Positions 1 through 64,000 of a DNA stretch of 64,000 bases are shown here, one piece after another. The notes below the pieces were generated by a model. That model searched no databases, was not told the DNA's origin, and saw only the letters and a program-made list of their open reading frames with translations. The stretch covers positions 1,054,001 through 1,118,000 of the forward strand of contig NC_017243.1 in NCBI RefSeq assembly GCF_000223215.1, given 5' to 3'. The DNA comes from Brachyspira intermedia PWS/A (GTDB lineage: Bacteria; Spirochaetota; Brachyspiria; Brachyspirales; Brachyspiraceae). The position numbers and the translations under genes are program-made. Within the stretch, counting starts at the first letter, position 1, and every line of letters starts with the position of its first letter.

Positions 1-69
1 ATATTATATAGATAATTATATATTAATCAAGAAATTTTTATGACTTATATTTTTGATTTATTTACAATT

Positions 70-377
70 CCCGCCCTTTATTCTTTATAGTTTTTTCTGT
101 CATTGCAGAGTTATTATATTTATAGCTTTATCAGAAATTTTAACACCCGCCCAAGATTTTTTAAATTTAAAAATTTACTCTACGCACGGTGAACGAAATT
201 TCAAATATAGTAAATATCAGAATTCAAATTAATATATGTTTTATAGTTTTATTCTCCGTGCGGTGAGGAGATCATATAGCTAAATAAAGTTTTGGATGGG
301 GGTTATAATTGCAGTATTAGTTTTTAAGAAGTATAAAGTAAAAATCACAGATAAAAGTTGTAAATATAGAGGGTGGG
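70..377 (+). repeat. Palindromic three-stem intergenic repeat, copy A
   Basis: A 308-bp non-coding block, also present at 2861-3168 and in diverged form at 39003-39312. It is built as three nested inverted repeats. The outer stem pairs 70-80 (CCCGCCCTTTA) with 367-377 (TAGAGGGTGGG). The middle stem pairs 146-156 (CCCGCCCAAGA) with 290-300. The inner stem pairs 178-189 (CTCTACGCACGG) with 256-267. Several pairs in the outer and middle stems are G-T, which pair in plus-strand RNA but become C-A mismatches in the opposite transcript. This suggests the plus-strand RNA is the structured form. No ORF runs through it. It could be a MITE-like mobile palindrome or a structured RNA; I cannot name a family. 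Confidence 0.75.
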
Positions 378-445
378 ATTTTTTAATAAAATTGCAAAAT
401 ATAAAAAAGAATATAGAATAATAAAAAAGAATAAGGAACATAATA

Positions 446-2833
446 ATGAAATATAAACCTCAAACTAAAGAAGAATTAAAAAAATTGGTAGAAGATGAAA
501 GTATTTATTTGGGCGATATTGATACAAGTTTAATTACTGATATGAGCAATCTTTTTCATGAAAGTTTGAGGAAAGATTTTAAAGGTATTGAGAAATGGGA
601 TACTTCAAATGTTAAAGATATGCATAATATGTTTACTGATGCTGTATATTTTAATCATAATATAGAAAAGTGGAATGTTTCTAAAGTTGAAAATATGGGA
701 GCTATGTTTTTAAGATGCCTTTATTTTAATCAGCCTCTTAATGATTGGAATGTTTCCAATGTAAAGGATATGGGTGCTATGTTTGCTGGAGCTGAAAGTT
801 TTAATATGCCTCTTAATAAATGGAATACTTGTAATGTTTTTGATATGAGAGCAATGTTTAATATGGCTTTAAATTTCAATCAGGATTTAAATAATTGGGA
901 TACTTCTAATGTTGAAAATATGAATGGTATGTTTTCGCAAGCAAAGAATTTTAATCAGCCTCTTGATAAATGGGATACTTCAAATGTAAAAACTATGCAG
1001 TTAATGTTTAATGGATGCATAAATTTTAATCAAGATTTAAATAGTTGGAACACTTCTAATGTTGAGAATATGCATGGTATGTTTTATGATGCCAAAAATT
1101 TTAATCAGACTTTGAATAATTGGAAAGTTAATAAAGTTGTAGATATGAGTGAAATGTTTTCAAAAAGCGGTTTTCAGTATTATGATTCTTTAGATGATTG
1201 GAATATTGAATCTCTTGAGTATTTATATGATTGGGCTGATATCATTTATAAGAATATAGATAAATTAACTCTGAAATGGATTTTATATTTATATGTTTTT
1301 GATAATGAGAATAAAATTATAATTAATAAAATAGAGGAGAATATAAAAGAGATTCATAAAATAGCTTCAGAAATAAAAAATAAAAAAGTTCAATTCGCTA
1401 AAAGAAAATTAGAAAATATTTATTATGATGATTTGAAAGAAGTTGTTGATTATGAAATATTTGACAGTATTGAAAAATATGAAGAAACTATTAAATTAAA
1501 TAAAAAAGATGAGAAGAAAGTTTCTTATATAGAAAATTGTAATGTGTTAATAAAAGATAAATCAAGAATAGTTGATATAAAAGTGATGAAATATATATAC
1601 TTAAAATATTTAGAGTTAAAAAGAGATATTTATTATTTGCTTGAAATTAATTCTATAATTGGTTTACTTGACAGAGAAAGTTTTTTGACTTTTGCTAAAA
1701 ATATTTATATAGAAAAACATAAAGAAGCTTCTGCTGTTGTTTATAGTTTGTATGGCGGAGATGAAGCTTTAAAAGAAATATACAAAAAAGAAAAAGACTC
1801 TAACTTATTTTTAATAATTTTATCATCAGTAAAAACAACTGAATACAGTATTAAATTATTATATGATATCTATTCAAAAACTAAAAAATCAGAATTGAGA
1901 GAAAATGCTTTTAATTTAATAAATAAGATCTCAAAAGAAATAGGACTTGATATTGATGATTTAGAATTGAAGTTTAGTTCAAATTTTGGGTTCGATTCAA
2001 GAGGCGAAAAAATTATTAATGATAATTATAAATTGATTTTGAATGCTAATTATTCTGTAAATGTATTTGATGTAAAAAATAATAAAGAATTAAAAACTAC
2101 TCCTAAAAATTTAGAAGAAAGTATAAAAGAAGAAATTAAATATATAAAAAAAGAAATACCTAATATAATAAAAAAACTTTCTCTAAAATTAACTAAATCA
2201 TTGATGCATGAAAAGAAATATAATTATAGCTTTTTCAAAGAAGTATTTATTGATAATTCTATAATGAATAAATTTTCCTCTTCTCTTATATGGAATTTGT
2301 ATGATAAAGATAATTTGTTTTTAACTACATTCAGATATGCAGGTGATGGAAGCTATTCAAATTGTGATGATGAAGAAGTTGAAATTAATGATGATAGCTT
2401 TATAAGTTTAGCAAGCCCTATAGAAATGGACTATGAAACTATAAATAAATGGAAGCATCAATTAGAAGATTATGAACTTACTCAAACAATAAATCAATTA
2501 AGTATAATAAAATTAGATAAAAATAATTTAGAAAGCGAAATAAATAAATTACAAAACATTGAAATATCTTATGGTACTTTTAAAGCTTTTGGTGCTAGAT
2601 ATTTAATGACTCCTAATTATTTAGATTATGGTATAGTTGAAAGTTATAATTTAAAAAATGGAGATTGTTTTGAAATAAAAATAGATGCCAATAATGAAAT
2701 TGATTACAAAGATAAAGTGAAAATAAATATTCATTTTTATAATGAAAATAATAAAGAAGTTCAGGATAGATTTATTTATACGTTACTTATTTTAATGATT
2801 TGGGATTTTAGGCTTACTGATATGTTTTTTTAA
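446..2833 (+). CDS. BspA-like DUF285 repeat protein with C-terminal DUF4132-like domain
   Basis: A 795-residue protein with no signal peptide or membrane segment, so probably cytoplasmic as read. Residues about 60-240 hold seven 25-residue repeats of the pattern MFxxAxxFNQPLNxWNTSNVxxM, the leucine-rich-like DUF285/BspA repeat expanded in Brachyspira. The remaining 500 residues are helical. They end in a region (about 620-710) with the features of DUF4132: a LIWNLYD strand, FRYAGDGSY, and a WKHQLEDYELTQ segment. DUF4132 is known from E. coli MolR/YehI-type proteins of unclear function. The start is supported by AAGGA upstream of the ATG. Copies A and B of the palindromic repeat flank the gene directly, as if it were a cassette. 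The repeats are seen; the DUF4132 call is from memory of the family pattern. Confidence 0.75.
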   Translation: MKYKPQTKEELKKLVEDESIYLGDIDTSLITDMSNLFHESLRKDFKGIEKWDTSNVKDMHNMFTDAVYFNHNIEKWNVSKVENMGAMFLRCLYFNQPLNDWNVSNVKDMGAMFAGAESFNMPLNKWNTCNVFDMRAMFNMALNFNQDLNNWDTSNVENMNGMFSQAKNFNQPLDKWDTSNVKTMQLMFNGCINFNQDLNSWNTSNVENMHGMFYDAKNFNQTLNNWKVNKVVDMSEMFSKSGFQYYDSLDDWNIESLEYLYDWADIIYKNIDKLTLKWILYLYVFDNENKIIINKIEENIKEIHKIASEIKNKKVQFAKRKLENIYYDDLKEVVDYEIFDSIEKYEETIKLNKKDEKKVSYIENCNVLIKDKSRIVDIKVMKYIYLKYLELKRDIYYLLEINSIIGLLDRESFLTFAKNIYIEKHKEASAVVYSLYGGDEALKEIYKKEKDSNLFLIILSSVKTTEYSIKLLYDIYSKTKKSELRENAFNLINKISKEIGLDIDDLELKFSSNFGFDSRGEKIINDNYKLILNANYSVNVFDVKNNKELKTTPKNLEESIKEEIKYIKKEIPNIIKKLSLKLTKSLMHEKKYNYSFFKEVFIDNSIMNKFSSSLIWNLYDKDNLFLTTFRYAGDGSYSNCDDEEVEINDDSFISLASPIEMDYETINKWKHQLEDYELTQTINQLSIIKLDKNNLESEINKLQNIEISYGTFKAFGARYLMTPNYLDYGIVESYNLKNGDCFEIKIDANNEIDYKDKVKINIHFYNENNKEVQDRFIYTLLILMIWDFRLTDMFF

Positions 2834-2860
2834 TTTAATGCTAAAAAATTATTTTGAAGT

Positions 2861-3168
2861 CCCCCCCTTTATCCTTTATAGTTTTTTCTGTAATTGCAGT
2901 GTTATTATATTTATGGCTTTATCAGGAATTTTAGCACCCACCCAAGATTTTTTTAAGTTTAAAACTTTACTCTACGCACGGTGAGCGAAATTTCAAATAT
3001 AGTAAATATTAGAATTCAAAATAGACATATACTTATAGCTTTATTCTACGTGCGGTGAGGAGATCATATAGCTAAATAAAGTTTTGGGTGGGTTTTATAA
3101 TTGCAGTATTAATTTTAAAGAAGTATAAAATAAACATAATATATATAAGTTTTAAATATATAGGGGGC
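2861..3168 (+). repeat. Palindromic three-stem intergenic repeat, copy B
   Basis: Near-identical to copy A by eye, in the same orientation and of the same length. The outer stem is formed by the C-run at 2861-2867 and the G-run at 3163-3167. The middle stem is CCCACCC (2937-2943) with GGGTGGG (3086-3092). Here the G-T wobble of copy A is a full A-T pair, a compensatory change. The inner stem again uses CGCACG and CGTGCG. It begins 28 bases after the stop codon of the preceding gene. Confidence 0.75.
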
Positions 3169-3246
3169 AAATGTAAATATATTAAAAATAACAAATTATA
3201 CTAAGCTTTTTAATTTTAATATTTGCATGGATTTTTCCAGAATACA

Positions 3247-3346
3247 AGTTCTTTTACGACCGAAGGAAGTACTGCGACTGAAAGGAGTACCTGACGAAGT
3301 CCACTGTAAGTGTAGGTATAGTATTGTTATAAAAAACAAAAGAACT
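3247..3346. other. Structured intergenic element with imperfect tandem repeats
   Basis: The stretch 3169-3522 has no gene. Within it, AGTTCTTTT (3247-3255) pairs with AAAAGAACT (3338-3346). Inside this stem, GTACT (3269-3273) pairs with AGTAC (3286-3290), and CACTGTAAGTG forms a small hairpin. The inner part is an imperfect tandem duplication of about 18 bases beginning CGACCGAAGG and CGACTGAAAGG. The string CGAAGGAAGT also occurs on the minus strand near 17545-17552 in another structured intergenic region, so this may be a second small repeat family. Its function is unknown. Confidence 0.4.
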
Positions 3347-3522
3347 GCATTATTAAATTAAGAAAATTTAATAAATTATATTATCTATAAAAAATAATTA
3401 GTATTATTTAACACCATATTTAACTTACACTTTAAAAAATATAATATTCTTTTATAAACTCAAATACAGTGCCATAAAGTTAGAAAAAAGCGATAAAAAA
3501 TATATTAAATTAATTATAATAA

Positions 3523-4053
3523 CTATTTAATTTTCTTTACTACATTAAATATAGTAAGCATTCTATTTGCTGTTTCTTCTGCATCATTTTGAGCAACAGG
3601 TCCCCATATATTATGATCGTCATTTCCATCAAGGAAAGACAATTCTTCATCTAAATATATTATACTTTTTAATTTATTTATTAGTTTTGTATTTTTAGAG
3701 TAAATACGAATATATATATATTCTTCTCCTTTTTCATGACCGATACGTATATCAATAGTAAAATCATTTACATCACAATATATTATACCCCCTTCCTTAT
3801 CATAATAAATTTCATCTAACAAAGTATTTTCTTTTTTAAAATTAAAATTTTTAGGTTTTATCAATTTATCAACATCTTCAGAAAACTTAATATTATCTTG
3901 TACATCTTTTCTTACTAATTCCCGTCTTTTTTCAATAAGAACTTCTTTTGTATTTTCTAATATATCAATAAAATTATCTATATCTTCTATAGATGATATT
4001 TGTTCATAATTTTTATTGTTTTCTAATATTTGCTTCAATAATTTATCATTCAT
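3523..4053 (-). CDS. Hypothetical protein, paralogue of the C-terminal half of the upstream nuclease-like protein
   Basis: A 176-residue protein with no signal peptide. It starts 12 bases after the preceding gene (4066-5352) and is probably cotranscribed with it. Its layout follows the last 180 residues of that neighbour: an opening DKLLKQILENN (neighbour DKLKELLQSN), a helix containing IDNFIDILENTKEVL (neighbour AQEYIDLIESTIEIL), a middle beta region, and an ending with a W-x-(15-20)-ETANRM pattern (neighbour EDTASKM). It lacks the nuclease domain. It could be a decayed partial duplication, or a free-standing version of the accessory domain acting as partner or inhibitor. The homology is seen by eye; the role is unknown. 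Confidence 0.6.
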   Translation of the reverse strand: MNDKLLKQILENNKNYEQISSIEDIDNFIDILENTKEVLIEKRRELVRKDVQDNIKFSEDVDKLIKPKNFNFKKENTLLDEIYYDKEGGIIYCDVNDFTIDIRIGHEKGEEYIYIRIYSKNTKLINKLKSIIYLDEELSFLDGNDDHNIWGPVAQNDAEETANRMLTIFNVVKKIK

Positions 4054-4065
4054 TTTAATACCTAA

Positions 4066-5352
4066 TTATTTTATATTTTTCAATGCTTCATATAATTCTT
4101 TCATTTTAGAAGCTGTATCTTCAGTACTTTCATTATTTATATCTATATCATACCATATACCTTCATTATCATTTCTATTAAGCCATTTTATTTTATAGTT
4201 TTTTATTTTTTCTATTATATTTCCTAATTCTCTTTTTTTAATTCCTCCTGTATCAAATCCTACACTTATATGATTATATTTAAGTACTAAAATAATATAC
4301 AAACCTTCTATTTGATCAGATCCTTTATATATTGTGTGAGAGAAATTTTTATTAAATAAATTATCTTTTATAGTATCAGAATCTTCTATTTCAAATTTAT
4401 ATTTTTTATCTTCTCTCAAAATATCAGATACTTTTTTAATATAATCTATATAATCTTGCATATTATCAGTTTTTTTGTGTCTTAATATTTCTATTGTACT
4501 TTCAATCAAATCAATATATTCCTGTGCTTCTTCAGGAGTACTAATATTATTATATGCCTCATTGCTTTGTAATAATTCTTTTAATTTATCTTGCATAAAA
4601 GTATCCTCTTCGCTGCTTGAACTTAAATATTCCTCTTCTTCTATAATTTGAACTATTGCAGATTTAAAATTATCATATTCTTTCATATGTATAAAATTAC
4701 AATTTTCATCTTCATAAATAATATATTTAAGCCACTCAGCAATATTTCTATGTGATATATTAATAAATTTATTTTTTAATTTTATTCTTTCTTTTGTTGG
4801 TAAACTATTTTCTGAAGGTAAATAACCGTCTCTAGTTAAATATATAACATAAATATTATTATGACTTATTTCATCTTTTACATACTTGATATAATTTAAT
4901 AGCTGATTATCTCCATTATCTCCGCTGTTAATTTTATTTTCAATAATAACAGAAAAATTTCTATTATGAATATACAAATCTATAGATTTTTGAGTTCCTT
5001 TTGGACTATACTCTTTTTCTATTTCAAATGATTCATTAGTGTTATTTATAATATTTTCTTTAAAAATATATTTTAAAAAAGAGTTTATAAAATTAAATTG
5101 TACATTTGAATTATTAATGTTTATTTTCAGTAATTCATATAATATTGTAGAATTTTTACGTTCTAATTCTTCTATATCAATTAGTTTAAATATATTAATT
5201 CTTGGAGGTTTACTTAATTTATATTCTTTTAAAGAATTAATAAGATTTTCATAATTTTCTAATAAAAGATTTAAAATGGTTTCTTTATTATTAATTAATT
5301 CTCTATTTTTATCAAATAAAAAATTTATTATATCTAAATGCATTTTTTTCAT
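4066..5352 (-). CDS. PD-(D/E)XK nuclease superfamily protein
   Basis: A 428-residue cytoplasmic protein. The nuclease core lies at about residues 110-160. SIDLYI supplies the Asp (about D125), and FSVIIENKI supplies the E-x-K pair (about E138 and K140). A following DNQLLNYI supplies the Gln typical of the PDDEXK_4-type family often found in defence and accessory regions. The N-terminal 110 residues are helical. The C-terminal 180 residues form a second domain, duplicated as the separate gene just downstream. No methylase or specificity subunit is nearby, so a restriction role cannot be assigned. Upstream is the terminator of the macroglobulin gene, so this pair has its own promoter. Confidence 0.7.
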   Translation of the reverse strand: MKKMHLDIINFLFDKNRELINNKETILNLLLENYENLINSLKEYKLSKPPRINIFKLIDIEELERKNSTILYELLKININNSNVQFNFINSFLKYIFKENIINNTNESFEIEKEYSPKGTQKSIDLYIHNRNFSVIIENKINSGDNGDNQLLNYIKYVKDEISHNNIYVIYLTRDGYLPSENSLPTKERIKLKNKFINISHRNIAEWLKYIIYEDENCNFIHMKEYDNFKSAIVQIIEEEEYLSSSSEEDTFMQDKLKELLQSNEAYNNISTPEEAQEYIDLIESTIEILRHKKTDNMQDYIDYIKKVSDILREDKKYKFEIEDSDTIKDNLFNKNFSHTIYKGSDQIEGLYIILVLKYNHISVGFDTGGIKKRELGNIIEKIKNYKIKWLNRNDNEGIWYDIDINNESTEDTASKMKELYEALKNIK

Positions 5353-5387
5353 ATAAGTATTATAAATATAAATAAATTTTATATCAA

Positions 5388-5423
5388 ATAAAAAAGGCGA
5401 TACCTTAAAAAGATACCGCCTTT
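5388..5423 (-). terminator. Rho-independent terminator of the macroglobulin gene
   Basis: AAAGGCG (5393-5399) pairs with CGCCTTT (5417-5423). Read on the minus strand, the hairpin is followed by a T run. It lies 26 bases after the stop codon of the 1930-residue gene. Confidence 0.75.
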
Positions 5424-5448
5424 AATTTTATAAAATTATTGTTTAGAA

Positions 5449-8400
5449 TTATTTAGCTTCTATAACAACTTTATGTTGTCCGTCATAACCAAATACTTCA
5501 GGATTGTACATCTCTTCAGCTTTAGTAGCAGGAAGTAAATATTCACCAGGAGTAACAGCACGAACTACATATCTATATTCATGTTCACCATCGCTAAGCA
5601 TATCAGCAAACAATAATATTTTGTCATTGTAGTTTTCAGTGTGATTAAATCCTCCCCACCACCAAGTAGGTTTTCCAGCGTTTCCAGTTAAATTTTTAAC
5701 TTCGCTGCTTTCTGTAGCAAAGCTAGCATTCAATATTCTCATACCTGCCGCAATAGGTGTATCAACTACAACGAAATGTCTTTCAAAAGGAGCTGTAACT
5801 TTCACTACTACAACATATTCCTCGCCTTGCTTGAATTTATCTTTAGTTAAGTCTAATACTCTGCCATCTTTAGTTTCGTATCTTCTTTCTACTTTTATAC
5901 CCATATCTCTATTAACAGCTAACTCACGAGGTGCATAAGTAAGTCTAACACCATAATAAAGTCTTCCGTCTCCATTACGTTTGATGTTAGCTAAAGCAGA
6001 TCTAGTATTTGAATTACTTAATCTTTCATTCATAAACTCATCTAAAGTATATTTTTTAGTTAGGCTAGGCTGAGTTCTTGCAGTAAATGTTTCTTCAAGT
6101 AAAGTTTTTCCTTGATATATAAACTCTGCTTTGAAATTAGGCTTAACATTTTCATATTTTTTATAATACATATTCATAGCAGCAAATACTGAAACATTGT
6201 CCTGAGTATTTAAATATCTGCCGTTTTTTCTTGACTGAACTAACCAGCGAACAACTTTTTCATTGATAGCATTGTCATAACCTGTTTCTATTAAAGCATA
6301 TAAAGCAACAGATGTATCTCTTACTGAAGAAGAGTGTATCCAATAAAGATTAGAATAATATGCTTCAAGCTCATAATGTGCTGTGTTAGGATCTTCTTTA
6401 ATAGTGTTAAGTATATACTGTCTAACTTCAGTTAATGCTTTATTATTGTATTTGTTATAGTACATAGCTCTCATTAATTGAACCTGTCCATAGAAAGGTA
6501 TATTATTAACTTGAGGGTATATTCTGTCTATTATAGCTTTTACATCATTAGCATTGTATCCGCCTTCAGAAAGAACTGCAGCAATATAAGCTATAGATGA
6601 AAGATTTATATATTCATCCTGCCAGAAGCTAGGTTTTTCAGCATTTCCGCTCTTAGCATAATTATTAATGTATTCTAATGCTAGTTTTAAAGAGTTTTCA
6701 TCAACTGTGTATCCTTCTTTTTTAGCCTTAATCATAGCATCAGCAGCATAAGCAGTAAGCCATGGAGATATCCAAGTTTTGCTAGGCCAGTAAGAGAATC
6801 CTCCGTCAGGACTTTGATATGTAGGCATCATTTTTAAGAAATCCTGAACTGTTTTATCTAAATTTTCTTCAGATATATCAGTAAGCTTCATATCAACTAA
6901 TAATCTCTTACTTGTTATTATAGGATAAACTCTTGATAACTGCTGCTCTAAACAAAGGTAAGGATAATTTATAAGATAATTTATACCGCCTGTAAGTTCG
7001 CTGAATGCACTAGGAGACATATAAACTTCTAAATCTCCGGCACCTTTATACGCTTCTGATATATTAGGAATTTTAAGCATTAAATCAGTATTGTTATTTG
7101 TAGTGCTTGAGAATAAAGCAACAGATTCTGTAGTCATAGGAACATTAACTTTAAATGCTTTTTCTACAGCATCAGTATATTCTCCGCCTTTAGCGAGTAT
7201 TGTAACTTTAGCTTCTCCTCTGTTTGTAGCTATAATATCAAATCTTACATCAGCATTACCGCCTTTAGGAACTTTTATTTTCTGAGATGCATTTTCTATT
7301 ACAGCATTAGAAGCAACAGCTTGAACTTCTATTTCTAAATCCTGATCAGAATAATTGTATACTATACTTCCGGCTTTGAATTTATCTTCAACATAGGCAA
7401 ATTCAGGTAGGGTAGGCATAAGCATAATATTTTTCTTAACTACTACAACATCATCAGAAGCACCGAAATAACCGTCTTTATTTATAGCAGAAGCCATTAT
7501 TCTAAATGATGTAATATTGTCAGGCAAGCTGAATGTAACAGTAGCTTTACCATTAGCATCAGTTTTTACTCTTCCTTGATAGAATGCAGTTGTCAAGAAA
7601 TTTTTTCTTATACTGAATACGTCCATACCCATAGCTTCAGCTTTAGCCATCATATCATTAGCAGCTCTCATACCATCGCCGCCAGGAGTATCTCCTTTCT
7701 CTCCATAGTTTCTCTGTCCTATTAAGTGTATTCTTGTGTCGGCACTTGCTACACTCAAAGGTCTTTGTCCATAGAAAGTATTGAACCAGTTAGGAGTTTT
7801 ATAACCTATTAAATTTAATACTCCAACATCAACTACGCTTAACATAATTTCTGTTTCCATAGGCTGACTTTCTTTAGTTTCTACATATAAATCTACTGTC
7901 ATTTCATCGCGAGGCTCTAAAGTATCAGCAGATTTTGTTATTTTTACATTAAGTTCTTTTTCACGAGGTGATACTGAAAGTCCGGCATAACCTATTTTAA
8001 ATGAAGGTTTTCCTTCGTCAGTAGCATAATTAGTATATGCTTCATTTTCAACTCTTCCTTTAACAAGTGAAACACCTACATAAATATTAGGTAAATATTC
8101 CGGTTTTATAGGTACTTCTATTAAAGCAGTAGAACCTTCAATATTTGTAACATAAGAATCTATTACATATTCCCTTTCAACTGTTACTAAAGCAGTAGCA
8201 GATTCATAAGGAGATTTTATCATTATCTTAGCTGTTTCGCCCGGCTGATATTCTTCTTTTTCTGTGATAAGCTCTAACAAATCATCATCAAACATAGCCC
8301 AAGGAGCATAATCTTTACCTATAACATACATATATTCATCAGAAGCAACTTCTCTGTTTTTAGAGTCTTTTGCTCTTGCTAATATTATGTAAAGTCCTGA

Positions 8401-11241
8401 ATTTGTAGGAGTAAAGCTATATGCAACAGGATCTTTTTTTGTTGTAACTGTAGTAGTTTCAACAACATCATCTATCTGTTTTGATTCCCATTCAAATCTT
8501 CCGCCTGTTATAGCTTTTCTTACTGATTCCCAATGTCTTCTTATAACCTGAACTTCTATTTTCTTGCCTTCAAGTCTGTTTCCTTCAGGATCAACAGCAA
8601 TAAATTCTAATTGTGCCGGCTTATCTGTTTCTAAGAAATAGCCTTGTCTTTTTATACCTATATAATAATCGCTTCCATGAACTAATACGCTTTTAGTTGT
8701 GCTTACTCTTTGAGAATCTTCACCTGATACAGTTGATTCTATAGTAACATAAGCAGCATGTATTGAGCGGCTTGCATCTATAGTAGGAGCATAAGCATAT
8801 TCACCATTTTCATCTAATGCACCTGTACCGTTTGCTATCATAGAATAATAATTATTATAATACTCATCTTCAAACCAGCTTAATTTTGTGAATCTGAATC
8901 CTGCATTATTAGGAGGAGTGAAGAAAGTTTCATTCATAGATATATTATAATCTACTTGATTAGATATCATAGGCTCTCCAAATAAATACCAGCCTGACAT
9001 CTTAATAGGCATAGTGTCGCCTAAATAATAATTTTTATCTTCAACCCAAAGTCTGCTTTCATATTCTAAAGGTTTGAATTCTTCTACTCTGAAGCTTTGA
9101 GATAAACTATATGTTTGATCTTTTACACCTTCTTGTTTTTCTTCATCGCTTTGTTTATTTGAATCGCTTTTGAATTCAACATTTACACTGTAATATCCAG
9201 TAGGAGCATCAGCAGGAAGAGTGAAGTCAATTAAATAAGAACCGTATTCATTTAAAGTAACTGTTCCTTTATGTATTTCTTCGCCTCTTGAATTATTAAC
9301 AGTGTATAATCCTGTTTTGAAATCTCTAGCTATTTTCCAATTTCCTAATATATTTTCTCTTATAACACCTTTTATATGCACTTCTTCACCAGGTTTATAA
9401 AGTCCTCTTTCTGTGAACATAGAACCATTATAATCTCTGTCAGCAGGTGAATAATCATAACTTATATCCATTCTCCAAGGTGAAACGCCTGTGCCCCAAT
9501 CACTATTTATGAAAGATACATCATCACCTTTTGTAACTATAGCCCATTGTCTTGGTGTATCCCATCTGCTTGCTCTTTTTATTCCTAATTCTCTAAATCC
9601 TTTAGTAGTTGCTATTCCGTTTTCATCTGTAGTAGCTCTTGCTAAAACTCTGTTGAAGTCATCTCTTATTTCTACTTCAGCTCCTTCAACAGGCATTCCT
9701 GTTTTTAAATCAGTTACAAATATAGTATTTGAATCGCCTGAGAATTTACCTGTTAATCCCATAGATGTTATTTGTATCTGTGAAGCTGTTGAATAATCGT
9801 ACTGACTTTGATATCCTGTTTTAGTTTTAAACTCTATAGATAAAAGTCCGTACTGCTTATTATTCATATAATTAGTTAAATATAATGCTGTTGTAATATA
9901 TCTGTTTCTTTCAACATTTGGAGTATATTCTGTAGTATTATTGTAACCAAATAAATTTTTATATTGATTTGTATATCTTCTAAATTCAGGAGTTTCATCA
10001 TATCTATATACTTGTTTATTTACAAATAGGAAAGGTATGATATTTTCTTTATCAACATATCTGCTTTGTATATTAATAGTATTAGGGTTCATTACCTGTA
10101 CAGGAAGTTTTATTCCTTCATAGGATTCAACAACTCCCATTCCTGAAGGTATAGAAACGCTTGGGTTATAGTCTGTAACATTTAAAGTGATATTTTGTTC
10201 CTGAGCCAAAGTTTGTCCGTAAGCGTCTTTTAAACTTCCATTAATTTTTATATTATATGTAACATTAGGATTGAATCTCAATTGATAAAGTGAAAAACTT
10301 TTAGATGACCAAGAGTTTTGCTGAATTTCTTCTTCTGTAGGAAGTTGAATTGCCGGAGTTATTTCCATATTTCTTATTAAGTCAGCCCATTCAACTCTTG
10401 TACTAAACTCTAATTTAGGAGCTTCAGGAGAATATGATGCTGTTACAGTTTGCTCGCTGTTTCCTTTGAAATAGAATTCATCATGTGTAGAAAAATTAAA
10501 GCTTTTAGCATTTGCTGTGCCTAAATCGCCATTAACAGCAGCAAGTCCTTCTCCTATATGTACTGTTATCTCATCATTTTTAGCTAAAGCTTTTTTAGGT
10601 TTTATAACTAATACTTGTTCTAATTTGTATTCATTAGTTTCCCATTCTCTTAAATCTTCTATTTTTGCATATCTTACATCAAAATCTATAGCAGTATTAT
10701 TATTGCTTGCGATTAATTGTATTTTTTCTTTTGCACTTTGAAGATATATAGGCATATTGTAATAAACAACTATATTAACATCTGTAGGAAGTTCTGATTG
10801 TCTGTCATAAGGAGAACTTTTCTGCATTATAGGTCTTAAAGTATTAAAAGTCCAAGTATAATCATTTTCTAATACATCGCCTGTAAGCTCGCTTTTTATT
10901 CCTTTTTTAAGTGTAACTTCTATTTTTGTGTTATCTGGTAAAGGCTCGCTAGGATAGAATGCTAAAGTATTAATAGAAAGCCATTTGTATGTACCTTTAA
11001 CATCTATATTAAAATTGAAATATTGATTAGTTACTTCTTTAATAGCCTGTAAAGCTACCATTTGCTGATTGAATGTAACTGTTATTGCTTCATAATTTGC
11101 TCTGCTTGTATTTTCCCCTATTGGAGTAGTCCTATCAATAGCCACTGCTGCAAACATACTAACTCCTGTTATCATTGTTAAGATTAATGACATTATCATA
11201 ATACAATAAATAGTTTTTAGTTTTACAATAAGTTTTCTCAT
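5449..11241 (-). CDS. Bacterial alpha-2-macroglobulin family protein
   Basis: A 1930-residue secreted protein with an N-terminal signal peptide (hydrophobic run at about 12-32, no clear lipobox cysteine). Many macroglobulin-type beta domains follow. An A2M domain with LPDNITSFRIMA sits near residue 1250, and a thioester motif YLCLEQQ has its Cys near residue 1430. It ends in an alpha-toroid and a receptor-binding-like domain. The thioester Cys-x-Glu-Gln is intact, so a covalent protease trap is plausible. In many bacteria such proteins guard the periplasm together with penicillin-binding protein PbpC; no pbpC is adjacent here. It stands alone on its strand, with a terminator behind it and about 175 A/T-rich bases between its start and hemH. 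Family assignment is secure; the protease-trapping role is inferred. Confidence 0.9.
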   Translation of the reverse strand: MRKLIVKLKTIYCIMIMSLILTMITGVSMFAAVAIDRTTPIGENTSRANYEAITVTFNQQMVALQAIKEVTNQYFNFNIDVKGTYKWLSINTLAFYPSEPLPDNTKIEVTLKKGIKSELTGDVLENDYTWTFNTLRPIMQKSSPYDRQSELPTDVNIVVYYNMPIYLQSAKEKIQLIASNNNTAIDFDVRYAKIEDLREWETNEYKLEQVLVIKPKKALAKNDEITVHIGEGLAAVNGDLGTANAKSFNFSTHDEFYFKGNSEQTVTASYSPEAPKLEFSTRVEWADLIRNMEITPAIQLPTEEEIQQNSWSSKSFSLYQLRFNPNVTYNIKINGSLKDAYGQTLAQEQNITLNVTDYNPSVSIPSGMGVVESYEGIKLPVQVMNPNTINIQSRYVDKENIIPFLFVNKQVYRYDETPEFRRYTNQYKNLFGYNNTTEYTPNVERNRYITTALYLTNYMNNKQYGLLSIEFKTKTGYQSQYDYSTASQIQITSMGLTGKFSGDSNTIFVTDLKTGMPVEGAEVEIRDDFNRVLARATTDENGIATTKGFRELGIKRASRWDTPRQWAIVTKGDDVSFINSDWGTGVSPWRMDISYDYSPADRDYNGSMFTERGLYKPGEEVHIKGVIRENILGNWKIARDFKTGLYTVNNSRGEEIHKGTVTLNEYGSYLIDFTLPADAPTGYYSVNVEFKSDSNKQSDEEKQEGVKDQTYSLSQSFRVEEFKPLEYESRLWVEDKNYYLGDTMPIKMSGWYLFGEPMISNQVDYNISMNETFFTPPNNAGFRFTKLSWFEDEYYNNYYSMIANGTGALDENGEYAYAPTIDASRSIHAAYVTIESTVSGEDSQRVSTTKSVLVHGSDYYIGIKRQGYFLETDKPAQLEFIAVDPEGNRLEGKKIEVQVIRRHWESVRKAITGGRFEWESKQIDDVVETTTVTTKKDPVAYSFTPTNSGLYIILARAKDSKNREVASDEYMYVIGKDYAPWAMFDDDLLELITEKEEYQPGETAKIMIKSPYESATALVTVEREYVIDSYVTNIEGSTALIEVPIKPEYLPNIYVGVSLVKGRVENEAYTNYATDEGKPSFKIGYAGLSVSPREKELNVKITKSADTLEPRDEMTVDLYVETKESQPMETEIMLSVVDVGVLNLIGYKTPNWFNTFYGQRPLSVASADTRIHLIGQRNYGEKGDTPGGDGMRAANDMMAKAEAMGMDVFSIRKNFLTTAFYQGRVKTDANGKATVTFSLPDNITSFRIMASAINKDGYFGASDDVVVVKKNIMLMPTLPEFAYVEDKFKAGSIVYNYSDQDLEIEVQAVASNAVIENASQKIKVPKGGNADVRFDIIATNRGEAKVTILAKGGEYTDAVEKAFKVNVPMTTESVALFSSTTNNNTDLMLKIPNISEAYKGAGDLEVYMSPSAFSELTGGINYLINYPYLCLEQQLSRVYPIITSKRLLVDMKLTDISEENLDKTVQDFLKMMPTYQSPDGGFSYWPSKTWISPWLTAYAADAMIKAKKEGYTVDENSLKLALEYINNYAKSGNAEKPSFWQDEYINLSSIAYIAAVLSEGGYNANDVKAIIDRIYPQVNNIPFYGQVQLMRAMYYNKYNNKALTEVRQYILNTIKEDPNTAHYELEAYYSNLYWIHSSSVRDTSVALYALIETGYDNAINEKVVRWLVQSRKNGRYLNTQDNVSVFAAMNMYYKKYENVKPNFKAEFIYQGKTLLEETFTARTQPSLTKKYTLDEFMNERLSNSNTRSALANIKRNGDGRLYYGVRLTYAPRELAVNRDMGIKVERRYETKDGRVLDLTKDKFKQGEEYVVVVKVTAPFERHFVVVDTPIAAGMRILNASFATESSEVKNLTGNAGKPTWWWGGFNHTENYNDKILLFADMLSDGEHEYRYVVRAVTPGEYLLPATKAEEMYNPEVFGYDGQHKVVIEAK

Positions 11242-11416
11242 AAAAGCTCCAGAAACGATATTTTTATCTTGTAATGTTATATCATAAATAATTTTAAAGT
11301 AAATAATGAAAGTAAAAATATTTTAATTATAAAATACTTTATGACAATATTATTTACTTTTAAAATTATATACTTATTATAAAACTTAAGTAATATAAAA
11401 AGGTTATATATATTTT

Positions 11417-12412
11417 TTAAACTATTTTTCTATTATAATGCATATTTAAATTCTGTTTTTGAGCATCATTTTGTATTTCTATTATACTTTGAGCAAAATT
11501 TATATTATCATTCAAGCAAGGGCATAATATGAAATCTTTAATATTGTATTTATTTATGGCTTCTTCTCTATATTCAATGTCTATTTCATAAATAGTTTCT
11601 GAATTATCTATTGTGAATGCCAAAGGATATATTATTAATTTTTCGCTATTGTATTTTTTTATTGTATCTATAGTTGATGGTTCAAGCCATTCAATTTTTC
11701 CTATTTTTGACTGATAGGAAAGAACAATGTCTTTGAAATTTAAGCCTGCATTATGAAGTTTTTCTTTTAATATCTGAATATTATAATTGCATTCATGCTC
11801 ATAAGGATCGCCTTTGTCAGCATACATTTTTGGTATAGAATGAGCAGAAAATATTAATATGTATTCTTCTGCATTTTTATCAGCAATAGTATTTTTTATT
11901 AATTGTACTATAGAATCATTATAATATTCATTGTCATAGTATCTGTCTATTATATTGACTTTAGGATTATATTTTAATTTTTTCATAGCTTTATAAACGC
12001 TTTCTAAAGATGATTTTACTGTAACTTCTGAATATTGAGGATACATACTAAATAATGTAATATGATCTATATTCTTTTCTTTTAACTCTTTTAATACATC
12101 GTAAGAGTAGGGCGGAGTATAATTCATTATGTATTTATAGTCTCTTGAGCTGTCCAATTCATTTAATTTATTTATGAGTTTTTCAGTATATTCATTTATT
12201 GGTGATTTTCCTCCTATAGCTTCATAATGCTTTATTACATCAGGTCTTATTTTGTTTACTATCTTTTTGGCTATCATACCTCTTATAAAACTATTTTTTA
12301 TATTGAGTATGTAATAATCATTAAACATATTTACTAAAAAAGTATTTATTTCATCAAAATTTCTAGGTCCTCCCATATTTAGAAGTATAGTTGTATCTTT
12401 TTTTTTACTCAT
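11417..12412 (-). CDS. hemH: Ferrochelatase
   Basis: A 331-residue enzyme inserting ferrous iron into a porphyrin in haem synthesis. Recognisable family features are the opening ILLNMGGP, the YTPPYSYD segment, MYPQYS near residue 125, and LIFSAHSIP, which carries the conserved active-site histidine. Length is normal for a bacterial ferrochelatase. Other haem-pathway genes are not in the window. It is divergent from the catalase gene, and its promoter lies in the shared 208-base intergenic region. Supplying haem to the neighbouring catalase is a reasonable inference. Confidence 0.9.
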   Translation of the reverse strand: MSKKKDTTILLNMGGPRNFDEINTFLVNMFNDYYILNIKNSFIRGMIAKKIVNKIRPDVIKHYEAIGGKSPINEYTEKLINKLNELDSSRDYKYIMNYTPPYSYDVLKELKEKNIDHITLFSMYPQYSEVTVKSSLESVYKAMKKLKYNPKVNIIDRYYDNEYYNDSIVQLIKNTIADKNAEEYILIFSAHSIPKMYADKGDPYEHECNYNIQILKEKLHNAGLNFKDIVLSYQSKIGKIEWLEPSTIDTIKKYNSEKLIIYPLAFTIDNSETIYEIDIEYREEAINKYNIKDFILCPCLNDNINFAQSIIEIQNDAQKQNLNMHYNRKIV

Positions 12413-12446
12413 AATATATAATCCTTATTAGTAATATTTATTATTA

Positions 12447-12475
12447 AGTATATAATTTTTTTAGTTATTAGTCAA
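12447..12475 (-). promoter_or_regulatory. Predicted hemH promoter
   Basis: On the minus strand, TTGACT (12475-12470) and TATACT (12452-12447) are separated by 17 bases, 35 bases before the hemH start. An AATAAGGAT ribosome-binding region lies between. The downstream TAATAATAAATATTA is partly palindromic and resembles the A/T-rich operator near katA. Confidence 0.6.
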
Positions 12476-12554
12476 TACTTATTATATTTTTTTATTATTT
12501 AATATTTTTTATTAATAATTTTTTAATATTTTATAATAATTTTTATCAATAGGC

Positions 12555-12582
12555 TTGAAATAAAATATTTATTTAGTATAAT
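12555..12582 (+). promoter_or_regulatory. Predicted katA promoter
   Basis: TTGAAA (12555-12560) and TATAAT (12577-12582) with a 16-base spacer, 38 bases before the catalase start codon. An AAGGAG ribosome-binding site precedes the ATG. Confidence 0.65.
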
Positions 12583-12583
12583 A

Positions 12584-12602
12584 TATTTATTGATAATAAA
12601 TA
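12584..12602. promoter_or_regulatory. Candidate Fur/PerR-type operator of katA
   Basis: A perfect 8-3-8 inverted repeat, TATTTATT-GAT-AATAAATA, begins two bases after the katA -10 box and so covers the likely transcription start. Its size and A/T-rich arms resemble PerR and Fur boxes (consensus form TTATAATnATTATAA), and catalase is a classic PerR target. A/T-rich palindromes also occur by chance in such DNA, so the assignment is tentative. Confidence 0.4.
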
Positions 12603-12620
12603 CTATTAAGGAGTTTTAAT

Positions 12621-14071
12621 ATGTCAGATAAAAAATTAACAACTGAATTCGGTGCTCCGGTTGAAAATAATCAGCATTCTATGACAGCAGGTGCTAGAGG
12701 ACCTATGCTTTTACAAGATGTATGGTTTATGGAAAAGATGGCACATTTTGATAGAGAAGTTATACCAGAAAGAAGAATGCATGCTAAAGGTTCAGGTGCT
12801 TATGGTACATTCACTGTAACTCATGATATTACACAATATACTAAAGCAAAAATATTCTCTGAAGTTGGAAAGAAAACTGATTTATTTGTAAGATTTTCTA
12901 CAGTGGCAGGTGAGAGAGGTGCGGCAGATGCTGAAAGAGATATAAGAGGTTTTGCTATTAAATTCTATACTGAAGAAGGAAACTGGGATTTAGTTGGTAA
13001 TAATACTCCTGTATTTTATTTCAGAGATCCTTTAAAATTTCCAGATTTGAATCATGCCGTAAAAAGAGATCCAAAAACTAATATGAGAAGTGCTCAAAAT
13101 AAATGGGACTTCCTTACTTCTTTACCAGAAGCTATTCACCAAATAACTATAGATATGAGCGATAGAGGTATACCTTATAGTTATAGGCATATGCATGGTT
13201 TCAGCAGTCATGCTTATAGTTTCATAAATAAAGAAGGCAAAAGATATTGGGTAAAATTCCATTTCAAAACTCAGCAGGGCATTAAAAATTTAACAGATCA
13301 AGAAGCTGAAGCAATCATAGCAAAAGATAGAGAAAGTTCTCAAAAAGACTTATTTGAAGCTATTGAAAGAGGTGATTTCCCTAGATGGAATATGAAAATT
13401 CAAATAATGACTGAAGAACAAGCTAATGCAAGCAAAAGAAATCCATTTGACTTAACAAAAACTTGGTCTCAAAAAGAATATCCTCTAATTGATGTTGGAG
13501 TTTTAGAATTAAATAGAAATCCTGAAAACTATTTCGCAGAAGTAGAACAATCAGCATTCAGCCCTTCTACAATAGTTCCAGGTATAGGATTCTCACCAGA
13601 CAGAATGCTTCAGGGAAGATTATTCTCATACACTGATACACAAAGATATAGATTAGGTGTTAACTATTCAAGCATACCTGTAAATGCTCCAAAATTTAAA
13701 CCTAATACTTATCATAGAGACGGATATATGAGAGTAGAGTCTAATGGTTCTAAAGTAGAATATGAACCAAACTCTCAAGGTGAATGGAAAGAGCAGAAAG
13801 AATATGCTGAACCACCTCTAAAAATTTACGGCGATGCTTACAGATATGATCATAGAGAAGATGATGATGATTATTACACAGATGCAAGAGCTTTATTCAA
13901 TCTTATGACAGATGCACAAAAACAAGTATTATTTGAAAATACTGCAAGAGATATGAATGGCGTTACTAAAGAAGTACAATTAAGACATATAAAAATTGTA
14001 TGAATGTTGATAAAGCTTATGGACTTGGAGTTGCTAAAGCATTGGGCTTTGATGAGAAAGATATAAAATAA
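12621..14071 (+). CDS. katA: Haem catalase with a C-terminal single-base frameshift
   Basis: A monofunctional haem catalase converting hydrogen peroxide to water and oxygen. Family landmarks are visible: an FDREVIPER segment with the distal His a few residues downstream, [11 protein letters not shown], the [11 protein letters not shown] block, and [14 protein letters not shown] with the proximal tyrosine. The open frame stops at 14003 after RHIKIV. One extra A in the run 13991-13995 would restore the expected ending, giving RHIKNC and then [12 protein letters not shown], and would stop at 14071 at about 484 residues, the normal small-subunit length. The core is intact, so the 460-residue product may still fold. 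The indel may be a sequencing error or a real loss of the last 25 residues. Confidence 0.9.
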
Positions 14072-14124
14072 TAATAGAATATATACGAATAAATATTAAA
14101 TAAATTATCAAATTTTAATCTCTG

Positions 14125-14166
14125 CGGCTAATATCTTTATCATTAAAGGTATTAGCTGTTTTTTTA
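14125..14166 (+). terminator. Rho-independent terminator after katA
   Basis: A 14-bp stem, CGGCTAATATCTTT (14125-14138) with AAAGGTATTAGCTG (14145-14158), is followed by a run of eight T. Confidence 0.85.
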
Positions 14167-14243
14167 TAAAATATTTACTTAATTCATATTATATTATAGA
14201 ATATATAAATTATATAACATAAAAAATATTTTAAGGGTTTATT

Positions 14244-15083
14244 ATGACTTTATCTTTTACTAAAATGCATGGAATAGGAAATGACTATATTTATGTGAAT
14301 TGTTTTAAAGAAAAATTTACTCCTGAAGATGCTTCAAAATATTCTCCTATATTGAGCAATAGAAATTATTCTATAGGAGCTGATGGTATAATACTTATAA
14401 TGCCGAGTGATAAAGCTGATGCTAAAATGAGAATGTTTAATGCTGACGGAAGCGAATCTGAAATGTGCGGTAATGGTATAAGATGCGTGGCTAAATATGT
14501 TTATGATAAAGGGATAAGTAAAAATAATCCTCTAAAAATAGAAACTTTAAGAGGTATTTTAGAAGCTAATCTATTTATAGAGAATGATGAAGTTGATAAA
14601 GTTGAAATAAATATGAGTTCTCCTATACTTGAAGGGCTTAAAATACCTACTACTATAGATAAAAATCCTATTATTGATGAGCCTATAACATTTAACGGCA
14701 AAACATATTATTTCACTGCTGTATCTATGGGTAATCCTCATGCTGTAATATTTATGGATAATATTGATGATTTAGATATAAATTCTATAGGAAGTTATAT
14801 AGAAAATAACAGTATATTTCCAAACAGAACTAATGTAGAATTTGTAGAGATAATAAATAGGGGAGAGGTAAAACAAAGAACTTGGGAGAGAGGAAGCGGT
14901 GAAACTTTAGCCTGCGGTACAGGTGCTTCAGCTGTATGTGTTGCCGGATTTATAAGCAAAAGAACTGATAATATTATACTTAATCATCTTTTAGGCGGTG
15001 ATTTAGTGTTGAGATATGAAAATAACAGCGTTTTTATGAAAGGGGAAGCTAGATATTCTTTTGAAGGTAAAGTTTTACTATAG
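14244..15083 (+). CDS. dapF: Diaminopimelate epimerase
   Basis: A 279-residue enzyme interconverting LL- and meso-diaminopimelate for lysine and peptidoglycan synthesis. The opening KMHGIGNDYIYV is typical. The two catalytic cysteines lie in SEMCGNGIRC (about Cys76) and ETLACGTGAS (about Cys224). The substrate loop GNPHAVIF is present. Length and motifs are complete. It lies between the katA terminator and a lytic transglycosylase gene, another peptidoglycan function, but a gap of about 190 bases separates them, so they need not share a transcript. Confidence 0.95.
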   Translation: MTLSFTKMHGIGNDYIYVNCFKEKFTPEDASKYSPILSNRNYSIGADGIILIMPSDKADAKMRMFNADGSESEMCGNGIRCVAKYVYDKGISKNNPLKIETLRGILEANLFIENDEVDKVEINMSSPILEGLKIPTTIDKNPIIDEPITFNGKTYYFTAVSMGNPHAVIFMDNIDDLDINSIGSYIENNSIFPNRTNVEFVEIINRGEVKQRTWERGSGETLACGTGASAVCVAGFISKRTDNIILNHLLGGDLVLRYENNSVFMKGEARYSFEGKVLL

Positions 15084-15272
15084 AATTTTATATATATTAA
15101 ATATTAATAACAATTATTTAATGATTATTAATATTTATTTAATGCAATGTAAAAAAAATATATTTTTTAACTGACTTTTTTCAAAAAAATGTTAATATTT
15201 AAAATATAGTTTATGTTTTTTGATATTAGCTAATTTATAATTAATAGGATATTAAAATTTAACAGGAAGTTT

Positions 15273-15830
15273 ATGAAAAGAATAGTTATAATATTAGTTT
15301 TATTTCTTTGTAATCTCAATTTGGAGACGCATAATTTCAATATCAGTGATTATTCCTTTCCTTCTAATGATTGGGTAACATTGATTAAAGATGTATCTAA
15401 TCATTATAGTCAGGATTTTTGGTTTATTAAAGATGTTTTCGATGTTTGCAGTAATTATGATGTTGATCCTCTTTTAATGGTGGCTTTAATCAAGGTGGAA
15501 AGTAGTTTCATACCTACAGCACTTTCAAGAAAAAATGCTTATGGATACTGTCAAATAACACCTATTGCCAATAAAGATGTTGATCCAAAATTGAACAGAT
15601 ATGATCCTAGAGATAATATTGTGCTTGGTGTAAGATTCATAGATAAAATTTTGGATAAATTCGATGGCGATATTGTAAAATCTCTTAGATATTATAATGC
15701 AGGAAATGCTTATAACGTATATGGTGAGTCCTATGCCGAAAAGATAAAATATGAATATAATACTATGGTTAGTCTTTATGTTAAAGACGATAGTTCATAT
15801 GGTGCTATATATAGAAAAGAGGCCTTTTAA
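15273..15830 (+). CDS. Lytic transglycosylase-like (SLT domain) protein
   Basis: A 185-residue exported protein with a short N-terminal signal sequence. The SLT-type lysozyme-like domain covers about residues 65-155. LIKVESSFIPTALSRKNAYGYCQITP supplies the catalytic Glu (in VESSF) and the GYxQ-type motif, followed by NIVLGVRFI and the RYYNAGNAY block. It should cleave peptidoglycan glycan strands in the periplasm. The flagellar rod gene flgG lies convergent next door, so a role in letting the rod through the wall is possible, but convergence argues against cotranscription. Confidence 0.85.
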   Translation: MKRIVIILVLFLCNLNLETHNFNISDYSFPSNDWVTLIKDVSNHYSQDFWFIKDVFDVCSNYDVDPLLMVALIKVESSFIPTALSRKNAYGYCQITPIANKDVDPKLNRYDPRDNIVLGVRFIDKILDKFDGDIVKSLRYYNAGNAYNVYGESYAEKIKYEYNTMVSLYVKDDSSYGAIYRKEAF

Positions 15831-15867
15831 AGCCCCTTATCTATCACTAGTTATGTATTATTTTTAA

Positions 15868-16662
15868 TTATCTTTTCAAGTTTACAACAGTAGCAAGTAA
15901 GTTATCACTAGTTTGTACTGCTTTTGAGTTCATCTCATAGGCTCTTTGTGCAACTATCATATCAACCATTTCGTCAACAACTTTAACGTTTGACATTTCA
16001 ACGAAACCTTGATGAATTCTAGGGAATCCATTAGCACCCGGTTCGCCTTCAAAAGCTGGTCCGCTTGCTATAGTTTCTTTGTATAAGTTGTCGCCTATAG
16101 AAAGAAGTCCAGGCTGATTGATGAATCTATGAAGTGTAATTTGTCCTATTTCTACAGGATCATTTTCATCACCTATCTTCACAGAAACAACACCTTCTCT
16201 TGATATGCTTATCTGCTCTACCAAGAAATTTTCAGGGAATACTATTTCAGGAACTAGTCTATATCCATTAGAAGTAACCAATTGTCCATTAGCATCAATT
16301 TTGAAAGAACCGTCTCTAGTATAAGAAACACTTCCGTCAGGCATTAATACTTGGAAGAATCCTTCTCCCTCTAATGCTAAATCAAGTTTATTTCCTGTAG
16401 CCTGTAAAGAACCTTGATCAAACATTTTTTGAGTAGATGCACTTTTTACACCTAGTCCTGTTTGAAGTCCTACAGGTGTTACAGTATCTTCTGTAGCAGG
16501 AGTTCCTTGTATTTTTAAGTTTTGATATATTAAATCTTCAAAATCAGCTCTAACTTTTTTATATCCTATAGTATTAACATTTGCAAGGTTATTGGCTATA
16601 GTATCAGTTTTGAACTGCATACCATTCATACCGCTTGCAGCTGTCCATAAAGAACGTACCAT
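15868..16662 (-). CDS. flgG: Flagellar distal rod protein FlgG
   Basis: A 264-residue axial protein of the periplasmic flagellum rod. The N-terminal MVRSLWTAASGMNGMQ and the following NNLANVNTIGYKK block are the hallmark of the FlgG/FlgE/FlgF family, and the C-terminal MVDMIVAQRAYEMNSKAVQTSD block closes the coiled-coil end. I place the start at the ATG at 16662 rather than the in-frame GTG at 16671, because a GGAG ribosome-binding site overlaps that GTG and sits eight bases before the ATG. No other flagellar gene is adjacent. Confidence 0.95.
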   Translation of the reverse strand: MVRSLWTAASGMNGMQFKTDTIANNLANVNTIGYKKVRADFEDLIYQNLKIQGTPATEDTVTPVGLQTGLGVKSASTQKMFDQGSLQATGNKLDLALEGEGFFQVLMPDGSVSYTRDGSFKIDANGQLVTSNGYRLVPEIVFPENFLVEQISISREGVVSVKIGDENDPVEIGQITLHRFINQPGLLSIGDNLYKETIASGPAFEGEPGANGFPRIHQGFVEMSNVKVVDEMVDMIVAQRAYEMNSKAVQTSDNLLATVVNLKR

Positions 16663-16850
16663 ATAATACACTCCATTATCTTATAAATTTATTATATTAT
16701 ATCTTCGGTAATTATAAAAATTGCTTTATAGAATTTATATAAAAAATATTATGTTAAGTAAAAAATAAAAAATGGGAACTTTTTAAAGTTTTATTCGTCT
16801 AACAAAGTACATGATATATAAAATATAATGTATTTAAGGAGGTTTTAATT

Positions 16851-17249
16851 ATGTTTAAAATATTATTATTCAACAAAAAATTTATATTTACAGTTTCAGC
16901 AATGATTTTATTGTCTATGTCTGTATTTGCAAGAGGTTATGAGTCAGATGATTTTAATTTTAATAGGAGGAATGGATTTTATGGAAGAAAACTTCCTAAT
17001 ATACAGCTTACATCTGAACAAATGTCACAAATACAATCTATAGAAAATAAATATTATACTCAAATAGAAAATTTTAGAAAGGATATTTATAATCAAATAC
17101 AAATTATAAGGTTAGAAATGTCAAAGGAAACCCCTGATATTAGTATTATTGATAAGGCAATAGATAATAAAACTAAATCAGCATCTGAATTGCAAAAGAT
17201 AAGAATTCAATGTTTTTTAGAAATGGATAAAGTATATAAAACAAATTAA
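16851..17249 (+). CDS. Spy/CpxP-like (LTxxQ) periplasmic protein
   Basis: A 132-residue exported protein. The signal sequence ends near residue 27 (a hydrophobic run ending SVFA). The mature part contains the LTSEQ motif at about residue 56, followed by helices with heptad-like spacing, as in Spy/CpxP chaperones and periplasmic metal-sensor proteins. AAGGAGG precedes the ATG. No two-component system is adjacent. Stress chaperone or metal-related roles are family-level inferences. Confidence 0.65.
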   Translation: MFKILLFNKKFIFTVSAMILLSMSVFARGYESDDFNFNRRNGFYGRKLPNIQLTSEQMSQIQSIENKYYTQIENFRKDIYNQIQIIRLEMSKETPDISIIDKAIDNKTKSASELQKIRIQCFLEMDKVYKTN

Positions 17250-17320
17250 TTAATATTCATAATAACATAGTATTTAGCATATACTCATAATTTTTATAAT
17301 AGTTGCTCATAAATCAATAA

Positions 17321-17351
17321 AAAGCCTGATTAACTAAGTTAATCAGGCTTT
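17321..17351. terminator. Long symmetric hairpin, probable terminator
   Basis: An almost perfect palindrome: 15 bases starting AAAGCCTGATTAACT mirrored around one base. On the minus strand it is followed by a T run, and on the plus strand by only three T. It may end leftward moxR transcripts and also the rightward Spy-like gene. The 393-base gap 17250-17642 holds this hairpin, two further structures and the moxR terminator. Confidence 0.65.
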
Positions 17352-17430
17352 GATAATTAATCATTTTTTTATAAATCAATATTATTAAAGCACATTGATA
17401 TTCTCTAAAAGATTTTATATTATTGCTAAT

Positions 17431-17487
17431 AAAAATTGTTCGCTAAAAAAGTATGCCAAGTAAACTTAGCATACGCTCACAATTTTT
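17431..17487. other. Intergenic hairpin of unknown function
   Basis: AAAAATTGT (17431-17439) pairs with ACAATTTTT (17479-17487). An inner stem, GTATGC (17451-17456) plus AAGT, pairs with ACTT plus GCATAC (17469-17474). No T run follows on either strand immediately, so it is not an obvious terminator. Confidence 0.45.
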
Positions 17488-17513
17488 ACTACTACAATTA
17501 TAATATTATTGCT

Positions 17514-17580
17514 AGTGATAAATTCTCATAAAAATAGCTTGCAACTTCCTTCGTCAGTTATTAGCTGATCGTTTATCACT
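17514..17580. other. Intergenic stem-loop sharing a motif with the 3.3-kb element
   Basis: AGTGATAAA (17514-17522) pairs with TTTATCACT (17572-17580), with a small inner hairpin TCAG...CTGA at 17554-17568. The string ACTTCCTTCG inside is the reverse complement of the CGAAGGAAGT found near 3261-3270. Confidence 0.4.
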
Positions 17581-17586
17581 TTAAAA

Positions 17587-17615
17587 AAAGCCCGATTATT
17601 TAATAATCAGGCTTT
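17587..17615 (-). terminator. Rho-independent terminator of moxR
   Basis: AAAGCC plus GATTATT pairs with AATAATC plus GGCTTT. On the minus strand the stem is followed by seven T, 28 bases after the moxR stop codon. Confidence 0.8.
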
Positions 17616-17642
17616 ATAATCAATCATATTTTTCATTAACTA

Positions 17643-18686
17643 TTAAGGTACATTTATATTTGCTAGTAAACTTTCTATTATCATATCACTATTTATGTTT
17701 TCGGCTTGTGCTTCATAGCTTACGCTTATTCTGTGCCTTAATACCTCATAAGCAACAGCTCTTATATCTTCAGGCATTACGAATCCTCGGCCCTGCATCA
17801 TAGCATTTGCTTTTGCTGCTTTAGTTAAATATATTCCTGCTCTTGGAGAAGCTCCGTATTCTATGTATTCGCTTTGAAGTTTATAATCTTTTGGATTTCT
17901 TGTGGCATCTATAATGTTTACTATATAATCAATCAATCTTTCTTCTATATGTATTTGATTAGCCAATTTTCTTAATTTTTCTATTGTTTCTATTGTGGTT
18001 ATAGGTTTTAAAGAAGCTGGTTTTGAAGATGACATATTTTTTATTATAGTTTTTTCTTCGCTTTTAGTAGGGTATTTTACTATAACTTTAAGCATAAATC
18101 TGTCAACCTGAGCTTCTGGAAGAGGGTAGGTTCCTTCCTGTTCTATAGGGTTTTGAGTTGCTAATACTAAAAATACATCAGGAAGTCTATATGTTTTATC
18201 TCCTATAGTAACCTGATGTTCTCCCATAGCCTCCAAAAGTGCTGACTGTACTTTAGCAGGCGAACGGTTTATCTCATCGGCTAATATTATATTAGAAAAT
18301 ATAGGTCCTTGTTTAGGAAGAAATACTGAATTTTTTATATCGTAAATTTCAGTACCAACTATATCTGCAGGAAGCAAATCCGGTGTAAACTGTATTCTTT
18401 TGTAGCTTGCATCTATTGTACTTGCCAATGATTTTACAGTTAATGTTTTTGCAAGTCCAGGTACTCCTTCTAACAATACATGCCCATCACATATAATTCC
18501 TAATAGTAGCTTATCGAGCATGTTTTCCTGTCCGATAATTACTTTTTTTATTTCATTTTTTATAGCATTTACAACATCAAGAGCCATTTTTGAAGCCTCT
18601 GATATAGCTTGTAAATCCTTACTGGCATTAGCTATTTCACTGCTGATTTCATTTGTATTTTCGCTGTTATTGATATTATCTGTCAT
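17643..18686 (-). CDS. MoxR family AAA+ ATPase
   Basis: A 347-residue ATPase. The P-loop region reads LLEGVPGLAKT (about residue 75). The Walker B region ILADEINRSPAKVQSALLEAMGE contains the MoxR-typical insert, and a sensor region ATQNPIEQEGTYPLPEAQVDRF follows. MoxR proteins act as chaperone-like ATPases, usually with a DUF58 protein and VWA proteins in bat-type operons. Here only a BatD-like gene lies upstream (36-base gap), and two terminators follow, so the usual partners are missing locally. Confidence 0.92.
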   Translation of the reverse strand: MTDNINNSENTNEISSEIANASKDLQAISEASKMALDVVNAIKNEIKKVIIGQENMLDKLLLGIICDGHVLLEGVPGLAKTLTVKSLASTIDASYKRIQFTPDLLPADIVGTEIYDIKNSVFLPKQGPIFSNIILADEINRSPAKVQSALLEAMGEHQVTIGDKTYRLPDVFLVLATQNPIEQEGTYPLPEAQVDRFMLKVIVKYPTKSEEKTIIKNMSSSKPASLKPITTIETIEKLRKLANQIHIEERLIDYIVNIIDATRNPKDYKLQSEYIEYGASPRAGIYLTKAAKANAMMQGRGFVMPEDIRAVAYEVLRHRISVSYEAQAENINSDMIIESLLANINVP

Positions 18687-18721
18687 ATGTTATTCCTCAT
18701 AGTTCTTTATATATATTAAAA

Positions 18722-19255
18722 TTATGATGTTTGTTTATTTGCAAAGTTCTTTTTATTTAATTTATGTTGATCTTTTATGAACTTATAAATTAAAAGTGCT
18801 ATAAGTATTATTACAATCCACTGTCCTATCATTATTAATAAGAACCATGAACTAAATACTCTTATATTATGTTCATTTATCATCTGTTCTTTAGGTACTA
18901 AACTATTTCCCCTTTCTACATTATAATATCTTGCTTCTAACTCAGGTATTTTTAATTTACCGTTTCTTAGAGGCTTCATAGTATATATTATTTTATAATT
19001 CATAGTTGGAATTTCATTATCTTTATGTATAGTTTCTATTTCTACTCTTTCATTAAGCACTTCAAAATCGCTTATGGCATTCGTGTTTATACCTTCAGGT
19101 TTGAATTTATCTGCATCTCCTGTATATGTTAGGGTATACTCTAAATTCTGCCATAGATATAAACTCTTTTTACTTACTTTTTCCTCTACTATCACTATGG
19201 GGTATAGTGCATTTACTGTTATCATTATTATTAAAAAAATATAGTATTTAATCAT
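18722..19255 (-). CDS. Short BatD-like membrane protein
   Basis: A 177-residue protein with an N-terminal signal or anchor (residues 1-18), one beta-rich periplasmic domain (about 20-130) and a C-terminal membrane helix (about 138-160) followed by a basic tail. The TLTYTGDADKF and YTMKPLRNGKLKIPELEARY segments match the BatD oxygen-tolerance pattern. BatD proteins usually exceed 400 residues with several such domains, so this is a minimal form. It precedes moxR in the same direction and is probably cotranscribed. Confidence 0.6.
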   Translation of the reverse strand: MIKYYIFLIIMITVNALYPIVIVEEKVSKKSLYLWQNLEYTLTYTGDADKFKPEGINTNAISDFEVLNERVEIETIHKDNEIPTMNYKIIYTMKPLRNGKLKIPELEARYYNVERGNSLVPKEQMINEHNIRVFSSWFLLIMIGQWIVIILIALLIYKFIKDQHKLNKKNFANKQTS

Positions 19256-19512
19256 TGAAGTAGATTATATAAAAACATAAAAAAAGTCAATATATAAAAT
19301 TATTAATAGATTAGTATTCTGAATATATTTTATAAAAGCAGTTATTTTGTAAAAAGTAAAAACATTTTATCATTTATAGACTTATTGATTTTTATCTTAT
19401 TATTTTCAATAGTCTATTAATCAAAAGAAAATCCTAAAAACTTTCAAACTTACATTATACTAAAAAATAATAGTATAGTTTTTATAACTGTATTAGTTAA
19501 TTCAATTATCTA

Positions 19513-20259
19513 TTATCTAAGGAATTGGCTGAAATCAAATGTATATGATATAGAAGCACCTATTCCAAAATAGAATCCTGAGGCTAATTGCTCTAAATAC
19601 GGAGTAAAGTTTAGAGATAGGCTAGCATCACTGTTTAATACTAAATAAAGACCTACTCCTAAGTGATTAAGATATAATACTGCACTATTATAAAAGTCAT
19701 AAGCGAAATGATATTCTAAATATATACCAGCTAAAGAGAAGCCGAATAATGCTCCAGGATAAACTCCGAAAGCTGTTTTTAATCTTATAGATTCAACAAC
19801 TCCTCTCGGGTCATCAAAATACATAGGAAGTTCAAAATTGAAGAAAGCTGTAAAAAAGTCTCCCAAACCTATTAAATAATGAAGTTGAGGGTTAAGTCCA
19901 AATTTCTGTTTATCTGATCCGGGAAATAATACTTCAACGGCTCCTATGAATCCATTAAAAAATTGGAATCTAGGCATTATAGAAAATTGAGGCTGTCCTG
20001 CTACACCTACGCCTATTTCAGGTACATAAGTTATAGGAACTACTCTTGCAAATATATCAAAATTTCTTAATATTCCGAAATTTATCATTAAAGGACTTGA
20101 TAAAGTATATTTTGATGTACCTATTCTATCATTATTAAGATAAAGAGTTCCCCCAAGACGTAATGCTCCAGTCATACCTGTATACATTTTGTATGGGAAA
20201 GAGTAAGCTAATGCAGATAGTATTAACATTAAAATAGATGTAAATAAAAACTTTTTCAT
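19513..20259 (-). CDS. Hypothetical outer-membrane beta-barrel candidate
   Basis: A 248-residue exported protein with a signal peptide (residues 1-20, ending ALAYS). The mature part is Gly- and aromatic-rich with alternating hydrophobic segments and ends SYTFDFSQFLR, as barrels often do. I do not recognise the family. It is monocistronic on the minus strand; the 257-base gap on its 3' side (19256-19512) is A/T-rich and shows nothing clear. Confidence 0.55.
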   Translation of the reverse strand: MKKFLFTSILMLILSALAYSFPYKMYTGMTGALRLGGTLYLNNDRIGTSKYTLSSPLMINFGILRNFDIFARVVPITYVPEIGVGVAGQPQFSIMPRFQFFNGFIGAVEVLFPGSDKQKFGLNPQLHYLIGLGDFFTAFFNFELPMYFDDPRGVVESIRLKTAFGVYPGALFGFSLAGIYLEYHFAYDFYNSAVLYLNHLGVGLYLVLNSDASLSLNFTPYLEQLASGFYFGIGASISYTFDFSQFLR

Positions 20260-20407
20260 AAATTTAATCTTCTTAATTTATATTTTTTCTATAATAATAC
20301 ACTTTATACTATACTAATATAATATATTATGTAAAAAATATCAATAAATAAATATGATAAGTACTGAAATAAAATTTAGTATTTGCGAAAAAATATTAGT
20401 CCAAAAT

Positions 20408-20435
20408 TTGACTTATAAATGATATATGATATAAT
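20408..20435 (+). promoter_or_regulatory. Predicted promoter of the MATE transporter leader
   Basis: TTGACT (20408-20413) and TATAAT (20430-20435) with a 16-base spacer, about 125 bases before the MATE start codon, leaving a long untranslated leader. Confidence 0.65.
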
Positions 20436-20529
20436 GTATGCCAAGTTCATCGGAGGACTTATTGGAGAGAAAAAATACCAAAGGTTGGATAAGATGTCTA
20501 ATTATTAGATTTCTTATTCAGCCTTTTTT
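20436..20529 (+). promoter_or_regulatory. Terminator-bearing leader, candidate riboswitch or attenuator
   Basis: Between the promoter and the MATE gene, CCAAGT (20441-20446) can pair with ACTTATTGG (20457-20465) around a purine-rich loop, and GTAT (20436-20439) with ATAC (20475-20478). A strong intrinsic terminator follows: AAAGGTTGGATAAGAT pairs with the segment ending TTATTCAGCCTTT, capped by TCTAA-TTA-TTAGA and followed by a T run (20480-20529). CCAA (20478-20481) can alternatively pair with TTGG inside the terminator arm, a plausible antiterminator. MATE genes are known targets of guanidine riboswitches, including the guanidine-IV (mepA) class. I cannot confirm the class by sequence alone. 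Confidence 0.5.
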
Positions 20530-20559
20530 GTTTTTAAACTTTAATATTGGAGTTTATTT

Positions 20560-21878
20560 ATGGATATGCTAAAAACAGATGTAAAAAAATATTTTTTAAA
20601 TATTTATCTGCTAGTTTTGGAAGTGCATTGATAGCGGCAATTTATTCTATAGTTGATGTTGCTATGGTTGGACAATATGAGGGTGATAATGGGGCTGCTG
20701 CTTTGGCTGTATTTGCTCCTATATGGAATGTAATATATGGTATAGGGCTTCTTTTTGGTATAGGAGGTTCTGTACTTTTCAGTAAGGCGAAAGGCTCAGG
20801 AGAATATGATAAACAAAATAATTTCTTTACCGCCTCATTTATAGCTTTATCTGCAGTCATATTCATAGTTTGGATATTATCATTAATATTTGAAGATAAT
20901 ATACTTTATTTTTTCGGTGCTGATGAAGTACTGCTCAATTTAGCTAAAAGATATTTTCTTCCTATAAAAATTATTCTTCCTTTATTTGCTTTCAGTCAAT
21001 TTTTTGCAGCATTTCTTAGAAACGATAATGCACCTATGAAAGCCACTTTAGGAGTTATGGCAGGAGGTATTTTCAATGTATTCGGCGATTATTTTTTTGT
21101 GTTTATATGCGATATGGGTATATTTGGTGCTGGACTTGCAACAGCTATAGGTCAAATTATTACTGCTTCTATATTGATATCGCATTTATTTACTAAAAAA
21201 AATACTTTGAAATTTCAAAAGGTTAATAAATTATTTTCATTATCAAAAAATATTGCTTCTATTGGTTTTTCTACATTCTTTATAGATATAGCGATGGGAA
21301 TACTAGCTTTAATGTTTAATAGGCAGATAATGAAATATTTCGGAACATCAGCATTGGCAGTTTATTCTGTAATAATAAATATTAATATATTAGTTCAGTC
21401 ATCGGCCTATACAATAGGGCAGGCAGCTCAGCCTATAATATCAACTAATCTAGGTGCTGGCAAAATGGATAGAATAAAATCAGCAGTAAAATGTAGTATA
21501 TTTTCAGCTTTGGTTCTTAGTATAGTATATACTTTATTCACATACTTTAATACAGATTTTTTAATGAAAGCATTTATGAAGCCTTCAGAAGAAGCTTTGT
21601 CCATATCAAAAAATATTATGAGAACCTATTTTATATCATTTTTAATATTGCCTTTCAATGTATATGCAACTTATTATTTTCAGGCAATAATGAAGCCTTC
21701 ATCTTCTTTTATAATTGCTGTATTAAGAGGACTTATAATAAGCGGTATTTTAATATTTATAATGCCTTTAATATTTGTTAAAGATAGCATTTGGTATGTT
21801 ATGCCTATTACAGAAGTTATAACTTTTATCATTGCTATGGTATTTTTTATTAAATACAGAACTATATATTCAAAATAG
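20560..21878 (+). CDS. MATE family multidrug/organic cation exporter, frameshifted near the N-terminus
   Basis: About 440 residues with twelve predicted membrane helices. The ASFGSALIAAIYSIVDVAMVGQY opening and a second-half repeat around QAAQPIISTNLGAG are typical of MATE Na+ or H+ antiporters. A GGAG site seven bases upstream points to the ATG at 20560, giving MDMLKTDVKK. That frame leaves the main frame at the seven-A run 20583-20589, and one more A would join it to FFKYLSAS. The continuous open frame instead begins at a TTG (20547) that overlaps the ribosome-binding site, an unlikely start. A terminator-bearing leader precedes it, and an SDR gene follows after 61 bases. Confidence 0.85.
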
Positions 21879-21939
21879 TTATTTTAATTATAAAAATATT
21901 TATTAAATTTAATGTAATCATAAAATATAAAGGAGATAT

Positions 21940-22749
21940 ATGGTTATGAAACTTTTAGATAAAAAAATAGCATTAGTAACATCATCTACAAGGGGGATAG
22001 GCTTAGCATGCTCAAAGAAGCTTGCAGAAAATGGTGCGAAAGTTTATTTAGCTGTGAGAAGACTTGATGCAGGAAAAGAAGTAGCAAATGAGATAATAAA
22101 AAACGGAGGCGATGCTGATGTTGTATATTTTGATGCAACTAAAGAAGAAACATTTACTTCTATGATCGAAGATGTTATAAAAAAAGAAAATAGAATAGAC
22201 ATACTTGTAAATAATTTCGGTACCACTGATACTAGTAAAGATTTTGATTTAGTTAATGGGGACACTGAAGCCTTTTTTAAAATAGTTAATGAAAATTTAA
22301 AGAGTGTTTATCTTCCCTCAAAGGCTGCTGTTAAACAAATGATTAAAACAGGAGGCGGAAGCATAATAAATATATCATCTGTAGGCGGAATTTTTCCTGA
22401 TATGTCAAGACTAGCTTATGGCATATCAAAATCAGCAATAAATTTCCTTACAAAAAATATAGCAGTTCAGTATGCTAGAAATAATATAAGATGTAATGCT
22501 GTGTTACCTGGATTTGTAGCAACAGATGGGGCAATGGAGAGTATGTCAGAAGAATTTTTAAAATCATTTTTGAAGAATGTACCGTTAAATAGACCGGCAG
22601 ATGTTGAAGATATAGCTAATGCAGTATTATTCTTTGCAAGCGATAATTCTTCATTTATAACAGGTGAAACTATGCCTGTGGCTGGAGGTTTTGGACTTCC
22701 TTCACCTATGTACAGTCAGTATATGGATATGGGCGGAAAAAAAGGTTAA
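21940..22749 (+). CDS. Short-chain dehydrogenase resembling 7-alpha-hydroxysteroid dehydrogenase
   Basis: A 269-residue SDR enzyme. The cofactor motif is TSSTRGIG (about residue 14), followed by VNNFG, the catalytic Ser in INISS and the Y-x-x-x-K in YGISK. Many segments match, from memory, the clostridial 7-alpha-HSDH: VTSSTRGIG, KSVYLPSKAA, GGGSIINIS, KSAINFLTKNIAVQYARNNIRCNAVLPG and an AGGF ending. That enzyme oxidises the 7-alpha-hydroxyl of bile acids, sensible for a gut spirochaete. A generic 3-oxoacyl-ACP reductase function is the main alternative. Two in-frame starts exist (21940 and 21946); AGGAG lies four and ten bases upstream respectively. It may be cotranscribed with the MATE exporter. 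Confidence 0.8.
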   Translation: MVMKLLDKKIALVTSSTRGIGLACSKKLAENGAKVYLAVRRLDAGKEVANEIIKNGGDADVVYFDATKEETFTSMIEDVIKKENRIDILVNNFGTTDTSKDFDLVNGDTEAFFKIVNENLKSVYLPSKAAVKQMIKTGGGSIINISSVGGIFPDMSRLAYGISKSAINFLTKNIAVQYARNNIRCNAVLPGFVATDGAMESMSEEFLKSFLKNVPLNRPADVEDIANAVLFFASDNSSFITGETMPVAGGFGLPSPMYSQYMDMGGKKG

Positions 22750-22785
22750 TTAATTTTCAATAATTATTTCTTATTTTAAAATTTA

Positions 22786-22816
22786 AAAGGCATGCTTTTG
22801 GGCATGTCTTTTTTAT
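22786..22816 (+). terminator. Rho-independent terminator after the SDR gene
   Basis: AAAGGCATGC (22786-22795) pairs with GCATGTCTTT (22802-22811), followed by further T. Confidence 0.8.
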
Positions 22817-22954
22817 TTACATTTCTTATAATTATTGTGCTTTTGAAATGGTATTTGCTTTCTTTTAATTGTGATTTGATAATAGTAAGTTAATAGAAAT
22901 TCAAACAAAAATGTAGTAAATACTCTATGTAATATAAAAATAGTAAATAATTAC

Positions 22955-22978
22955 AGTGTTTTAAATATAAAAAACACT
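22955..22978. other. Small hairpin upstream of the septum-initiator-like gene
   Basis: AGTGTTTT (22955-22962) pairs with AAAACACT (22971-22978). It lies about 100 bases before the gene starting at 23080. It could be an operator or leader hairpin. The rest of 22817-23079 shows nothing clear. Confidence 0.35.
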
Positions 22979-23079
22979 ATATAAAAATATATATGGTTCT
23001 AATATTTATATGTAATAGTATTAACTTTAATGAATTACTTCCGATAATAAGTTGTATATTTAATAAGGTTAATAATTTT

Positions 23080-23570
23080 ATGTATTTCAATGTGAGAATC
23101 AGCTCTAAAATATTCTATGGTATCATATTAGTTGGAATAGCTTTTATGGTATATGTATTCGTATTCAGTCCTAAAGGATTTCTTACATTAGATGCTAAAA
23201 AAGTTATTATAGAAACTAAAAAAAGAAAGTTGAAGAATTAAATAGAAGAAAAATTCAGATTTCAAATAATATAGAAAGGTTAAAGACTGATAAAGAATAT
23301 ATATTATCTTATGCTAAAACATTCGGTTATTTAGATGATACTAAAAACGAAAAGATTATAAAGATTATCAAAAATGAAGATGAAACAAAAAATAATGAAG
23401 AGGTGTTAGCATCTTCAAATATAAAAGAAAATGATAATTATATTAATATCAGAGGTGCTTTAATATTGGCTTCAATGATAGCTATATGCTTTATAACATA
23501 TTTACTTCTTATAAATAAAAATTTACTTCCAAAATTGAAAAAGAAAAAAATAATTACTTCCAGAGGTTAA
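23080..23570 (+). CDS. Septum formation initiator (DivIC/FtsB)-like protein, frameshifted
   Basis: Read through one frameshift this encodes about 163 residues: a membrane helix (FYGIILVGIAFMVYVF), a charged coiled coil (KKVEELNRRKIQISNNIERLK), a DivIC-like segment (EYILSYAKTFGYLDDTKNE) and a second membrane helix near the C-terminus (ALILASMIAICFITYLLL). The first frame stops at 23241. Adding one A to the seven-A run 23218-23224 joins it to the second frame, which ends at 23570. The start MYFNVRIS at 23080 is preferred to an in-frame ATG at 22993 because the upstream residues look like translated intergenic DNA. The extra C-terminal helix is unusual for DivIC/FtsB. Confidence 0.55.
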
Positions 23571-23708
23571 ATTTATTATAATATAAAATCTAATATATAA
23601 ATATTTATGTATTTTACATCATAATTTTTTATTAAAATTAATTATAATACTAATTTACTATTAATTGATTTATAATTAGGTATTATAATTAATATTTTAT
23701 TTTATCTA

Positions 23709-24311
23709 TTAAAGAGGGTGATTCAAAGAAAATACAAATCCAGCATCTTGATTTACAGGTTCATAAAATGGCATAAATCTAAAGCTGAATCCATCATTTT
23801 TCTTATTGCCATAAACTCTTTGATAACTGTCATAAGCTACAGCAGCTCCGCAAAATAATCCGGCTGTTATTTCAAATAGCAAAGATGATATCCATAAACT
23901 TTTATATCTACTTCTTCCTGTAGTTGAAGCAACAACATTGGCATTTTCTATAGAGGATAATCCAAATGTTATATAAGTAGCATAAGTGTATGAGAAAAAT
24001 GCAGTTAAAATAAATGTTACTTCTGTATATCTAAAAGGATTGCTTTTATAAGTATCTTCTAATATAACAGGAGAACTTACAACTCCATTTTGATTTATAA
24101 TATTTGTACCTTCCATACTAAAGAATGAGCCTACACTATTAGTATCAATATTATATTCAGTTTTTAATTGTTCATTTGTTTCAGTTACAGTTTTTTTCAC
24201 TGCATTATTATTTTCATTAGTTCCGTATTCCTTAGCTATATCTGAAAAATAAAAGGCACCAAAAAATGTGTTTGATATGATAAATAGTATTAATATAATT
24301 TTTGTACTCAT
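23709..24311 (-). CDS. Hypothetical membrane protein, partner of the CsgG-domain gene
   Basis: A 200-residue protein with a signal sequence (1-20), a polar linker and at least two hydrophobic segments (FILTAFFSYTYATYITFG; SSLLFEITAGLFCGAAVAY). The tail GFSFRFMPFY resembles an outer-membrane strand. Its start codon overlaps the stop codon of the CsgG-domain gene upstream (24311), so the two are translationally coupled. I do not recognise the family. Confidence 0.55.
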   Translation of the reverse strand: MSTKIILILFIISNTFFGAFYFSDIAKEYGTNENNNAVKKTVTETNEQLKTEYNIDTNSVGSFFSMEGTNIINQNGVVSSPVILEDTYKSNPFRYTEVTFILTAFFSYTYATYITFGLSSIENANVVASTTGRSRYKSLWISSLLFEITAGLFCGAAVAYDSYQRVYGNKKNDGFSFRFMPFYEPVNQDAGFVFSLNHPL

Positions 24312-25780
24312 TATAGTATAAAAAACGCTCCAAATGTGAATTCTAATCCTGTGAGATTAACAGTTTTAATCTTTTCTGGTAAAGAAACCTCATGACCATC
24401 ACTGAAAACGCCTAAATTAATAGGATTAGTGTAAAATCTATATCCAACTCCTAAATTTAATCCTATAGTATCTGTAACATTATATTGTAAAGAAGCTATA
24501 GCTCCTATACCAAACATAATATCTCTTGAATCTATTTTAGATCCACTTTTTAAATAGCTGTAATTATCAGTATAGTAATTTCCTCCTATTACTTCTCCTA
24601 TAGTTGTAAAGGATATTCCCATACCTATATAAGGTGAAATTACAAATCTTAAAACTTCCTGATATAAATTTATATTAATATCAAAATTAAATCTAGTATC
24701 TACAGCATAACTTGATTTTAAAAAGTCGCCGAATAGTATACCTATACTTAAATTTGGTGAAAATAATACCCCATTATACCCCATTTTTAAATGCAGTCCC
24801 AAAGCATATTCGTTTTTATTTAATGATATTTTTATTTTTCCGGCATTTGGGTTATAACTGCTTTGATATATTTTTTCTGTAGCCTGTATATTATAAGAAG
24901 CATAATTTAAAAATATACCTAATCCAAAATCTCCTATAACTGTTTCTCTTGCAATATCACCTGGTAATATGTTATTTCCTCTTGAGATTTTTGCTATTAA
25001 ATATTCATTATTAAGTTCTTTTACTCTTAAAGTACCTTTATAATTATATCCCCCACTTATTACGTTTCCAGAAGGAAGTATAATGTCTTCTTTCTTTGAA
25101 TAAACTTTAAATCTAGTTTTTGAACTAACCCCATGATTTTTACCAGCAAGTAATATAACATTTCCGCCATCCACATCAGCTATAGTTAATGTTATTTTAA
25201 ATATGCTTTTCATTTTATTTTCTACTTTGTATGCTAAATTATTACAGGCATTATCTATAAGGTTTTCTCTTAAAGAATAAGAAGGATAGGTACTAGTGCT
25301 GTAATAAGCAGAACCTTGTAATTTTGAAGAGTAAAGTATTTTAGTAGTTTCCACATCAACTATTTGAAGTACCATATCAACTGTAGAATATAAACTGAAA
25401 CTGCCGTCATCATTATGTTCTACTGCAACATTAGCAGATACTATTTTACCTGTTACTGCTTTTGAATATCCATATATTTTACCAACTTCAATTACTTGTT
25501 TTTCTGTAATACCAGTTAATTGAAGTTCCATTTCTTTTAAATATTTATCTAAATTTTTCCTATCTACTATATTAAATCTATTCATTCTTGTTAATGAATT
25601 TTCTATTAATGCTGTCATTTTAGTACCTACATCTTCACCATATCCAGATGAAGTACCTTGTATTTCGAATACAGCTATATTTTCCTTTTCGTATGTTTCA
25701 CCTATTTCTTTTTTTATTTGCTGAGATAGCAATATAGATGGAAATATCAATATTAAAAATACAATTTTTCTTATAAACAT
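24311..25780 (-). CDS. CsgG-domain protein with C-terminal beta-barrel-like region
   Basis: A 489-residue exported protein with a signal peptide (1-20). Residues about 30-200 match the CsgG/HfaB/LpoB-type fold: IAVFEIQGTS, an ALIENSL helix, RFNIVDRKNLDKYLKEMELQLTG and a GYSKAVTGKIVSANV strand. The segment from about 205 to 290 is a small beta domain. The last 200 residues alternate Gly and aromatic residues like an outer-membrane barrel and end FTFGAFFIL. No curli subunit genes are nearby. It may be an outer-membrane assembly or secretion factor; the substrate is unknown. Confidence 0.7.
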   Translation of the reverse strand: MFIRKIVFLILIFPSILLSQQIKKEIGETYEKENIAVFEIQGTSSGYGEDVGTKMTALIENSLTRMNRFNIVDRKNLDKYLKEMELQLTGITEKQVIEVGKIYGYSKAVTGKIVSANVAVEHNDDGSFSLYSTVDMVLQIVDVETTKILYSSKLQGSAYYSTSTYPSYSLRENLIDNACNNLAYKVENKMKSIFKITLTIADVDGGNVILLAGKNHGVSSKTRFKVYSKKEDIILPSGNVISGGYNYKGTLRVKELNNEYLIAKISRGNNILPGDIARETVIGDFGLGIFLNYASYNIQATEKIYQSSYNPNAGKIKISLNKNEYALGLHLKMGYNGVLFSPNLSIGILFGDFLKSSYAVDTRFNFDININLYQEVLRFVISPYIGMGISFTTIGEVIGGNYYTDNYSYLKSGSKIDSRDIMFGIGAIASLQYNVTDTIGLNLGVGYRFYTNPINLGVFSDGHEVSLPEKIKTVNLTGLEFTFGAFFIL

Positions 25781-25931
25781 TCTTATATATAGTTTTATTT
25801 CAATTTTAATTATCCTAGTATATGTTATATTCTTAGAATAAAAAAGTCAAATTTATATTGTTTTATTATTGTTGATAAATTATTAAAAAGAATATATATT
25901 ATATCATATTAATAAAAAGGAGTATAAAATT

Positions 25932-26366
25932 ATGAGTGAAAATAGTATAAAATACAGTTCAGCAGGTAATTTAGTATCTTTAACTATGAACAAATCATAT
26001 AATATAACTAGTTTTAATATAGATGAGAGCCTTTTAGCAAAGGATCAGAAAGAATTATTGGAGGAAATGATAAGCTCAAGTATCAATGAAGCTGTTTCAA
26101 AAGTAAATGAATTAAGAAAAAAATTAGAAGAAGAAGATTCTGACAATGAAAGAGAACAAGCTAAACCGCAGCCTAATTTATTTAATATGAATTTCAAAGA
26201 TATGAATCAAATGTTTAATGATATAAGTAAAATGACTTCTGTAGAGTATAAAGATGGCAAAATAAATATTTCTTTGGATTCCATAACTCCAGATATGATA
26301 TCAAAGATGAATGATATGATGAATAATATGAATAATAAAAATGATGATGATAATAAAAAGGAATAA
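25932..26366 (+). CDS. YbaB/EbfC family nucleoid-associated protein
   Basis: A 144-residue protein placed directly before recR, the classic ybaB-recR pair. Residues about 15-75 follow the YbaB pattern: VSLTMNKSYNITSFNIDESLL (VKVTINGxxxxxxVxIDPSLL in the family), then the DQKELLEEMISSSINEAVSKV helix. The usual N-terminal Met/Gln-rich helix is much reduced. Instead there is a C-terminal extension rich in Met, Asn and acidic residues. The spirochaete relative EbfC of Borrelia binds DNA. AAAAGGAG precedes the ATG. Confidence 0.75.
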   Translation: MSENSIKYSSAGNLVSLTMNKSYNITSFNIDESLLAKDQKELLEEMISSSINEAVSKVNELRKKLEEEDSDNEREQAKPQPNLFNMNFKDMNQMFNDISKMTSVEYKDGKINISLDSITPDMISKMNDMMNNMNNKNDDDNKKE

Positions 26367-26371
26367 TCATT

Positions 26372-26977
26372 TTGAATAATATACAATCTTTGGATAAACT
26401 TACACAGATTATATCAAGACTTCCTGGAATAGGTACAAGGACAGCTATGAGGCTTGCCTTGTATTTATTTGACTGTGATGATGAATATTTAAAAGAATTT
26501 TCAGAGGTTTTATCTTCTTTGCATGAAAATATTAAGTTATGCAATATATGCTATAGTTTGAGTGATAATGATATTTGCGATATATGCAGTAATGATAAAA
26601 GAGAGCATAATAAAATATGTATTGTAGAATCATATCCGGATATGCTTGCTATAGAAAAAACAGAAGAGTATAATGGAGTTTATCATATATTGGGAGGGCT
26701 TATATCTCCTCTTAGAGGCATTGGTATAAGCGACATAAGAATAAGAGAACTTATAGAAAGAGTTAATAAAAATAATATAGAAGAAATAATGATAGCATTC
26801 AGTGCATCTTTAGAAGCTGATACAACTGCATCATATATTTATAAAACGTTAAAAGAAAATAATTTTAACGGCAGAGTAACACGCATCACTTACGGAATAT
26901 CTTTAGCAAGCGATATAGAAAATGCAGATTCCAGATCTTTAGCAAGAAGTATTTTAGACAGAGTCGAAATGAATTAA
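26372..26977 (+). CDS. recR: Recombination protein RecR
   Basis: A 201-residue DNA-repair protein of the RecFOR pathway. LPGIGTRTAMRLA is the helix-hairpin-helix. Four cysteines in CNICYSLSDNDICDIC form the zinc motif. The Toprim part begins ICIVESYPDMLAIE and includes GLISPLRGIGISDIRI. The start is TTG with a GGA site upstream, five bases after ybaB, so the pair is cotranscribed. Confidence 0.95.
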   Translation: MNNIQSLDKLTQIISRLPGIGTRTAMRLALYLFDCDDEYLKEFSEVLSSLHENIKLCNICYSLSDNDICDICSNDKREHNKICIVESYPDMLAIEKTEEYNGVYHILGGLISPLRGIGISDIRIRELIERVNKNNIEEIMIAFSASLEADTTASYIYKTLKENNFNGRVTRITYGISLASDIENADSRSLARSILDRVEMN

Positions 26978-27041
26978 TTTTTTAATTTTTTTTTAGTTTT
27001 TTTGTTTATAGTTATTATAATTATTATATAAAAGGCATTAA

Positions 27042-27989
27042 ATGAAAAATTATATAGTATCTATCGGCGGCTCAAATATAGATATACAAGGATTTTCAAA
27101 AAGCAGAATACTTTTAAAAGAATCCAATCCGGGAAAAATAAAAGTATGTACAGGCGGAGTAGAAAGAAATATCATTAATAACTTATCGAATATAGGATTA
27201 AAAAATATAAAATTTATTACTTCTATAGGAAATGATATTTTCGGTGATATACTTTTCAATAATATAAAATCATTAGGTGTTGATGTTTCTTATATAGTAA
27301 GGAATGGAAGCAGCACTTCATATATAGCTATTATGAATAATGACAGAGATATGGAAATAGCTATGTCTGATATGGATACTTTAGATGAGAATATAAATAT
27401 CGAATATTTAGATAGTATAAGAGATATTATAGAAAATGCTGAGTTCATAACTATGGATGCCGTTATGAATAGATATATATTTGAATACATTATAAAAAAC
27501 TTTCCAAATAAAAAACTTCTTACCGATGCCGTTTCAATAAAAAAATCAGAACATATAAAAGGATTAGAAAAACATATTTATGCTTTGAAGCTTAATTCTA
27601 ATGAAGCATCTTTTCTTCTTGACAGAGATATAAATACTATAGAAGAAGGAAAAGAGGCTGTAAAAATATTTTTAGAAAAAGGCGTCAAAGAAATCTATAT
27701 AACATTTGGGGCTTTAGGTATATGTTATGGTACTTATAATGATATCAATGAAGCATATTATCTTAAAGCTCCAAAGGTTAATATTGTAAATGCTACAGGG
27801 GCAGGCGATGCTTTTATGGCTGGCATTGTATATTCTATATTTCACGATTATGATTTAGATTATAAAGTGAAATTTGCGGCTGTTATGGCTATGTTTGCTT
27901 TGGAGAGTGAGGAAACAGTTAATGATAATACTAATTTTGATAAAGTAACAAAAAGAATAGAAGATATTTTTGGAATAAAAATTAATTAA
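27042..27989 (+). CDS. psuK: PfkB-family sugar kinase, probable pseudouridine kinase
   Basis: A 315-residue PfkB/ribokinase-fold kinase. SIGGSNIDIQG opens the fold, CTGGVERNIINNLSNIG is the substrate-side motif, and NATGAGDAFMAGIVYS contains the anion hole and catalytic Asp. It is followed 17 bases later by psuG, which fixes the likely substrate as pseudouridine, phosphorylated to the 5'-monophosphate. Confidence 0.88.
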   Translation: MKNYIVSIGGSNIDIQGFSKSRILLKESNPGKIKVCTGGVERNIINNLSNIGLKNIKFITSIGNDIFGDILFNNIKSLGVDVSYIVRNGSSTSYIAIMNNDRDMEIAMSDMDTLDENINIEYLDSIRDIIENAEFITMDAVMNRYIFEYIIKNFPNKKLLTDAVSIKKSEHIKGLEKHIYALKLNSNEASFLLDRDINTIEEGKEAVKIFLEKGVKEIYITFGALGICYGTYNDINEAYYLKAPKVNIVNATGAGDAFMAGIVYSIFHDYDLDYKVKFAAVMAMFALESEETVNDNTNFDKVTKRIEDIFGIKIN

Positions 27990-28006
27990 ATTATTGGAGA
28001 ATAAAT

Positions 28007-28933
28007 ATGAATAATTTAGAAGAATTTTTAGATATAAGCGAAGAAGTTAAAGAGGCTTTACATGAGAAGAAAGCTGTTGTGGCATTAGAAAGTACAATAA
28101 TATCACATGGTATGCCTTATCCTGAAAATGTTGAAAGTGCTTTAAACTCTGAAAAAAATATACGTGAAAATAATGCAGTACCAGCAACTATTGCAATAAT
28201 AAAAGGGAGAATAAAAGTAGGTTTAAATAGAGAAGAACTTGAATATATGGGCTCTAATAAAAATATAGCAAAATCAAGCAGAAGAGATTTACCTGTTATG
28301 CTGGCATTAAAAAAAGATGGTGCTACTACAGTAACAACTACTATGATAGGTGCTTCTTTAGCAGGAATAAAAGTATTTGCTACAGGAGGAATCGGAGGAG
28401 TTCACAGATATGCTCAGGAAACTTTTGATATATCAGCCGATTTGCAGGAATTAAGCAAAACAAATGTTGCCGTTGTATGTGCAGGGGCAAAATCAATACT
28501 TGATATAGGACTTACTATAGAATATCTTGAAACTTTCGGTATACCTGTTCTTGGTTATAAAACAGAAAATTTCCCTGCATTCTATACAAGAGAGAGCGGA
28601 TACAAAGTTGATTATAAAATAGATACTACAAAAGATATAGCTAATATACTTAATACAAAATGGAAATTAGGTTTAAACGGCGGAGTTTTGGTTTGTAATC
28701 CTATACCGGAAGAATATGAAATGGATAAAAATTACATCAATAAAATAATAGACGAAACAGTAAAAGAGGCTAGAGATAAAAACATATCAGGAAAAGATGT
28801 CACTCCTTATATATTGGCTAAGCTTCATAGCGTAACAGAAAATAAGAGTCTTAAAGCTAATAAAGAACTAGTTTATAATAATTGCCGTGTTGCTGCTAAC
28901 ATTGCTTATGATTATTCAAATTTGATTAGGTAA
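28007..28933 (+). CDS. psuG: Pseudouridine-5'-phosphate glycosidase
   Basis: A 308-residue enzyme splitting pseudouridine 5'-phosphate to uracil and ribose 5-phosphate. ALESTIISHGMPYPENVE, the KGRIKVGL segment, TTVTTTMIGASLAGIKVFATGGIGGVHR and VCAGAKSILDIGLTIEYLET are all highly characteristic. It forms an operon with psuK, and the S9 peptidase gene starts 15 bases downstream. Confidence 0.95.
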   Translation: MNNLEEFLDISEEVKEALHEKKAVVALESTIISHGMPYPENVESALNSEKNIRENNAVPATIAIIKGRIKVGLNREELEYMGSNKNIAKSSRRDLPVMLALKKDGATTVTTTMIGASLAGIKVFATGGIGGVHRYAQETFDISADLQELSKTNVAVVCAGAKSILDIGLTIEYLETFGIPVLGYKTENFPAFYTRESGYKVDYKIDTTKDIANILNTKWKLGLNGGVLVCNPIPEEYEMDKNYINKIIDETVKEARDKNISGKDVTPYILAKLHSVTENKSLKANKELVYNNCRVAANIAYDYSNLIR

Positions 28934-28948
28934 CATAATTATTTAATA

Positions 28949-30964
28949 ATGGATTTATGTATGGAAAATTTAAACATAAAAGACTTTTTAAAATTCAATT
29001 TTTTATCAAATATAGAGCTTTCAAAAGATAATAAAAATTTACTGTTTGTTAAAAGCAATCAGGATTATGAGAATAATAATTATGTTTCAGATGCTTTTAT
29101 TTATAATATTGAAAAAAATAAAATTTATAAGCTCACTTCTGTAAAAGATGCTTCTCTAGTTTCTTGGCTTGATAATGATACTGTAATATTTAAATCATCA
29201 TTAAGAGATGAAGAATTGAAAATCAAAAAATATGAGGAGTTTATTGATTATTCTTTGCTTTATTCTATCAATATAAACGGAGGAGAGGCTGAGAGTTTAT
29301 TTAATATTGAACTTGAAGTAATAGATTTATATTCTATAGATGAAAATAATTTTTTAATAAAAGCAGTTTACGATATTAACAGAGATAAAAAAAGAAAAGA
29401 AGATAATTATTTAGAATGGGCTAAAGAAGAAATCGATTATGAAGTATTTGATGAAATTCCTTTTTGGATTAATAATGTTGGTGTAACAAATAAGAAAAGG
29501 GATAGACTCTATCATTATAATAAAAAAGAAAATAAATTGACTGCCATTACAGATGAATACAGTAATGTTAATTCTTTTAAATATAAAGACGGTAAAGTAT
29601 TATGTATTATAAACTCTTTCAAAGACAAAGCTCCTACCACTTCAGAACTTCGTTTGTATGATATAAATGATATTAATAATATAAAAGAAAAAATTATTAT
29701 AGATTCTAATAAATATGCAATATACTTTGCTGATTTTATAATTGATGATGATAATAAAGAAAAAATCATATCTGTTATGACTGACATGAAAAAATACGGA
29801 CTCAATGAAAATAGCAGTTTCTATTTAATAGATGAAAGTAATAATATTAATCTTGTATATCATTATGATAATGGACTTGGAAATATGATAGGAACTGATT
29901 GTTCTTTTGGAGGCGGCAAGGATATAAGAGTTTATAAAAATCAAATATATTTTGTAGGCACAGAAAATGAAAATGCCCATATTAAATGCTTAGATTTAAA
30001 AGGAAATATAAAAAATATCACTAATAAACAAGGAGCAGTTAATTATTTTGATGTTTCTAATGATGATTATATATATTTTATAGCTTTCAGAGATTTGAAG
30101 CTAGAAGAGATATATTGTATTAATAAAGAAATAGAAAAACAATTAACTCATTTTAATGAAGATATATTAAAAGAAAAAAGTTTATCAATACCAGAGAAAG
30201 TTTTATTCAAGACTCCTAATAATTTTGAAATAGACGGCTGGGTATTAAAGCCAATAAATTATGATGAAAATAAAAAATATCCTGCAATACTTGATATACA
30301 TGGAGGGCCGAAAACTGCTTACGGAGAAATATTTTTTAATGAAATGCAGGTTTGGGCTAATATGGGTTATTTTGTATTTTTCTGCAATCCCAGAGGAAGC
30401 GAAGGAAAAGGAAATGCATTTGCTGATATAAGAGGAATATACGGAACTATAGATTATGAAGATATAATGAAGTTTACAGATATTGTTCTTGCAAAATACA
30501 CTAATATAGATAAAAGCAGAGTAGGAGTAACAGGCGGTTCTTACGGCGGATTTATGGTTAACTGGATAATAGGACATACTGACAGATTCAAATGTGCAGC
30601 TTCTCAGCGTTCTATATCAAATTGGATAGATGATTTCGGAACTACTGATATAGGTTATTATTTTAATCCTGATGAATTAGGCGGAGATGTATGCAGCGGT
30701 TTTGATAAATTATGGGAACAGTCACCGTTAAAATATGCTAATAATGCAAAGACTCCAACATTATTCATACATAGCGAAGAAGATTACAGATGCTATCAGA
30801 GTCAGGCTTTTCAAATGTTTACTGCTTTAAAATATTATGGTGTTGAATCTAGGATATGTTTATTTAAGGGCGAGAATCATGAACTTTCAAGAAGCGGAAA
30901 ACCTAAGCACAGACTTAGAAGGCTAAAAGAAATTACAGATTGGTTTGAAAAATATTTAAAATAG
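28949..30964 (+). CDS. S9 family serine peptidase (acylaminoacyl-peptidase-like)
   Basis: A 671-residue cytoplasmic enzyme: an N-terminal beta-propeller of about 400 residues, then an alpha/beta-hydrolase domain. Catalytic Ser is in GGSYGGFM (about residue 531), Asp in HSEEDYRC and His in GENHELSRSG, the normal S9C order. The HGGPKTAYGE strand forms the oxyanion region. An in-frame ATG (28961) is an alternative start. It is close behind psuG and probably in the same transcript. Confidence 0.9.
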   Translation: MDLCMENLNIKDFLKFNFLSNIELSKDNKNLLFVKSNQDYENNNYVSDAFIYNIEKNKIYKLTSVKDASLVSWLDNDTVIFKSSLRDEELKIKKYEEFIDYSLLYSININGGEAESLFNIELEVIDLYSIDENNFLIKAVYDINRDKKRKEDNYLEWAKEEIDYEVFDEIPFWINNVGVTNKKRDRLYHYNKKENKLTAITDEYSNVNSFKYKDGKVLCIINSFKDKAPTTSELRLYDINDINNIKEKIIIDSNKYAIYFADFIIDDDNKEKIISVMTDMKKYGLNENSSFYLIDESNNINLVYHYDNGLGNMIGTDCSFGGGKDIRVYKNQIYFVGTENENAHIKCLDLKGNIKNITNKQGAVNYFDVSNDDYIYFIAFRDLKLEEIYCINKEIEKQLTHFNEDILKEKSLSIPEKVLFKTPNNFEIDGWVLKPINYDENKKYPAILDIHGGPKTAYGEIFFNEMQVWANMGYFVFFCNPRGSEGKGNAFADIRGIYGTIDYEDIMKFTDIVLAKYTNIDKSRVGVTGGSYGGFMVNWIIGHTDRFKCAASQRSISNWIDDFGTTDIGYYFNPDELGGDVCSGFDKLWEQSPLKYANNAKTPTLFIHSEEDYRCYQSQAFQMFTALKYYGVESRICLFKGENHELSRSGKPKHRLRRLKEITDWFEKYLK

Positions 30965-31067
30965 ATTGAATTAAAAATTAATAATTACTTGATTTAATAC
31001 TAATTTATGATAATGTTAATAGGTTTGATAATAATAAATAAAAATAAAAAAATTAATTGAGGATTAT

Positions 31068-32684
31068 ATGAATACTAAATACATATTTGTAACAGGCGGA
31101 GTTGTATCTGGTTTAGGAAAAGGGATAACAGCGTCTTCATTAGGAAGACTTTTAAAGGCTAGAGGATTAAGCGTAACTATACAGAAATTTGATCCTTATA
31201 TCAATCTAGATCCCGGTACTATGAGTCCATTTCAGCATGGTGAGGTTTTTGTTACTGATGATGGTGCAGAAACGGATTTGGATATTGGGCATTATGAAAG
31301 ATTTATAGATGAAAACTTAAATAAATTTAGTAATGTTACAACAGGAAAAATTTATCAGCATGTTATAAATATGGAGCGTGAAGGTAAATATTTAGGTGAA
31401 ACTGTTCAGGTTATACCTCATATTACCAATGAAATAAAAAGAAGAATATACAGAGAAAATGATACAAAAAGAACTGATATAGTTATAACAGAGATAGGCG
31501 GAACTATAGGTGATATAGAATCTTTGCCTTATATTGAAGCTATAAGACAGATAAAAACAGAATTAGGTCAGGATAATGTTTTATATATACATGTAACATT
31601 GATTCCTTTTATAAGTTCATCTGAAGAAATAAAGACAAAACCTACTCAGCATAGTGTAAAAGAGCTTATGCAAAGCGGTATTATACCAGATATTTTGGTA
31701 TGCAGAACTAGTAAGCATTTACAGGACTCTCATAAATCAAAAATAGCATTATTCTGCAATCTTCCAAAAGAAAATGTATTTGAAAACTTTGATGAGCCTA
31801 ATATTTATAATGTACCTATAATGCTTGAATCACAGGGACTTTCAGATGTTGTATGCAAACATTTTAAGTTGCAGACTGCAAAAATAGATTTAACAGAATG
31901 GACAGAATTAATAATCAGGCAGAAAAATATTTCTATAACAAATGAAAGAGTAAGAATAGCTATAGTGGGCAAGTATATTTCTATGAAAGATGCTTATATA
32001 TCTTTAATAGAGGCATTAAATCATGGCGGCATATACAATGATATTAATGTTGATATAGAATGGATTTCAGCTGAAGAATTAGAAAATAAAGATAATATAT
32101 CAGAATATTTCAAAGATATTCAAGGTCTTATAATACCAGGAGGATTCGGAGAGAGAGGAGTAGAAGGCAAAATACAGGCTATAAAATATGCTAGAGAAAA
32201 CAATATACCTTATTTAGGAATATGTTTGGGTATGCAGCTTATGAGCGTAGAATTTGCTAGAAATGTACTTAAATTGGAAGATGCTAATACTATAGAAGTT
32301 AAAGAAAACGCTAAGAATCCTATAATCACACTTATGGAAGAACAGAAAAAAAGTATATTAAAAGGCGGTACTATGAGATTAGGTGCTTTTGCCTGCGATA
32401 TAAAAGATGGAAGTTTAGCTAACAAATTATATGGTAAAACTGAAATTAGTGAAAGACATAGACATAGATATGAATTTAATAATGAATATATAGATGTAAT
32501 GGAGAAAGCTGGATTTGTTGTAACAGGACGCATGAAAAATGCGGATTTGGTTGAGATTGTAGAATTGAAAGATCATCCTTTTATGATAGGAGTTCAATTC
32601 CACCCAGAATTAAAATCAAGAATCACTAATCCTCATCCTTTATTTGTAGGATTTGTAGAGGCTGCTAAAAAATTAAAAGCATGA
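31068..32684 (+). CDS. pyrG: CTP synthase
   Basis: A 538-residue enzyme making CTP from UTP with glutamine. The synthetase half starts [23 protein letters not shown], followed by [15 protein letters not shown] and [23 protein letters not shown]. The glutaminase half carries the nucleophile in [10 protein letters not shown] and the His/Glu pair in FHPELKS. Full length. A GAGGAT site precedes the ATG. Confidence 0.97.
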
Positions 32685-32802
32685 TTATTTATTGTTGCTT
32701 AATATCGAATATTTTTACAAAAAAATCTTTTTTGTTGCTGCAGCAACAGATTTTTATATATATAAGTTAGATAATAGTAACAAAACAATCAAGGTTTTAT
32801 AT

Positions 32803-33135
32803 ATGGGGAATTATATTAATAATATAGATTATAAAAAAGTAGTTGCTTTAAAAGATTTAGTAACAATTAAAGATATATCTATGCTTTCATTAGTTGATAG
32901 AAAAAGTTTAGCTATGAATATAATATCAGCTGATAAAAGCAAAGAAATTTCTACACATACAAGCACAGGAGATGTTTTAGTTACAGTAATTGAAGGAAAG
33001 GCGGAAATAATAGTTGATGGAACTTCATATGAAACGTCATCTGGAGAATCTATATTAATTCCTGCTAATGTTCCTCATTCATTGAAGGCTATAGAAGCAT
33101 TCAAGATATTAGTTATACAAGTGAAATCCGAGTAA
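32803..33135 (+). CDS. Small cupin-domain protein
   Basis: A 111-residue single-domain cupin. The motif STHTSTGDVLVTVIEGKAEI gives the first cupin histidines and the TGDV variant, and SGESILIPANVPHSLKA gives the second motif. The open frame extends upstream to 32692, but I prefer the ATG at 32803, preceded by AAGG, because the upstream residues look non-coding. The ligand is unknown. Confidence 0.75.
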   Translation: MGNYINNIDYKKVVALKDLVTIKDISMLSLVDRKSLAMNIISADKSKEISTHTSTGDVLVTVIEGKAEIIVDGTSYETSSGESILIPANVPHSLKAIEAFKILVIQVKSE

Positions 33136-33155
33136 CCCTAAATAAATTCATAATT

Positions 33156-33190
33156 ATGGTATGGGATTATTTCTTGTCCCATACCATCTT
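33156..33190 (+). terminator. Probable terminator after the cupin gene
   Basis: A perfect 10-bp stem, ATGGTATGGG (33156-33165) with CCCATACCAT (33178-33187). The T run after it is short. Confidence 0.65.
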
Positions 33191-33281
33191 TATATAATGT
33201 AAAAATATTATAAATACTTATTTAAAATTTAATGAAAATAATATATATTATTAGATATATATTTTTTATAGGATTTATATT

Positions 33282-33902
33282 ATGGGAAAAGTGAAAAATG
33301 TTTTTACTATGGCAACTTTATATCTTATTAAGAATTTACTAAATTTTTCTTCAAGATTACTGCCAGTATTTATAATTATAGTATCTTTACTAAAAATATC
33401 AAAAGTATTGATTGATTTAAGCTGGTATTTTGTTCTAGTAATGTTATTAATAGAAGTTATACTTGTAATATTTGCATTGGCTTTTGATTCTATGTTTTTC
33501 AAAAATAAAAAAGCTTCTGATAATGCTTCAAGCAGTTCATCAGATGATATTAAACAAGAAAATTCCAGTACATCTGAAGTAATAGCTGCTAATAAATTTT
33601 CAGTATTGAATATAGCCGTTATATTTTTTGCATTTTTGGGAATAATATTTGTTATATTGAAATTATTCAAAGCTGTTGCTTGGAGTTGGGTATGGGTTCT
33701 TTCTCCTTTATGGCTTTCCACTGCATTAGTGCTTGTTATATTATTAATATTTATAATAGTATTTATAGCATCAACATTAAATAAAAAAGATAAAACAAAA
33801 GAAGAAGACAATAGTACTGAACAATCTTCATCAGAAAAAACAGAGAATATAGAAAAAATAGAAAATACAAATAATACAGATAAAACAGATAAAACAGAAT
33901 AA
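33282..33902 (+). CDS. Hypothetical four-helix membrane protein
   Basis: A 206-residue protein with about four hydrophobic helices in two pairs (residues about 20-70 and 105-165), separated by a Ser-rich loop. It ends in a highly charged Glu/Lys/Thr tail with short NTDKTDKT-type repeats. I do not recognise the family. It lies 31 bases before the Na/Ca exchanger gene in the same direction, so cotranscription is likely. Confidence 0.6.
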   Translation: MGKVKNVFTMATLYLIKNLLNFSSRLLPVFIIIVSLLKISKVLIDLSWYFVLVMLLIEVILVIFALAFDSMFFKNKKASDNASSSSSDDIKQENSSTSEVIAANKFSVLNIAVIFFAFLGIIFVILKLFKAVAWSWVWVLSPLWLSTALVLVILLIFIIVFIASTLNKKDKTKEEDNSTEQSSSEKTENIEKIENTNNTDKTDKTE

Positions 33903-33933
33903 TTAAATAATAAAAATAAAGGAAGATAATTTA

Positions 33934-34941
33934 ATGGAAAATATGTTGTTGAATGTAGTTTTTACGGTAGCAGGAATATTGCTATTATATTTGGGCGGAA
34001 CATATATTGTAGATGGAAGTGTTATGGTAGCTAACAGGCTTAAAATACCATCTATAGTTATAGGGCTTACTGTTGTTGCTATGGGTACATCTATGCCGGA
34101 GCTTTTTGTAAGTTTATTCGGAGCTTTGAGAGGAGAGAGTGCCATTGCTGTAGGTAATGTTATAGGAAGTAATATATTTAATGTTGTATTTGTTCTTGGC
34201 GTATCTGCTTTATTTATGACTATGTCTGCCGGCAAAAAGTCATATTATGTTTCTATGATATCTATGTTTATAATGTATGCCGCTTTAGGTATTATGCTTC
34301 TTAATTTTAGTACAAAAAGATTAAGCGGAGATAAAATATCTATAATTGAAGGTGTAATACTTATAGTTTTATTATGTATATATGTTTATTATTTATATAG
34401 TGTAATATCCAAAGATAAAGATGAATTAGCTGTATTTGAGAAGGAAGTTTCATCATCTACTAAAACTAATTCTATAGCAAGAGCAATATTCAAAATAATA
34501 GTTGCTGTGTTGGCATTGGCATTTGGTTCTGACATATTTATTAAAGGTGTTACAGGAATATTCAGAAATTTCTTAAGCGAACATATAATAGGTTTTATAG
34601 TTGTTGCTGTAGGTACAAGCATACCTGAACTTGTTACAAGTGTAATAGCTGCCATTAAAAAAGAGGCTGATATATCTATAGGAAACATAGTAGGAAGTAA
34701 TATATTCAATGTTGGAGGAGTTTTAGGTATATCATCTATGGCTTCATTTAAATTCGGCGGTATTGTTTTAAGCGAAGCACAAGATTATTTGATGGACTTT
34801 TCTATTATGGTATTTGTAGGCTTATTATTATTAGCTTTTACTGTAAAAGGAAAAAGTTTAGGCAAAGTAAAAGGCTGCTTCTTTTTGATTATATATATTG
34901 CTTATGTTGTTTATCTTCTTAAAACTACATCTGTATCATAA
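33934..34941 (+). CDS. CaxA/YrbG-type sodium/calcium exchanger
   Basis: A 335-residue inner-membrane antiporter with ten or so helices and the two inverted alpha repeats that define the family. Repeat one has VVAMGTSMPELFVS and GNVIGSNIFNVV; repeat two has VVAVGTSIPELVTS and GNIVGSNIFNVGG. These Glu and Asn residues bind the cations. The ion is most likely Ca2+ exchanged for Na+; K+ dependence cannot be judged. Confidence 0.92.
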   Translation: MENMLLNVVFTVAGILLLYLGGTYIVDGSVMVANRLKIPSIVIGLTVVAMGTSMPELFVSLFGALRGESAIAVGNVIGSNIFNVVFVLGVSALFMTMSAGKKSYYVSMISMFIMYAALGIMLLNFSTKRLSGDKISIIEGVILIVLLCIYVYYLYSVISKDKDELAVFEKEVSSSTKTNSIARAIFKIIVAVLALAFGSDIFIKGVTGIFRNFLSEHIIGFIVVAVGTSIPELVTSVIAAIKKEADISIGNIVGSNIFNVGGVLGISSMASFKFGGIVLSEAQDYLMDFSIMVFVGLLLLAFTVKGKSLGKVKGCFFLIIYIAYVVYLLKTTSVS

Positions 34942-35628
34942 TTAATTATTTATTAATATATCAGTAAGTTTTGCTTGGTGATTTTCTATATCGTTATTAT
35001 CAATATATGTTTGAAATATTAATTGAGTGAAATTATTTTTATTTGATAATATATATACATAGTCCCCAAGCATAACTGCTTCATATACATCATGGGTAAC
35101 ATAAAAAATAGTTTTATTTGTTTTTGATTTTATATTTTTTATTATATCAATAAGTTCTTTTTTTCTTTTTATATCTTGTCCTTGTAAAGGCTCGTCCATA
35201 AATATAAAGTTTGAATCATAAGCCAAAGCCCTTGCTAAAGATAATCTCTGCCTCATTCCTCCGCTTAGTTCATTAGGTTTTGAGTTTATATTATTTATTA
35301 GTCCTGTAATTTCTAATGCATTCTTTATTTTTTTATCCATTTCATTTTTATTTTTTATTTTGTCTTTTAATACATATTCTATATTTTTGTATGAAGTTAA
35401 AAAATCTAAAAGTCTAGGCTCTTGATATACGAATGCTTTATCATCTTTATTTATTTTTGATGATATTATATTTAATAGGGAGGTTTTTCCTGAACCTGAA
35501 GCACCTAATATTATATTTATTCTATCCAAATGAAAATCTATATTAAAATTTTTGAATATTATCAAATCATTATAAGAAAGATTTATATTTTCTAATCTGA
35601 ATATATAATCATTTATTTTATCTGTCAT
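34942..35628 (-). CDS. ABC transporter ATPase (SsuB/TauB-type)
   Basis: A 228-residue ATPase with Walker A GASGSGKTS, signature LSGGMRQRLSLA and Walker B FIFMDEPLQG. Sequence style is that of the nitrate/sulfonate/taurine group. Its start overlaps the end of the permease gene by 11 bases, so the two are coupled. No substrate-binding protein is encoded nearby. Confidence 0.88.
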   Translation of the reverse strand: MTDKINDYIFRLENINLSYNDLIIFKNFNIDFHLDRINIILGASGSGKTSLLNIISSKINKDDKAFVYQEPRLLDFLTSYKNIEYVLKDKIKNKNEMDKKIKNALEITGLINNINSKPNELSGGMRQRLSLARALAYDSNFIFMDEPLQGQDIKRKKELIDIIKNIKSKTNKTIFYVTHDVYEAVMLGDYVYILSNKNNFTQLIFQTYIDNNDIENHQAKLTDILINN

Positions 35629-36346
35629 GATTAATCCTTATAATGATTTCAAATATACCATTAAATATTATTGCAATAAGACAGTATGCAAATAAACTTA
35701 CACTATCTAAATATAGATGAGATTCATAAAGTTTAGTACCTATTCCAGAAGATGGCAAAGCTAATATTTCAGCTGCTAATATGCTTTTCCAAGTTATTCC
35801 CATGGATTGAGATATTCCAGTAAATATATATGCTTTAATATATGGTATATAAAGATTAATTATCTGAGTCTTTAAAGATACATTATATGATATTGACATT
35901 TCTATTAGTTTTTCATCTACGTTTATTATGCCGTTTGTTATAGAATCATACATTATTGGGAAAATAATAAGCATAGAAACGAATATTGGCACTGTATTAT
36001 TATCGAACCATATTATGGCAACTAATATTAATGGTATAGTAGGTATTGTCCTTATAAAATTTATTATTGGTATTAATATATATCTAATAGGAGTAAATAT
36101 TCCTGCTGATATACCTATTATAAATGCTAATAGAAAAGATAGTGCGAATGTTATTAATACTCTAATTAAACTTGATGATAAATCCTTATAGAATGATTTT
36201 TCAGATAATATTTCTGCAAATTTTTTTAATATATTTGGTATATTTGGAAATACTATTTCAGAATTTATTTTCAAAGCTGTAAAATACCATAAACTAATGA
36301 ATATAATAATACCTAATATTAAACATATAAGTTTTTTATTTTTCAT
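35618..36346 (-). CDS. ABC transporter permease (SsuC/TauC-type)
   Basis: A 242-residue inner-membrane permease with about six helices and the ATPase-contact loop SMGITWKSILAAEILALPSSGIG. It is typical of nitrate/sulfonate/thiamine-precursor importers. Its ATG lies two bases after the restored stop of the upstream META-domain lipoprotein, so the genes form one operon. Confidence 0.88.
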   Translation of the reverse strand: MKNKKLICLILGIIIFISLWYFTALKINSEIVFPNIPNILKKFAEILSEKSFYKDLSSSLIRVLITFALSFLLAFIIGISAGIFTPIRYILIPIINFIRTIPTIPLILVAIIWFDNNTVPIFVSMLIIFPIMYDSITNGIINVDEKLIEMSISYNVSLKTQIINLYIPYIKAYIFTGISQSMGITWKSILAAEILALPSSGIGTKLYESHLYLDSVSLFAYCLIAIIFNGIFEIIIRINHDR

Positions 36347-36348
36347 TA

Positions 36349-36758
36349 TTATTTTATTCTTTTGAATATAAGTACTTCATTATCCAAAGTAGTAATTGTA
36401 AGATTATTACTTGTAAGTTCTATTGAAGATGCTTTACTTAATAATTCTATATATTTTTTTCTTCTTCTACTGCTTCTGATGCACCGCCCATTTTAGTAAC
36501 AACCATATCTGTAAATATAATCATATTACCTCTGCGCATTTCATATTTTCCTAAATATGTATTGAATCCGCTATATCCGTAAAATTCTTCGTTATAGAAT
36601 GATATTGTAATCCCGCGTCCTTCAAACATATTTGTAAGCTGAAAAGTTTTTCCATTTAAAGTACTTGTAGATACATTTATTGACTGCGAAGTTGTAGCAC
36701 AGGAGCTTATAAACATTATAATAGTAAAACTTAGTATTAAAATAAAATTTCTTATCAT
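36349..36758 (-). CDS. META-domain-like lipoprotein, frameshifted
   Basis: A lipoprotein with a signal ending FISSC (about residue 20). The body begins LNGKTFQLTNMFEGRGITISF and continues like the META/HslJ domain. The open frame stops at 36447. Adding one base to the seven-base run 36454-36460 extends it to 36349 with a C-terminus matching the tandem paralogue upstream (IELLSKASSIEL against LNMLQNATSYTI; LDNEVLIFKR against LSNENLVFEE). About 136 residues when restored. Function unknown; possible accessory lipoprotein of the adjacent ABC pair. Confidence 0.65.
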
Positions 36759-36790
36759 TAAAATATCCTATATGCATTGTAACATATTAC

Positions 36791-37195
36791 TTAAAATTCT
36801 TCAAAGACTAAATTCTCATTGGATAATAAAGTATATATTATTAACTGCTTTCCATTAATTGTATAGGAAGTAGCATTTTGCAGCATATTAAGATATTCTA
36901 TTTCAGCGGCAATTTTATCACTTGCTCCTGATTTTTTTGTCATTGAAATAGATAGTATGTTAAATATATCCCCATCAACAGTATATGAAGATGAATAATT
37001 ATTAACAGCAGAAAAACCATGTATTGTATCTGGTGTAAACTCTATGGTAATATTCATATCAGGATATAAACTTACCAATTTGAACCTTCTTCCAAAAAGA
37101 GAGTTATTTTTTGGTTCTTCTATATGAGCAACTTTTGCTGTTGAGCATGAAAATATAAATAATGCTGCTATTAAAACATGTACAATATATTTCAT
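36791..37195 (-). CDS. META-domain-like lipoprotein
   Basis: A 134-residue intact lipoprotein with a signal ending FIFSC (about residue 17). The domain starts LFGRRFKLVSLYPDMNITIEF and contains MTKKSGASDKIAAEIEYL, which parallels the paralogue just downstream. The two are tandem duplicates 32 bases apart, first in an operon that continues into the ABC permease and ATPase. The META family includes HslJ and secreted protease-inhibitor-like proteins. The role here is unknown. Confidence 0.65.
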   Translation of the reverse strand: MKYIVHVLIAALFIFSCSTAKVAHIEEPKNNSLFGRRFKLVSLYPDMNITIEFTPDTIHGFSAVNNYSSSYTVDGDIFNILSISMTKKSGASDKIAAEIEYLNMLQNATSYTINGKQLIIYTLLSNENLVFEEF

Positions 37196-37320
37196 AATTA
37201 TCCTAAATTTAATATATAATATTATAAATATTTTCGGTAAAAACTTCTTATATTTAATAATGTAATTTTATATAATATTTTATAATGTTAGTATGATAAA
37301 ACATATTGAAATTTGATAAT

Positions 37321-37352
37321 TATTATATATAATAAAAATATTATATATAATA
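37321..37352. promoter_or_regulatory. Twin palindromes upstream of znuA, candidate metalloregulator operator
   Basis: Two identical perfect 14-bp palindromes, TATTATATATAATA, at 37321-37334 and 37339-37352, centres 18 bases apart, 28 bases before the znuA start codon. Dimeric Fur-family regulators such as Zur bind such sites. A/T-rich chance palindromes are common here, but two exact copies in 32 bases is less so. Confidence 0.4.
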
Positions 37353-37378
37353 ATTTAGAAATAAGGATATGATAACTA

Positions 37379-38239
37379 ATGAAAAATATTTTAACAATCA
37401 TTTTTATATTATCAATATTAATAGGATGCAGTAATGTATCAAAAGATAATAAAGATGTTTCAAATAATAAGCTAAAAGTTTATGCTAGTATTTATCCAAT
37501 GTATGATTTTGCTAAAAAGATATGCGGAGATAAAGCAGATGTATATAATATGACTTCTGCAGGATCAGAACCTCATGATTTTGAAATAACTTCAAAAGAT
37601 ATGGCTAATTTAACAAAGGCTAATTTATTTATTTATAATGGCGGCGGAATGGAGCATTGGGTTGATACGGTTAAAGATAGTATAAAAGAATTGAAATATG
37701 TAGAAACTTCTTCCAATATTGATGATAAAGGATTAGATCCGCATTTTTGGCTTTCTCCTATAAAGGCTAAAAAACAAATGGAGAATATAAAAAATACATT
37801 GTCAGAGATAGATGCTGTTAATGCTGATTATTATAATTCTAATTATAATTACTATGCTGACAGATTAGATGAATTAGATAATCATTTTAAAGATGTTTTA
37901 TCAAATATAAAAAATACTAATCTAGTAGTAACTCATCCGGCTTTCGGACATTTTTGTGAAGAATATTCTTTAAATCAAGTTGCTATTGCAAGAGATGAGG
38001 CAGATCCAAAGGCTATGTCAGATACTATAGCTTTTATTAAGGATAATGATGTAAAGGCTATATTTTATGAAGATTTTTCTAGTTCTAAGCTAGTTGATTC
38101 TATAGCTAAAGAAACAGGAGTAAGAATACTTACATTAAATCCTATAGAATCTTTAAGCGAGGAATATATTAATGCAGGAGAAGATTATTTTTCTGTTATG
38201 GAAGATAATCTTGTTTCTTTAACTAATGGGCTTAATTAA
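37379..38239 (+). CDS. znuA: Metal ABC transporter substrate-binding lipoprotein (ZnuA-like)
   Basis: A 286-residue lipoprotein with a signal ending ILIGC (about residue 16). Metal ligands of the cluster A-1 family are visible: His in GSEPHDFEI, His in GLDPHFWLSP, His in VVTHPAFGHF, and an acidic residue in the IFYEDFSSSK region. It lacks the His-rich loop common in zinc-specific ZnuA, so manganese is not excluded. It is followed 9 bases later by the ATPase gene. Confidence 0.88.
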   Translation: MKNILTIIFILSILIGCSNVSKDNKDVSNNKLKVYASIYPMYDFAKKICGDKADVYNMTSAGSEPHDFEITSKDMANLTKANLFIYNGGGMEHWVDTVKDSIKELKYVETSSNIDDKGLDPHFWLSPIKAKKQMENIKNTLSEIDAVNADYYNSNYNYYADRLDELDNHFKDVLSNIKNTNLVVTHPAFGHFCEEYSLNQVAIARDEADPKAMSDTIAFIKDNDVKAIFYEDFSSSKLVDSIAKETGVRILTLNPIESLSEEYINAGEDYFSVMEDNLVSLTNGLN

Positions 38240-38248
38240 GATAATATT

Positions 38249-38989
38249 ATGAGTAAGATTATAGAGTTTAAAAATGTACATTTTGGTTATACTTCAGAAG
38301 ATATACTTAAATGTATAAGTTTTGATGTGAATAAAGGAGATTTCGTATCTATAATAGGTTCTAATGGTGCAGGAAAGAGTACTATATTGAAACTTATTTT
38401 AGGAGAGATTAGCCAATTTAGAGGAAGTATAAAACTATATGAAGAGGATATAAATAAATTCAAAGATTGGAAAAGAATAGGGTATTTGGAGCAGAATGCT
38501 TATTCCAAAATTATGAATTTTCCTGCTACTGTATATGAAATAGTTATGTCTAATAACTTTGCCGATATAGGTTTATTTAAATTTCCGAATAAGACTCATC
38601 GTATGAAAGTTATAAATGCATTAGAGCTTTTGGGTATGGAAAAGTATAAAAACAGAATGATATCCAAACTTTCAGGCGGACAGATTCAAAGAGTTTTTTT
38701 AGCAAGGACATTGATATCTGAACCTGATTTGCTTGTACTTGATGAGCCTACAAATGGTGTGGACAGAGAAACTATTGATTTAATATACAAAATATTACAG
38801 GATTTAAATAAAGAAAAGAAAGTAACTATAATAATGGTTACGCATGATGTAGAGAAGATGTCTAATATATCTAACAGGGTATTTTGTTTTGAAGAAGGTT
38901 CTTTAGTAGAGCTTGAAAAGAAACAAATATATGATGAGCTTTCACATAAGCATAAGCATCCTAACAGCGATAGTGTTTGTTCTTGTTGA
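38249..38989 (+). CDS. znuC: Metal ABC transporter ATPase (ZnuC-like)
   Basis: A 246-residue ATPase with Walker A GSNGAGKST, signature LSGGQIQRVFLA and Walker B LLVLDEPTNG. The C-terminal tail is HKHKHPNSDSVCSC, rich in His and Cys, plausible metal ligands. The permease gene that normally follows is instead on the opposite strand, beyond repeat copy C. Confidence 0.9.
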   Translation: MSKIIEFKNVHFGYTSEDILKCISFDVNKGDFVSIIGSNGAGKSTILKLILGEISQFRGSIKLYEEDINKFKDWKRIGYLEQNAYSKIMNFPATVYEIVMSNNFADIGLFKFPNKTHRMKVINALELLGMEKYKNRMISKLSGGQIQRVFLARTLISEPDLLVLDEPTNGVDRETIDLIYKILQDLNKEKKVTIIMVTHDVEKMSNISNRVFCFEEGSLVELEKKQIYDELSHKHKHPNSDSVCSC

Positions 38990-39002
38990 TTTATTTATAT
39001 AC

Positions 39003-39312
39003 CCCGCCCTTTATTCTTTATTGCTTTATTTTGTGATTTTTAATCTTCATGATATTTGCTGCCCAATTAGAATTTTTAGCCCCCGCCCAAGTTTTGATTA
39101 AATTTAGAATTTTATTCAACGCACGGTGTATGGGTTTTTTGATATAATTTAAATTCTATTTTTAATCAATCTATGTTTTAAATTTCATTTTGCGTGCGTT
39201 GAGACGGTTAAAAATTTAAATAAAATTTAGGGTGGGTGTTATAATTACAGAAAAAGCAAAAAAGAAATATAATGTTATAGTATAAAATTAGATTATAAAT
39301 TTAGAGGGTGGG
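39003..39312 (+). repeat. Palindromic three-stem intergenic repeat, copy C (diverged)
   Basis: Same architecture as copies A and B with a different interior. The outer stem is CCCGCCCTTTA (39003-39013) with TTAGAGGGTGGG (39301-39312). The middle stem is CCCGCCC (39082-39088) with GGGTGGG (39230-39236). The inner stem is CAACGCACG with CGTGCGTTG, nine perfect pairs where copies A and B have mismatches. Length is 310 bp. It fills the whole gap between convergent znuC and znuB and could serve as a bidirectional terminator. Confidence 0.7.
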
Positions 39313-39328
39313 CATATGTAATAAAATT

Positions 39329-40144
39329 TTATGCAGCATTATGCCTTGATGATAATACGGATTTTAATAATATTATAATTATAAAAGTAATAATACTTAT
39401 TAAAACTATAGTAGCTCCGGGTTTAAGACCTTGATAATAAGAAATAAATATTCCTAATATTGTAAAAAATAGATTGAATATCACAGCAAAAATGATAGTT
39501 TTTTTATAACTGTTAGCAACCTGCATAGAACATGCAACAGGTACTACCATCATTGATGACACTATTAAAGCTCCTACAGCCCTTGCTGATATTGATACAG
39601 TAACAGCAGTTAATATTGTGAAAATAAAATTAATCCTATTTACAGGTACTCCTGAAAGTTTTGCCAATCTCTCATTGAAAGTTATATAAAAAATTTCTTT
39701 GTATAAGAAAATGAAAATTAGTATTGATATAGAGCTTATTAATATTACTAATTTCAATTCAAAATCACTTATAGCAACAATACTTCCAAATAAGAAACTG
39801 TTAAAGTTTGAATTGTTAGCTACAAATCCGGAAAGAAGCCCTGCCACTCCTATAGACAAAGACATTATTATAGATATAGACATCTCACCGTATTTAGCTA
39901 TTTTCTTTCTTATAAACTCTATTGATAATGCAGAGAGTATGCAGAATATGATTGAAGCTACTATTGGATTTATATTAAAAACTAATCCGAATGTAACCCC
40001 AGCAAGTGAAGTATGTGATATAGCATCTCCTATCATAGAAAGCCTTTTTAATACAACGACCACTCCTATGCAAGGTATTATTACGGCAAGCATAATACCT
40101 ACTAGGAAAGCTTTACGCATAAAATCATATTCAAATATTTCCAT
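39329..40144 (-). CDS. znuB: Metal ABC transporter permease (ZnuB-like)
   Basis: A membrane protein of about 271 residues with eight or nine helices, ABC-3 family. Landmarks are GDAISHTSLAGVTFG near residue 45 and ARAVGALIVSSMMVVPVACSMQ in the second half. I prefer the ATG at 40144 (MEIFEYDFMRKAFLVG) over an in-frame GTG at 40165. It follows the DegT-family gene closely, so it is transcribed with that gene rather than with znuA-znuC. Confidence 0.88.
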   Translation of the reverse strand: MEIFEYDFMRKAFLVGIMLAVIIPCIGVVVVLKRLSMIGDAISHTSLAGVTFGLVFNINPIVASIIFCILSALSIEFIRKKIAKYGEMSISIIMSLSIGVAGLLSGFVANNSNFNSFLFGSIVAISDFELKLVILISSISILIFIFLYKEIFYITFNERLAKLSGVPVNRINFIFTILTAVTVSISARAVGALIVSSMMVVPVACSMQVANSYKKTIIFAVIFNLFFTILGIFISYYQGLKPGATIVLISIITFIIIILLKSVLSSRHNAA

Positions 40145-40179
40145 AGGATTTTCCCATATAATCACTAAAAAGTATATTA

Positions 40180-41232
40180 TTATCTTATCTGCTTTATAAG
40201 TTTACAAATAAGTTCAGCCTCATTTTTTTGCAAAGTAGGATATATAGGCAATGATATACTTTTCAAATATGCATTCTCAGTATTAGGATAATTTTCATTA
40301 GGTAAATTGAGATACTGATGCAAAGGCTTGAATATAGGTCTTGCCGCTTCTACATTATGTCTTTCAAACATTTTTATAGCATCATATATATTCATGCTTC
40401 CATTTAGCATGCATACATATCTATAATATGAAGGACTTTCACTGTCATGAGTGGATAATTTCATCAAATTACTTTCAAGTATTGCATTATCATAAAATGA
40501 AGCTATATCTCCTCTTACTTCAACCATTCTTTCAAGATGTTTAAGTTCTTCTATTCCTATTGAAGCCTGAAGATCTGTTGCACAATAATTGAATCTTCTA
40601 ATAAAATTTTCTTTTTTATCATAATGAATAATATCTCTTATAGCATCCATTCCTTTTTTCTTTGTAAGTATCATTCCACCTGCACCACCTGAAGTAATCA
40701 TTCTAGTTGCAGAAAGAGAAAAGTATGCAAAATCTCCGAAGCTTCCAAGCAAAGTATCTCTATATTTTCCGCCCAAACTATGAGATGCATCCTCTATAAT
40801 AGGCACTTTTATATCAGCAAGCTCATCTATTAATGCACAATTTCCAAACATATGAGAAACTATAATTGCTTTAGTTTTTTCATTTATTGCTTCTATGACA
40901 TTATCCATAGATATTTGAAAGCTATCTTCGTCTATGTCTATTAAAACAGGAGTAGCTTTTAAACTTGTAACTACTTGAAGAGGGGAGGCATTAAGAAAAG
41001 ATGACATTATAACTTCATCCCCTTCACCGACTTTTAAATGTCTTAATATAAGCTCTAATGCAGCAGTTCCGCTATTGACAAATATTGCTGTAAAACCTTT
41101 TCCAAAATAACTTGCAAAGTTTCTTTCAAATTCCTGTATAACATCGCCTGTAGCAAGATTATCGCTAATCATTACTCTTAAAGCGGATTCTAAATCTTTT
41201 TTTCTTATAGTAGGTCTGGAATGTCTAATCAA
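40180..41232 (-). CDS. DegT/DnrJ/EryC1/StrS-family protein with arginine at the PLP-lysine position
   Basis: A 350-residue fold-type I aminotransferase-like protein. FVNSGTAALELIL binds the cofactor phosphate, VPIIEDASHSLGG holds the conserved Asp, and the C-terminal half keeps the family layout. In most members the internal-aldimine lysine is in a segment like FYATKMITTGEGG. Here it reads LSATRMITSGGAGG, so the Lys position is Arg177 (codon AGA, one transition from AAA). It may have lost transaminase activity, work like the His-variant dehydratases, or reflect a sequence error. It heads the transcript that includes znuB. Confidence 0.82.
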   Translation of the reverse strand: MIRHSRPTIRKKDLESALRVMISDNLATGDVIQEFERNFASYFGKGFTAIFVNSGTAALELILRHLKVGEGDEVIMSSFLNASPLQVVTSLKATPVLIDIDEDSFQISMDNVIEAINEKTKAIIVSHMFGNCALIDELADIKVPIIEDASHSLGGKYRDTLLGSFGDFAYFSLSATRMITSGGAGGMILTKKKGMDAIRDIIHYDKKENFIRRFNYCATDLQASIGIEELKHLERMVEVRGDIASFYDNAILESNLMKLSTHDSESPSYYRYVCMLNGSMNIYDAIKMFERHNVEAARPIFKPLHQYLNLPNENYPNTENAYLKSISLPIYPTLQKNEAELICKLIKQIR

Positions 41233-41393
41233 TTTTTATTCCTCATATAAAATTAAAATATTATAAATGATAATATCATAAAATATATTATTTTCAATAT
41301 TTGTTATAAATTATAGAAAATGATTTTTTAGTTTATTGTATTTTATAATATTATTAGTATAATAAGCTATCTTAAATTATACGGATAATAAGA

Positions 41394-42736
41394 ATGAATA
41401 GTTTCATCAATAAAAATTATGTGAAAATCATACTTCTATATTTAATTATTTTTTCATTTATACTTAATATTATATTATCTTTTAATATTATTCCAATAAG
41501 AAGTACTTATGATGATTTTCAGCATTTTTATGATATGTATACATGGTATAAAAAAGGAGAAATTCCAATAACTAGTACAAGGTTTGAATTGTCAGATACT
41601 TATGAAGATGAATTTAAAACCGCAAGAGTTCCAGGCGGAGCTTATTATATATATTACACTCTATGTTATAAATTATCAAATGAGAATCTATACATAGCTA
41701 AAATTATCAATTATTTTTTTAGTCTTTTGTTAATATCTATATTTATATTTTGGCTTTATAAAAGACTGGGTTTTTTTGTATGTTCACTTATGTCGCCTCT
41801 CATTTTACTCAATGGATATGTAGTGAAGGCTATGACTAATTTTTGGAATCCTAATATAGCATTAATATTTAGTTTTATATTTTTTATTTTTCTTTATGAG
41901 TATATATATACATCTGGAGAAGTTAATAAAAAAGGTATTATTTCATCTATTTTTATTTTTCCAATATTAGCGATTATAGCACAAGGACATTTTGCATCAT
42001 TTTTCTCAGTTATTCCTTCAATGATATTTTATTTAATTATAAAATATAAAAGTACAGTTAAATATTTAAAATATTGGATTTTAGGAGTTTTTTTATCATT
42101 TTTAGAATATTTACCGTATTTAATTTCAGAGTTAAATAATGGCTTTTATAATACTAAATTAATGCTTTCAAAAAGTTCTGATTCAGAAGGAATAGTGATT
42201 GCTAAAATACAATCATTGTTTTTATTTCCTACTAATGAAATGTCATCTCATTATTTAAGCGGTTTCAAAAATATTATAGAATTTTGGACTTTAACCCCAA
42301 ATTACATATACGGTTTAATATTTTTAATTCTTAGTCTTATGTTTTCTTTTTATTGTTTAATAAATATGATTAATTCTATATTTAAAAATAAATATAATAA
42401 TACAAAAGAAAAATCTATTTTAGAGATTTCAAAATTTTTTATTTTGTCAGTATTTGTAACACTTTTATGTTTTATGGTTTTTACATTTGGAGAAGGTTAT
42501 TTTCATTATTTTTATGGTCTTTTTGCTATCTGTTATATTCCTATAATATTATTTTTAGTTCAGAAAGAAAATTTTGTTATGAATAATAAAAAATATTTTT
42601 AGTTTTTGTTATTTTTCTATCATTAAATGCATCTGCTATGTTTGGAACTATTGAAAGATATATTAATAGATTCGAAAAGGATTCATCTGGTTCACAAAAT
42701 AATTCTATAATTGAATTTTTAGAGAAAAATAAATAA
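41394..42736 (+). CDS. Polytopic glycosyltransferase-like membrane protein, frameshifted near the end
   Basis: A protein of about 447 residues with ten or more membrane helices, resembling GT-C mannosyl/arabinosyltransferases. An early acidic loop STYDDFQHFYDMYTW follows the first helix, as in that class, and ARVPGGAYYIYY may be the second conserved loop. The open frame ends at 42602. Adding one base in the A/T runs at 42588-42600 continues it through a final helix (FLVFVIFLSLNAS) to 42736. The donor and acceptor are unknown; surface polysaccharide or lipid modification is a guess. Confidence 0.6.
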
Positions 42737-42837
42737 TTATTATCTATTAGTTATGTAAATTTTATTTGACTTTATTAGTTCTGTATTATATACTACTAGT
42801 AATAGTAATTATTTGAATTTTATTAAGGAGTATAATA

Positions 42838-43801
42838 ATGAAAAAGTTATTTATTACTTTATCAATTGCATTATTATTCATTGCATCATGTTCAAAAAAG
42901 AATAATGCAAATACTTCATCTTTGAGTAATGATGACTAAAAAAATAGGAATACTTCAGCTTGTGGAGCATTCTGCATTGGATCAGGCTAATAAAGGTTTT
43001 GTAGATGGTTTGAAAGAAGCTGGATATGAAGATGGTAAGAATATAACAATAGATTATCAAAATGCTCAGGGTGAACAAGCAAACTGTGTTACAATATCAC
43101 AGAAATTTATTAATGATAAAGTGGATTTGATATTGGCAATAGCAACACCAGCAGCACAAGCAGTAGCTAATTTAACTAAAGATATACCTATACTTATAAC
43201 AGCAGTTACAGATCCTGCAGATTCAAAATTGGTAGCTGATAATAAAATGCCTGGCGGAAATGTTACAGGTACTTCAGATTTGACACCAGTAAAAGAACAA
43301 ATGGAGCTTTTAAAAAAATTAGTTCCTTCAGCTAAAAATATAGGTTTCTTATATAGCTCAAGTGAACAGAATTCTAAATTTCAAATAGATATAGCTAAAG
43401 CAAAAGCCGATGAATTAGGTTTGTCTTATGTAGATGCTACAGTAACAACTCCTAATGATTTACAGCAGGTTGTTCAAAGTTTAGTAGGTAAAGTAGATGT
43501 TATATATGTGCCTACAGATAATATGGTATCAGCTGGTATGGCAAATGTTATAGGTGTTACAGGACCTGCTAATATACCTGTAATATGCGGAGAAGCTGCT
43601 ATGCTTAATGCTGGAGGACTTGCTACTTATGGTATAGATTACTATGAATTAGGAAAATTAACAGCTAATCAGGCAGTAAAAATATTAAAAGGCGAAGCTA
43701 AACCTGCAGATATGCCTATAGAATATATACAAAATCCTGTATTAGAAATTAATACTAATGCAGCAAGAAAATTAAATATTACAATACCTGCAGATTTATA
43801 A
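42838..43801 (+). CDS. ABC transporter substrate-binding lipoprotein (TrpX-like, PF04392 type), frameshifted
   Basis: A signal with lipobox (LLFIASC, about residue 18) starts at the ATG 42838 behind AAGGAG, but this frame stops at 42937. The body (GILQLVEHSALDQANKGFVDGLKEAGY onward) is in the next frame and runs to 43801. The break is confined to 42926-42937. Dropping the T at 42937 gives a smooth SNDDKKIGIL junction. The body matches the family that binds tryptophan or related ligands, with DLILAIATPAAQA and VTGPANIPVICGE. No cognate permease or ATPase is present. Without repair the protein would lack export. Confidence 0.75.
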
Positions 43802-43824
43802 TAATTATAATTTTATGACTATAC

Positions 43825-43863
43825 AAAAGCCTGTATAAGTATTTATATGGGCTTTTCTTTTTT
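43825..43863 (+). terminator. Rho-independent terminator after the binding-protein gene
   Basis: AAAAGCCTGTATAA (43825-43838) pairs with TTATATGGGCTTTT (43843-43856), with two G-T pairs, followed by more T. Confidence 0.8.
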
Positions 43864-43872
43864 GATAAATAT

Positions 43873-44625
43873 ATGAATAACATAAAAATAACAATACAAT
43901 ATGACGGTACAGATTTCTATGGCTGGCAGATACAACCTAATTTAAGAACAGTTCAGGGAGAGATATATAAAGCTGTTCAGAAAGTATATGGAGAAAAGAT
44001 TACTATATACGGTTGCGGAAGAACGGATGCTGGAGTTCATGCTTTGGGACAAGTTGCTAATTTTAGAGTTCCTAAAATGCTTGTTCCAATACATAAAGTT
44101 CATATAGCTTTGAATTCATATTTGGATAGAGATTTAAGAATAATAAAAGCTGAAGAGATGCCTGATAGTTTTAATGCTAGGGCTTCAGCTACATTTAGAG
44201 AATATTTGTATATAGTTCATAACAGTAGTACATCTTTTCCATTTTATGAGAGATATTCATGGTTTTATAGAAAAAATGTTATAGATGAAAAATTAATCAA
44301 TGAATATGCGAAATATTTAATAGGTGAGCATAATTTTACATCATTTTGTTCTACAGAAGATGAAAATGATTCTAAATTTAGATATTTAGAGAGAGTCAAA
44401 GCCATAAGAAAAGGAGATACTATATATTTTATTATTAGAGGCAATGCTTTTTTGCATAATATGGTTAGAATAATAGTAGGTACTTTGGTAGAAGGTCAGA
44501 AGAAAAAAATGCCAATTAATTTTATAGAAGATATATTAAAAAGTGAAGATAGAGCAAGGGCTTTTGTAACAGCACCAGCACATGGACTTTATTTTAGAAG
44601 GGCCTTTTTTAAAGATGAATTTTAA
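43873..44625 (+). CDS. truA: tRNA pseudouridine(38-40) synthase TruA
   Basis: A 250-residue enzyme modifying uridines in the anticodon stem-loop of tRNAs. YDGTDFYGWQIQPNLRTVQGE opens the fold, GCGRTDAGVHALGQVANF contains the catalytic Asp, and NAFLHNMVRIIVGTLVEG closes the active site. Two tRNA genes follow directly. Confidence 0.96.
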   Translation: MNNIKITIQYDGTDFYGWQIQPNLRTVQGEIYKAVQKVYGEKITIYGCGRTDAGVHALGQVANFRVPKMLVPIHKVHIALNSYLDRDLRIIKAEEMPDSFNARASATFREYLYIVHNSSTSFPFYERYSWFYRKNVIDEKLINEYAKYLIGEHNFTSFCSTEDENDSKFRYLERVKAIRKGDTIYFIIRGNAFLHNMVRIIVGTLVEGQKKKMPINFIEDILKSEDRARAFVTAPAHGLYFRRAFFKDEF

Positions 44626-44688
44626 ATTTAAGTAAAAAAAAACTTGAAATAAATTTTATATATGTTATAATACCTTTCATATTTGTTT

Positions 44689-44771
44689 GGAGAGTTCGTT
44701 CAATTGGTAGAGCAGCGGTCTTGAAAACCGCCGGGCTAACACCCATGTGGGTTCGAGTCCCACACTCTCCG
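44689..44771 (+). tRNA. tRNA-Ser (anticodon TGA)
   Basis: The acceptor stem GGAGAGT pairs with ACTCTCC, with discriminator G. The anticodon arm GCGGT-CTTGAAA-ACCGC gives TGA. A long variable arm marks a class II tRNA, and the T arm is GTGGGTTCGAGTCCCAC. CCA is not encoded. Confidence 0.93.
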
Positions 44772-44805
44772 ATTATTATAAGACTTAATAGCTTCTTTAT
44801 TATAA

Positions 44806-44878
44806 GGGGCTTTAGCTCATCAGGATAGAGCACTGGTTTCCTAAACCGGGTGGGCAGGTTCGAGTCCTGTAAGCCCCA
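44806..44878 (+). tRNA. tRNA-Arg (anticodon CCT)
   Basis: The acceptor stem GGGGCTT pairs with AAGCCCC, with discriminator A. The anticodon arm CTGGT-TTCCTAA-ACCGG gives CCT, reading AGG. The T arm is CAGGTTCGAGTCCTG. CCA is not encoded. Confidence 0.92.
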
Positions 44879-44916
44879 AAATGTTTTGTCCTAATACTTA
44901 ATAAAAGTTTCTTAAA

Positions 44917-45468
44917 ATGAATATCAGAGATCATATTTCATATCTATTTAATAAAAATAAGATTAAAAAAGTCAAGCTTTTGGTATCCGATATAGACGGA
45001 GTTATGACGGATGGCAGATTAATATTTGATGATAATGGTGTTGAAAGTAAATTTTTTCATACTCAAGATGGTATGGGGGTAGTTTTAGCACTAAAAGCTG
45101 GTATAAAAATTGCTGTTATTTCCGGAAGTAATTCTAATGCTATAAAAACAAGATTTGATAAATTTAGAAAACATGGTTTTGAAGATTTGATACTTGGTGA
45201 AGAAAATAAAATGCCTGTTATTTTAACTTTAATGGAAAAATATGGTTTAAAAAAGGAAGAGATAGCTTATATTGGAGATGATTTAATAGATTTAAGTGTT
45301 ATGAGATATGTAGGTATATCTTTTTCTCCTAAAGATGCCCATTATGAAGCTTTGAAAGTTGCTGATGTTATAATAAGTAAAAGAGGCGGATATGGTGCTG
45401 TTAGAGTAGTAATAGATATGATACTTAGATCTAAGGGTATTTATAATGAAATTATTAGTAAGTTTTAA
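44917..45468 (+). CDS. kdsC: 3-deoxy-D-manno-octulosonate 8-phosphate phosphatase (KdsC)
   Basis: A 183-residue HAD-family phosphatase in Kdo synthesis. HAD motif I is VSDIDGVMTDG (nucleophile and acid/base Asp), motif II is ISGSNS, and motif IV is IGDDLIDLSVM. The family loop FHTQDGMGV is present. It heads an overlapping cluster with lptC and lptA, the same order as in Gram-negative lipopolysaccharide loci, which strongly supports Kdo rather than another sugar. Confidence 0.92.
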   Translation: MNIRDHISYLFNKNKIKKVKLLVSDIDGVMTDGRLIFDDNGVESKFFHTQDGMGVVLALKAGIKIAVISGSNSNAIKTRFDKFRKHGFEDLILGEENKMPVILTLMEKYGLKKEEIAYIGDDLIDLSVMRYVGISFSPKDAHYEALKVADVIISKRGGYGAVRVVIDMILRSKGIYNEIISKF

Positions 45469-46009
45469 TATTTTATTTTTACTGCTATGTGTTTCATGCA
45501 CTAATTTTAATGATATTGGAAAAGAATTTAAACAATCAGATGATTTTGTACCTCCGCCAGATATGGAATTTTATGGTTTTAGAAGGGAAAGTTACGATAC
45601 TAATTTTAAGCAGTTAGATTCTTTTGCAACTAATGCTAAATTTTATAATAAAAAGAAAATTGTTGAACTTTATGAAAGCAGAACATATACTTATGATTCT
45701 AATAATACGATAGCGGCTAGTGTATCTGGGGAATTTATAACCGTAAATCAGGAAACACTGTTTACTCAAGTATATACAAATGTTATTGTAAAATCATCTA
45801 ATAATACTACTCTTTATACAGAATATTTACAATGGGATAATAAAAAACAGCAATTTAAAAGTCCTGTTCCTATACGTGTAGAGCAAGAAGATGGAAGCTG
45901 GCTTACAGGAAGCAGCATGGAAGGGGATATGGGATTAGAACATATCACTATATATAATGAAACTGATGAAGGTGATGCTATAGGAGTGCCAGTTGCTGAA
46001 GATCAATAA
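45446..46009 (+). CDS. lptC: LptC-like lipoprotein, lipooligosaccharide export
   Basis: A 187-residue lipoprotein (signal ending LLCVSC) with a beta-jellyroll-like body: FYGFRRESYDT, AKFYNKKKIVELYES, then ASVSGEFITVNQE and a late WLTGSSMEGD strand, the usual LptC layout. It overlaps kdsC by 23 bases and lptA by 17, so translation is coupled. LptC normally has a membrane helix; a lipoprotein anchor is the variant seen here. Confidence 0.8.
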   Translation: MKLLVSFNILFLLLCVSCTNFNDIGKEFKQSDDFVPPPDMEFYGFRRESYDTNFKQLDSFATNAKFYNKKKIVELYESRTYTYDSNNTIAASVSGEFITVNQETLFTQVYTNVIVKSSNNTTLYTEYLQWDNKKQQFKSPVPIRVEQEDGSWLTGSSMEGDMGLEHITIYNETDEGDAIGVPVAEDQ

Positions 46010-47333
46010 AATTTTTGTTATAATAATACTGTTTATACTGGCATTATCTTTAATTGCTCAATCAAGAAGAAGTGCTGATAAATTTACATACAATAATAAA
46101 ACAAAAGTTTTTCAATATACAGGTAATTCCAAAATGGAAGATTCATCTGCTGTAATTACAAGTCATGTTATGACATTCTATCAAGAAACAGAATTGGCTA
46201 CATTTAGTGGAGGTGTTAAACTTTTAAGTAAAACTAATGGGTCTACAATATCAGGGGGATATGCAAGTTATAATGGTAAAACTAGATACGCTTATGTAAA
46301 AAATAAACCAGTTTTAAGATCTCCTACTAATAATATGACTATAAGAAGTTCGTTTATGGAAAGAGATTTCAATACTCCAATAGCCAAAGCCATAAGTAAT
46401 GTACATTTAACGCATGTTGATACTGAGAGTAAAAGAAAAACAGATGGTTATGCTGATAATTTGATCTATGATATGGATAAAGAAACAGCATATCTTACAG
46501 GAAACCCTAGACTTTACCAAGGTTCTGATAGATTAGAAGGTGAAATATTAGAGTATAATGCTAAAACAGCAACTGCTAATGTTATGGGAAGAGGAAAAAT
46601 ATATGTACTTCAAACTAATAACTATATAAATTCTTCTGAAACAAATAAGAAAAAAGATAATGTAAGTAATTATAATATTGTAGTGGCAGATAGATTATTT
46701 TTGAATGAATATGGCGGAAAAGATAATAATACTCGTACTTTATATGCATATGGCAATGTTACAGCCTATTTTTATGAAGAGAACATGATACTTAAAGGCG
46801 GTTACATAGAATATGAAATAGATAATGAACATATTTACATGTATCAAGATCCTTCTGTTAGAATGCCTGACAGGGGAATTATAGCCTTTGGAGAATGGAT
46901 AGAATATAAAAAAGATGAAAAGTTTAAAGATGTTATATTTCATAACGATGTTGTTATGATTGACTATGATGAGAGTTTATCATTAGAAGGTGATTTACTG
47001 CATCTAGATCCGGATACTAAAGTTGCTACAGTAAGCGGAAGTCCTAAGGCTTATGTAGAGGATAGAAGCATTAAGATTACTTCTGTAACTATGCAGATGT
47101 TTAATGATGAAGAAAAACTACGTGCTAATGGAAATGTATATGTAGAAGGTAAAGATATGAACTCAAAAAGTGCTTGGGCAACTTATTTTGATAAGCAGAA
47201 ATATTTAAGACTTTGGGGAGAAAGTCCTTATTTAAAACAGAAAGAAAGTGTTGTAAGAGCTAGAGAAATAAAATATTATATAGAGACTGAAAAAGTTGAG
47301 GCTATGGGTGTAAGTGGTGAGATACCTGAGTAA
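45993..47333 (+). CDS. lptA: LptA/OstA-domain periplasmic protein
   Basis: A 446-residue exported protein with a signal sequence ending near residue 23. It contains many short beta repeats of the OstA type, for example VITSHVMTFYQETELATFSGGVKL and LEGEILEYNAKTATANVMGRGKI. At 446 residues it is more than twice the usual LptA length, so it may form a longer periplasmic bridge. The start is a TTG inside lptC. No lptB follows; a lipoprotein gene does. Confidence 0.82.
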   Translation: MLKINKIFVIIILFILALSLIAQSRRSADKFTYNNKTKVFQYTGNSKMEDSSAVITSHVMTFYQETELATFSGGVKLLSKTNGSTISGGYASYNGKTRYAYVKNKPVLRSPTNNMTIRSSFMERDFNTPIAKAISNVHLTHVDTESKRKTDGYADNLIYDMDKETAYLTGNPRLYQGSDRLEGEILEYNAKTATANVMGRGKIYVLQTNNYINSSETNKKKDNVSNYNIVVADRLFLNEYGGKDNNTRTLYAYGNVTAYFYEENMILKGGYIEYEIDNEHIYMYQDPSVRMPDRGIIAFGEWIEYKKDEKFKDVIFHNDVVMIDYDESLSLEGDLLHLDPDTKVATVSGSPKAYVEDRSIKITSVTMQMFNDEEKLRANGNVYVEGKDMNSKSAWATYFDKQKYLRLWGESPYLKQKESVVRAREIKYYIETEKVEAMGVSGEIPE

Positions 47334-48285
47334 TATATTATTATTATTTTTGATTTTCTTTGTATCATGTCAAAAAAGTAATGAGCCTCTCAATAAAGAT
47401 AAAATATATAATGTTAATATAACCTACATAGAAGATGATAATATTCTTGGTTTTACTCCAGGAGATTTTCTCGATATTTTTGATGATGATTTATCAAAAC
47501 TCACTTATGATATACTAGGTTACAAAATAAAATATAATCTTAAAAATGGTGTAGATGTTAATAAATTCTATTCAGACAATAGAAAAGTAATAATAGAAAA
47601 TTCTGATATATTTAAAAGAGATTTTATAGATATAAAAAATATAGATTATGATCAATTAGAAAAAGATATATTATATTCACTTTCTAATGAAACTAGTGCC
47701 AATATAAAAAAATTATTCGGATATGAATACGGAACTCCTTTAAAGCTTATAGCAAAAAATATAGCTCCGTCTTATGAGCAGAGTATACTTAATGTTTGGA
47801 ATAGTCCAGTGAATGGAAGAAATGAGCTGCTAGATGCTAAAAGATTATTTATTTTTACTTCTTTATATTGGCGAATAGTAGCTAATGAATTTAGAGATAC
47901 TTCTATAGTAATAATAAATATGCCATTAACTTCAAATTATAGAGGAATGAGTGCTAAATCTATTGCAGATGGTGGATTTGTAGATAGAATAGTTTGTGAA
48001 AATAATAATATAAATCCTTGTAAATCAATTTCTATAATAAGTACTTATCAATTTTTAACTTCCGGATTAGATAATAAAGAATTGAAAGATATATTTGCTT
48101 ATTATATTGTACAGACTATAGCAATGATGTTTGCTAAATATGATATACATTCAGATGAAAAACATTCAATAATGTCTGAAGTTGATAGATTTGATTATGT
48201 TAATTGGTATAGTAACATAATAAATTTTCAATTAAAGCCCCCATATAAAACAATTAAATATTATAAAGATACTATTAAAAACTAA
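47314..48285 (+). CDS. Hypothetical lipoprotein of the lpt cluster
   Basis: A 323-residue lipoprotein (signal ending IFFVSC at about residue 19). It starts at a GTG within the end of lptA, with a 20-base overlap. The body is mixed alpha/beta with no motif I recognise. Coupling to lptA suggests a role in the envelope, but this is inference from position only. The 258-base gap after it (48286-48543) is A/T-rich with no clear structure. Confidence 0.6.
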   Translation: MVRYLSNILLLFLIFFVSCQKSNEPLNKDKIYNVNITYIEDDNILGFTPGDFLDIFDDDLSKLTYDILGYKIKYNLKNGVDVNKFYSDNRKVIIENSDIFKRDFIDIKNIDYDQLEKDILYSLSNETSANIKKLFGYEYGTPLKLIAKNIAPSYEQSILNVWNSPVNGRNELLDAKRLFIFTSLYWRIVANEFRDTSIVIINMPLTSNYRGMSAKSIADGGFVDRIVCENNNINPCKSISIISTYQFLTSGLDNKELKDIFAYYIVQTIAMMFAKYDIHSDEKHSIMSEVDRFDYVNWYSNIINFQLKPPYKTIKYYKDTIKN

Positions 48286-48543
48286 ATCTATAAAAATAGT
48301 ATAAATTAACTATGTAAAAATCAACATTATATAAAAAATGTCTAAAAAAGATAATACAAAAATTATTAAATGTCTAATATATATGTTTGATATGTAGTAT
48401 TTCATTTTAATAATAAAACATAATAGTAAATTTTTTGTAAAACAATAGCAAAACACTATTTACTTATGTCAAAAAGATAGTACAATTTGATATAAACATT
48501 TTTAATATTATGTCGATTTTAATTAGTGGGAGAAAATTAATTT

Positions 48544-49347
48544 ATGATGAAAAAGATATTTATTAACATTTTATTATTAGCAAGCTTTTCAGCGGCTTAC
48601 GGTTTTGATGAAGGTTTTATTTGGGCATTAAAGGCAAACTTTAATGGTACTGCAACTATGCCTTCTATAAGTGATTCTGATTTGAAAAAATTAGGTGCCA
48701 CATATATGAAAGGTGGAGTAGGTTATACAATGGATGGAGAAGCTGAACTTGGTTATTTATTCGGTTCTGAAAGATGGTTTGGAGGAATGGATCCTTCTAA
48801 ATTCAGTGGTATGAGTTTATTTGGATCTTTAGGTGTTGGTAATGGTTTTGCCGGTCAGGTTTCTGGAAATGGAATAGCTGATATGTATATTAACGTAAGC
48901 TATGCTCCTGTTATAAGCTTTGGAGTTGGCACTAAGGCTTATTTTTTAAACAGCAGATTATCATTAGGACTTCTTTTAGGAGGTAAAATTATAGCAGATT
49001 TATCACCTGAATATTTAGCATATTCTAGTGATAGCACTATATTAGCACCTGAAATTGGAGAAATAATAGTTAGTGATTTTATGATAAAAAATATGAACCC
49101 AGTTATGTTCAGCATTAAATTTATGATAGAATATAATCAGCCTATTAATGATAGAGTAGAAGTAATATTGGGAGCTTATACAAGATTTAATGTATATGCC
49201 CCAGGATATATAACAATGCCAGACAGTTTATATAAATTAATGGAAACAGTAAAAGACCCTAATTTTACATTAGAAACACCATTAAAATCTTATTATATAA
49301 ATTCATTAGATTTTGGTATAACATTAGGTTTAGCATTCAAAGGATAA
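48544..49347 (+). CDS. Hypothetical outer-membrane beta-barrel candidate
   Basis: A 267-residue exported protein with a signal peptide ending AAYG (residue 20). The mature part is Gly-rich with alternating hydrophobic strands (LFGSLGVGNGF, SFGVGTKAYF, LSLGLLLGGKI) and ends DFGITLGLAFKG, like an outer-membrane barrel. I do not recognise the family. It precedes the 938-residue repeat lipoprotein gene by 34 bases on the same strand, suggesting a barrel-plus-surface-lipoprotein pair. Confidence 0.55.
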   Translation: MMKKIFINILLLASFSAAYGFDEGFIWALKANFNGTATMPSISDSDLKKLGATYMKGGVGYTMDGEAELGYLFGSERWFGGMDPSKFSGMSLFGSLGVGNGFAGQVSGNGIADMYINVSYAPVISFGVGTKAYFLNSRLSLGLLLGGKIIADLSPEYLAYSSDSTILAPEIGEIIVSDFMIKNMNPVMFSIKFMIEYNQPINDRVEVILGAYTRFNVYAPGYITMPDSLYKLMETVKDPNFTLETPLKSYYINSLDFGITLGLAFKG

Positions 49348-49381
49348 TTAAACATTGTTTTATAAATTGTAAGGAAATTAT

Positions 49382-52198
49382 ATGAAAAAGACTCATTTAT
49401 TATTTTTGCTTATAATATCTATTTTTATGATGTCATGCGGAGGACATTTCTTTAATCCTAGATATTATTATAATAAAAGTGCTTCAGATTCTGAACAAGG
49501 AGAAATTCCAGATACAACTCCAGAAACTCCTCCAGAAGAAGTTCCAGAAAATGAAGATCCTTTCAAAAATGGTGATTGGAATGATCCTACTTATGGGGGG
49601 TATGATGCCAGCAAATTTAAAACTTGGCTATTTAAAGCTAGTTTCCAAAAAGATAAACTTCCTATATATACTTTTTTTGAAGATGATACTAGATATTGGA
49701 TATCAGGTGTAATGGATTGGAATAATATTCCAGCAAATTATTATGATGGAAAAGACGGGGAAAATTATGCCGGCAGTATAATAGGAAATGTTTCAATAAC
49801 TGGATTAAAAGTTTATCAGTATGTTGCTAATAATCCTTTATATAGTAAAGAAGGTTATTTGGAAGGAAGATTAGACAGATTTAATTTTTATTCTATAAAT
49901 GGAAAAGCTTCCGTAGCTACACTTAGGCAATATTTAATAGCAGTAGATACTTATTCTAAATTTATATTTGCCTTTGGAGCTATTACAGGAACACAAAATG
50001 TAGCAGGAGATGAGGTACCTATTTCATTTGAAGCTATAGAAAAACATGGAGATAAACGTCCTTTCTTTGAATATGACCCTATAGGTTATGTTAAAGAAGA
50101 CGGATCTGTTGTGTTATATGAACACTATAGAAAAGAATTTGTTGCTGCTCCTACAGAATATATGCCTAAAATTCACACTGAATTTGAAAAAATGGCAGAA
50201 CATAAAGAGAATGGTCAAGGAAGTTCTCCATACTTGAAAGTAGATGTTTCTACAATAGATCCTAGCACTGTATTGAATAATTTCAAAGATAAACAATATG
50301 GTATAAGAGATAAATTAGTATTATATACATATACATTTGATAGTACAGCTAATACTGTAACACTTACAGCAGAACATTTCTATGATGGAGATATGGGTAC
50401 AGAAACTTATACCTTTAGTAAGGTAGCAGGATTAACATCAGCAGAATATACTAATTCTTCAGGTAAAGCTATTATAATAAATGGTATTGAAGATTATAAT
50501 AAATTAAAAGATGGAAGTAGAGAATATATATTAAATTATAATGATCCAGGTCCAGACTTTATATACAGAGTTGCTGGTAAGATTTTTGTGAATAATGATG
50601 AAAATCGTACTTATGAATTTAGTGCTGATGGTATGTCATTTAAGTATACTGAAGGAAGTAAAACTATAACATATTACTTTAGTAAACAATCAGATCCTTC
50701 AGAGTCAAAAGCAGCTTATAGTCAAACTGGAAGCGTATTCTGGGGTATAAAATTGAGTGACTATAATGGTATAAAAGATGGTCAAATATCAGGTGCTATT
50801 ACTGAAGTAGGTATGATAAATCCAGATATGGCTATGACAGGTACTTTAGCTTCTTATGTGGCATATATAGATCAGAGTTCTATACCTAGCGAATTTGTTG
50901 AAACAGTAAAAGGTAAAACATATTTCTATAGAAATTACCAAGAACCTAATAGCGGTAATGGAAATAGTTTGAATGCTTATAAATATGTATTTAATAATGA
51001 TGCTACAGAACTTACATATACAGAGATGGTTTATAAGCAAGAAGATGTTTCTACAACATATAAATTAGATAATGTAAATGGCTTACAAGCTACATATACA
51101 TCTAATGGTAAAACTCTTGTTATTAAATTAGGTATTAATCCTAATATGATATATAATGGAGAAGGTTCTGCATTGGCAGATTGTACAGCTACAGATAAAG
51201 GTCCTTTCTTCTTAGATATAGTTAGAGGAAGTGAATATATAGCTGAAGATAAAAGTTATTCTTATAAATTCAGCGATGACGGAAAACTTTTAACATTTAC
51301 TTATTCTAGTGGAGAAAGTATAAATTATGACTATACACAAACTGGAACAGAATATTTCAAAGCTGCTTATAAACAGCAGGATACTTGGTTCCCTAGATAT
51401 TGGGCTTTAAGAGTAACTTCATTAGGCGGTGTATTGGAAATGTCGACAGGTTCTTTGGCTTTCCCTACAGATATACTTAGAGATGCATCTTATGGTTGGA
51501 AAGCTGTGCTTGGAAGTGGCTCTTTAGTTAAAGATCCATTCTTGAATGCTGTTGCTGGAAGAGTATTTGAGGTGAGAAATGGAACTGACAGTACAAAATT
51601 AGAGAGATACACATTCTCTTCAGGCGGTGCTTCAATAGTTTATGAACAAATAGATTGGTATACAGATCAGCCTATAGAAGGTTCGAGAGTTGAATATTAC
51701 GGATATGAAAAATCATCTGATACTAAAGGTATTTATAAATATAATGACTCACTTAATAATACTATTACTAAGATAGAGTTTAGTGTTGATTCTATGTCTC
51801 CTACTAAGCTATTTAAATCAAGCGGTCAGGTTGGAGAATACAATTATCAAGACCCAGGTCCTTATATTTACGATGTAATAAAAGGTAAAACTTATAAGCG
51901 CTCAAGCGGAGCAACATATGTAGTTGATAATACTGGTAAATCTATTCAGTATTATGAAAATGGTATTGATAAAGGATTAACAACTACTTATACATTCAAT
52001 AAAGTAAATAATGTTAATCATTTAGAAGCGGCATATTATGATCCTAAAGCTTGGGGATTCTTAGGCGCCGGATATTGGGCTGTAGAAATTATGGAAGAAT
52101 ATAAAGATAAGAATCTATATGTTTCTACTGGGGCTTTAAAAACTCCAGATCATGCTATCAATTCCGGAGATTATGGAGATCCATATATAAAAGAATAA
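49382..52198 (+). CDS. Large repeat-containing lipoprotein
   Basis: A 938-residue lipoprotein (signal ending MMSC at residue 19), followed by a Pro/Glu-rich linker (about 38-60) and a unique domain to about residue 280. Then come six diverged copies of a 95-115-residue beta unit starting near residues 295, 389, 495, 607, 705 and 825. The unit reads roughly DPGPxxxxVxGKxY, then YxFSxDGxSxxY, then TYxFxKV and AxY. Three copies keep the DPGP or KGP start. The linker and repeats suggest a surface-exposed, adhesin-like molecule; the ligand is unknown. I do not recognise a named domain. Confidence 0.7.
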   Translation: MKKTHLLFLLIISIFMMSCGGHFFNPRYYYNKSASDSEQGEIPDTTPETPPEEVPENEDPFKNGDWNDPTYGGYDASKFKTWLFKASFQKDKLPIYTFFEDDTRYWISGVMDWNNIPANYYDGKDGENYAGSIIGNVSITGLKVYQYVANNPLYSKEGYLEGRLDRFNFYSINGKASVATLRQYLIAVDTYSKFIFAFGAITGTQNVAGDEVPISFEAIEKHGDKRPFFEYDPIGYVKEDGSVVLYEHYRKEFVAAPTEYMPKIHTEFEKMAEHKENGQGSSPYLKVDVSTIDPSTVLNNFKDKQYGIRDKLVLYTYTFDSTANTVTLTAEHFYDGDMGTETYTFSKVAGLTSAEYTNSSGKAIIINGIEDYNKLKDGSREYILNYNDPGPDFIYRVAGKIFVNNDENRTYEFSADGMSFKYTEGSKTITYYFSKQSDPSESKAAYSQTGSVFWGIKLSDYNGIKDGQISGAITEVGMINPDMAMTGTLASYVAYIDQSSIPSEFVETVKGKTYFYRNYQEPNSGNGNSLNAYKYVFNNDATELTYTEMVYKQEDVSTTYKLDNVNGLQATYTSNGKTLVIKLGINPNMIYNGEGSALADCTATDKGPFFLDIVRGSEYIAEDKSYSYKFSDDGKLLTFTYSSGESINYDYTQTGTEYFKAAYKQQDTWFPRYWALRVTSLGGVLEMSTGSLAFPTDILRDASYGWKAVLGSGSLVKDPFLNAVAGRVFEVRNGTDSTKLERYTFSSGGASIVYEQIDWYTDQPIEGSRVEYYGYEKSSDTKGIYKYNDSLNNTITKIEFSVDSMSPTKLFKSSGQVGEYNYQDPGPYIYDVIKGKTYKRSSGATYVVDNTGKSIQYYENGIDKGLTTTYTFNKVNNVNHLEAAYYDPKAWGFLGAGYWAVEIMEEYKDKNLYVSTGALKTPDHAINSGDYGDPYIKE

Positions 52199-52223
52199 AT
52201 TAAATAATTATAACTAAAAAATC

Positions 52224-52260
52224 AAGCGGGGAGGGATTAAAAAACTCTCTCCGCTTTTTT
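52224..52260 (+). terminator. Rho-independent terminator after the repeat lipoprotein gene
   Basis: AAGCGGGGAG (52224-52233) pairs with CTCTCCGCTT (52247-52256), followed by T. Confidence 0.85.
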
Positions 52261-52320
52261 ATTAAATTACTATTTACAAACAAAATATTTTTTATATAAT
52301 ATATACTATATAATGTTAGG

Positions 52321-52719
52321 ATGAATAAAATGCGCAAAAAAATTATTTTATTATTAATATCTTTATTTTTACTTTCTTTAATTTTTATTTCATGCAGTTC
52401 GCCTTACGGATCTTCATCTGGAGTGAAATTTAAAAGCAGAAAAGGTATTTATCAAAATGAAACTGGAAAGATTGCTGTAACAATTAATGAGCAGGAAAAT
52501 AATAATTTAAGAGTTATAGATCTTGGAAGCAGTGCAATTGATGAAACTCTTACTGTTAATTCTGAATCTGCAGCTAATTATATGACTGTAAAGTCAGTAA
52601 AATATGAAGGATATGTTTATACTATGAATTTTGGTAATAGTGTGAATACTATATTCTTTACTATAAGCGATAATAAAAATAATAATGTTGTATTTAATGA
52701 AAAATTATCAAAACAATAA
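52321..52719 (+). CDS. Small hypothetical lipoprotein
   Basis: A 132-residue lipoprotein with a long signal ending FISC (about residue 25) and a small beta-rich body. An in-frame ATG at 52330 is an alternative start giving MRKKIILL. It has its own terminator and no recognisable domain. Confidence 0.6.
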   Translation: MNKMRKKIILLLISLFLLSLIFISCSSPYGSSSGVKFKSRKGIYQNETGKIAVTINEQENNNLRVIDLGSSAIDETLTVNSESAANYMTVKSVKYEGYVYTMNFGNSVNTIFFTISDNKNNNVVFNEKLSKQ

Positions 52720-52743
52720 AAACTTTTATAATTAATAAAAAAT

Positions 52744-52779
52744 AAATAGGGTAGAATTAAAATTTCTATCCTATTTTTA
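52744..52779 (+). terminator. Terminator after the small lipoprotein gene
   Basis: AAATAGGGTAGAA (52744-52756) pairs with TTCTATCCTATTT (52764-52776), followed by T. Confidence 0.8.
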
Positions 52780-52795
52780 TATTGATTATTATATT

Positions 52796-52833
52796 AAAAA
52801 AGGTATATATAAAATCAATTATATATACCTTTT
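52796..52833 (-). terminator. Terminator of secA
   Basis: AAAGGTATATAT (52799-52810) pairs with ATATATACCTTT (52821-52832). On the minus strand the stem ends in a T run, 34 bases after the secA stop codon. Confidence 0.75.
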
Positions 52834-52866
52834 ATTTTTGCATTAATTATTTTGTTTTTCTTTTAT

Positions 52867-55809
52867 TTACTGAGGATTATCCTTTCCATGACAGTGTTTA
52901 TATTTCTTACCGCTTCCGCAAGGACAAGGATCATTTCTTCCTATTTTCTGAGTCATTTTAACATTGGCCTGTGCAGTTTTTACTTTGCTTTGAATAGCTT
53001 GAGCATTGCCTCCATTCATAGCACTAGTACTGCTTTTCTCTTCAACCCCTCCGTCAAATGCACTCTCTCTTTCCATACGGTCAAATGAATTAGGTATTAT
53101 TCTTACTCTCATTATCAAGTTTACAAGCTCATTATGTATAACATTCATAGTAGCTACAAACATTTTATAACCTTCAAGTTTGTATTCTGTAAGAGGGTTT
53201 TTCTCAGCATATCCTCTAAGTCCTATACCTTCTCTTAAACTGTCCATAGCAAATAAATGATCCTTCCATCTGTTATCTATTATTGAAAGGAATATGTTTT
53301 TTTCTACTTCTCTGAATATCTTTTCATCTACTTCTAAAGATTTCTTTTTATATGCTTCAAGTAATAGGTTAGTAAGATTTTTTACAGCATTATCAACGCC
53401 GCCCTCTACAGCTTTGTTAGCAGCATCTTCATCTATGCCTATTAAATAACTGTTAAGCCATTTAGTTACTTCTAAAGGATCAACATGTTTTTTATTATCT
53501 GATATATCTTTAATAGTTTCTTCAGTTACTTCAGATATAATTTCTTCTACTCTAGGGGATATATCGTCAGAGTAAAGTATATAATCTCTCTCACCATAAA
53601 CAGCCATACGCTGCTGATTCATAACATCATCATACTCAAGCAAATGCTTTCTTATATCGAAGTTTCTGCCTTCAACCTTTCTCTGAGCATTTTCTATTGA
53701 TTTGTTAAGCCATTTATGTCCAAGTTCTTCTTCTTCGCCCATTCCCATAGCAAGCATCATCTTAGAAACTCTCTCACCTCCGAATAAACGCATTAAATCA
53801 TCTTCAAGAGATAAGAAAAATACGCTAAGTCCCGGGTCTCCCTGTCTTCCGCTTCTACCTCTAAGCTGATTATCAATACGTCTAGCCTCATGTCTTTCGC
53901 TTCCTATAACATGCAAACCGCCTGCAGCAAGAACTTTTTCTTTATCTATTTTGGATTTTTCATTTATTTGTATTATTCTGTCAATCTTTTCTATCATTTC
54001 ATCGGCATTATTCTTTTGAGCCAATTCTTTAGCCTCTTCAATTTTTCCAGAAATAACGCTTCTTACAAATGCTTCTTTATAAAGGTCTATTGATTTTACT
54101 TTCTTTGTTAATTCCTCTTTTTTGTAAGGGTCTCTCTCTTTGAAAGCCTTATCTCTCATAAGTACAAGTATCTGCTCTATTTCAGCAACGCCTTTAGCAA
54201 CAGGGTTACCTCCAAGCACAATATCTGTACCACGGCCTGCCATGTTTGTAGCGAGTGTAACGGCTCCCGGTTCTCCTGCCTGTGCTATTATTGCAGCCTC
54301 TCTTGAGTGGTTTTTAGCATTCAATACTTCATGATTGATTTTATGTCTTTTGAATACTTTTGATAATTCTTCATTCATTTCCACTGATACAGTACCAACA
54401 AGAGCAGGTTTTCCGGCATCCTGAAGTTCTTTAATATATTTTGCCAAAGCCTCAAATTTAGCTTTTCTTGTTCTGTATATTCTATCTGATAAATCCTGTC
54501 TTGCTATAGGCTTATTAGTAGGTATAACAGCAACGTCTAATTTGTATATTTTATAGAATTCTTCTGCCTCTGTTTCAGCAGTACCTGTCATACCTGAAAG
54601 TTTAGGATACATTCTGAAATAGTTCTGGAATGTAATTGTAGCATAAGTTTGAGATTCATTTTGTATAGCAACTTTTTCTTTAGCCTCTATTGCTTGGTGA
54701 AGTCCGTCACTATATCTTCTTCCTTCAAGTACACGTCCTGTAAACTCATCTACAATTAAAACTTCCCCATCTGTAACCATATAATCAACGTCTTTTTTGA
54801 ACACTTTATGTGCTTTTAATGCCTGATTAACATGGTGAACTATAGTACTGCTTTGAGCACCGTATAAGTTTTCAACATTAAGAAGTTTTTCTACTTTGTG
54901 TACGCCTTCTTCTGTAAGGTATACGTTTTTATCTTTTTCGTCTAATACATAATCACCAGTACCAGCCACCTCACGCATCCTTTCATCAACTTCAGCCTGT
55001 TTTAGCATTGGTATGATTCTGTCAATTTCATAGTACATTTTTATGTTTTTCTCAGCAGGTCCTGATATGATAAGAGGTGTTCTAGCTTCGTCTATCAAAA
55101 TACTGTCTACCTCATCGACTATGGCAAAGTAGAATTTTCTCTGAACTTTATCCTCTTTTCTAGTTACCATGTTATCCCTTAAATAGTCGAAACCGAACTC
55201 ATTATTAGTACCATAAACAACATCGCAGTTATAAACGGCTCTTCTTTCCGGAGAATGAGGTCTAGTATTATCAAGTATACCAACACTTATACCAAGCATA
55301 GAATATATAGGAGTCATCCATTCAGCGTCCCTTTTAGCAAGATAATCATTTACTGTAACAACATGCACTCCAAGTCCTGTTAAAGCATTAAGATAAACGG
55401 CAAGTGTAGCAACAAGAGTTTTACCTTCACCTGTTTTCATTTCAGCGATTCTTCCCTGATGAAGTACCGCTCCTCCCATAACCTGCACATCAAAGTGTCT
55501 CATTCCTGTAGTTCTTATACTAGCCTCACGAACCACAGCAAATGCTTCTGGAAGTATATCATCTAATATATTTTGAAGTTTTTTCTTATTTTCTTCTTTG
55601 CTTAAATCTAATTCTTCTGTTTTGCATCCTATGTATTTTTCTACTCTTTCCCTGAATTCTTTTGTTTTATTTGTAAGTTCTTCATTGCTTAATTTCTTTA
55701 TTTCTTCTTCAAATGTTAATGTCTTTTCTGCTATAGGTTTTAATATTTTAGCGTCATTTTGTTCTTTAGAGCCGAATATTAATTTGAATACTAAGTCCAT
55801 TGCTCCCAT
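52867..55809 (-). CDS. secA: Preprotein translocase ATPase SecA
   Basis: A 980-residue motor driving Sec-dependent export. Walker A is in MKTGEGKTLVA, the DEAD-like box in VDEVDSILIDEARTPLIISG, and SGMTGTAETEAEEF and NMAGRGTDIVLGGNP lie in the second nucleotide-binding half. The C-terminal zinc motif is CPCGSGKKYKHCHG. Length is slightly above the family average. AAGGAG nine bases before the ATG at 55809 supports that start over an ATG nine bases inward. Confidence 0.97.
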   Translation of the reverse strand: MGAMDLVFKLIFGSKEQNDAKILKPIAEKTLTFEEEIKKLSNEELTNKTKEFRERVEKYIGCKTEELDLSKEENKKKLQNILDDILPEAFAVVREASIRTTGMRHFDVQVMGGAVLHQGRIAEMKTGEGKTLVATLAVYLNALTGLGVHVVTVNDYLAKRDAEWMTPIYSMLGISVGILDNTRPHSPERRAVYNCDVVYGTNNEFGFDYLRDNMVTRKEDKVQRKFYFAIVDEVDSILIDEARTPLIISGPAEKNIKMYYEIDRIIPMLKQAEVDERMREVAGTGDYVLDEKDKNVYLTEEGVHKVEKLLNVENLYGAQSSTIVHHVNQALKAHKVFKKDVDYMVTDGEVLIVDEFTGRVLEGRRYSDGLHQAIEAKEKVAIQNESQTYATITFQNYFRMYPKLSGMTGTAETEAEEFYKIYKLDVAVIPTNKPIARQDLSDRIYRTRKAKFEALAKYIKELQDAGKPALVGTVSVEMNEELSKVFKRHKINHEVLNAKNHSREAAIIAQAGEPGAVTLATNMAGRGTDIVLGGNPVAKGVAEIEQILVLMRDKAFKERDPYKKEELTKKVKSIDLYKEAFVRSVISGKIEEAKELAQKNNADEMIEKIDRIIQINEKSKIDKEKVLAAGGLHVIGSERHEARRIDNQLRGRSGRQGDPGLSVFFLSLEDDLMRLFGGERVSKMMLAMGMGEEEELGHKWLNKSIENAQRKVEGRNFDIRKHLLEYDDVMNQQRMAVYGERDYILYSDDISPRVEEIISEVTEETIKDISDNKKHVDPLEVTKWLNSYLIGIDEDAANKAVEGGVDNAVKNLTNLLLEAYKKKSLEVDEKIFREVEKNIFLSIIDNRWKDHLFAMDSLREGIGLRGYAEKNPLTEYKLEGYKMFVATMNVIHNELVNLIMRVRIIPNSFDRMERESAFDGGVEEKSSTSAMNGGNAQAIQSKVKTAQANVKMTQKIGRNDPCPCGSGKKYKHCHGKDNPQ

Positions 55810-55929
55810 TAGTATAAACTCCTTAAAAATCTAATATATAGGTAAAATATTTTTTATTAAAACTTAATAATAACATAAAATGTAAATATAATAAAGTAGA
55901 AAAATTGCAATTTTAGATAATATAAAAAT

Positions 55930-55963
55930 AGGATCATAAGATATTTATCCCATGATCCTTTTA
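55930..55963 (-). terminator. Terminator of the iron transport operon
   Basis: AGGATCAT (55930-55937) pairs with ATGATCCT (55952-55959). On the minus strand it is followed by an A/T tract rich in T. It lies 23 bases after the permease stop codon. Confidence 0.75.
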
Positions 55964-55981
55964 TAATGTTTTAATTGTTTA

Positions 55982-57631
55982 TTATAAACTTACTTCTTTT
56001 TTACCAGTCAATTTGAAGAATATTAAAAGAGATATTATAGTTGATAAGGTTAATATTGTGGATAAAGCAGCAGCAGTTCCATAACTAGCTCTTATAACTT
56101 CTTGGTAAATAGAAACAGCCATTGTTCTTGACTTTCCTGTATACAATATTACAGAAGAACTCAATTCATTGATTACTGTTATCCAGCTTAATATAGCTCC
56201 AGAAATTACACCGGGAAGCATCATCATAGCGGTTATCTTAAAGAAAGTTTTTACTTGAGAAGCTCCCAAACTTATAGAGGCTTCTTCCATACTCGTGCTT
56301 ATTTGATATAGTATGGCAGAACTTGATCTCAAAGTATAAGGCATTCTTCTTATAACCAATGACATTATTATTATCATAGATGTTCCGCTTAATATTATAG
56401 GAGGTTTGTTAAAAGCTAAAAGAAGCGTAATACCTAAAACAGATCCAGGTATTATATATGGAAACATAGTTATTGTATCTATAATGCTTGTTAAAATATT
56501 TTTTCTTCTTATGGAAATATATGCTATAAACATACCAAGTATAACAATAATAAATATAGTTATAATTCCGTATAGATAAGTATTTTTTATAGAAGTTCCA
56601 AGAGAAGAGAATATAGAAATATAACTATTCAAAGAGAAACCTTTAACAAATATGGCTCTGTTTGTTTTTAAGAAAGAAGTATATATAACTGTAAGCTGAG
56701 GAATTATAGATAAAAATACTATAAAATAAATAAATACATGTACTAATACAGACATAACACCTTTAATTTCTTTAGGTTTTATAGGATTCATAGAACTCAT
56801 AGTAAATGATTTTTTATTAACAAAGTATTTTTGAGCCATAAACATCATAGCAGTTATAAATACCATAATACTAGCCATAGAAGCAGAGAAATTAGCATTG
56901 CCTCCTACTTCGCTTACGAATTCAGAGTAAATCATAGTAGGCATAGTTCTGTATCCTTCACCTATAAGCATAGGAGTACCGAAATCAGCTAATGCATTCA
57001 TAAATACTAATAATGAACCAGCCAATATAGTTGGAGTTATTAAAGGCATAGCTATGGTAACAACCTTTTTAAAAGGAGAACATCCCAAACTTTCTGCAGC
57101 TTCCATTAAAGAAACATCTATTTTACTTAAAGCACCTGAAACATACATAAATATAAATGGATATAATTTCAAAGTAAATACTAATAATATTCCTCCGAAA
57201 CCATATATTGTAGGAGTTGAAATTCCAAATCCTGCAAAAAATTTAGTTACTACTCCGCTTCTTCCTAGTAATAGTATCCAAGAATAAGCACCTATAAAAG
57301 CAGGGGACATCATAGATATTATTATGAGTATTTCTAAAAAAGTTTTACCTTTTATTTTATAAACGCTCATAAAATATGCCATAGGAGTTCCTATGATTAT
57401 AGCTAATATAGTTACGCATATAGTTACTGAAAAACTATTTACAAGTGCCTGATAATAATATTTTCTGCTGAAGAAACGTAAAAAGTTATCTAAAGTCCAA
57501 GCTCCTGTTTCAGGATCTTTAAAACTGCTTATAAACAAAGAGAATAATGGATATACTAAAAATAAAGCAAAAATTACAGCTATTATTAAAGTAATATAGG
57601 TCCAAAAATCTATTTTTAAACGTTTATTCAT
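55982..57631 (-). CDS. Iron(III) ABC transporter two-domain permease (Bit/FbpB type)
   Basis: A 549-residue inner-membrane permease with about twelve helices in two homologous halves, each with an ATPase-contact loop (AAESLGCSPFKKVVTIAMPL in the first, EEASISLGASQVKTF in the second). This is the FbpB/SfuB arrangement for ferric iron. It overlaps the ATPase gene by eight bases. In B. hyodysenteriae the bit locus was described, as I recall, with two permease genes, bitE and bitF; here one reading frame covers both halves. Confidence 0.88.
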   Translation of the reverse strand: MNKRLKIDFWTYITLIIAVIFALFLVYPLFSLFISSFKDPETGAWTLDNFLRFFSRKYYYQALVNSFSVTICVTILAIIIGTPMAYFMSVYKIKGKTFLEILIIISMMSPAFIGAYSWILLLGRSGVVTKFFAGFGISTPTIYGFGGILLVFTLKLYPFIFMYVSGALSKIDVSLMEAAESLGCSPFKKVVTIAMPLITPTILAGSLLVFMNALADFGTPMLIGEGYRTMPTMIYSEFVSEVGGNANFSASMASIMVFITAMMFMAQKYFVNKKSFTMSSMNPIKPKEIKGVMSVLVHVFIYFIVFLSIIPQLTVIYTSFLKTNRAIFVKGFSLNSYISIFSSLGTSIKNTYLYGIITIFIIVILGMFIAYISIRRKNILTSIIDTITMFPYIIPGSVLGITLLLAFNKPPIILSGTSMIIIMSLVIRRMPYTLRSSSAILYQISTSMEEASISLGASQVKTFFKITAMMMLPGVISGAILSWITVINELSSSVILYTGKSRTMAVSIYQEVIRASYGTAAALSTILTLSTIISLLIFFKLTGKKEVSL

Positions 57632-58748
57632 ATTTTTTTACTCCTTTAATAAGACTTTTTTCCATGTCTGGAGTAAATACATTGATTTTATTAGCATTAG
57701 GTTTTAAAATTATAACTTCATCTTTCTCATACATTCTATCTGTATATGATGAGTCTTGTGAATATTCTATGCTAGGCTGATCCGGAACAACTTCATTATC
57801 ATTGAAATGTAAGAAATAATTAGTATATTTTCCAAGGAAAGTTTTAGATAATATTTTTGCTTTGATGCCTTCTTCATTTTCAGAATTAACAAAAAATTCT
57901 TCAGGTCTTATTCCAACAATAACTTCATCGCCGTCTTTAACATCCAATAAATTATCCATTTTTAATTTATATCCGCATCTAAATAAAAGATAAGTATCAT
58001 TTCCTTCTATTTTGATAGTTGCATAGAATAAATTTGAATGTCCTATAAAAGTAGCAACAAATACATTATAAGGTCTTGTATAAATACTTACAGGACTTCC
58101 AACCTGCTGTATAACTCCATTTTTCATTACAGCTATTCTATCAGATACTGCAAGTGCTTCTTCCTGATCATGTGTAACATAAACAGTTGTAATGCCTACA
58201 TGTCTTTGTATATCTTTTATTGCACTTCTCATTTCTATTCTTAATTTAGCGTCCAAGTTAGAAAGAGGCTCATCCATAAGTAAAACACTTGGAGTGATAA
58301 CTATTGCTCTGGCCAAAGCTACTCTCTGCTGCTGTCCTCCGGATAATCTTTCAGGAAGTCTGTCCTGATATTCTTCTATTTTTACCACATGAAGCATTTC
58401 ATCTACTTTTTTCTTCATAGATTCTTTATTTTCTTTTCTGAGTTTTAATCCGTATTCAACATTTTCTCTAACAGTCATATGAGGAAATATAGCATAGTTT
58501 TGAAATACCATACCAATATTTCTTTTATGAGCAGGAATATTATTGATTACATCTTTATCAAATTTTATTTCTCCACCTTCTATTGTATTAAAGCCAGCTA
58601 TCATACGAAGCAGTGTTGTCTTACCGCATCCAGATGGTCCAAGCAGAGTAAAAAATTCTCCGTTTTTTATCTCTAATGAAAGATCAGGTATTATTGTCAG
58701 CTTCTCATAACGTTTTACTACATTTTCAATAGATATAGATACACTCAT
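57624..58748 (-). CDS. bitD: Iron(III) ABC transporter ATPase (BitD/FbpC type)
   Basis: A 374-residue ATPase with Walker A GPSGCGKTT, signature LSGGQQQRVALA and Walker B VLLMDEPLSNLDAKLR. A C-terminal TOBE-type regulatory region from about 240 includes VGIRPEEFF. The extended C-terminus is typical of FbpC and other CUT1/Fe importers. It is preceded by a hairpin that separates it from the three lipoprotein genes. Confidence 0.9.
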   Translation of the reverse strand: MSVSISIENVVKRYEKLTIIPDLSLEIKNGEFFTLLGPSGCGKTTLLRMIAGFNTIEGGEIKFDKDVINNIPAHKRNIGMVFQNYAIFPHMTVRENVEYGLKLRKENKESMKKKVDEMLHVVKIEEYQDRLPERLSGGQQQRVALARAIVITPSVLLMDEPLSNLDAKLRIEMRSAIKDIQRHVGITTVYVTHDQEEALAVSDRIAVMKNGVIQQVGSPVSIYTRPYNVFVATFIGHSNLFYATIKIEGNDTYLLFRCGYKLKMDNLLDVKDGDEVIVGIRPEEFFVNSENEEGIKAKILSKTFLGKYTNYFLHFNDNEVVPDQPSIEYSQDSSYTDRMYEKDEVIILKPNANKINVFTPDMEKSLIKGVKKYE

Positions 58749-58783
58749 TATAACCTCTCTTTTTATTATTAGTTTATATAAAT

Positions 58784-58812
58784 AAAGAGTATAAAATATA
58801 TTTATACTCTTT
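58784..58812. other. Intercistronic hairpin, copy 1
   Basis: AAAGAGTATA (58784-58793) pairs with TATACTCTTT (58803-58812), a nine-base loop. The same stem occurs at 59885-59913. It lies between the third lipoprotein gene and the ATPase gene and may be an RNA stability or partial-termination element that sets the binding protein to ATPase ratio. Confidence 0.55.
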
Positions 58813-58831
58813 ATATTAGTTTGATACTTAA

Positions 58832-59851
58832 TTATATACTAGTAAAAATATCTTTAAATTTATTTAGCCAATTTTGTTTATTTTTATCAACTACAGCTTC
58901 ATCATCTGTAATAACATTTATAGTATCTACAGACTGAAGTATAGCAGAAGGAGGTAAATCGCTTCTTACAGATCTTCTGTTCAATTTATCAGTTATTGTT
59001 TTTTGAGCATCATAGCTTGTAGCATAGTCAACGAACTTTTTAGCATTTTCTAAGTTTTTTGCATTTTTTATTATGTATATGCCATCTGGTTTAATTATAA
59101 CGCCTTCTTTCATATATACTAATTTAACAGGAGAACCAGCAGATACATAATTAGCACCGCCTTCTTCAAAAGTTAAACCAACAGTATATTCACCGTCAGC
59201 TACACCTTTATAAACGGCAGAAGAACCGCTTAATAATTTACCATCTAAATTAGCACATAATTTTTGTACATAATCCCAACCTTTTTCAGGATCTCCTTTA
59301 CCCATAGCATAAAGCATATTTACTAAATGCTCAAAAGAAGATGAAGAAGCGGAAGGATCAGCAAATGCAATTTTTCCTTTTAATTCAGGATTGAGCAAGT
59401 CTTCATAACCTTCTATTTTTATATTGCCTGCTAAGTTAGTATTTACCATTAATATACTAGGAACAGCAGTACATCTTGTTAAAGCACCTTCAGTATTTTT
59501 ATATATTTCTGCTATATTAGCTTCATTTGTAGATGTATAGCTTTCAAACAAATCAATTTTAGGCTTTGCCATGCTTATAGTTCCGCCCCAAAGTATATCG
59601 CCTAATGGATTATCTTTTTCAGATTCAACTCTTTTAAGAAGTTCGCCTGTTCCAGCAGCTATAATATCAACAGTAATTCCCGGATTTTTAGCTTTGAAAT
59701 CATCTACTAATGGGTTGATAAATTCTAATGGGTGAGGACAATATATTACAAGTGAATTACCGCCTTGTGCACCTGATTCGCTTGAAGAACAAGAATAAAA
59801 TAAAAATAGTGATAAGAATAATGCAGAGCATATTAAAATTATTTTTTTCAT
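58832..59851 (-). CDS. bitC: Iron-binding lipoprotein, third of three (BitC-like)
   Basis: A 339-residue lipoprotein with a signal ending FYSC (about residue 21), FbpA-like periplasmic iron-binding fold. The central block (GKIAFADPSASSSS, then KLLSGSSAVYKGVADGEYTVGL and ANYVSAGSPVKLVY) is identical in the two upstream paralogues. The N- and C-terminal thirds differ more, and this copy has ISMAKPKIDLF where the others read LNTVKPKVELF and LNLIRNKIELF. The symbol follows gene order in the B. hyodysenteriae bit locus, from memory. Confidence 0.85.
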   Translation of the reverse strand: MKKIILICSALFLSLFLFYSCSSSESGAQGGNSLVIYCPHPLEFINPLVDDFKAKNPGITVDIIAAGTGELLKRVESEKDNPLGDILWGGTISMAKPKIDLFESYTSTNEANIAEIYKNTEGALTRCTAVPSILMVNTNLAGNIKIEGYEDLLNPELKGKIAFADPSASSSSFEHLVNMLYAMGKGDPEKGWDYVQKLCANLDGKLLSGSSAVYKGVADGEYTVGLTFEEGGANYVSAGSPVKLVYMKEGVIIKPDGIYIIKNAKNLENAKKFVDYATSYDAQKTITDKLNRRSVRSDLPPSAILQSVDTINVITDDEAVVDKNKQNWLNKFKDIFTSI

Positions 59852-59884
59852 AGTACGATTCCTTTTTATTTAAATTTATAATAC

Positions 59885-59913
59885 AAAGAGTATAAAATGT
59901 ATTTATACTCTTT
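59885..59913. other. Intercistronic hairpin, copy 2
   Basis: AAAGAGTATA (59885-59894) pairs with TATACTCTTT (59904-59913); the same stem as at 58784-58812, between the second and third lipoprotein genes. Confidence 0.55.
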
Positions 59914-59933
59914 AATATTCGTTTTTAATTTAA

Positions 59934-60962
59934 TTATATACTAGTAAAAATATCTTTAAATTTATTTAGCCAATTTTGTTTATTTTGATCAACTACAGCT
60001 TCATCATCTGTTATAACGTTTATAGTATCTACAGACTGAAGTATAGCAGAAGGAGGCAAATCGCTTCTTACAGATCTTCTGTTCAATTTGTCATTTATTG
60101 TTTTTTGAGCCTCATAACTTGTAGCATAATCTACAAACTTTTTAGCATTTTCTAAGTTTTTAGCATTCTTTATTATATATATGCCGTCTGGTTTAATTAT
60201 AACGCCTTCCTTCATATATACTAATTTAACAGGAGAACCAGCAGATACATAATTAGCACCGCCTTCTTCAAAAGTCAATCCAACAGTATATTCGCCATCA
60301 GCCACACCTTTATAAACAGCAGAAGAACCGCTTAATAATTTACCGTCTAAATTAGCACATAATTTTTGTACATAATCCCAACCTTTTTCAGGATCTCCTT
60401 TTCCCATAGCATAAAGCATATTCACTAAATGCTCAAAAGAAGATGAAGAAGCAGAAGGGTCAGCAAATGCTATTTTTCCTTTTAATGCAGGATTGAGTAA
60501 ATCTTCATAACCTTCTATCTTTATATTGCCTGCTAAATTAGTGTTAACCATTATAACACTTGGTATAGCAGTGAATCTTGTAATAGCACCTTCAACATTT
60601 TTGTATGCATCTGCTATGCTTGCTTCATTAGTAGTAGTGTAATTCTCAAATAATTCTACTTTAGGTTTTACAGTATTCAAACTTCCTCCCCAAAGTATAT
60701 CGCCCAATGGATTATCTTTTTCAGATTCAACTCTTTTTAAAAGTTCGCCGACTCCGGCAGCTATAATATCAACATTAATTCCTGGATTTTTAGCTTTAAA
60801 ATCATCTACCAATGGATTTATAAATTCTAATGGATGCGGGCAATATATTACAAGTGAATTACCGCCTTGTCCGCTTTGTGTACCAGATTCGCTTGAAGAA
60901 CAAGAATAAAATAGTACTAGTGATAGTATTACTGCACTGCAGATTAGAATAATTTTTTTCAT
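59934..60962 (-). CDS. bitB: Iron-binding lipoprotein, second of three (BitB-like)
   Basis: A 342-residue lipoprotein (signal ending FYSC). Nearly the same as the downstream copy except for a longer Ser/Gln/Gly linker after the cysteine and changes at about residues 95-140, where ENYTTTNEASIADAYKN replaces ESYTSTNEANIAEIYKN. The common central block is unchanged. Tandem duplication with sequence homogenisation best explains the pattern. Confidence 0.85.
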   Translation of the reverse strand: MKKIILICSAVILSLVLFYSCSSSESGTQSGQGGNSLVIYCPHPLEFINPLVDDFKAKNPGINVDIIAAGVGELLKRVESEKDNPLGDILWGGSLNTVKPKVELFENYTTTNEASIADAYKNVEGAITRFTAIPSVIMVNTNLAGNIKIEGYEDLLNPALKGKIAFADPSASSSSFEHLVNMLYAMGKGDPEKGWDYVQKLCANLDGKLLSGSSAVYKGVADGEYTVGLTFEEGGANYVSAGSPVKLVYMKEGVIIKPDGIYIIKNAKNLENAKKFVDYATSYEAQKTINDKLNRRSVRSDLPPSAILQSVDTINVITDDEAVVDQNKQNWLNKFKDIFTSI

Positions 60963-60997
60963 GATATCAATCCTTTTTGATTTTTATTTATAAATTA

Positions 60998-62008
60998 TTA
61001 GATACTAGTGAAAATATCCTTAAATTTATTAAGCCAATTTTGTTTATTTTTATCAACTACAGTATCATCATCTTTTATAACATTAATAGTATCTATAGAC
61101 TGAAGTATAGCAGAAGGAGGCAAATCATTTCTTACAGATCTTCTATTTAATTTATCATTTATTGTTTTTTGGGCATCATAGCTTGTAGCATAGTCAACGA
61201 ACTTTTTAGCATTTTCTAAGTTCTTGGCATTTTTTATTATACATATAGGATCTGCTTTAAAAACAACACCTTCTTTCATATATACTAATTTAACAGGAGA
61301 ACCAGCAGATACATAATTAGCACCGCCTTCTTCGAAAGTTAAACCAACAGTATATTCACCATCAGCCACACCTTTATAAACTGCAGAAGAACCACTTAAT
61401 AATTTACCGTCTAAATTAGCACATAATTTTTGTACATAATCCCATCCTTTTTCAGGATCACCTTTACCCATAGCATAAAGCATATTTACTAAATGCTCAA
61501 AAGAAGATGAAGAAGCGGAAGGATCAGCAAATGCTATTTTTCCTTTTAATAGCGGATTAAGCAAATCCTGATAACCTTCTATTTTTATATTGCCTATTAA
61601 GTTAGTATTAATCATTATAACACTTGGCATAGTTGTAAATCTAGTTAAAGGGCCTTCAGTATTTTTATATGCATCACCTATATTAGGTTCATTAGTAGAA
61701 GTGTAATTTTCAAATAGCTCTATTTTATTTCTTATGAGATTTAAACTTCCTCCCCAAAGTATATCGCCTAAAGGATTATTTTTTTCAGATTCAACCCTTT
61801 TTATAAGTTCGCCTGTTCCGGCTGCTATAATATCAACATTTATTCCAGGATTTTTAGATTTGAAATCATCTACCAATGGATTTATAAATTCTAAAGGATG
61901 AGGACAATATATTATAAGTGAATTAGCGTTTTGAGTGTTGGATTCTTTTGAAGAACATGAACAGAAAAACATAGCACAAAATATGATAATTAGTATATAT
62001 TTTTTCAA
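60998..62008 (-). CDS. bitA: Iron-binding lipoprotein, first of three (BitA-like)
   Basis: A 336-residue lipoprotein (signal LKKYILIIIFCAMFFCSC). The open frame extends to an ATG at 62065, but AAGGA eight bases upstream of a TTG at 62008, and alignment with the MKKIILIC start of the paralogues, support the TTG start. It is the most diverged copy: the late segment reads VVFKADPICIIKNAK where the others have VIIKPDGIYIIKNAK. This difference near the ligand site could change specificity. It heads the operon. Confidence 0.85.
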   Translation of the reverse strand: MKKYILIIIFCAMFFCSCSSKESNTQNANSLIIYCPHPLEFINPLVDDFKSKNPGINVDIIAAGTGELIKRVESEKNNPLGDILWGGSLNLIRNKIELFENYTSTNEPNIGDAYKNTEGPLTRFTTMPSVIMINTNLIGNIKIEGYQDLLNPLLKGKIAFADPSASSSSFEHLVNMLYAMGKGDPEKGWDYVQKLCANLDGKLLSGSSAVYKGVADGEYTVGLTFEEGGANYVSAGSPVKLVYMKEGVVFKADPICIIKNAKNLENAKKFVDYATSYDAQKTINDKLNRRSVRNDLPPSAILQSIDTINVIKDDDTVVDKNKQNWLNKFKDIFTSI

Positions 62009-62080
62009 GATAATAATCCTTAATTTATTAATTATATATCTATTATAGTAGATATTTTTATTCAAATCAATACTAAAAAG

Positions 62081-62138
62081 AAAATACTTCTTTACAAATA
62101 TGTAAATTAAATATTTAAATTATTAAAAGAAGTATTTT
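62081..62138. promoter_or_regulatory. Long inverted repeat in the divergent region before bitA
   Basis: AAAATACTTCTTT (62081-62093) pairs perfectly with AAAGAAGTATTTT (62126-62138) over a 32-base loop. It lies between bitA and the divergent EamA gene, where neither transcript should end, so it may be a regulator-binding pair of sites or a 5' leader hairpin of the bit operon. The remainder of 62139-62314 shows nothing clear. Confidence 0.45.
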
Positions 62139-62314
62139 TGTATAAGCACTATATTGATTTATTAATAATATAATATATCATTAAGCAATTATAATTATTT
62201 TAGGGTTTGTATATGCAGTGATATTTTCTTTTGTATAATTTAAAACAGTATTCTAATTTTCATTCTAAGTATTTATTTTATTACATTTATTTATATTTAT
62301 TATAGAGGACTTCA

Positions 62315-63172
62315 ATGTTAAATATTTTATTAGTTATAATAGGCTCTATTGCTTATGGATTTCTTCCTATTTTTGTTAAGAATATTATTGCTTATAATTA
62401 TTCTTCACTTTCAATAGTTTTTTATAGATATTTTCTTACAGCAATTTTTTTGTTTATAATCATTATTGTTTCAAAGAAAAGTTTTAAAATAACAAAAAGA
62501 CAATTTATAGAATTATTAATATTTAGTATAATAGGGCTTGGACTTACATTCTTTTTCTTATCACAATCTTTATTATATATATCTGCAGGATTAAGTAATA
62601 TGATACATTTCGGATATCCTGTTATAGTTTTGCTTGTAATGATATTTATGTTTAAAGAAAAAGCTAATATATTAAAAGTTCTTTCTATAGTATTTGCTAT
62701 TGTAGGAATAGTAATGCTTACTCAAGTTGTAGAGGTTGAATCCTTTTTGGGAGTAGTGTATGCATTAATAACTACAATTACTTACGGCTCTTATATAATA
62801 GCTAATAAGAAATGCAGTTTTGCTGAAGTTGATACTATGGTCTCGCTTTTTTATATGTCTTTATTTGTTTCTATTACTTTTTTTATAGTTGGAATGTTTA
62901 CAGGTTCTTTACAGCTTCTTAATAATTTATATGTATTTGGAAATTTTGCTATAATATCTTTAGTATGTACAATATTTTCTCTTGGTCTTTTGCTTTATGG
63001 AGTAAAAAGATTGGGTTCTTCTTTGGCATCTATACTTAATATGTTTGAACCGGCTACTACAGTTGTTGCATCTATTTTTATATATAAAGAAGAGCTTACT
63101 ATTAATATTATTATAGGTTCTATTTTAATAATACTTTCTACTATAAGTATGGTGATAGGCAGTAAAAAATAA
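62315..63172 (+). CDS. EamA/DMT family transporter
   Basis: A 285-residue membrane protein with ten helices in two EamA repeats (residues about 5-135 and 145-283). The second repeat ends with EPATTVVASIFIYKEEL, the typical family signature. Substrates of this family are diverse and cannot be told from sequence. It is divergent from the bit operon. Confidence 0.88.
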   Translation: MLNILLVIIGSIAYGFLPIFVKNIIAYNYSSLSIVFYRYFLTAIFLFIIIIVSKKSFKITKRQFIELLIFSIIGLGLTFFFLSQSLLYISAGLSNMIHFGYPVIVLLVMIFMFKEKANILKVLSIVFAIVGIVMLTQVVEVESFLGVVYALITTITYGSYIIANKKCSFAEVDTMVSLFYMSLFVSITFFIVGMFTGSLQLLNNLYVFGNFAIISLVCTIFSLGLLLYGVKRLGSSLASILNMFEPATTVVASIFIYKEELTINIIIGSILIILSTISMVIGSKK

Positions 63173-63227
63173 TTCTTATTTTATTGATTTTTTGTGTAAT
63201 AAAATAACAAAAATGTATTTTAGTATA

Positions 63228-63255
63228 TTGACAATTTTATTTTAAATGTTAGAAT
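63228..63255 (+). promoter_or_regulatory. Predicted feo promoter
   Basis: TTGACA (63228-63233) and TAGAAT (63250-63255) with a 16-base spacer, 64 bases before the FeoAB start codon. Confidence 0.65.
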
Positions 63256-63261
63256 ATACAA

Positions 63262-63276
63262 ACACTTTGTAAGTGT
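63262..63276. promoter_or_regulatory. Candidate operator in the feo promoter
   Basis: A perfect 6-3-6 inverted repeat, ACACTT-TGT-AAGTGT, placed seven bases after the -10 box at the likely transcription start. It is not A/T-only, so chance is less likely than for other palindromes here. An iron- or redox-responsive repressor is a reasonable guess. Confidence 0.4.
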
Positions 63277-63318
63277 CTATTAATTTCTGTTGTAAAATTA
63301 TAAAGGAGATAATTATTT

Positions 63319-64000
63319 ATGAAACTAACAGAATTAGATATTGAAGAAGGTTTTGTTGTTGATAAAGTAGCCACCGATGGTGAGATTAGACAAAGAATTA
63401 TAGAAATGGGATTTACTCCTGGAGCTAAAGGCTGGGTTGTTAGAAAAGCACCTTTAGGAGATCCTATACAAGTTCATATTATGGACTATGAAATTTCTCT
63501 TAGAAAATCGGAGGCTAATGGGATAGAAGTTGCTAAATCAAATGTGGAAATAAAGAAGGAGAGAGTATTAAAGCATATAGAGCATAAAGAAGTAAAAGAT
63601 GAAGATGATACTTTAATAGAAAGTAAATCTGATATAGCAAAGAAAATAAAAGTTCCGTCAAATAATACTAAATTTAAAATAGCTTTGGCTGGAAACCCTA
63701 ACTCAGGAAAAACAACTATATTCAATGCTTTAACAGGTGCTAATTATAAAGTTGCTAATTATCCGGGTGTAACAGTAGAAAAAAGACAGGCTAATATGCT
63801 TTATAATGGTTATACTTATGATTTAATAGATTTACCCGGTGTTTATAGTTTAAGTGCATATTCTCAAGATGAGGTAGTGGCATGCGATGTGCTTCTTAAT
63901 GAGAAACCTGATTTTATAATAAATGTTATAGACTCTACAAATTTAGAAAGAAATCTTTATCTCACATTACAGCTTGTAGAATTAGGTATTCCTATTGTAT
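63319..64000 (+). CDS. feoB: FeoA-FeoB fusion, ferrous iron transporter (partial, runs off the window)
   Basis: The first 227 residues of a longer protein. Residues 1-75 form a FeoA-type SH3 domain (RQRIIEMGFTPGAKGWVV, then DPIQVHIMDYEISLRKSEA). A charged linker of about 40 residues follows, then the FeoB G domain with G1 GNPNSGKTT, G2 GVTVEKR, G3 DLPGVYSLS and INVIDSTNLERNLYL after it. The membrane part lies beyond the window. AAAGGAG precedes the ATG. Confidence 0.93.
   Translation, partial: MKLTELDIEEGFVVDKVATDGEIRQRIIEMGFTPGAKGWVVRKAPLGDPIQVHIMDYEISLRKSEANGIEVAKSNVEIKKERVLKHIEHKEVKDEDDTLIESKSDIAKKIKVPSNNTKFKIALAGNPNSGKTTIFNALTGANYKVANYPGVTVEKRQANMLYNGYTYDLIDLPGVYSLSAYSQDEVVACDVLLNEKPDFIINVIDSTNLERNLYLTLQLVELGIPIV

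Follow-up and report, generated by a model that had tools for sequence, protein, structure and literature searches.

The guanidine-IV riboswitch (GGAM-1 or mepA) is an ON switch that works through a terminator, and it is located sometimes before MATE genes and most often before the SMR gene sugE (PMC7736828, PMC11611296). It has been reported in Spirochaetes, and its terminator loop contains a highly conserved adjacent G-U, G66-U67 of 95 Lla (PMC7736828, PMC9788692, PMC11611296). Gd4v is a variant of guanidine-IV with an orphan ligand; over half of its members precede a PLP transaminase gene (PRK07324), and MATE and GNAT genes are also found downstream (PMC9788692). Gd4v is enriched in gut bacteria, its terminator bears an additional hairpin, and its structure is composed of two hairpins and a pseudoknot (PMC9788692).

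The RNA described here is the leader, about 90 nt long, of a MATE exporter gene in Brachyspira intermedia, within a stretch of 64,000 nucleotides (the window) of a 3.3 Mb genome. The leader lies between a strong promoter and the MATE gene and ends in an intrinsic terminator, and the upstream neighbour of this region is a divergent gene. In the named collection, this leader belongs to Brachyspira records. All of the window features given below are on the forward strand. The promoter (20408-20435) is composed of the -35 hexamer TTGACT (20408-20413), a 16-nt spacer and the -10 hexamer TATAAT (20430-20435), and scored 11 out of 12, with an extended -10, in a promoter scan of the window. In nearly all Brachyspira copies, the hexamers are kept and the -10 sits 6-7 nt 5' of AAGUUC; the 5' end of the RNA is predicted to be near 20443. 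Folding places the terminator at 20480-20529, with the stem formed by 20480-20494 and 20512-20526, an apical hairpin at 20496-20510 and a U-run at 20524-20529. The whole leader folds with -31.6 kcal/mol (z -5.1) and the terminator by itself with -23.7 kcal/mol (z -8.0), and no shuffled sequence was equally good in either case. The initial annotation had proposed this promoter and a structured leader with a strong intrinsic terminator before the MATE gene, and both proposals are confirmed, since the promoter, the short leader and the terminator energies and z-scores were all recovered. A simple terminator scan of the window did not list the 20480-20529 terminator.

A putative ribosome-binding site, UUGGAG (20547-20552), identified by inspection, precedes the MATE gene (20560-21878; PF01554 MatE, E 8e-35), which begins at the orthologous start ATG 20560. 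The protein is nearest to PRK09575/FepA/MepA-type models, yet falls under their cut-offs. In this assembly, the frame from ATG 20560 stops after 23 codons, while it is open at that point in 14 relatives; the difference (20560-20630) is located in an A-run near the start and reflects an assembly error, a phase-variable tract or decay. A TTG at 20547 gives an open frame. The sole Rfam matches in the window are two tandem tRNA genes (44689-44878).

The MATE orthologue is present in 15 other genomes of the genus. The alignment of their leaders revealed two near-invariant blocks, AAGUUCAUCGGAGGACUUAUUGGA and ACCAAAGGUUGGAUAAGAUGUCUAAUUAUUAGA, and between them an A-rich stretch whose length varies. 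Among the 15 intact Brachyspira copies, the 5' and 3' blocks are 97.9% and 98.9% identical, respectively, and the 3' arm of the terminator is 89.6% identical, as compared to 78.6% for the upstream intergenic DNA and 72.1% for third codon positions. The 5' arm of the terminator is thus under stronger constraint than the 3' arm with which it pairs, and it probably serves a second function, namely pairing with the first block. In the copy with an internal deletion (L005), P0 and the internal loop, as defined below, are retained and P1 is shortened; in L009 the 5' strand is gone and the MATE gene is still intact. A second MATE locus, found in four genomes of the genus, also bears the element; there it precedes a different MATE subfamily (L206, L207, L208 and L212, about 1501-1551), in species that mostly do not have the first locus. 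A decayed MATE gene with leader remnants (L059, in genome G012) adjoins an intact SDR gene, in an upstream context unlike that of the window. When the full-length DNA was used as a query, one strong match was obtained in the window's genome; the frequency of a 12-base piece of the motif is near chance level.

The whole conserved element spans 20445-20498 and was detected by two covariance models, R1 (67.3 bits) and R2 (54.6 bits). When folded up to the GAUGUCU end, the leader forms a closing helix P0, an internal loop and a helix P1 (GACUU-A-UUGG with CCAAAGGUU). In P0, CAUC (20448-20451) pairs with GAUG (20493-20496), which is replaced by a compensatory GGUG facing CACC in L105. The 5' side of the core internal loop, GGAG (20452-20455), is conserved in all three lineages; the GGAGGA portion was imposed by the first search pattern, and the later model matches retain GGAGGA as well. 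The 3' side of this loop, GGAUAA (20487-20492), also lies within the 5' arm of the terminator. Covariation defines the 5' strand of P1 (GACUU-A-UUGG, 20456-20465) and its 3' strand (CCAA-AGGUU, 20478-20486); the A-rich loop between them (20466-20477) differs in length and sequence within Brachyspira. The initial annotation had paired CCAA (20478-20481) with UUGG in the terminator arm. This local hairpin is present, but the partner supported by evolution is UUGG at 20462-20465, i.e. the antiterminator helix P1.

The mutually exclusive folds that had been proposed on that basis do exist in another form: in the window leader, the P0/P1 sensor fold cannot coexist with the terminator, and an alternative 5' hairpin (AAGUUC/GGACUU, 20443-20460), predicted by folding, excludes P1 and is a candidate anti-antiterminator. 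This hairpin is weakly conserved outside Brachyspira. When the growing transcript was folded, the 5' hairpin dominated up to about 50 nt, P0/P1 became the minimum free energy structure at about 56 nt (-7.9), and the terminator was favoured from about 80 nt (-21.7, later -30.2).

To look beyond the genus, we scanned one genome per species for the split pattern TCGGAGGAC, gap, GGTTGGATAAGA (21 bases). The scan returned 10 Brachyspira loci and seven others, against a chance expectation that we estimate at about four matches for uniform base composition. The seven other loci, five from Mollicutes-type bacteria (Anaeroplasmataceae and relatives) and two from Clostridia MAGs of ruminant caecum, all have a MATE gene directly downstream, and their P1 helices are wholly different in sequence and still paired. 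The first covariance model found the element in 25 of the 295 genomes of one Clostridia order, about 23 of them convincing. The improved model detected it in 16 of 391 Clostridia-class genomes, 15 of 296 genomes of the Mollicutes-type class and 18 Brachyspira genomes, with almost nothing else in Spirochaetota, and in four further genomes of a phylum sample; what these counts say about taxonomic spread is limited by first-look filters and by contamination of MAGs. Low-scoring matches, such as L106 (inside a coding gene), L209, L210 and L176, were treated as chance. The initial annotation had named a lack of conservation of the upstream fold in homologous leaders among the results that would refute it; this fold is clearly conserved there.

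A Selenomonas plasmid carries the element as well, and two further copies, each followed by a MATE gene, were found in a faecal phage-collection record and in a viral-collection contig; these two records are not proof of viral carriage. On the plasmid (pSRC2 of Selenomonas ruminantium; L232, 2501-2593), it precedes an ORF of about 40 codons resembling a truncated MATE start. In the viral-collection contig (L231, 2378-2416, minus strand), it lies just 5' of the MATE gene, and a tyrosine-recombinase-like gene is nearby. L231 has no obvious terminator, and may therefore represent another expression platform and another phylum. GNAT genes carried by Selenomonas, Ruminococcus, Treponema and Bacillus plasmids are not preceded by the element.

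Covariation was measured over 73 distinct sequences in eight pairs, namely those of P0 and those at the base of P1. Of these pairs, 97.2% are standard; double changes numbered 33, as compared to 7.6 expected from shuffles (0 of 500 shuffles), and the covariation score was 0.257 against 0.158 for shuffled alignments and at most 0.067 for slid controls, in model-made alignments that are biased towards the model's own structure. The P1 pairs alternate among AU, GC, CG, UA and GU. It is extremely unlikely that only the terminator or a DNA operator is conserved here, as a strong terminator combined with the palindromes of a repressor: TCTAATTATTAGA is indeed nearly a palindrome, and the terminator very strong, but of the two terminator arms the 5' one is the more conserved, the letters of P1 covary, and the palindrome is absent from the other lineages, so that this explanation is already disfavoured.

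P0 is nearly fixed, and its support therefore consists of a few compensatory changes, such as the CACC/GGUG of L105, together with nested tandem copies. Second copies were found in L118 (1009-1117, minus strand), L087 (4157-4284, minus strand), L089 (7367-7500) and L167 (1441-1549, minus strand), placed within the downstream hairpin or the terminator of the first copy. Those of L118, L087/L089 and L167 carry quite different P0 helices. The tandem arrangement suggests an independent sensing domain.

These copies also bear on ribosome-mediated attenuation, which is known in several antibiotic-resistance leaders. A short leader ORF with an SD-like GGAGG would be translated here, with translating or stalled ribosomes setting the fold. 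CGGAGGA does resemble a Shine-Dalgarno sequence, a UUG follows, and most members have an AUG within GAUG. However, the nested tandem copies lack the AUG, and P1 covaries as a helix. The spacer length differs between Brachyspira species and the frame of a leader ORF therefore differs as well; we rejected a leader peptide, as a one-frame leader ORF is not conserved among these species. We thus consider attenuation by ribosomes very unlikely.

The loop of P1 is correlated with that of the downstream hairpin. The P1 loop CGCA occurs with the downstream loop UGCG in 16 cases and CGUA with UGAG in 13 cases, with few exceptions to either combination, and both combinations occur among members of the same GNAT subtype. 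Judging from these letters, a contact between the two loops is likely. CGCA and UGCG are complementary throughout, whereas CGUA and UGAG are incompletely so, and the second loop form therefore needs explaining.

Downstream of 80 model matches, we found 54 MATE genes of four subfamilies, 12 GNAT genes of one acetyltransferase type and two cytidylate-kinase-like genes; the other 12 matches are at contig ends, weak or without an assigned gene. Later matches added two MATE genes and two genes read from sequence as MFS-like. A hairpin with a U-run follows in 78 of the 80 matches. In 43 of the 80, the 3' strand of the core is itself the 5' arm of the U-run hairpin. In most other matches, especially in GNAT leaders, this arm is instead provided by the 3' side of a small downstream hairpin; the terminator there competes with this hairpin and not with the core, and the geometry of the switch thus differs between members. 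Both layouts make the sensor fold and the terminator mutually exclusive, and this is the usual ON-switch logic.

The leader is a real, conserved cis-regulatory RNA. Like riboswitches in general, it combines a conserved leader structure that covaries with an expression platform, and conservation, covariation and gene context make it a well-supported candidate for a terminator-type riboswitch controlling the MATE gene, as had been proposed. We consider it probable that it acts as an ON-type transcription-attenuation RNA in cis, most likely as a small-molecule riboswitch. RNA polymerase would make the 5' strand CAUCGGAG and the P1 hairpin first, and the 3' strand GGAUAAGAUG afterwards. Before further synthesis, the RNA would close into the sensor fold composed of P0, the purine loop GGAG/GGAUAA and P1. 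Without ligand, the 3' strand would change partners to form the terminator's 5' arm, and the transcript would end. With a ligand at the internal loop, in all likelihood a toxic compound that the exporter transports, the sensor fold would be held, the terminator would be blocked and the MATE gene would be transcribed. According to the folding model, the leader RNA left alone should terminate, and a factor holding P0/P1 would permit transcription onward.

We infer all three of ligand binding, the direction of regulation and the identity of the ligand. Given that genes for export and acetylation lie downstream, the ligand would be toxic and probably resemble an amine; the MATE, GNAT and MFS genes are compatible with a toxic amine, a cation or a drug-like compound. 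No common regulator gene was seen in the listed neighbourhoods of the window and the non-Brachyspira pattern loci, and the simplest effector is therefore a small molecule that the RNA itself senses, although the effector could instead be a protein or a second RNA. As one such case, the conserved fold might be the target of an RNA-binding antiterminator protein rather than a ligand sensor. The RAT antiterminators of the BglG/LicT family are imperfect hairpins that overlap a terminator arm and depend on a protein, and the present element, whose imperfect hairpin contains a conserved internal loop and overlaps the 5' arm of the terminator, shares this general layout. It differs from them in sequence and genes, no adjacent BglG-type gene was seen, no RAT family was matched in Rfam, and the element is found across phyla before differing genes with no neighbouring regulator in common. 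We therefore regard an antiterminator protein as improbable.

If the riboswitch is confirmed, it would provide a ready reporter for the natural substrates of MATE exporters and of substrate-orphan GNAT enzymes, as the compound that relieves termination is likely to be the compound exported or acetylated. The identity of MATE substrates is a standing problem, and the element precedes four MATE subfamilies in gut bacteria, among them Brachyspira, which includes known enteric pathogens. The tandem copies and the apparent loop-loop contact would also be of structural interest.

The initial annotation had offered guanidine-IV or a new ligand class as the identity of the riboswitch. Rfam 15, at gathering and permissive thresholds, gave no match in the window leader or in 27 related loci, and guanidine-I, -II and -III did not match the element, a result that counts against the guanidine proposal to the extent that Rfam 15, whose coverage of guanidine-IV is unconfirmed, includes that class. 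The lack of an Rfam match is one of the results that the initial annotation had listed as refuting it. The permissive scans yielded only chance matches to the terminator hairpin. As a positive control, Rfam detected guanidine-I in SMR leaders of related Clostridia. A search for guanidine-IV in SMR leaders of Clostridia, Mollicutes-type genomes and a Paraclostridium plasmid gave guanidine-I-type leaders or leaders without a class. In one of the SMR loci (L222, about 1400-1480), an SMR gene pair follows the hairpin GACAUC-GCCG-GAUGUC and a terminator whose loop contains AGGCC; by its two hairpins with complementary loops, this might be a guanidine-IV-type leader, and model R2 gave no match to it. 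In the literature, as covered by main texts available without subscription, the conserved strings are not printed in a riboswitch context, and no MATE/GNAT motif other than guanidine-IV/Gd4v was found.

The element could be a spirochaete member of the Gd4v motif or of guanidine-IV, in which two hairpins (P1 and the terminator) and a pseudoknot would sense guanidine or a relative. The MATE and GNAT genes, the hairpin on the terminator, the gut enrichment, the ON switch and the occurrence of guanidine-IV in Spirochaetes all fit. P1, the terminator and the apical hairpin are present in the window, CAUC/GAUG, which would cross the terminator stem, is readable as the pseudoknot with P1 as hairpin 1, and the letters of the P1 loop and the downstream loop correlate. 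On the other hand, an SMR or transaminase gene was identified after none of the 80 matches or the later ones, and the published fold has two hairpins and a pseudoknot, not a nested P0. Moreover, GGAUAAGAUG has no GU and the following base varies (U/C/G/A, 23/9/4/3), in a loop mapping made by description, and Rfam, with its unconfirmed guanidine-IV coverage, gave no match. As guanidine-IV and Gd4v were compared by description and not by sequence, we treat identity with either as possible, if doubtful. The candidate terminator-type riboswitch for the MATE gene is thus well supported, and its assignment to guanidine-IV, which lacks an Rfam match, an SMR gene and the conserved adjacent G-U, is not. 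A new ligand class fits best, with a relation to the orphan-ligand Gd4v as a possibility. The chances are about even that the element represents a class absent from Rfam and, compared by description, distinct from guanidine-IV/Gd4v, characterized by a GGAG/GGAUAA core closed by P0, a P1 loop in contact with the downstream hairpin, and tandem copies that recur; it would sense a toxic small molecule and switch on detoxification genes of the MATE, MFS and GNAT types in Spirochaetota and in several Bacillota classes.

Among the other known RNAs, the HMP-PP (thiS) riboswitch is likewise a compact aptamer overlapping an intrinsic terminator (PMC6478431), but it is associated with thiamin genes and has no Rfam match to the element. 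Guanidine-I (RF00442) also occurs in exporter leaders, but it does not match the element in Rfam, and model R2 gives no match to guanidine-I leaders. One strand of L138 (about 1420-1446), CGGAGGGAUAA, resembles the CGGAG and GGAUAA of the core (window 20451-20455 and 20487-20492), a likeness that may be due to chance and serves as a lead only. Guanidine-IV shares with the element the MATE gene among its targets, the occurrence in Spirochaetes and the ON switch through a terminator; in published models of its ligand-bound structure, however, the terminator stem takes part via a kissing loop, whereas here the 3' strand of the core becomes the 5' arm of the terminator. Gd4v, again compared by description, differs in that a transaminase gene mostly lies downstream (none was identified here in the groups searched) and in its essential adjacent G-U, which is not conserved here. 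If the element does belong to Gd4v, this orphan class would be extended to spirochaetes and Mollicutes, and the new covarying sequences would help to solve its fold and ligand. With Gd4v, the element has in common the ON logic through a terminator, a small aptamer beside that terminator, the extra hairpin, the association with MATE and GNAT genes, and the occurrence in gut bacteria and in Bacillota as well as other phyla.
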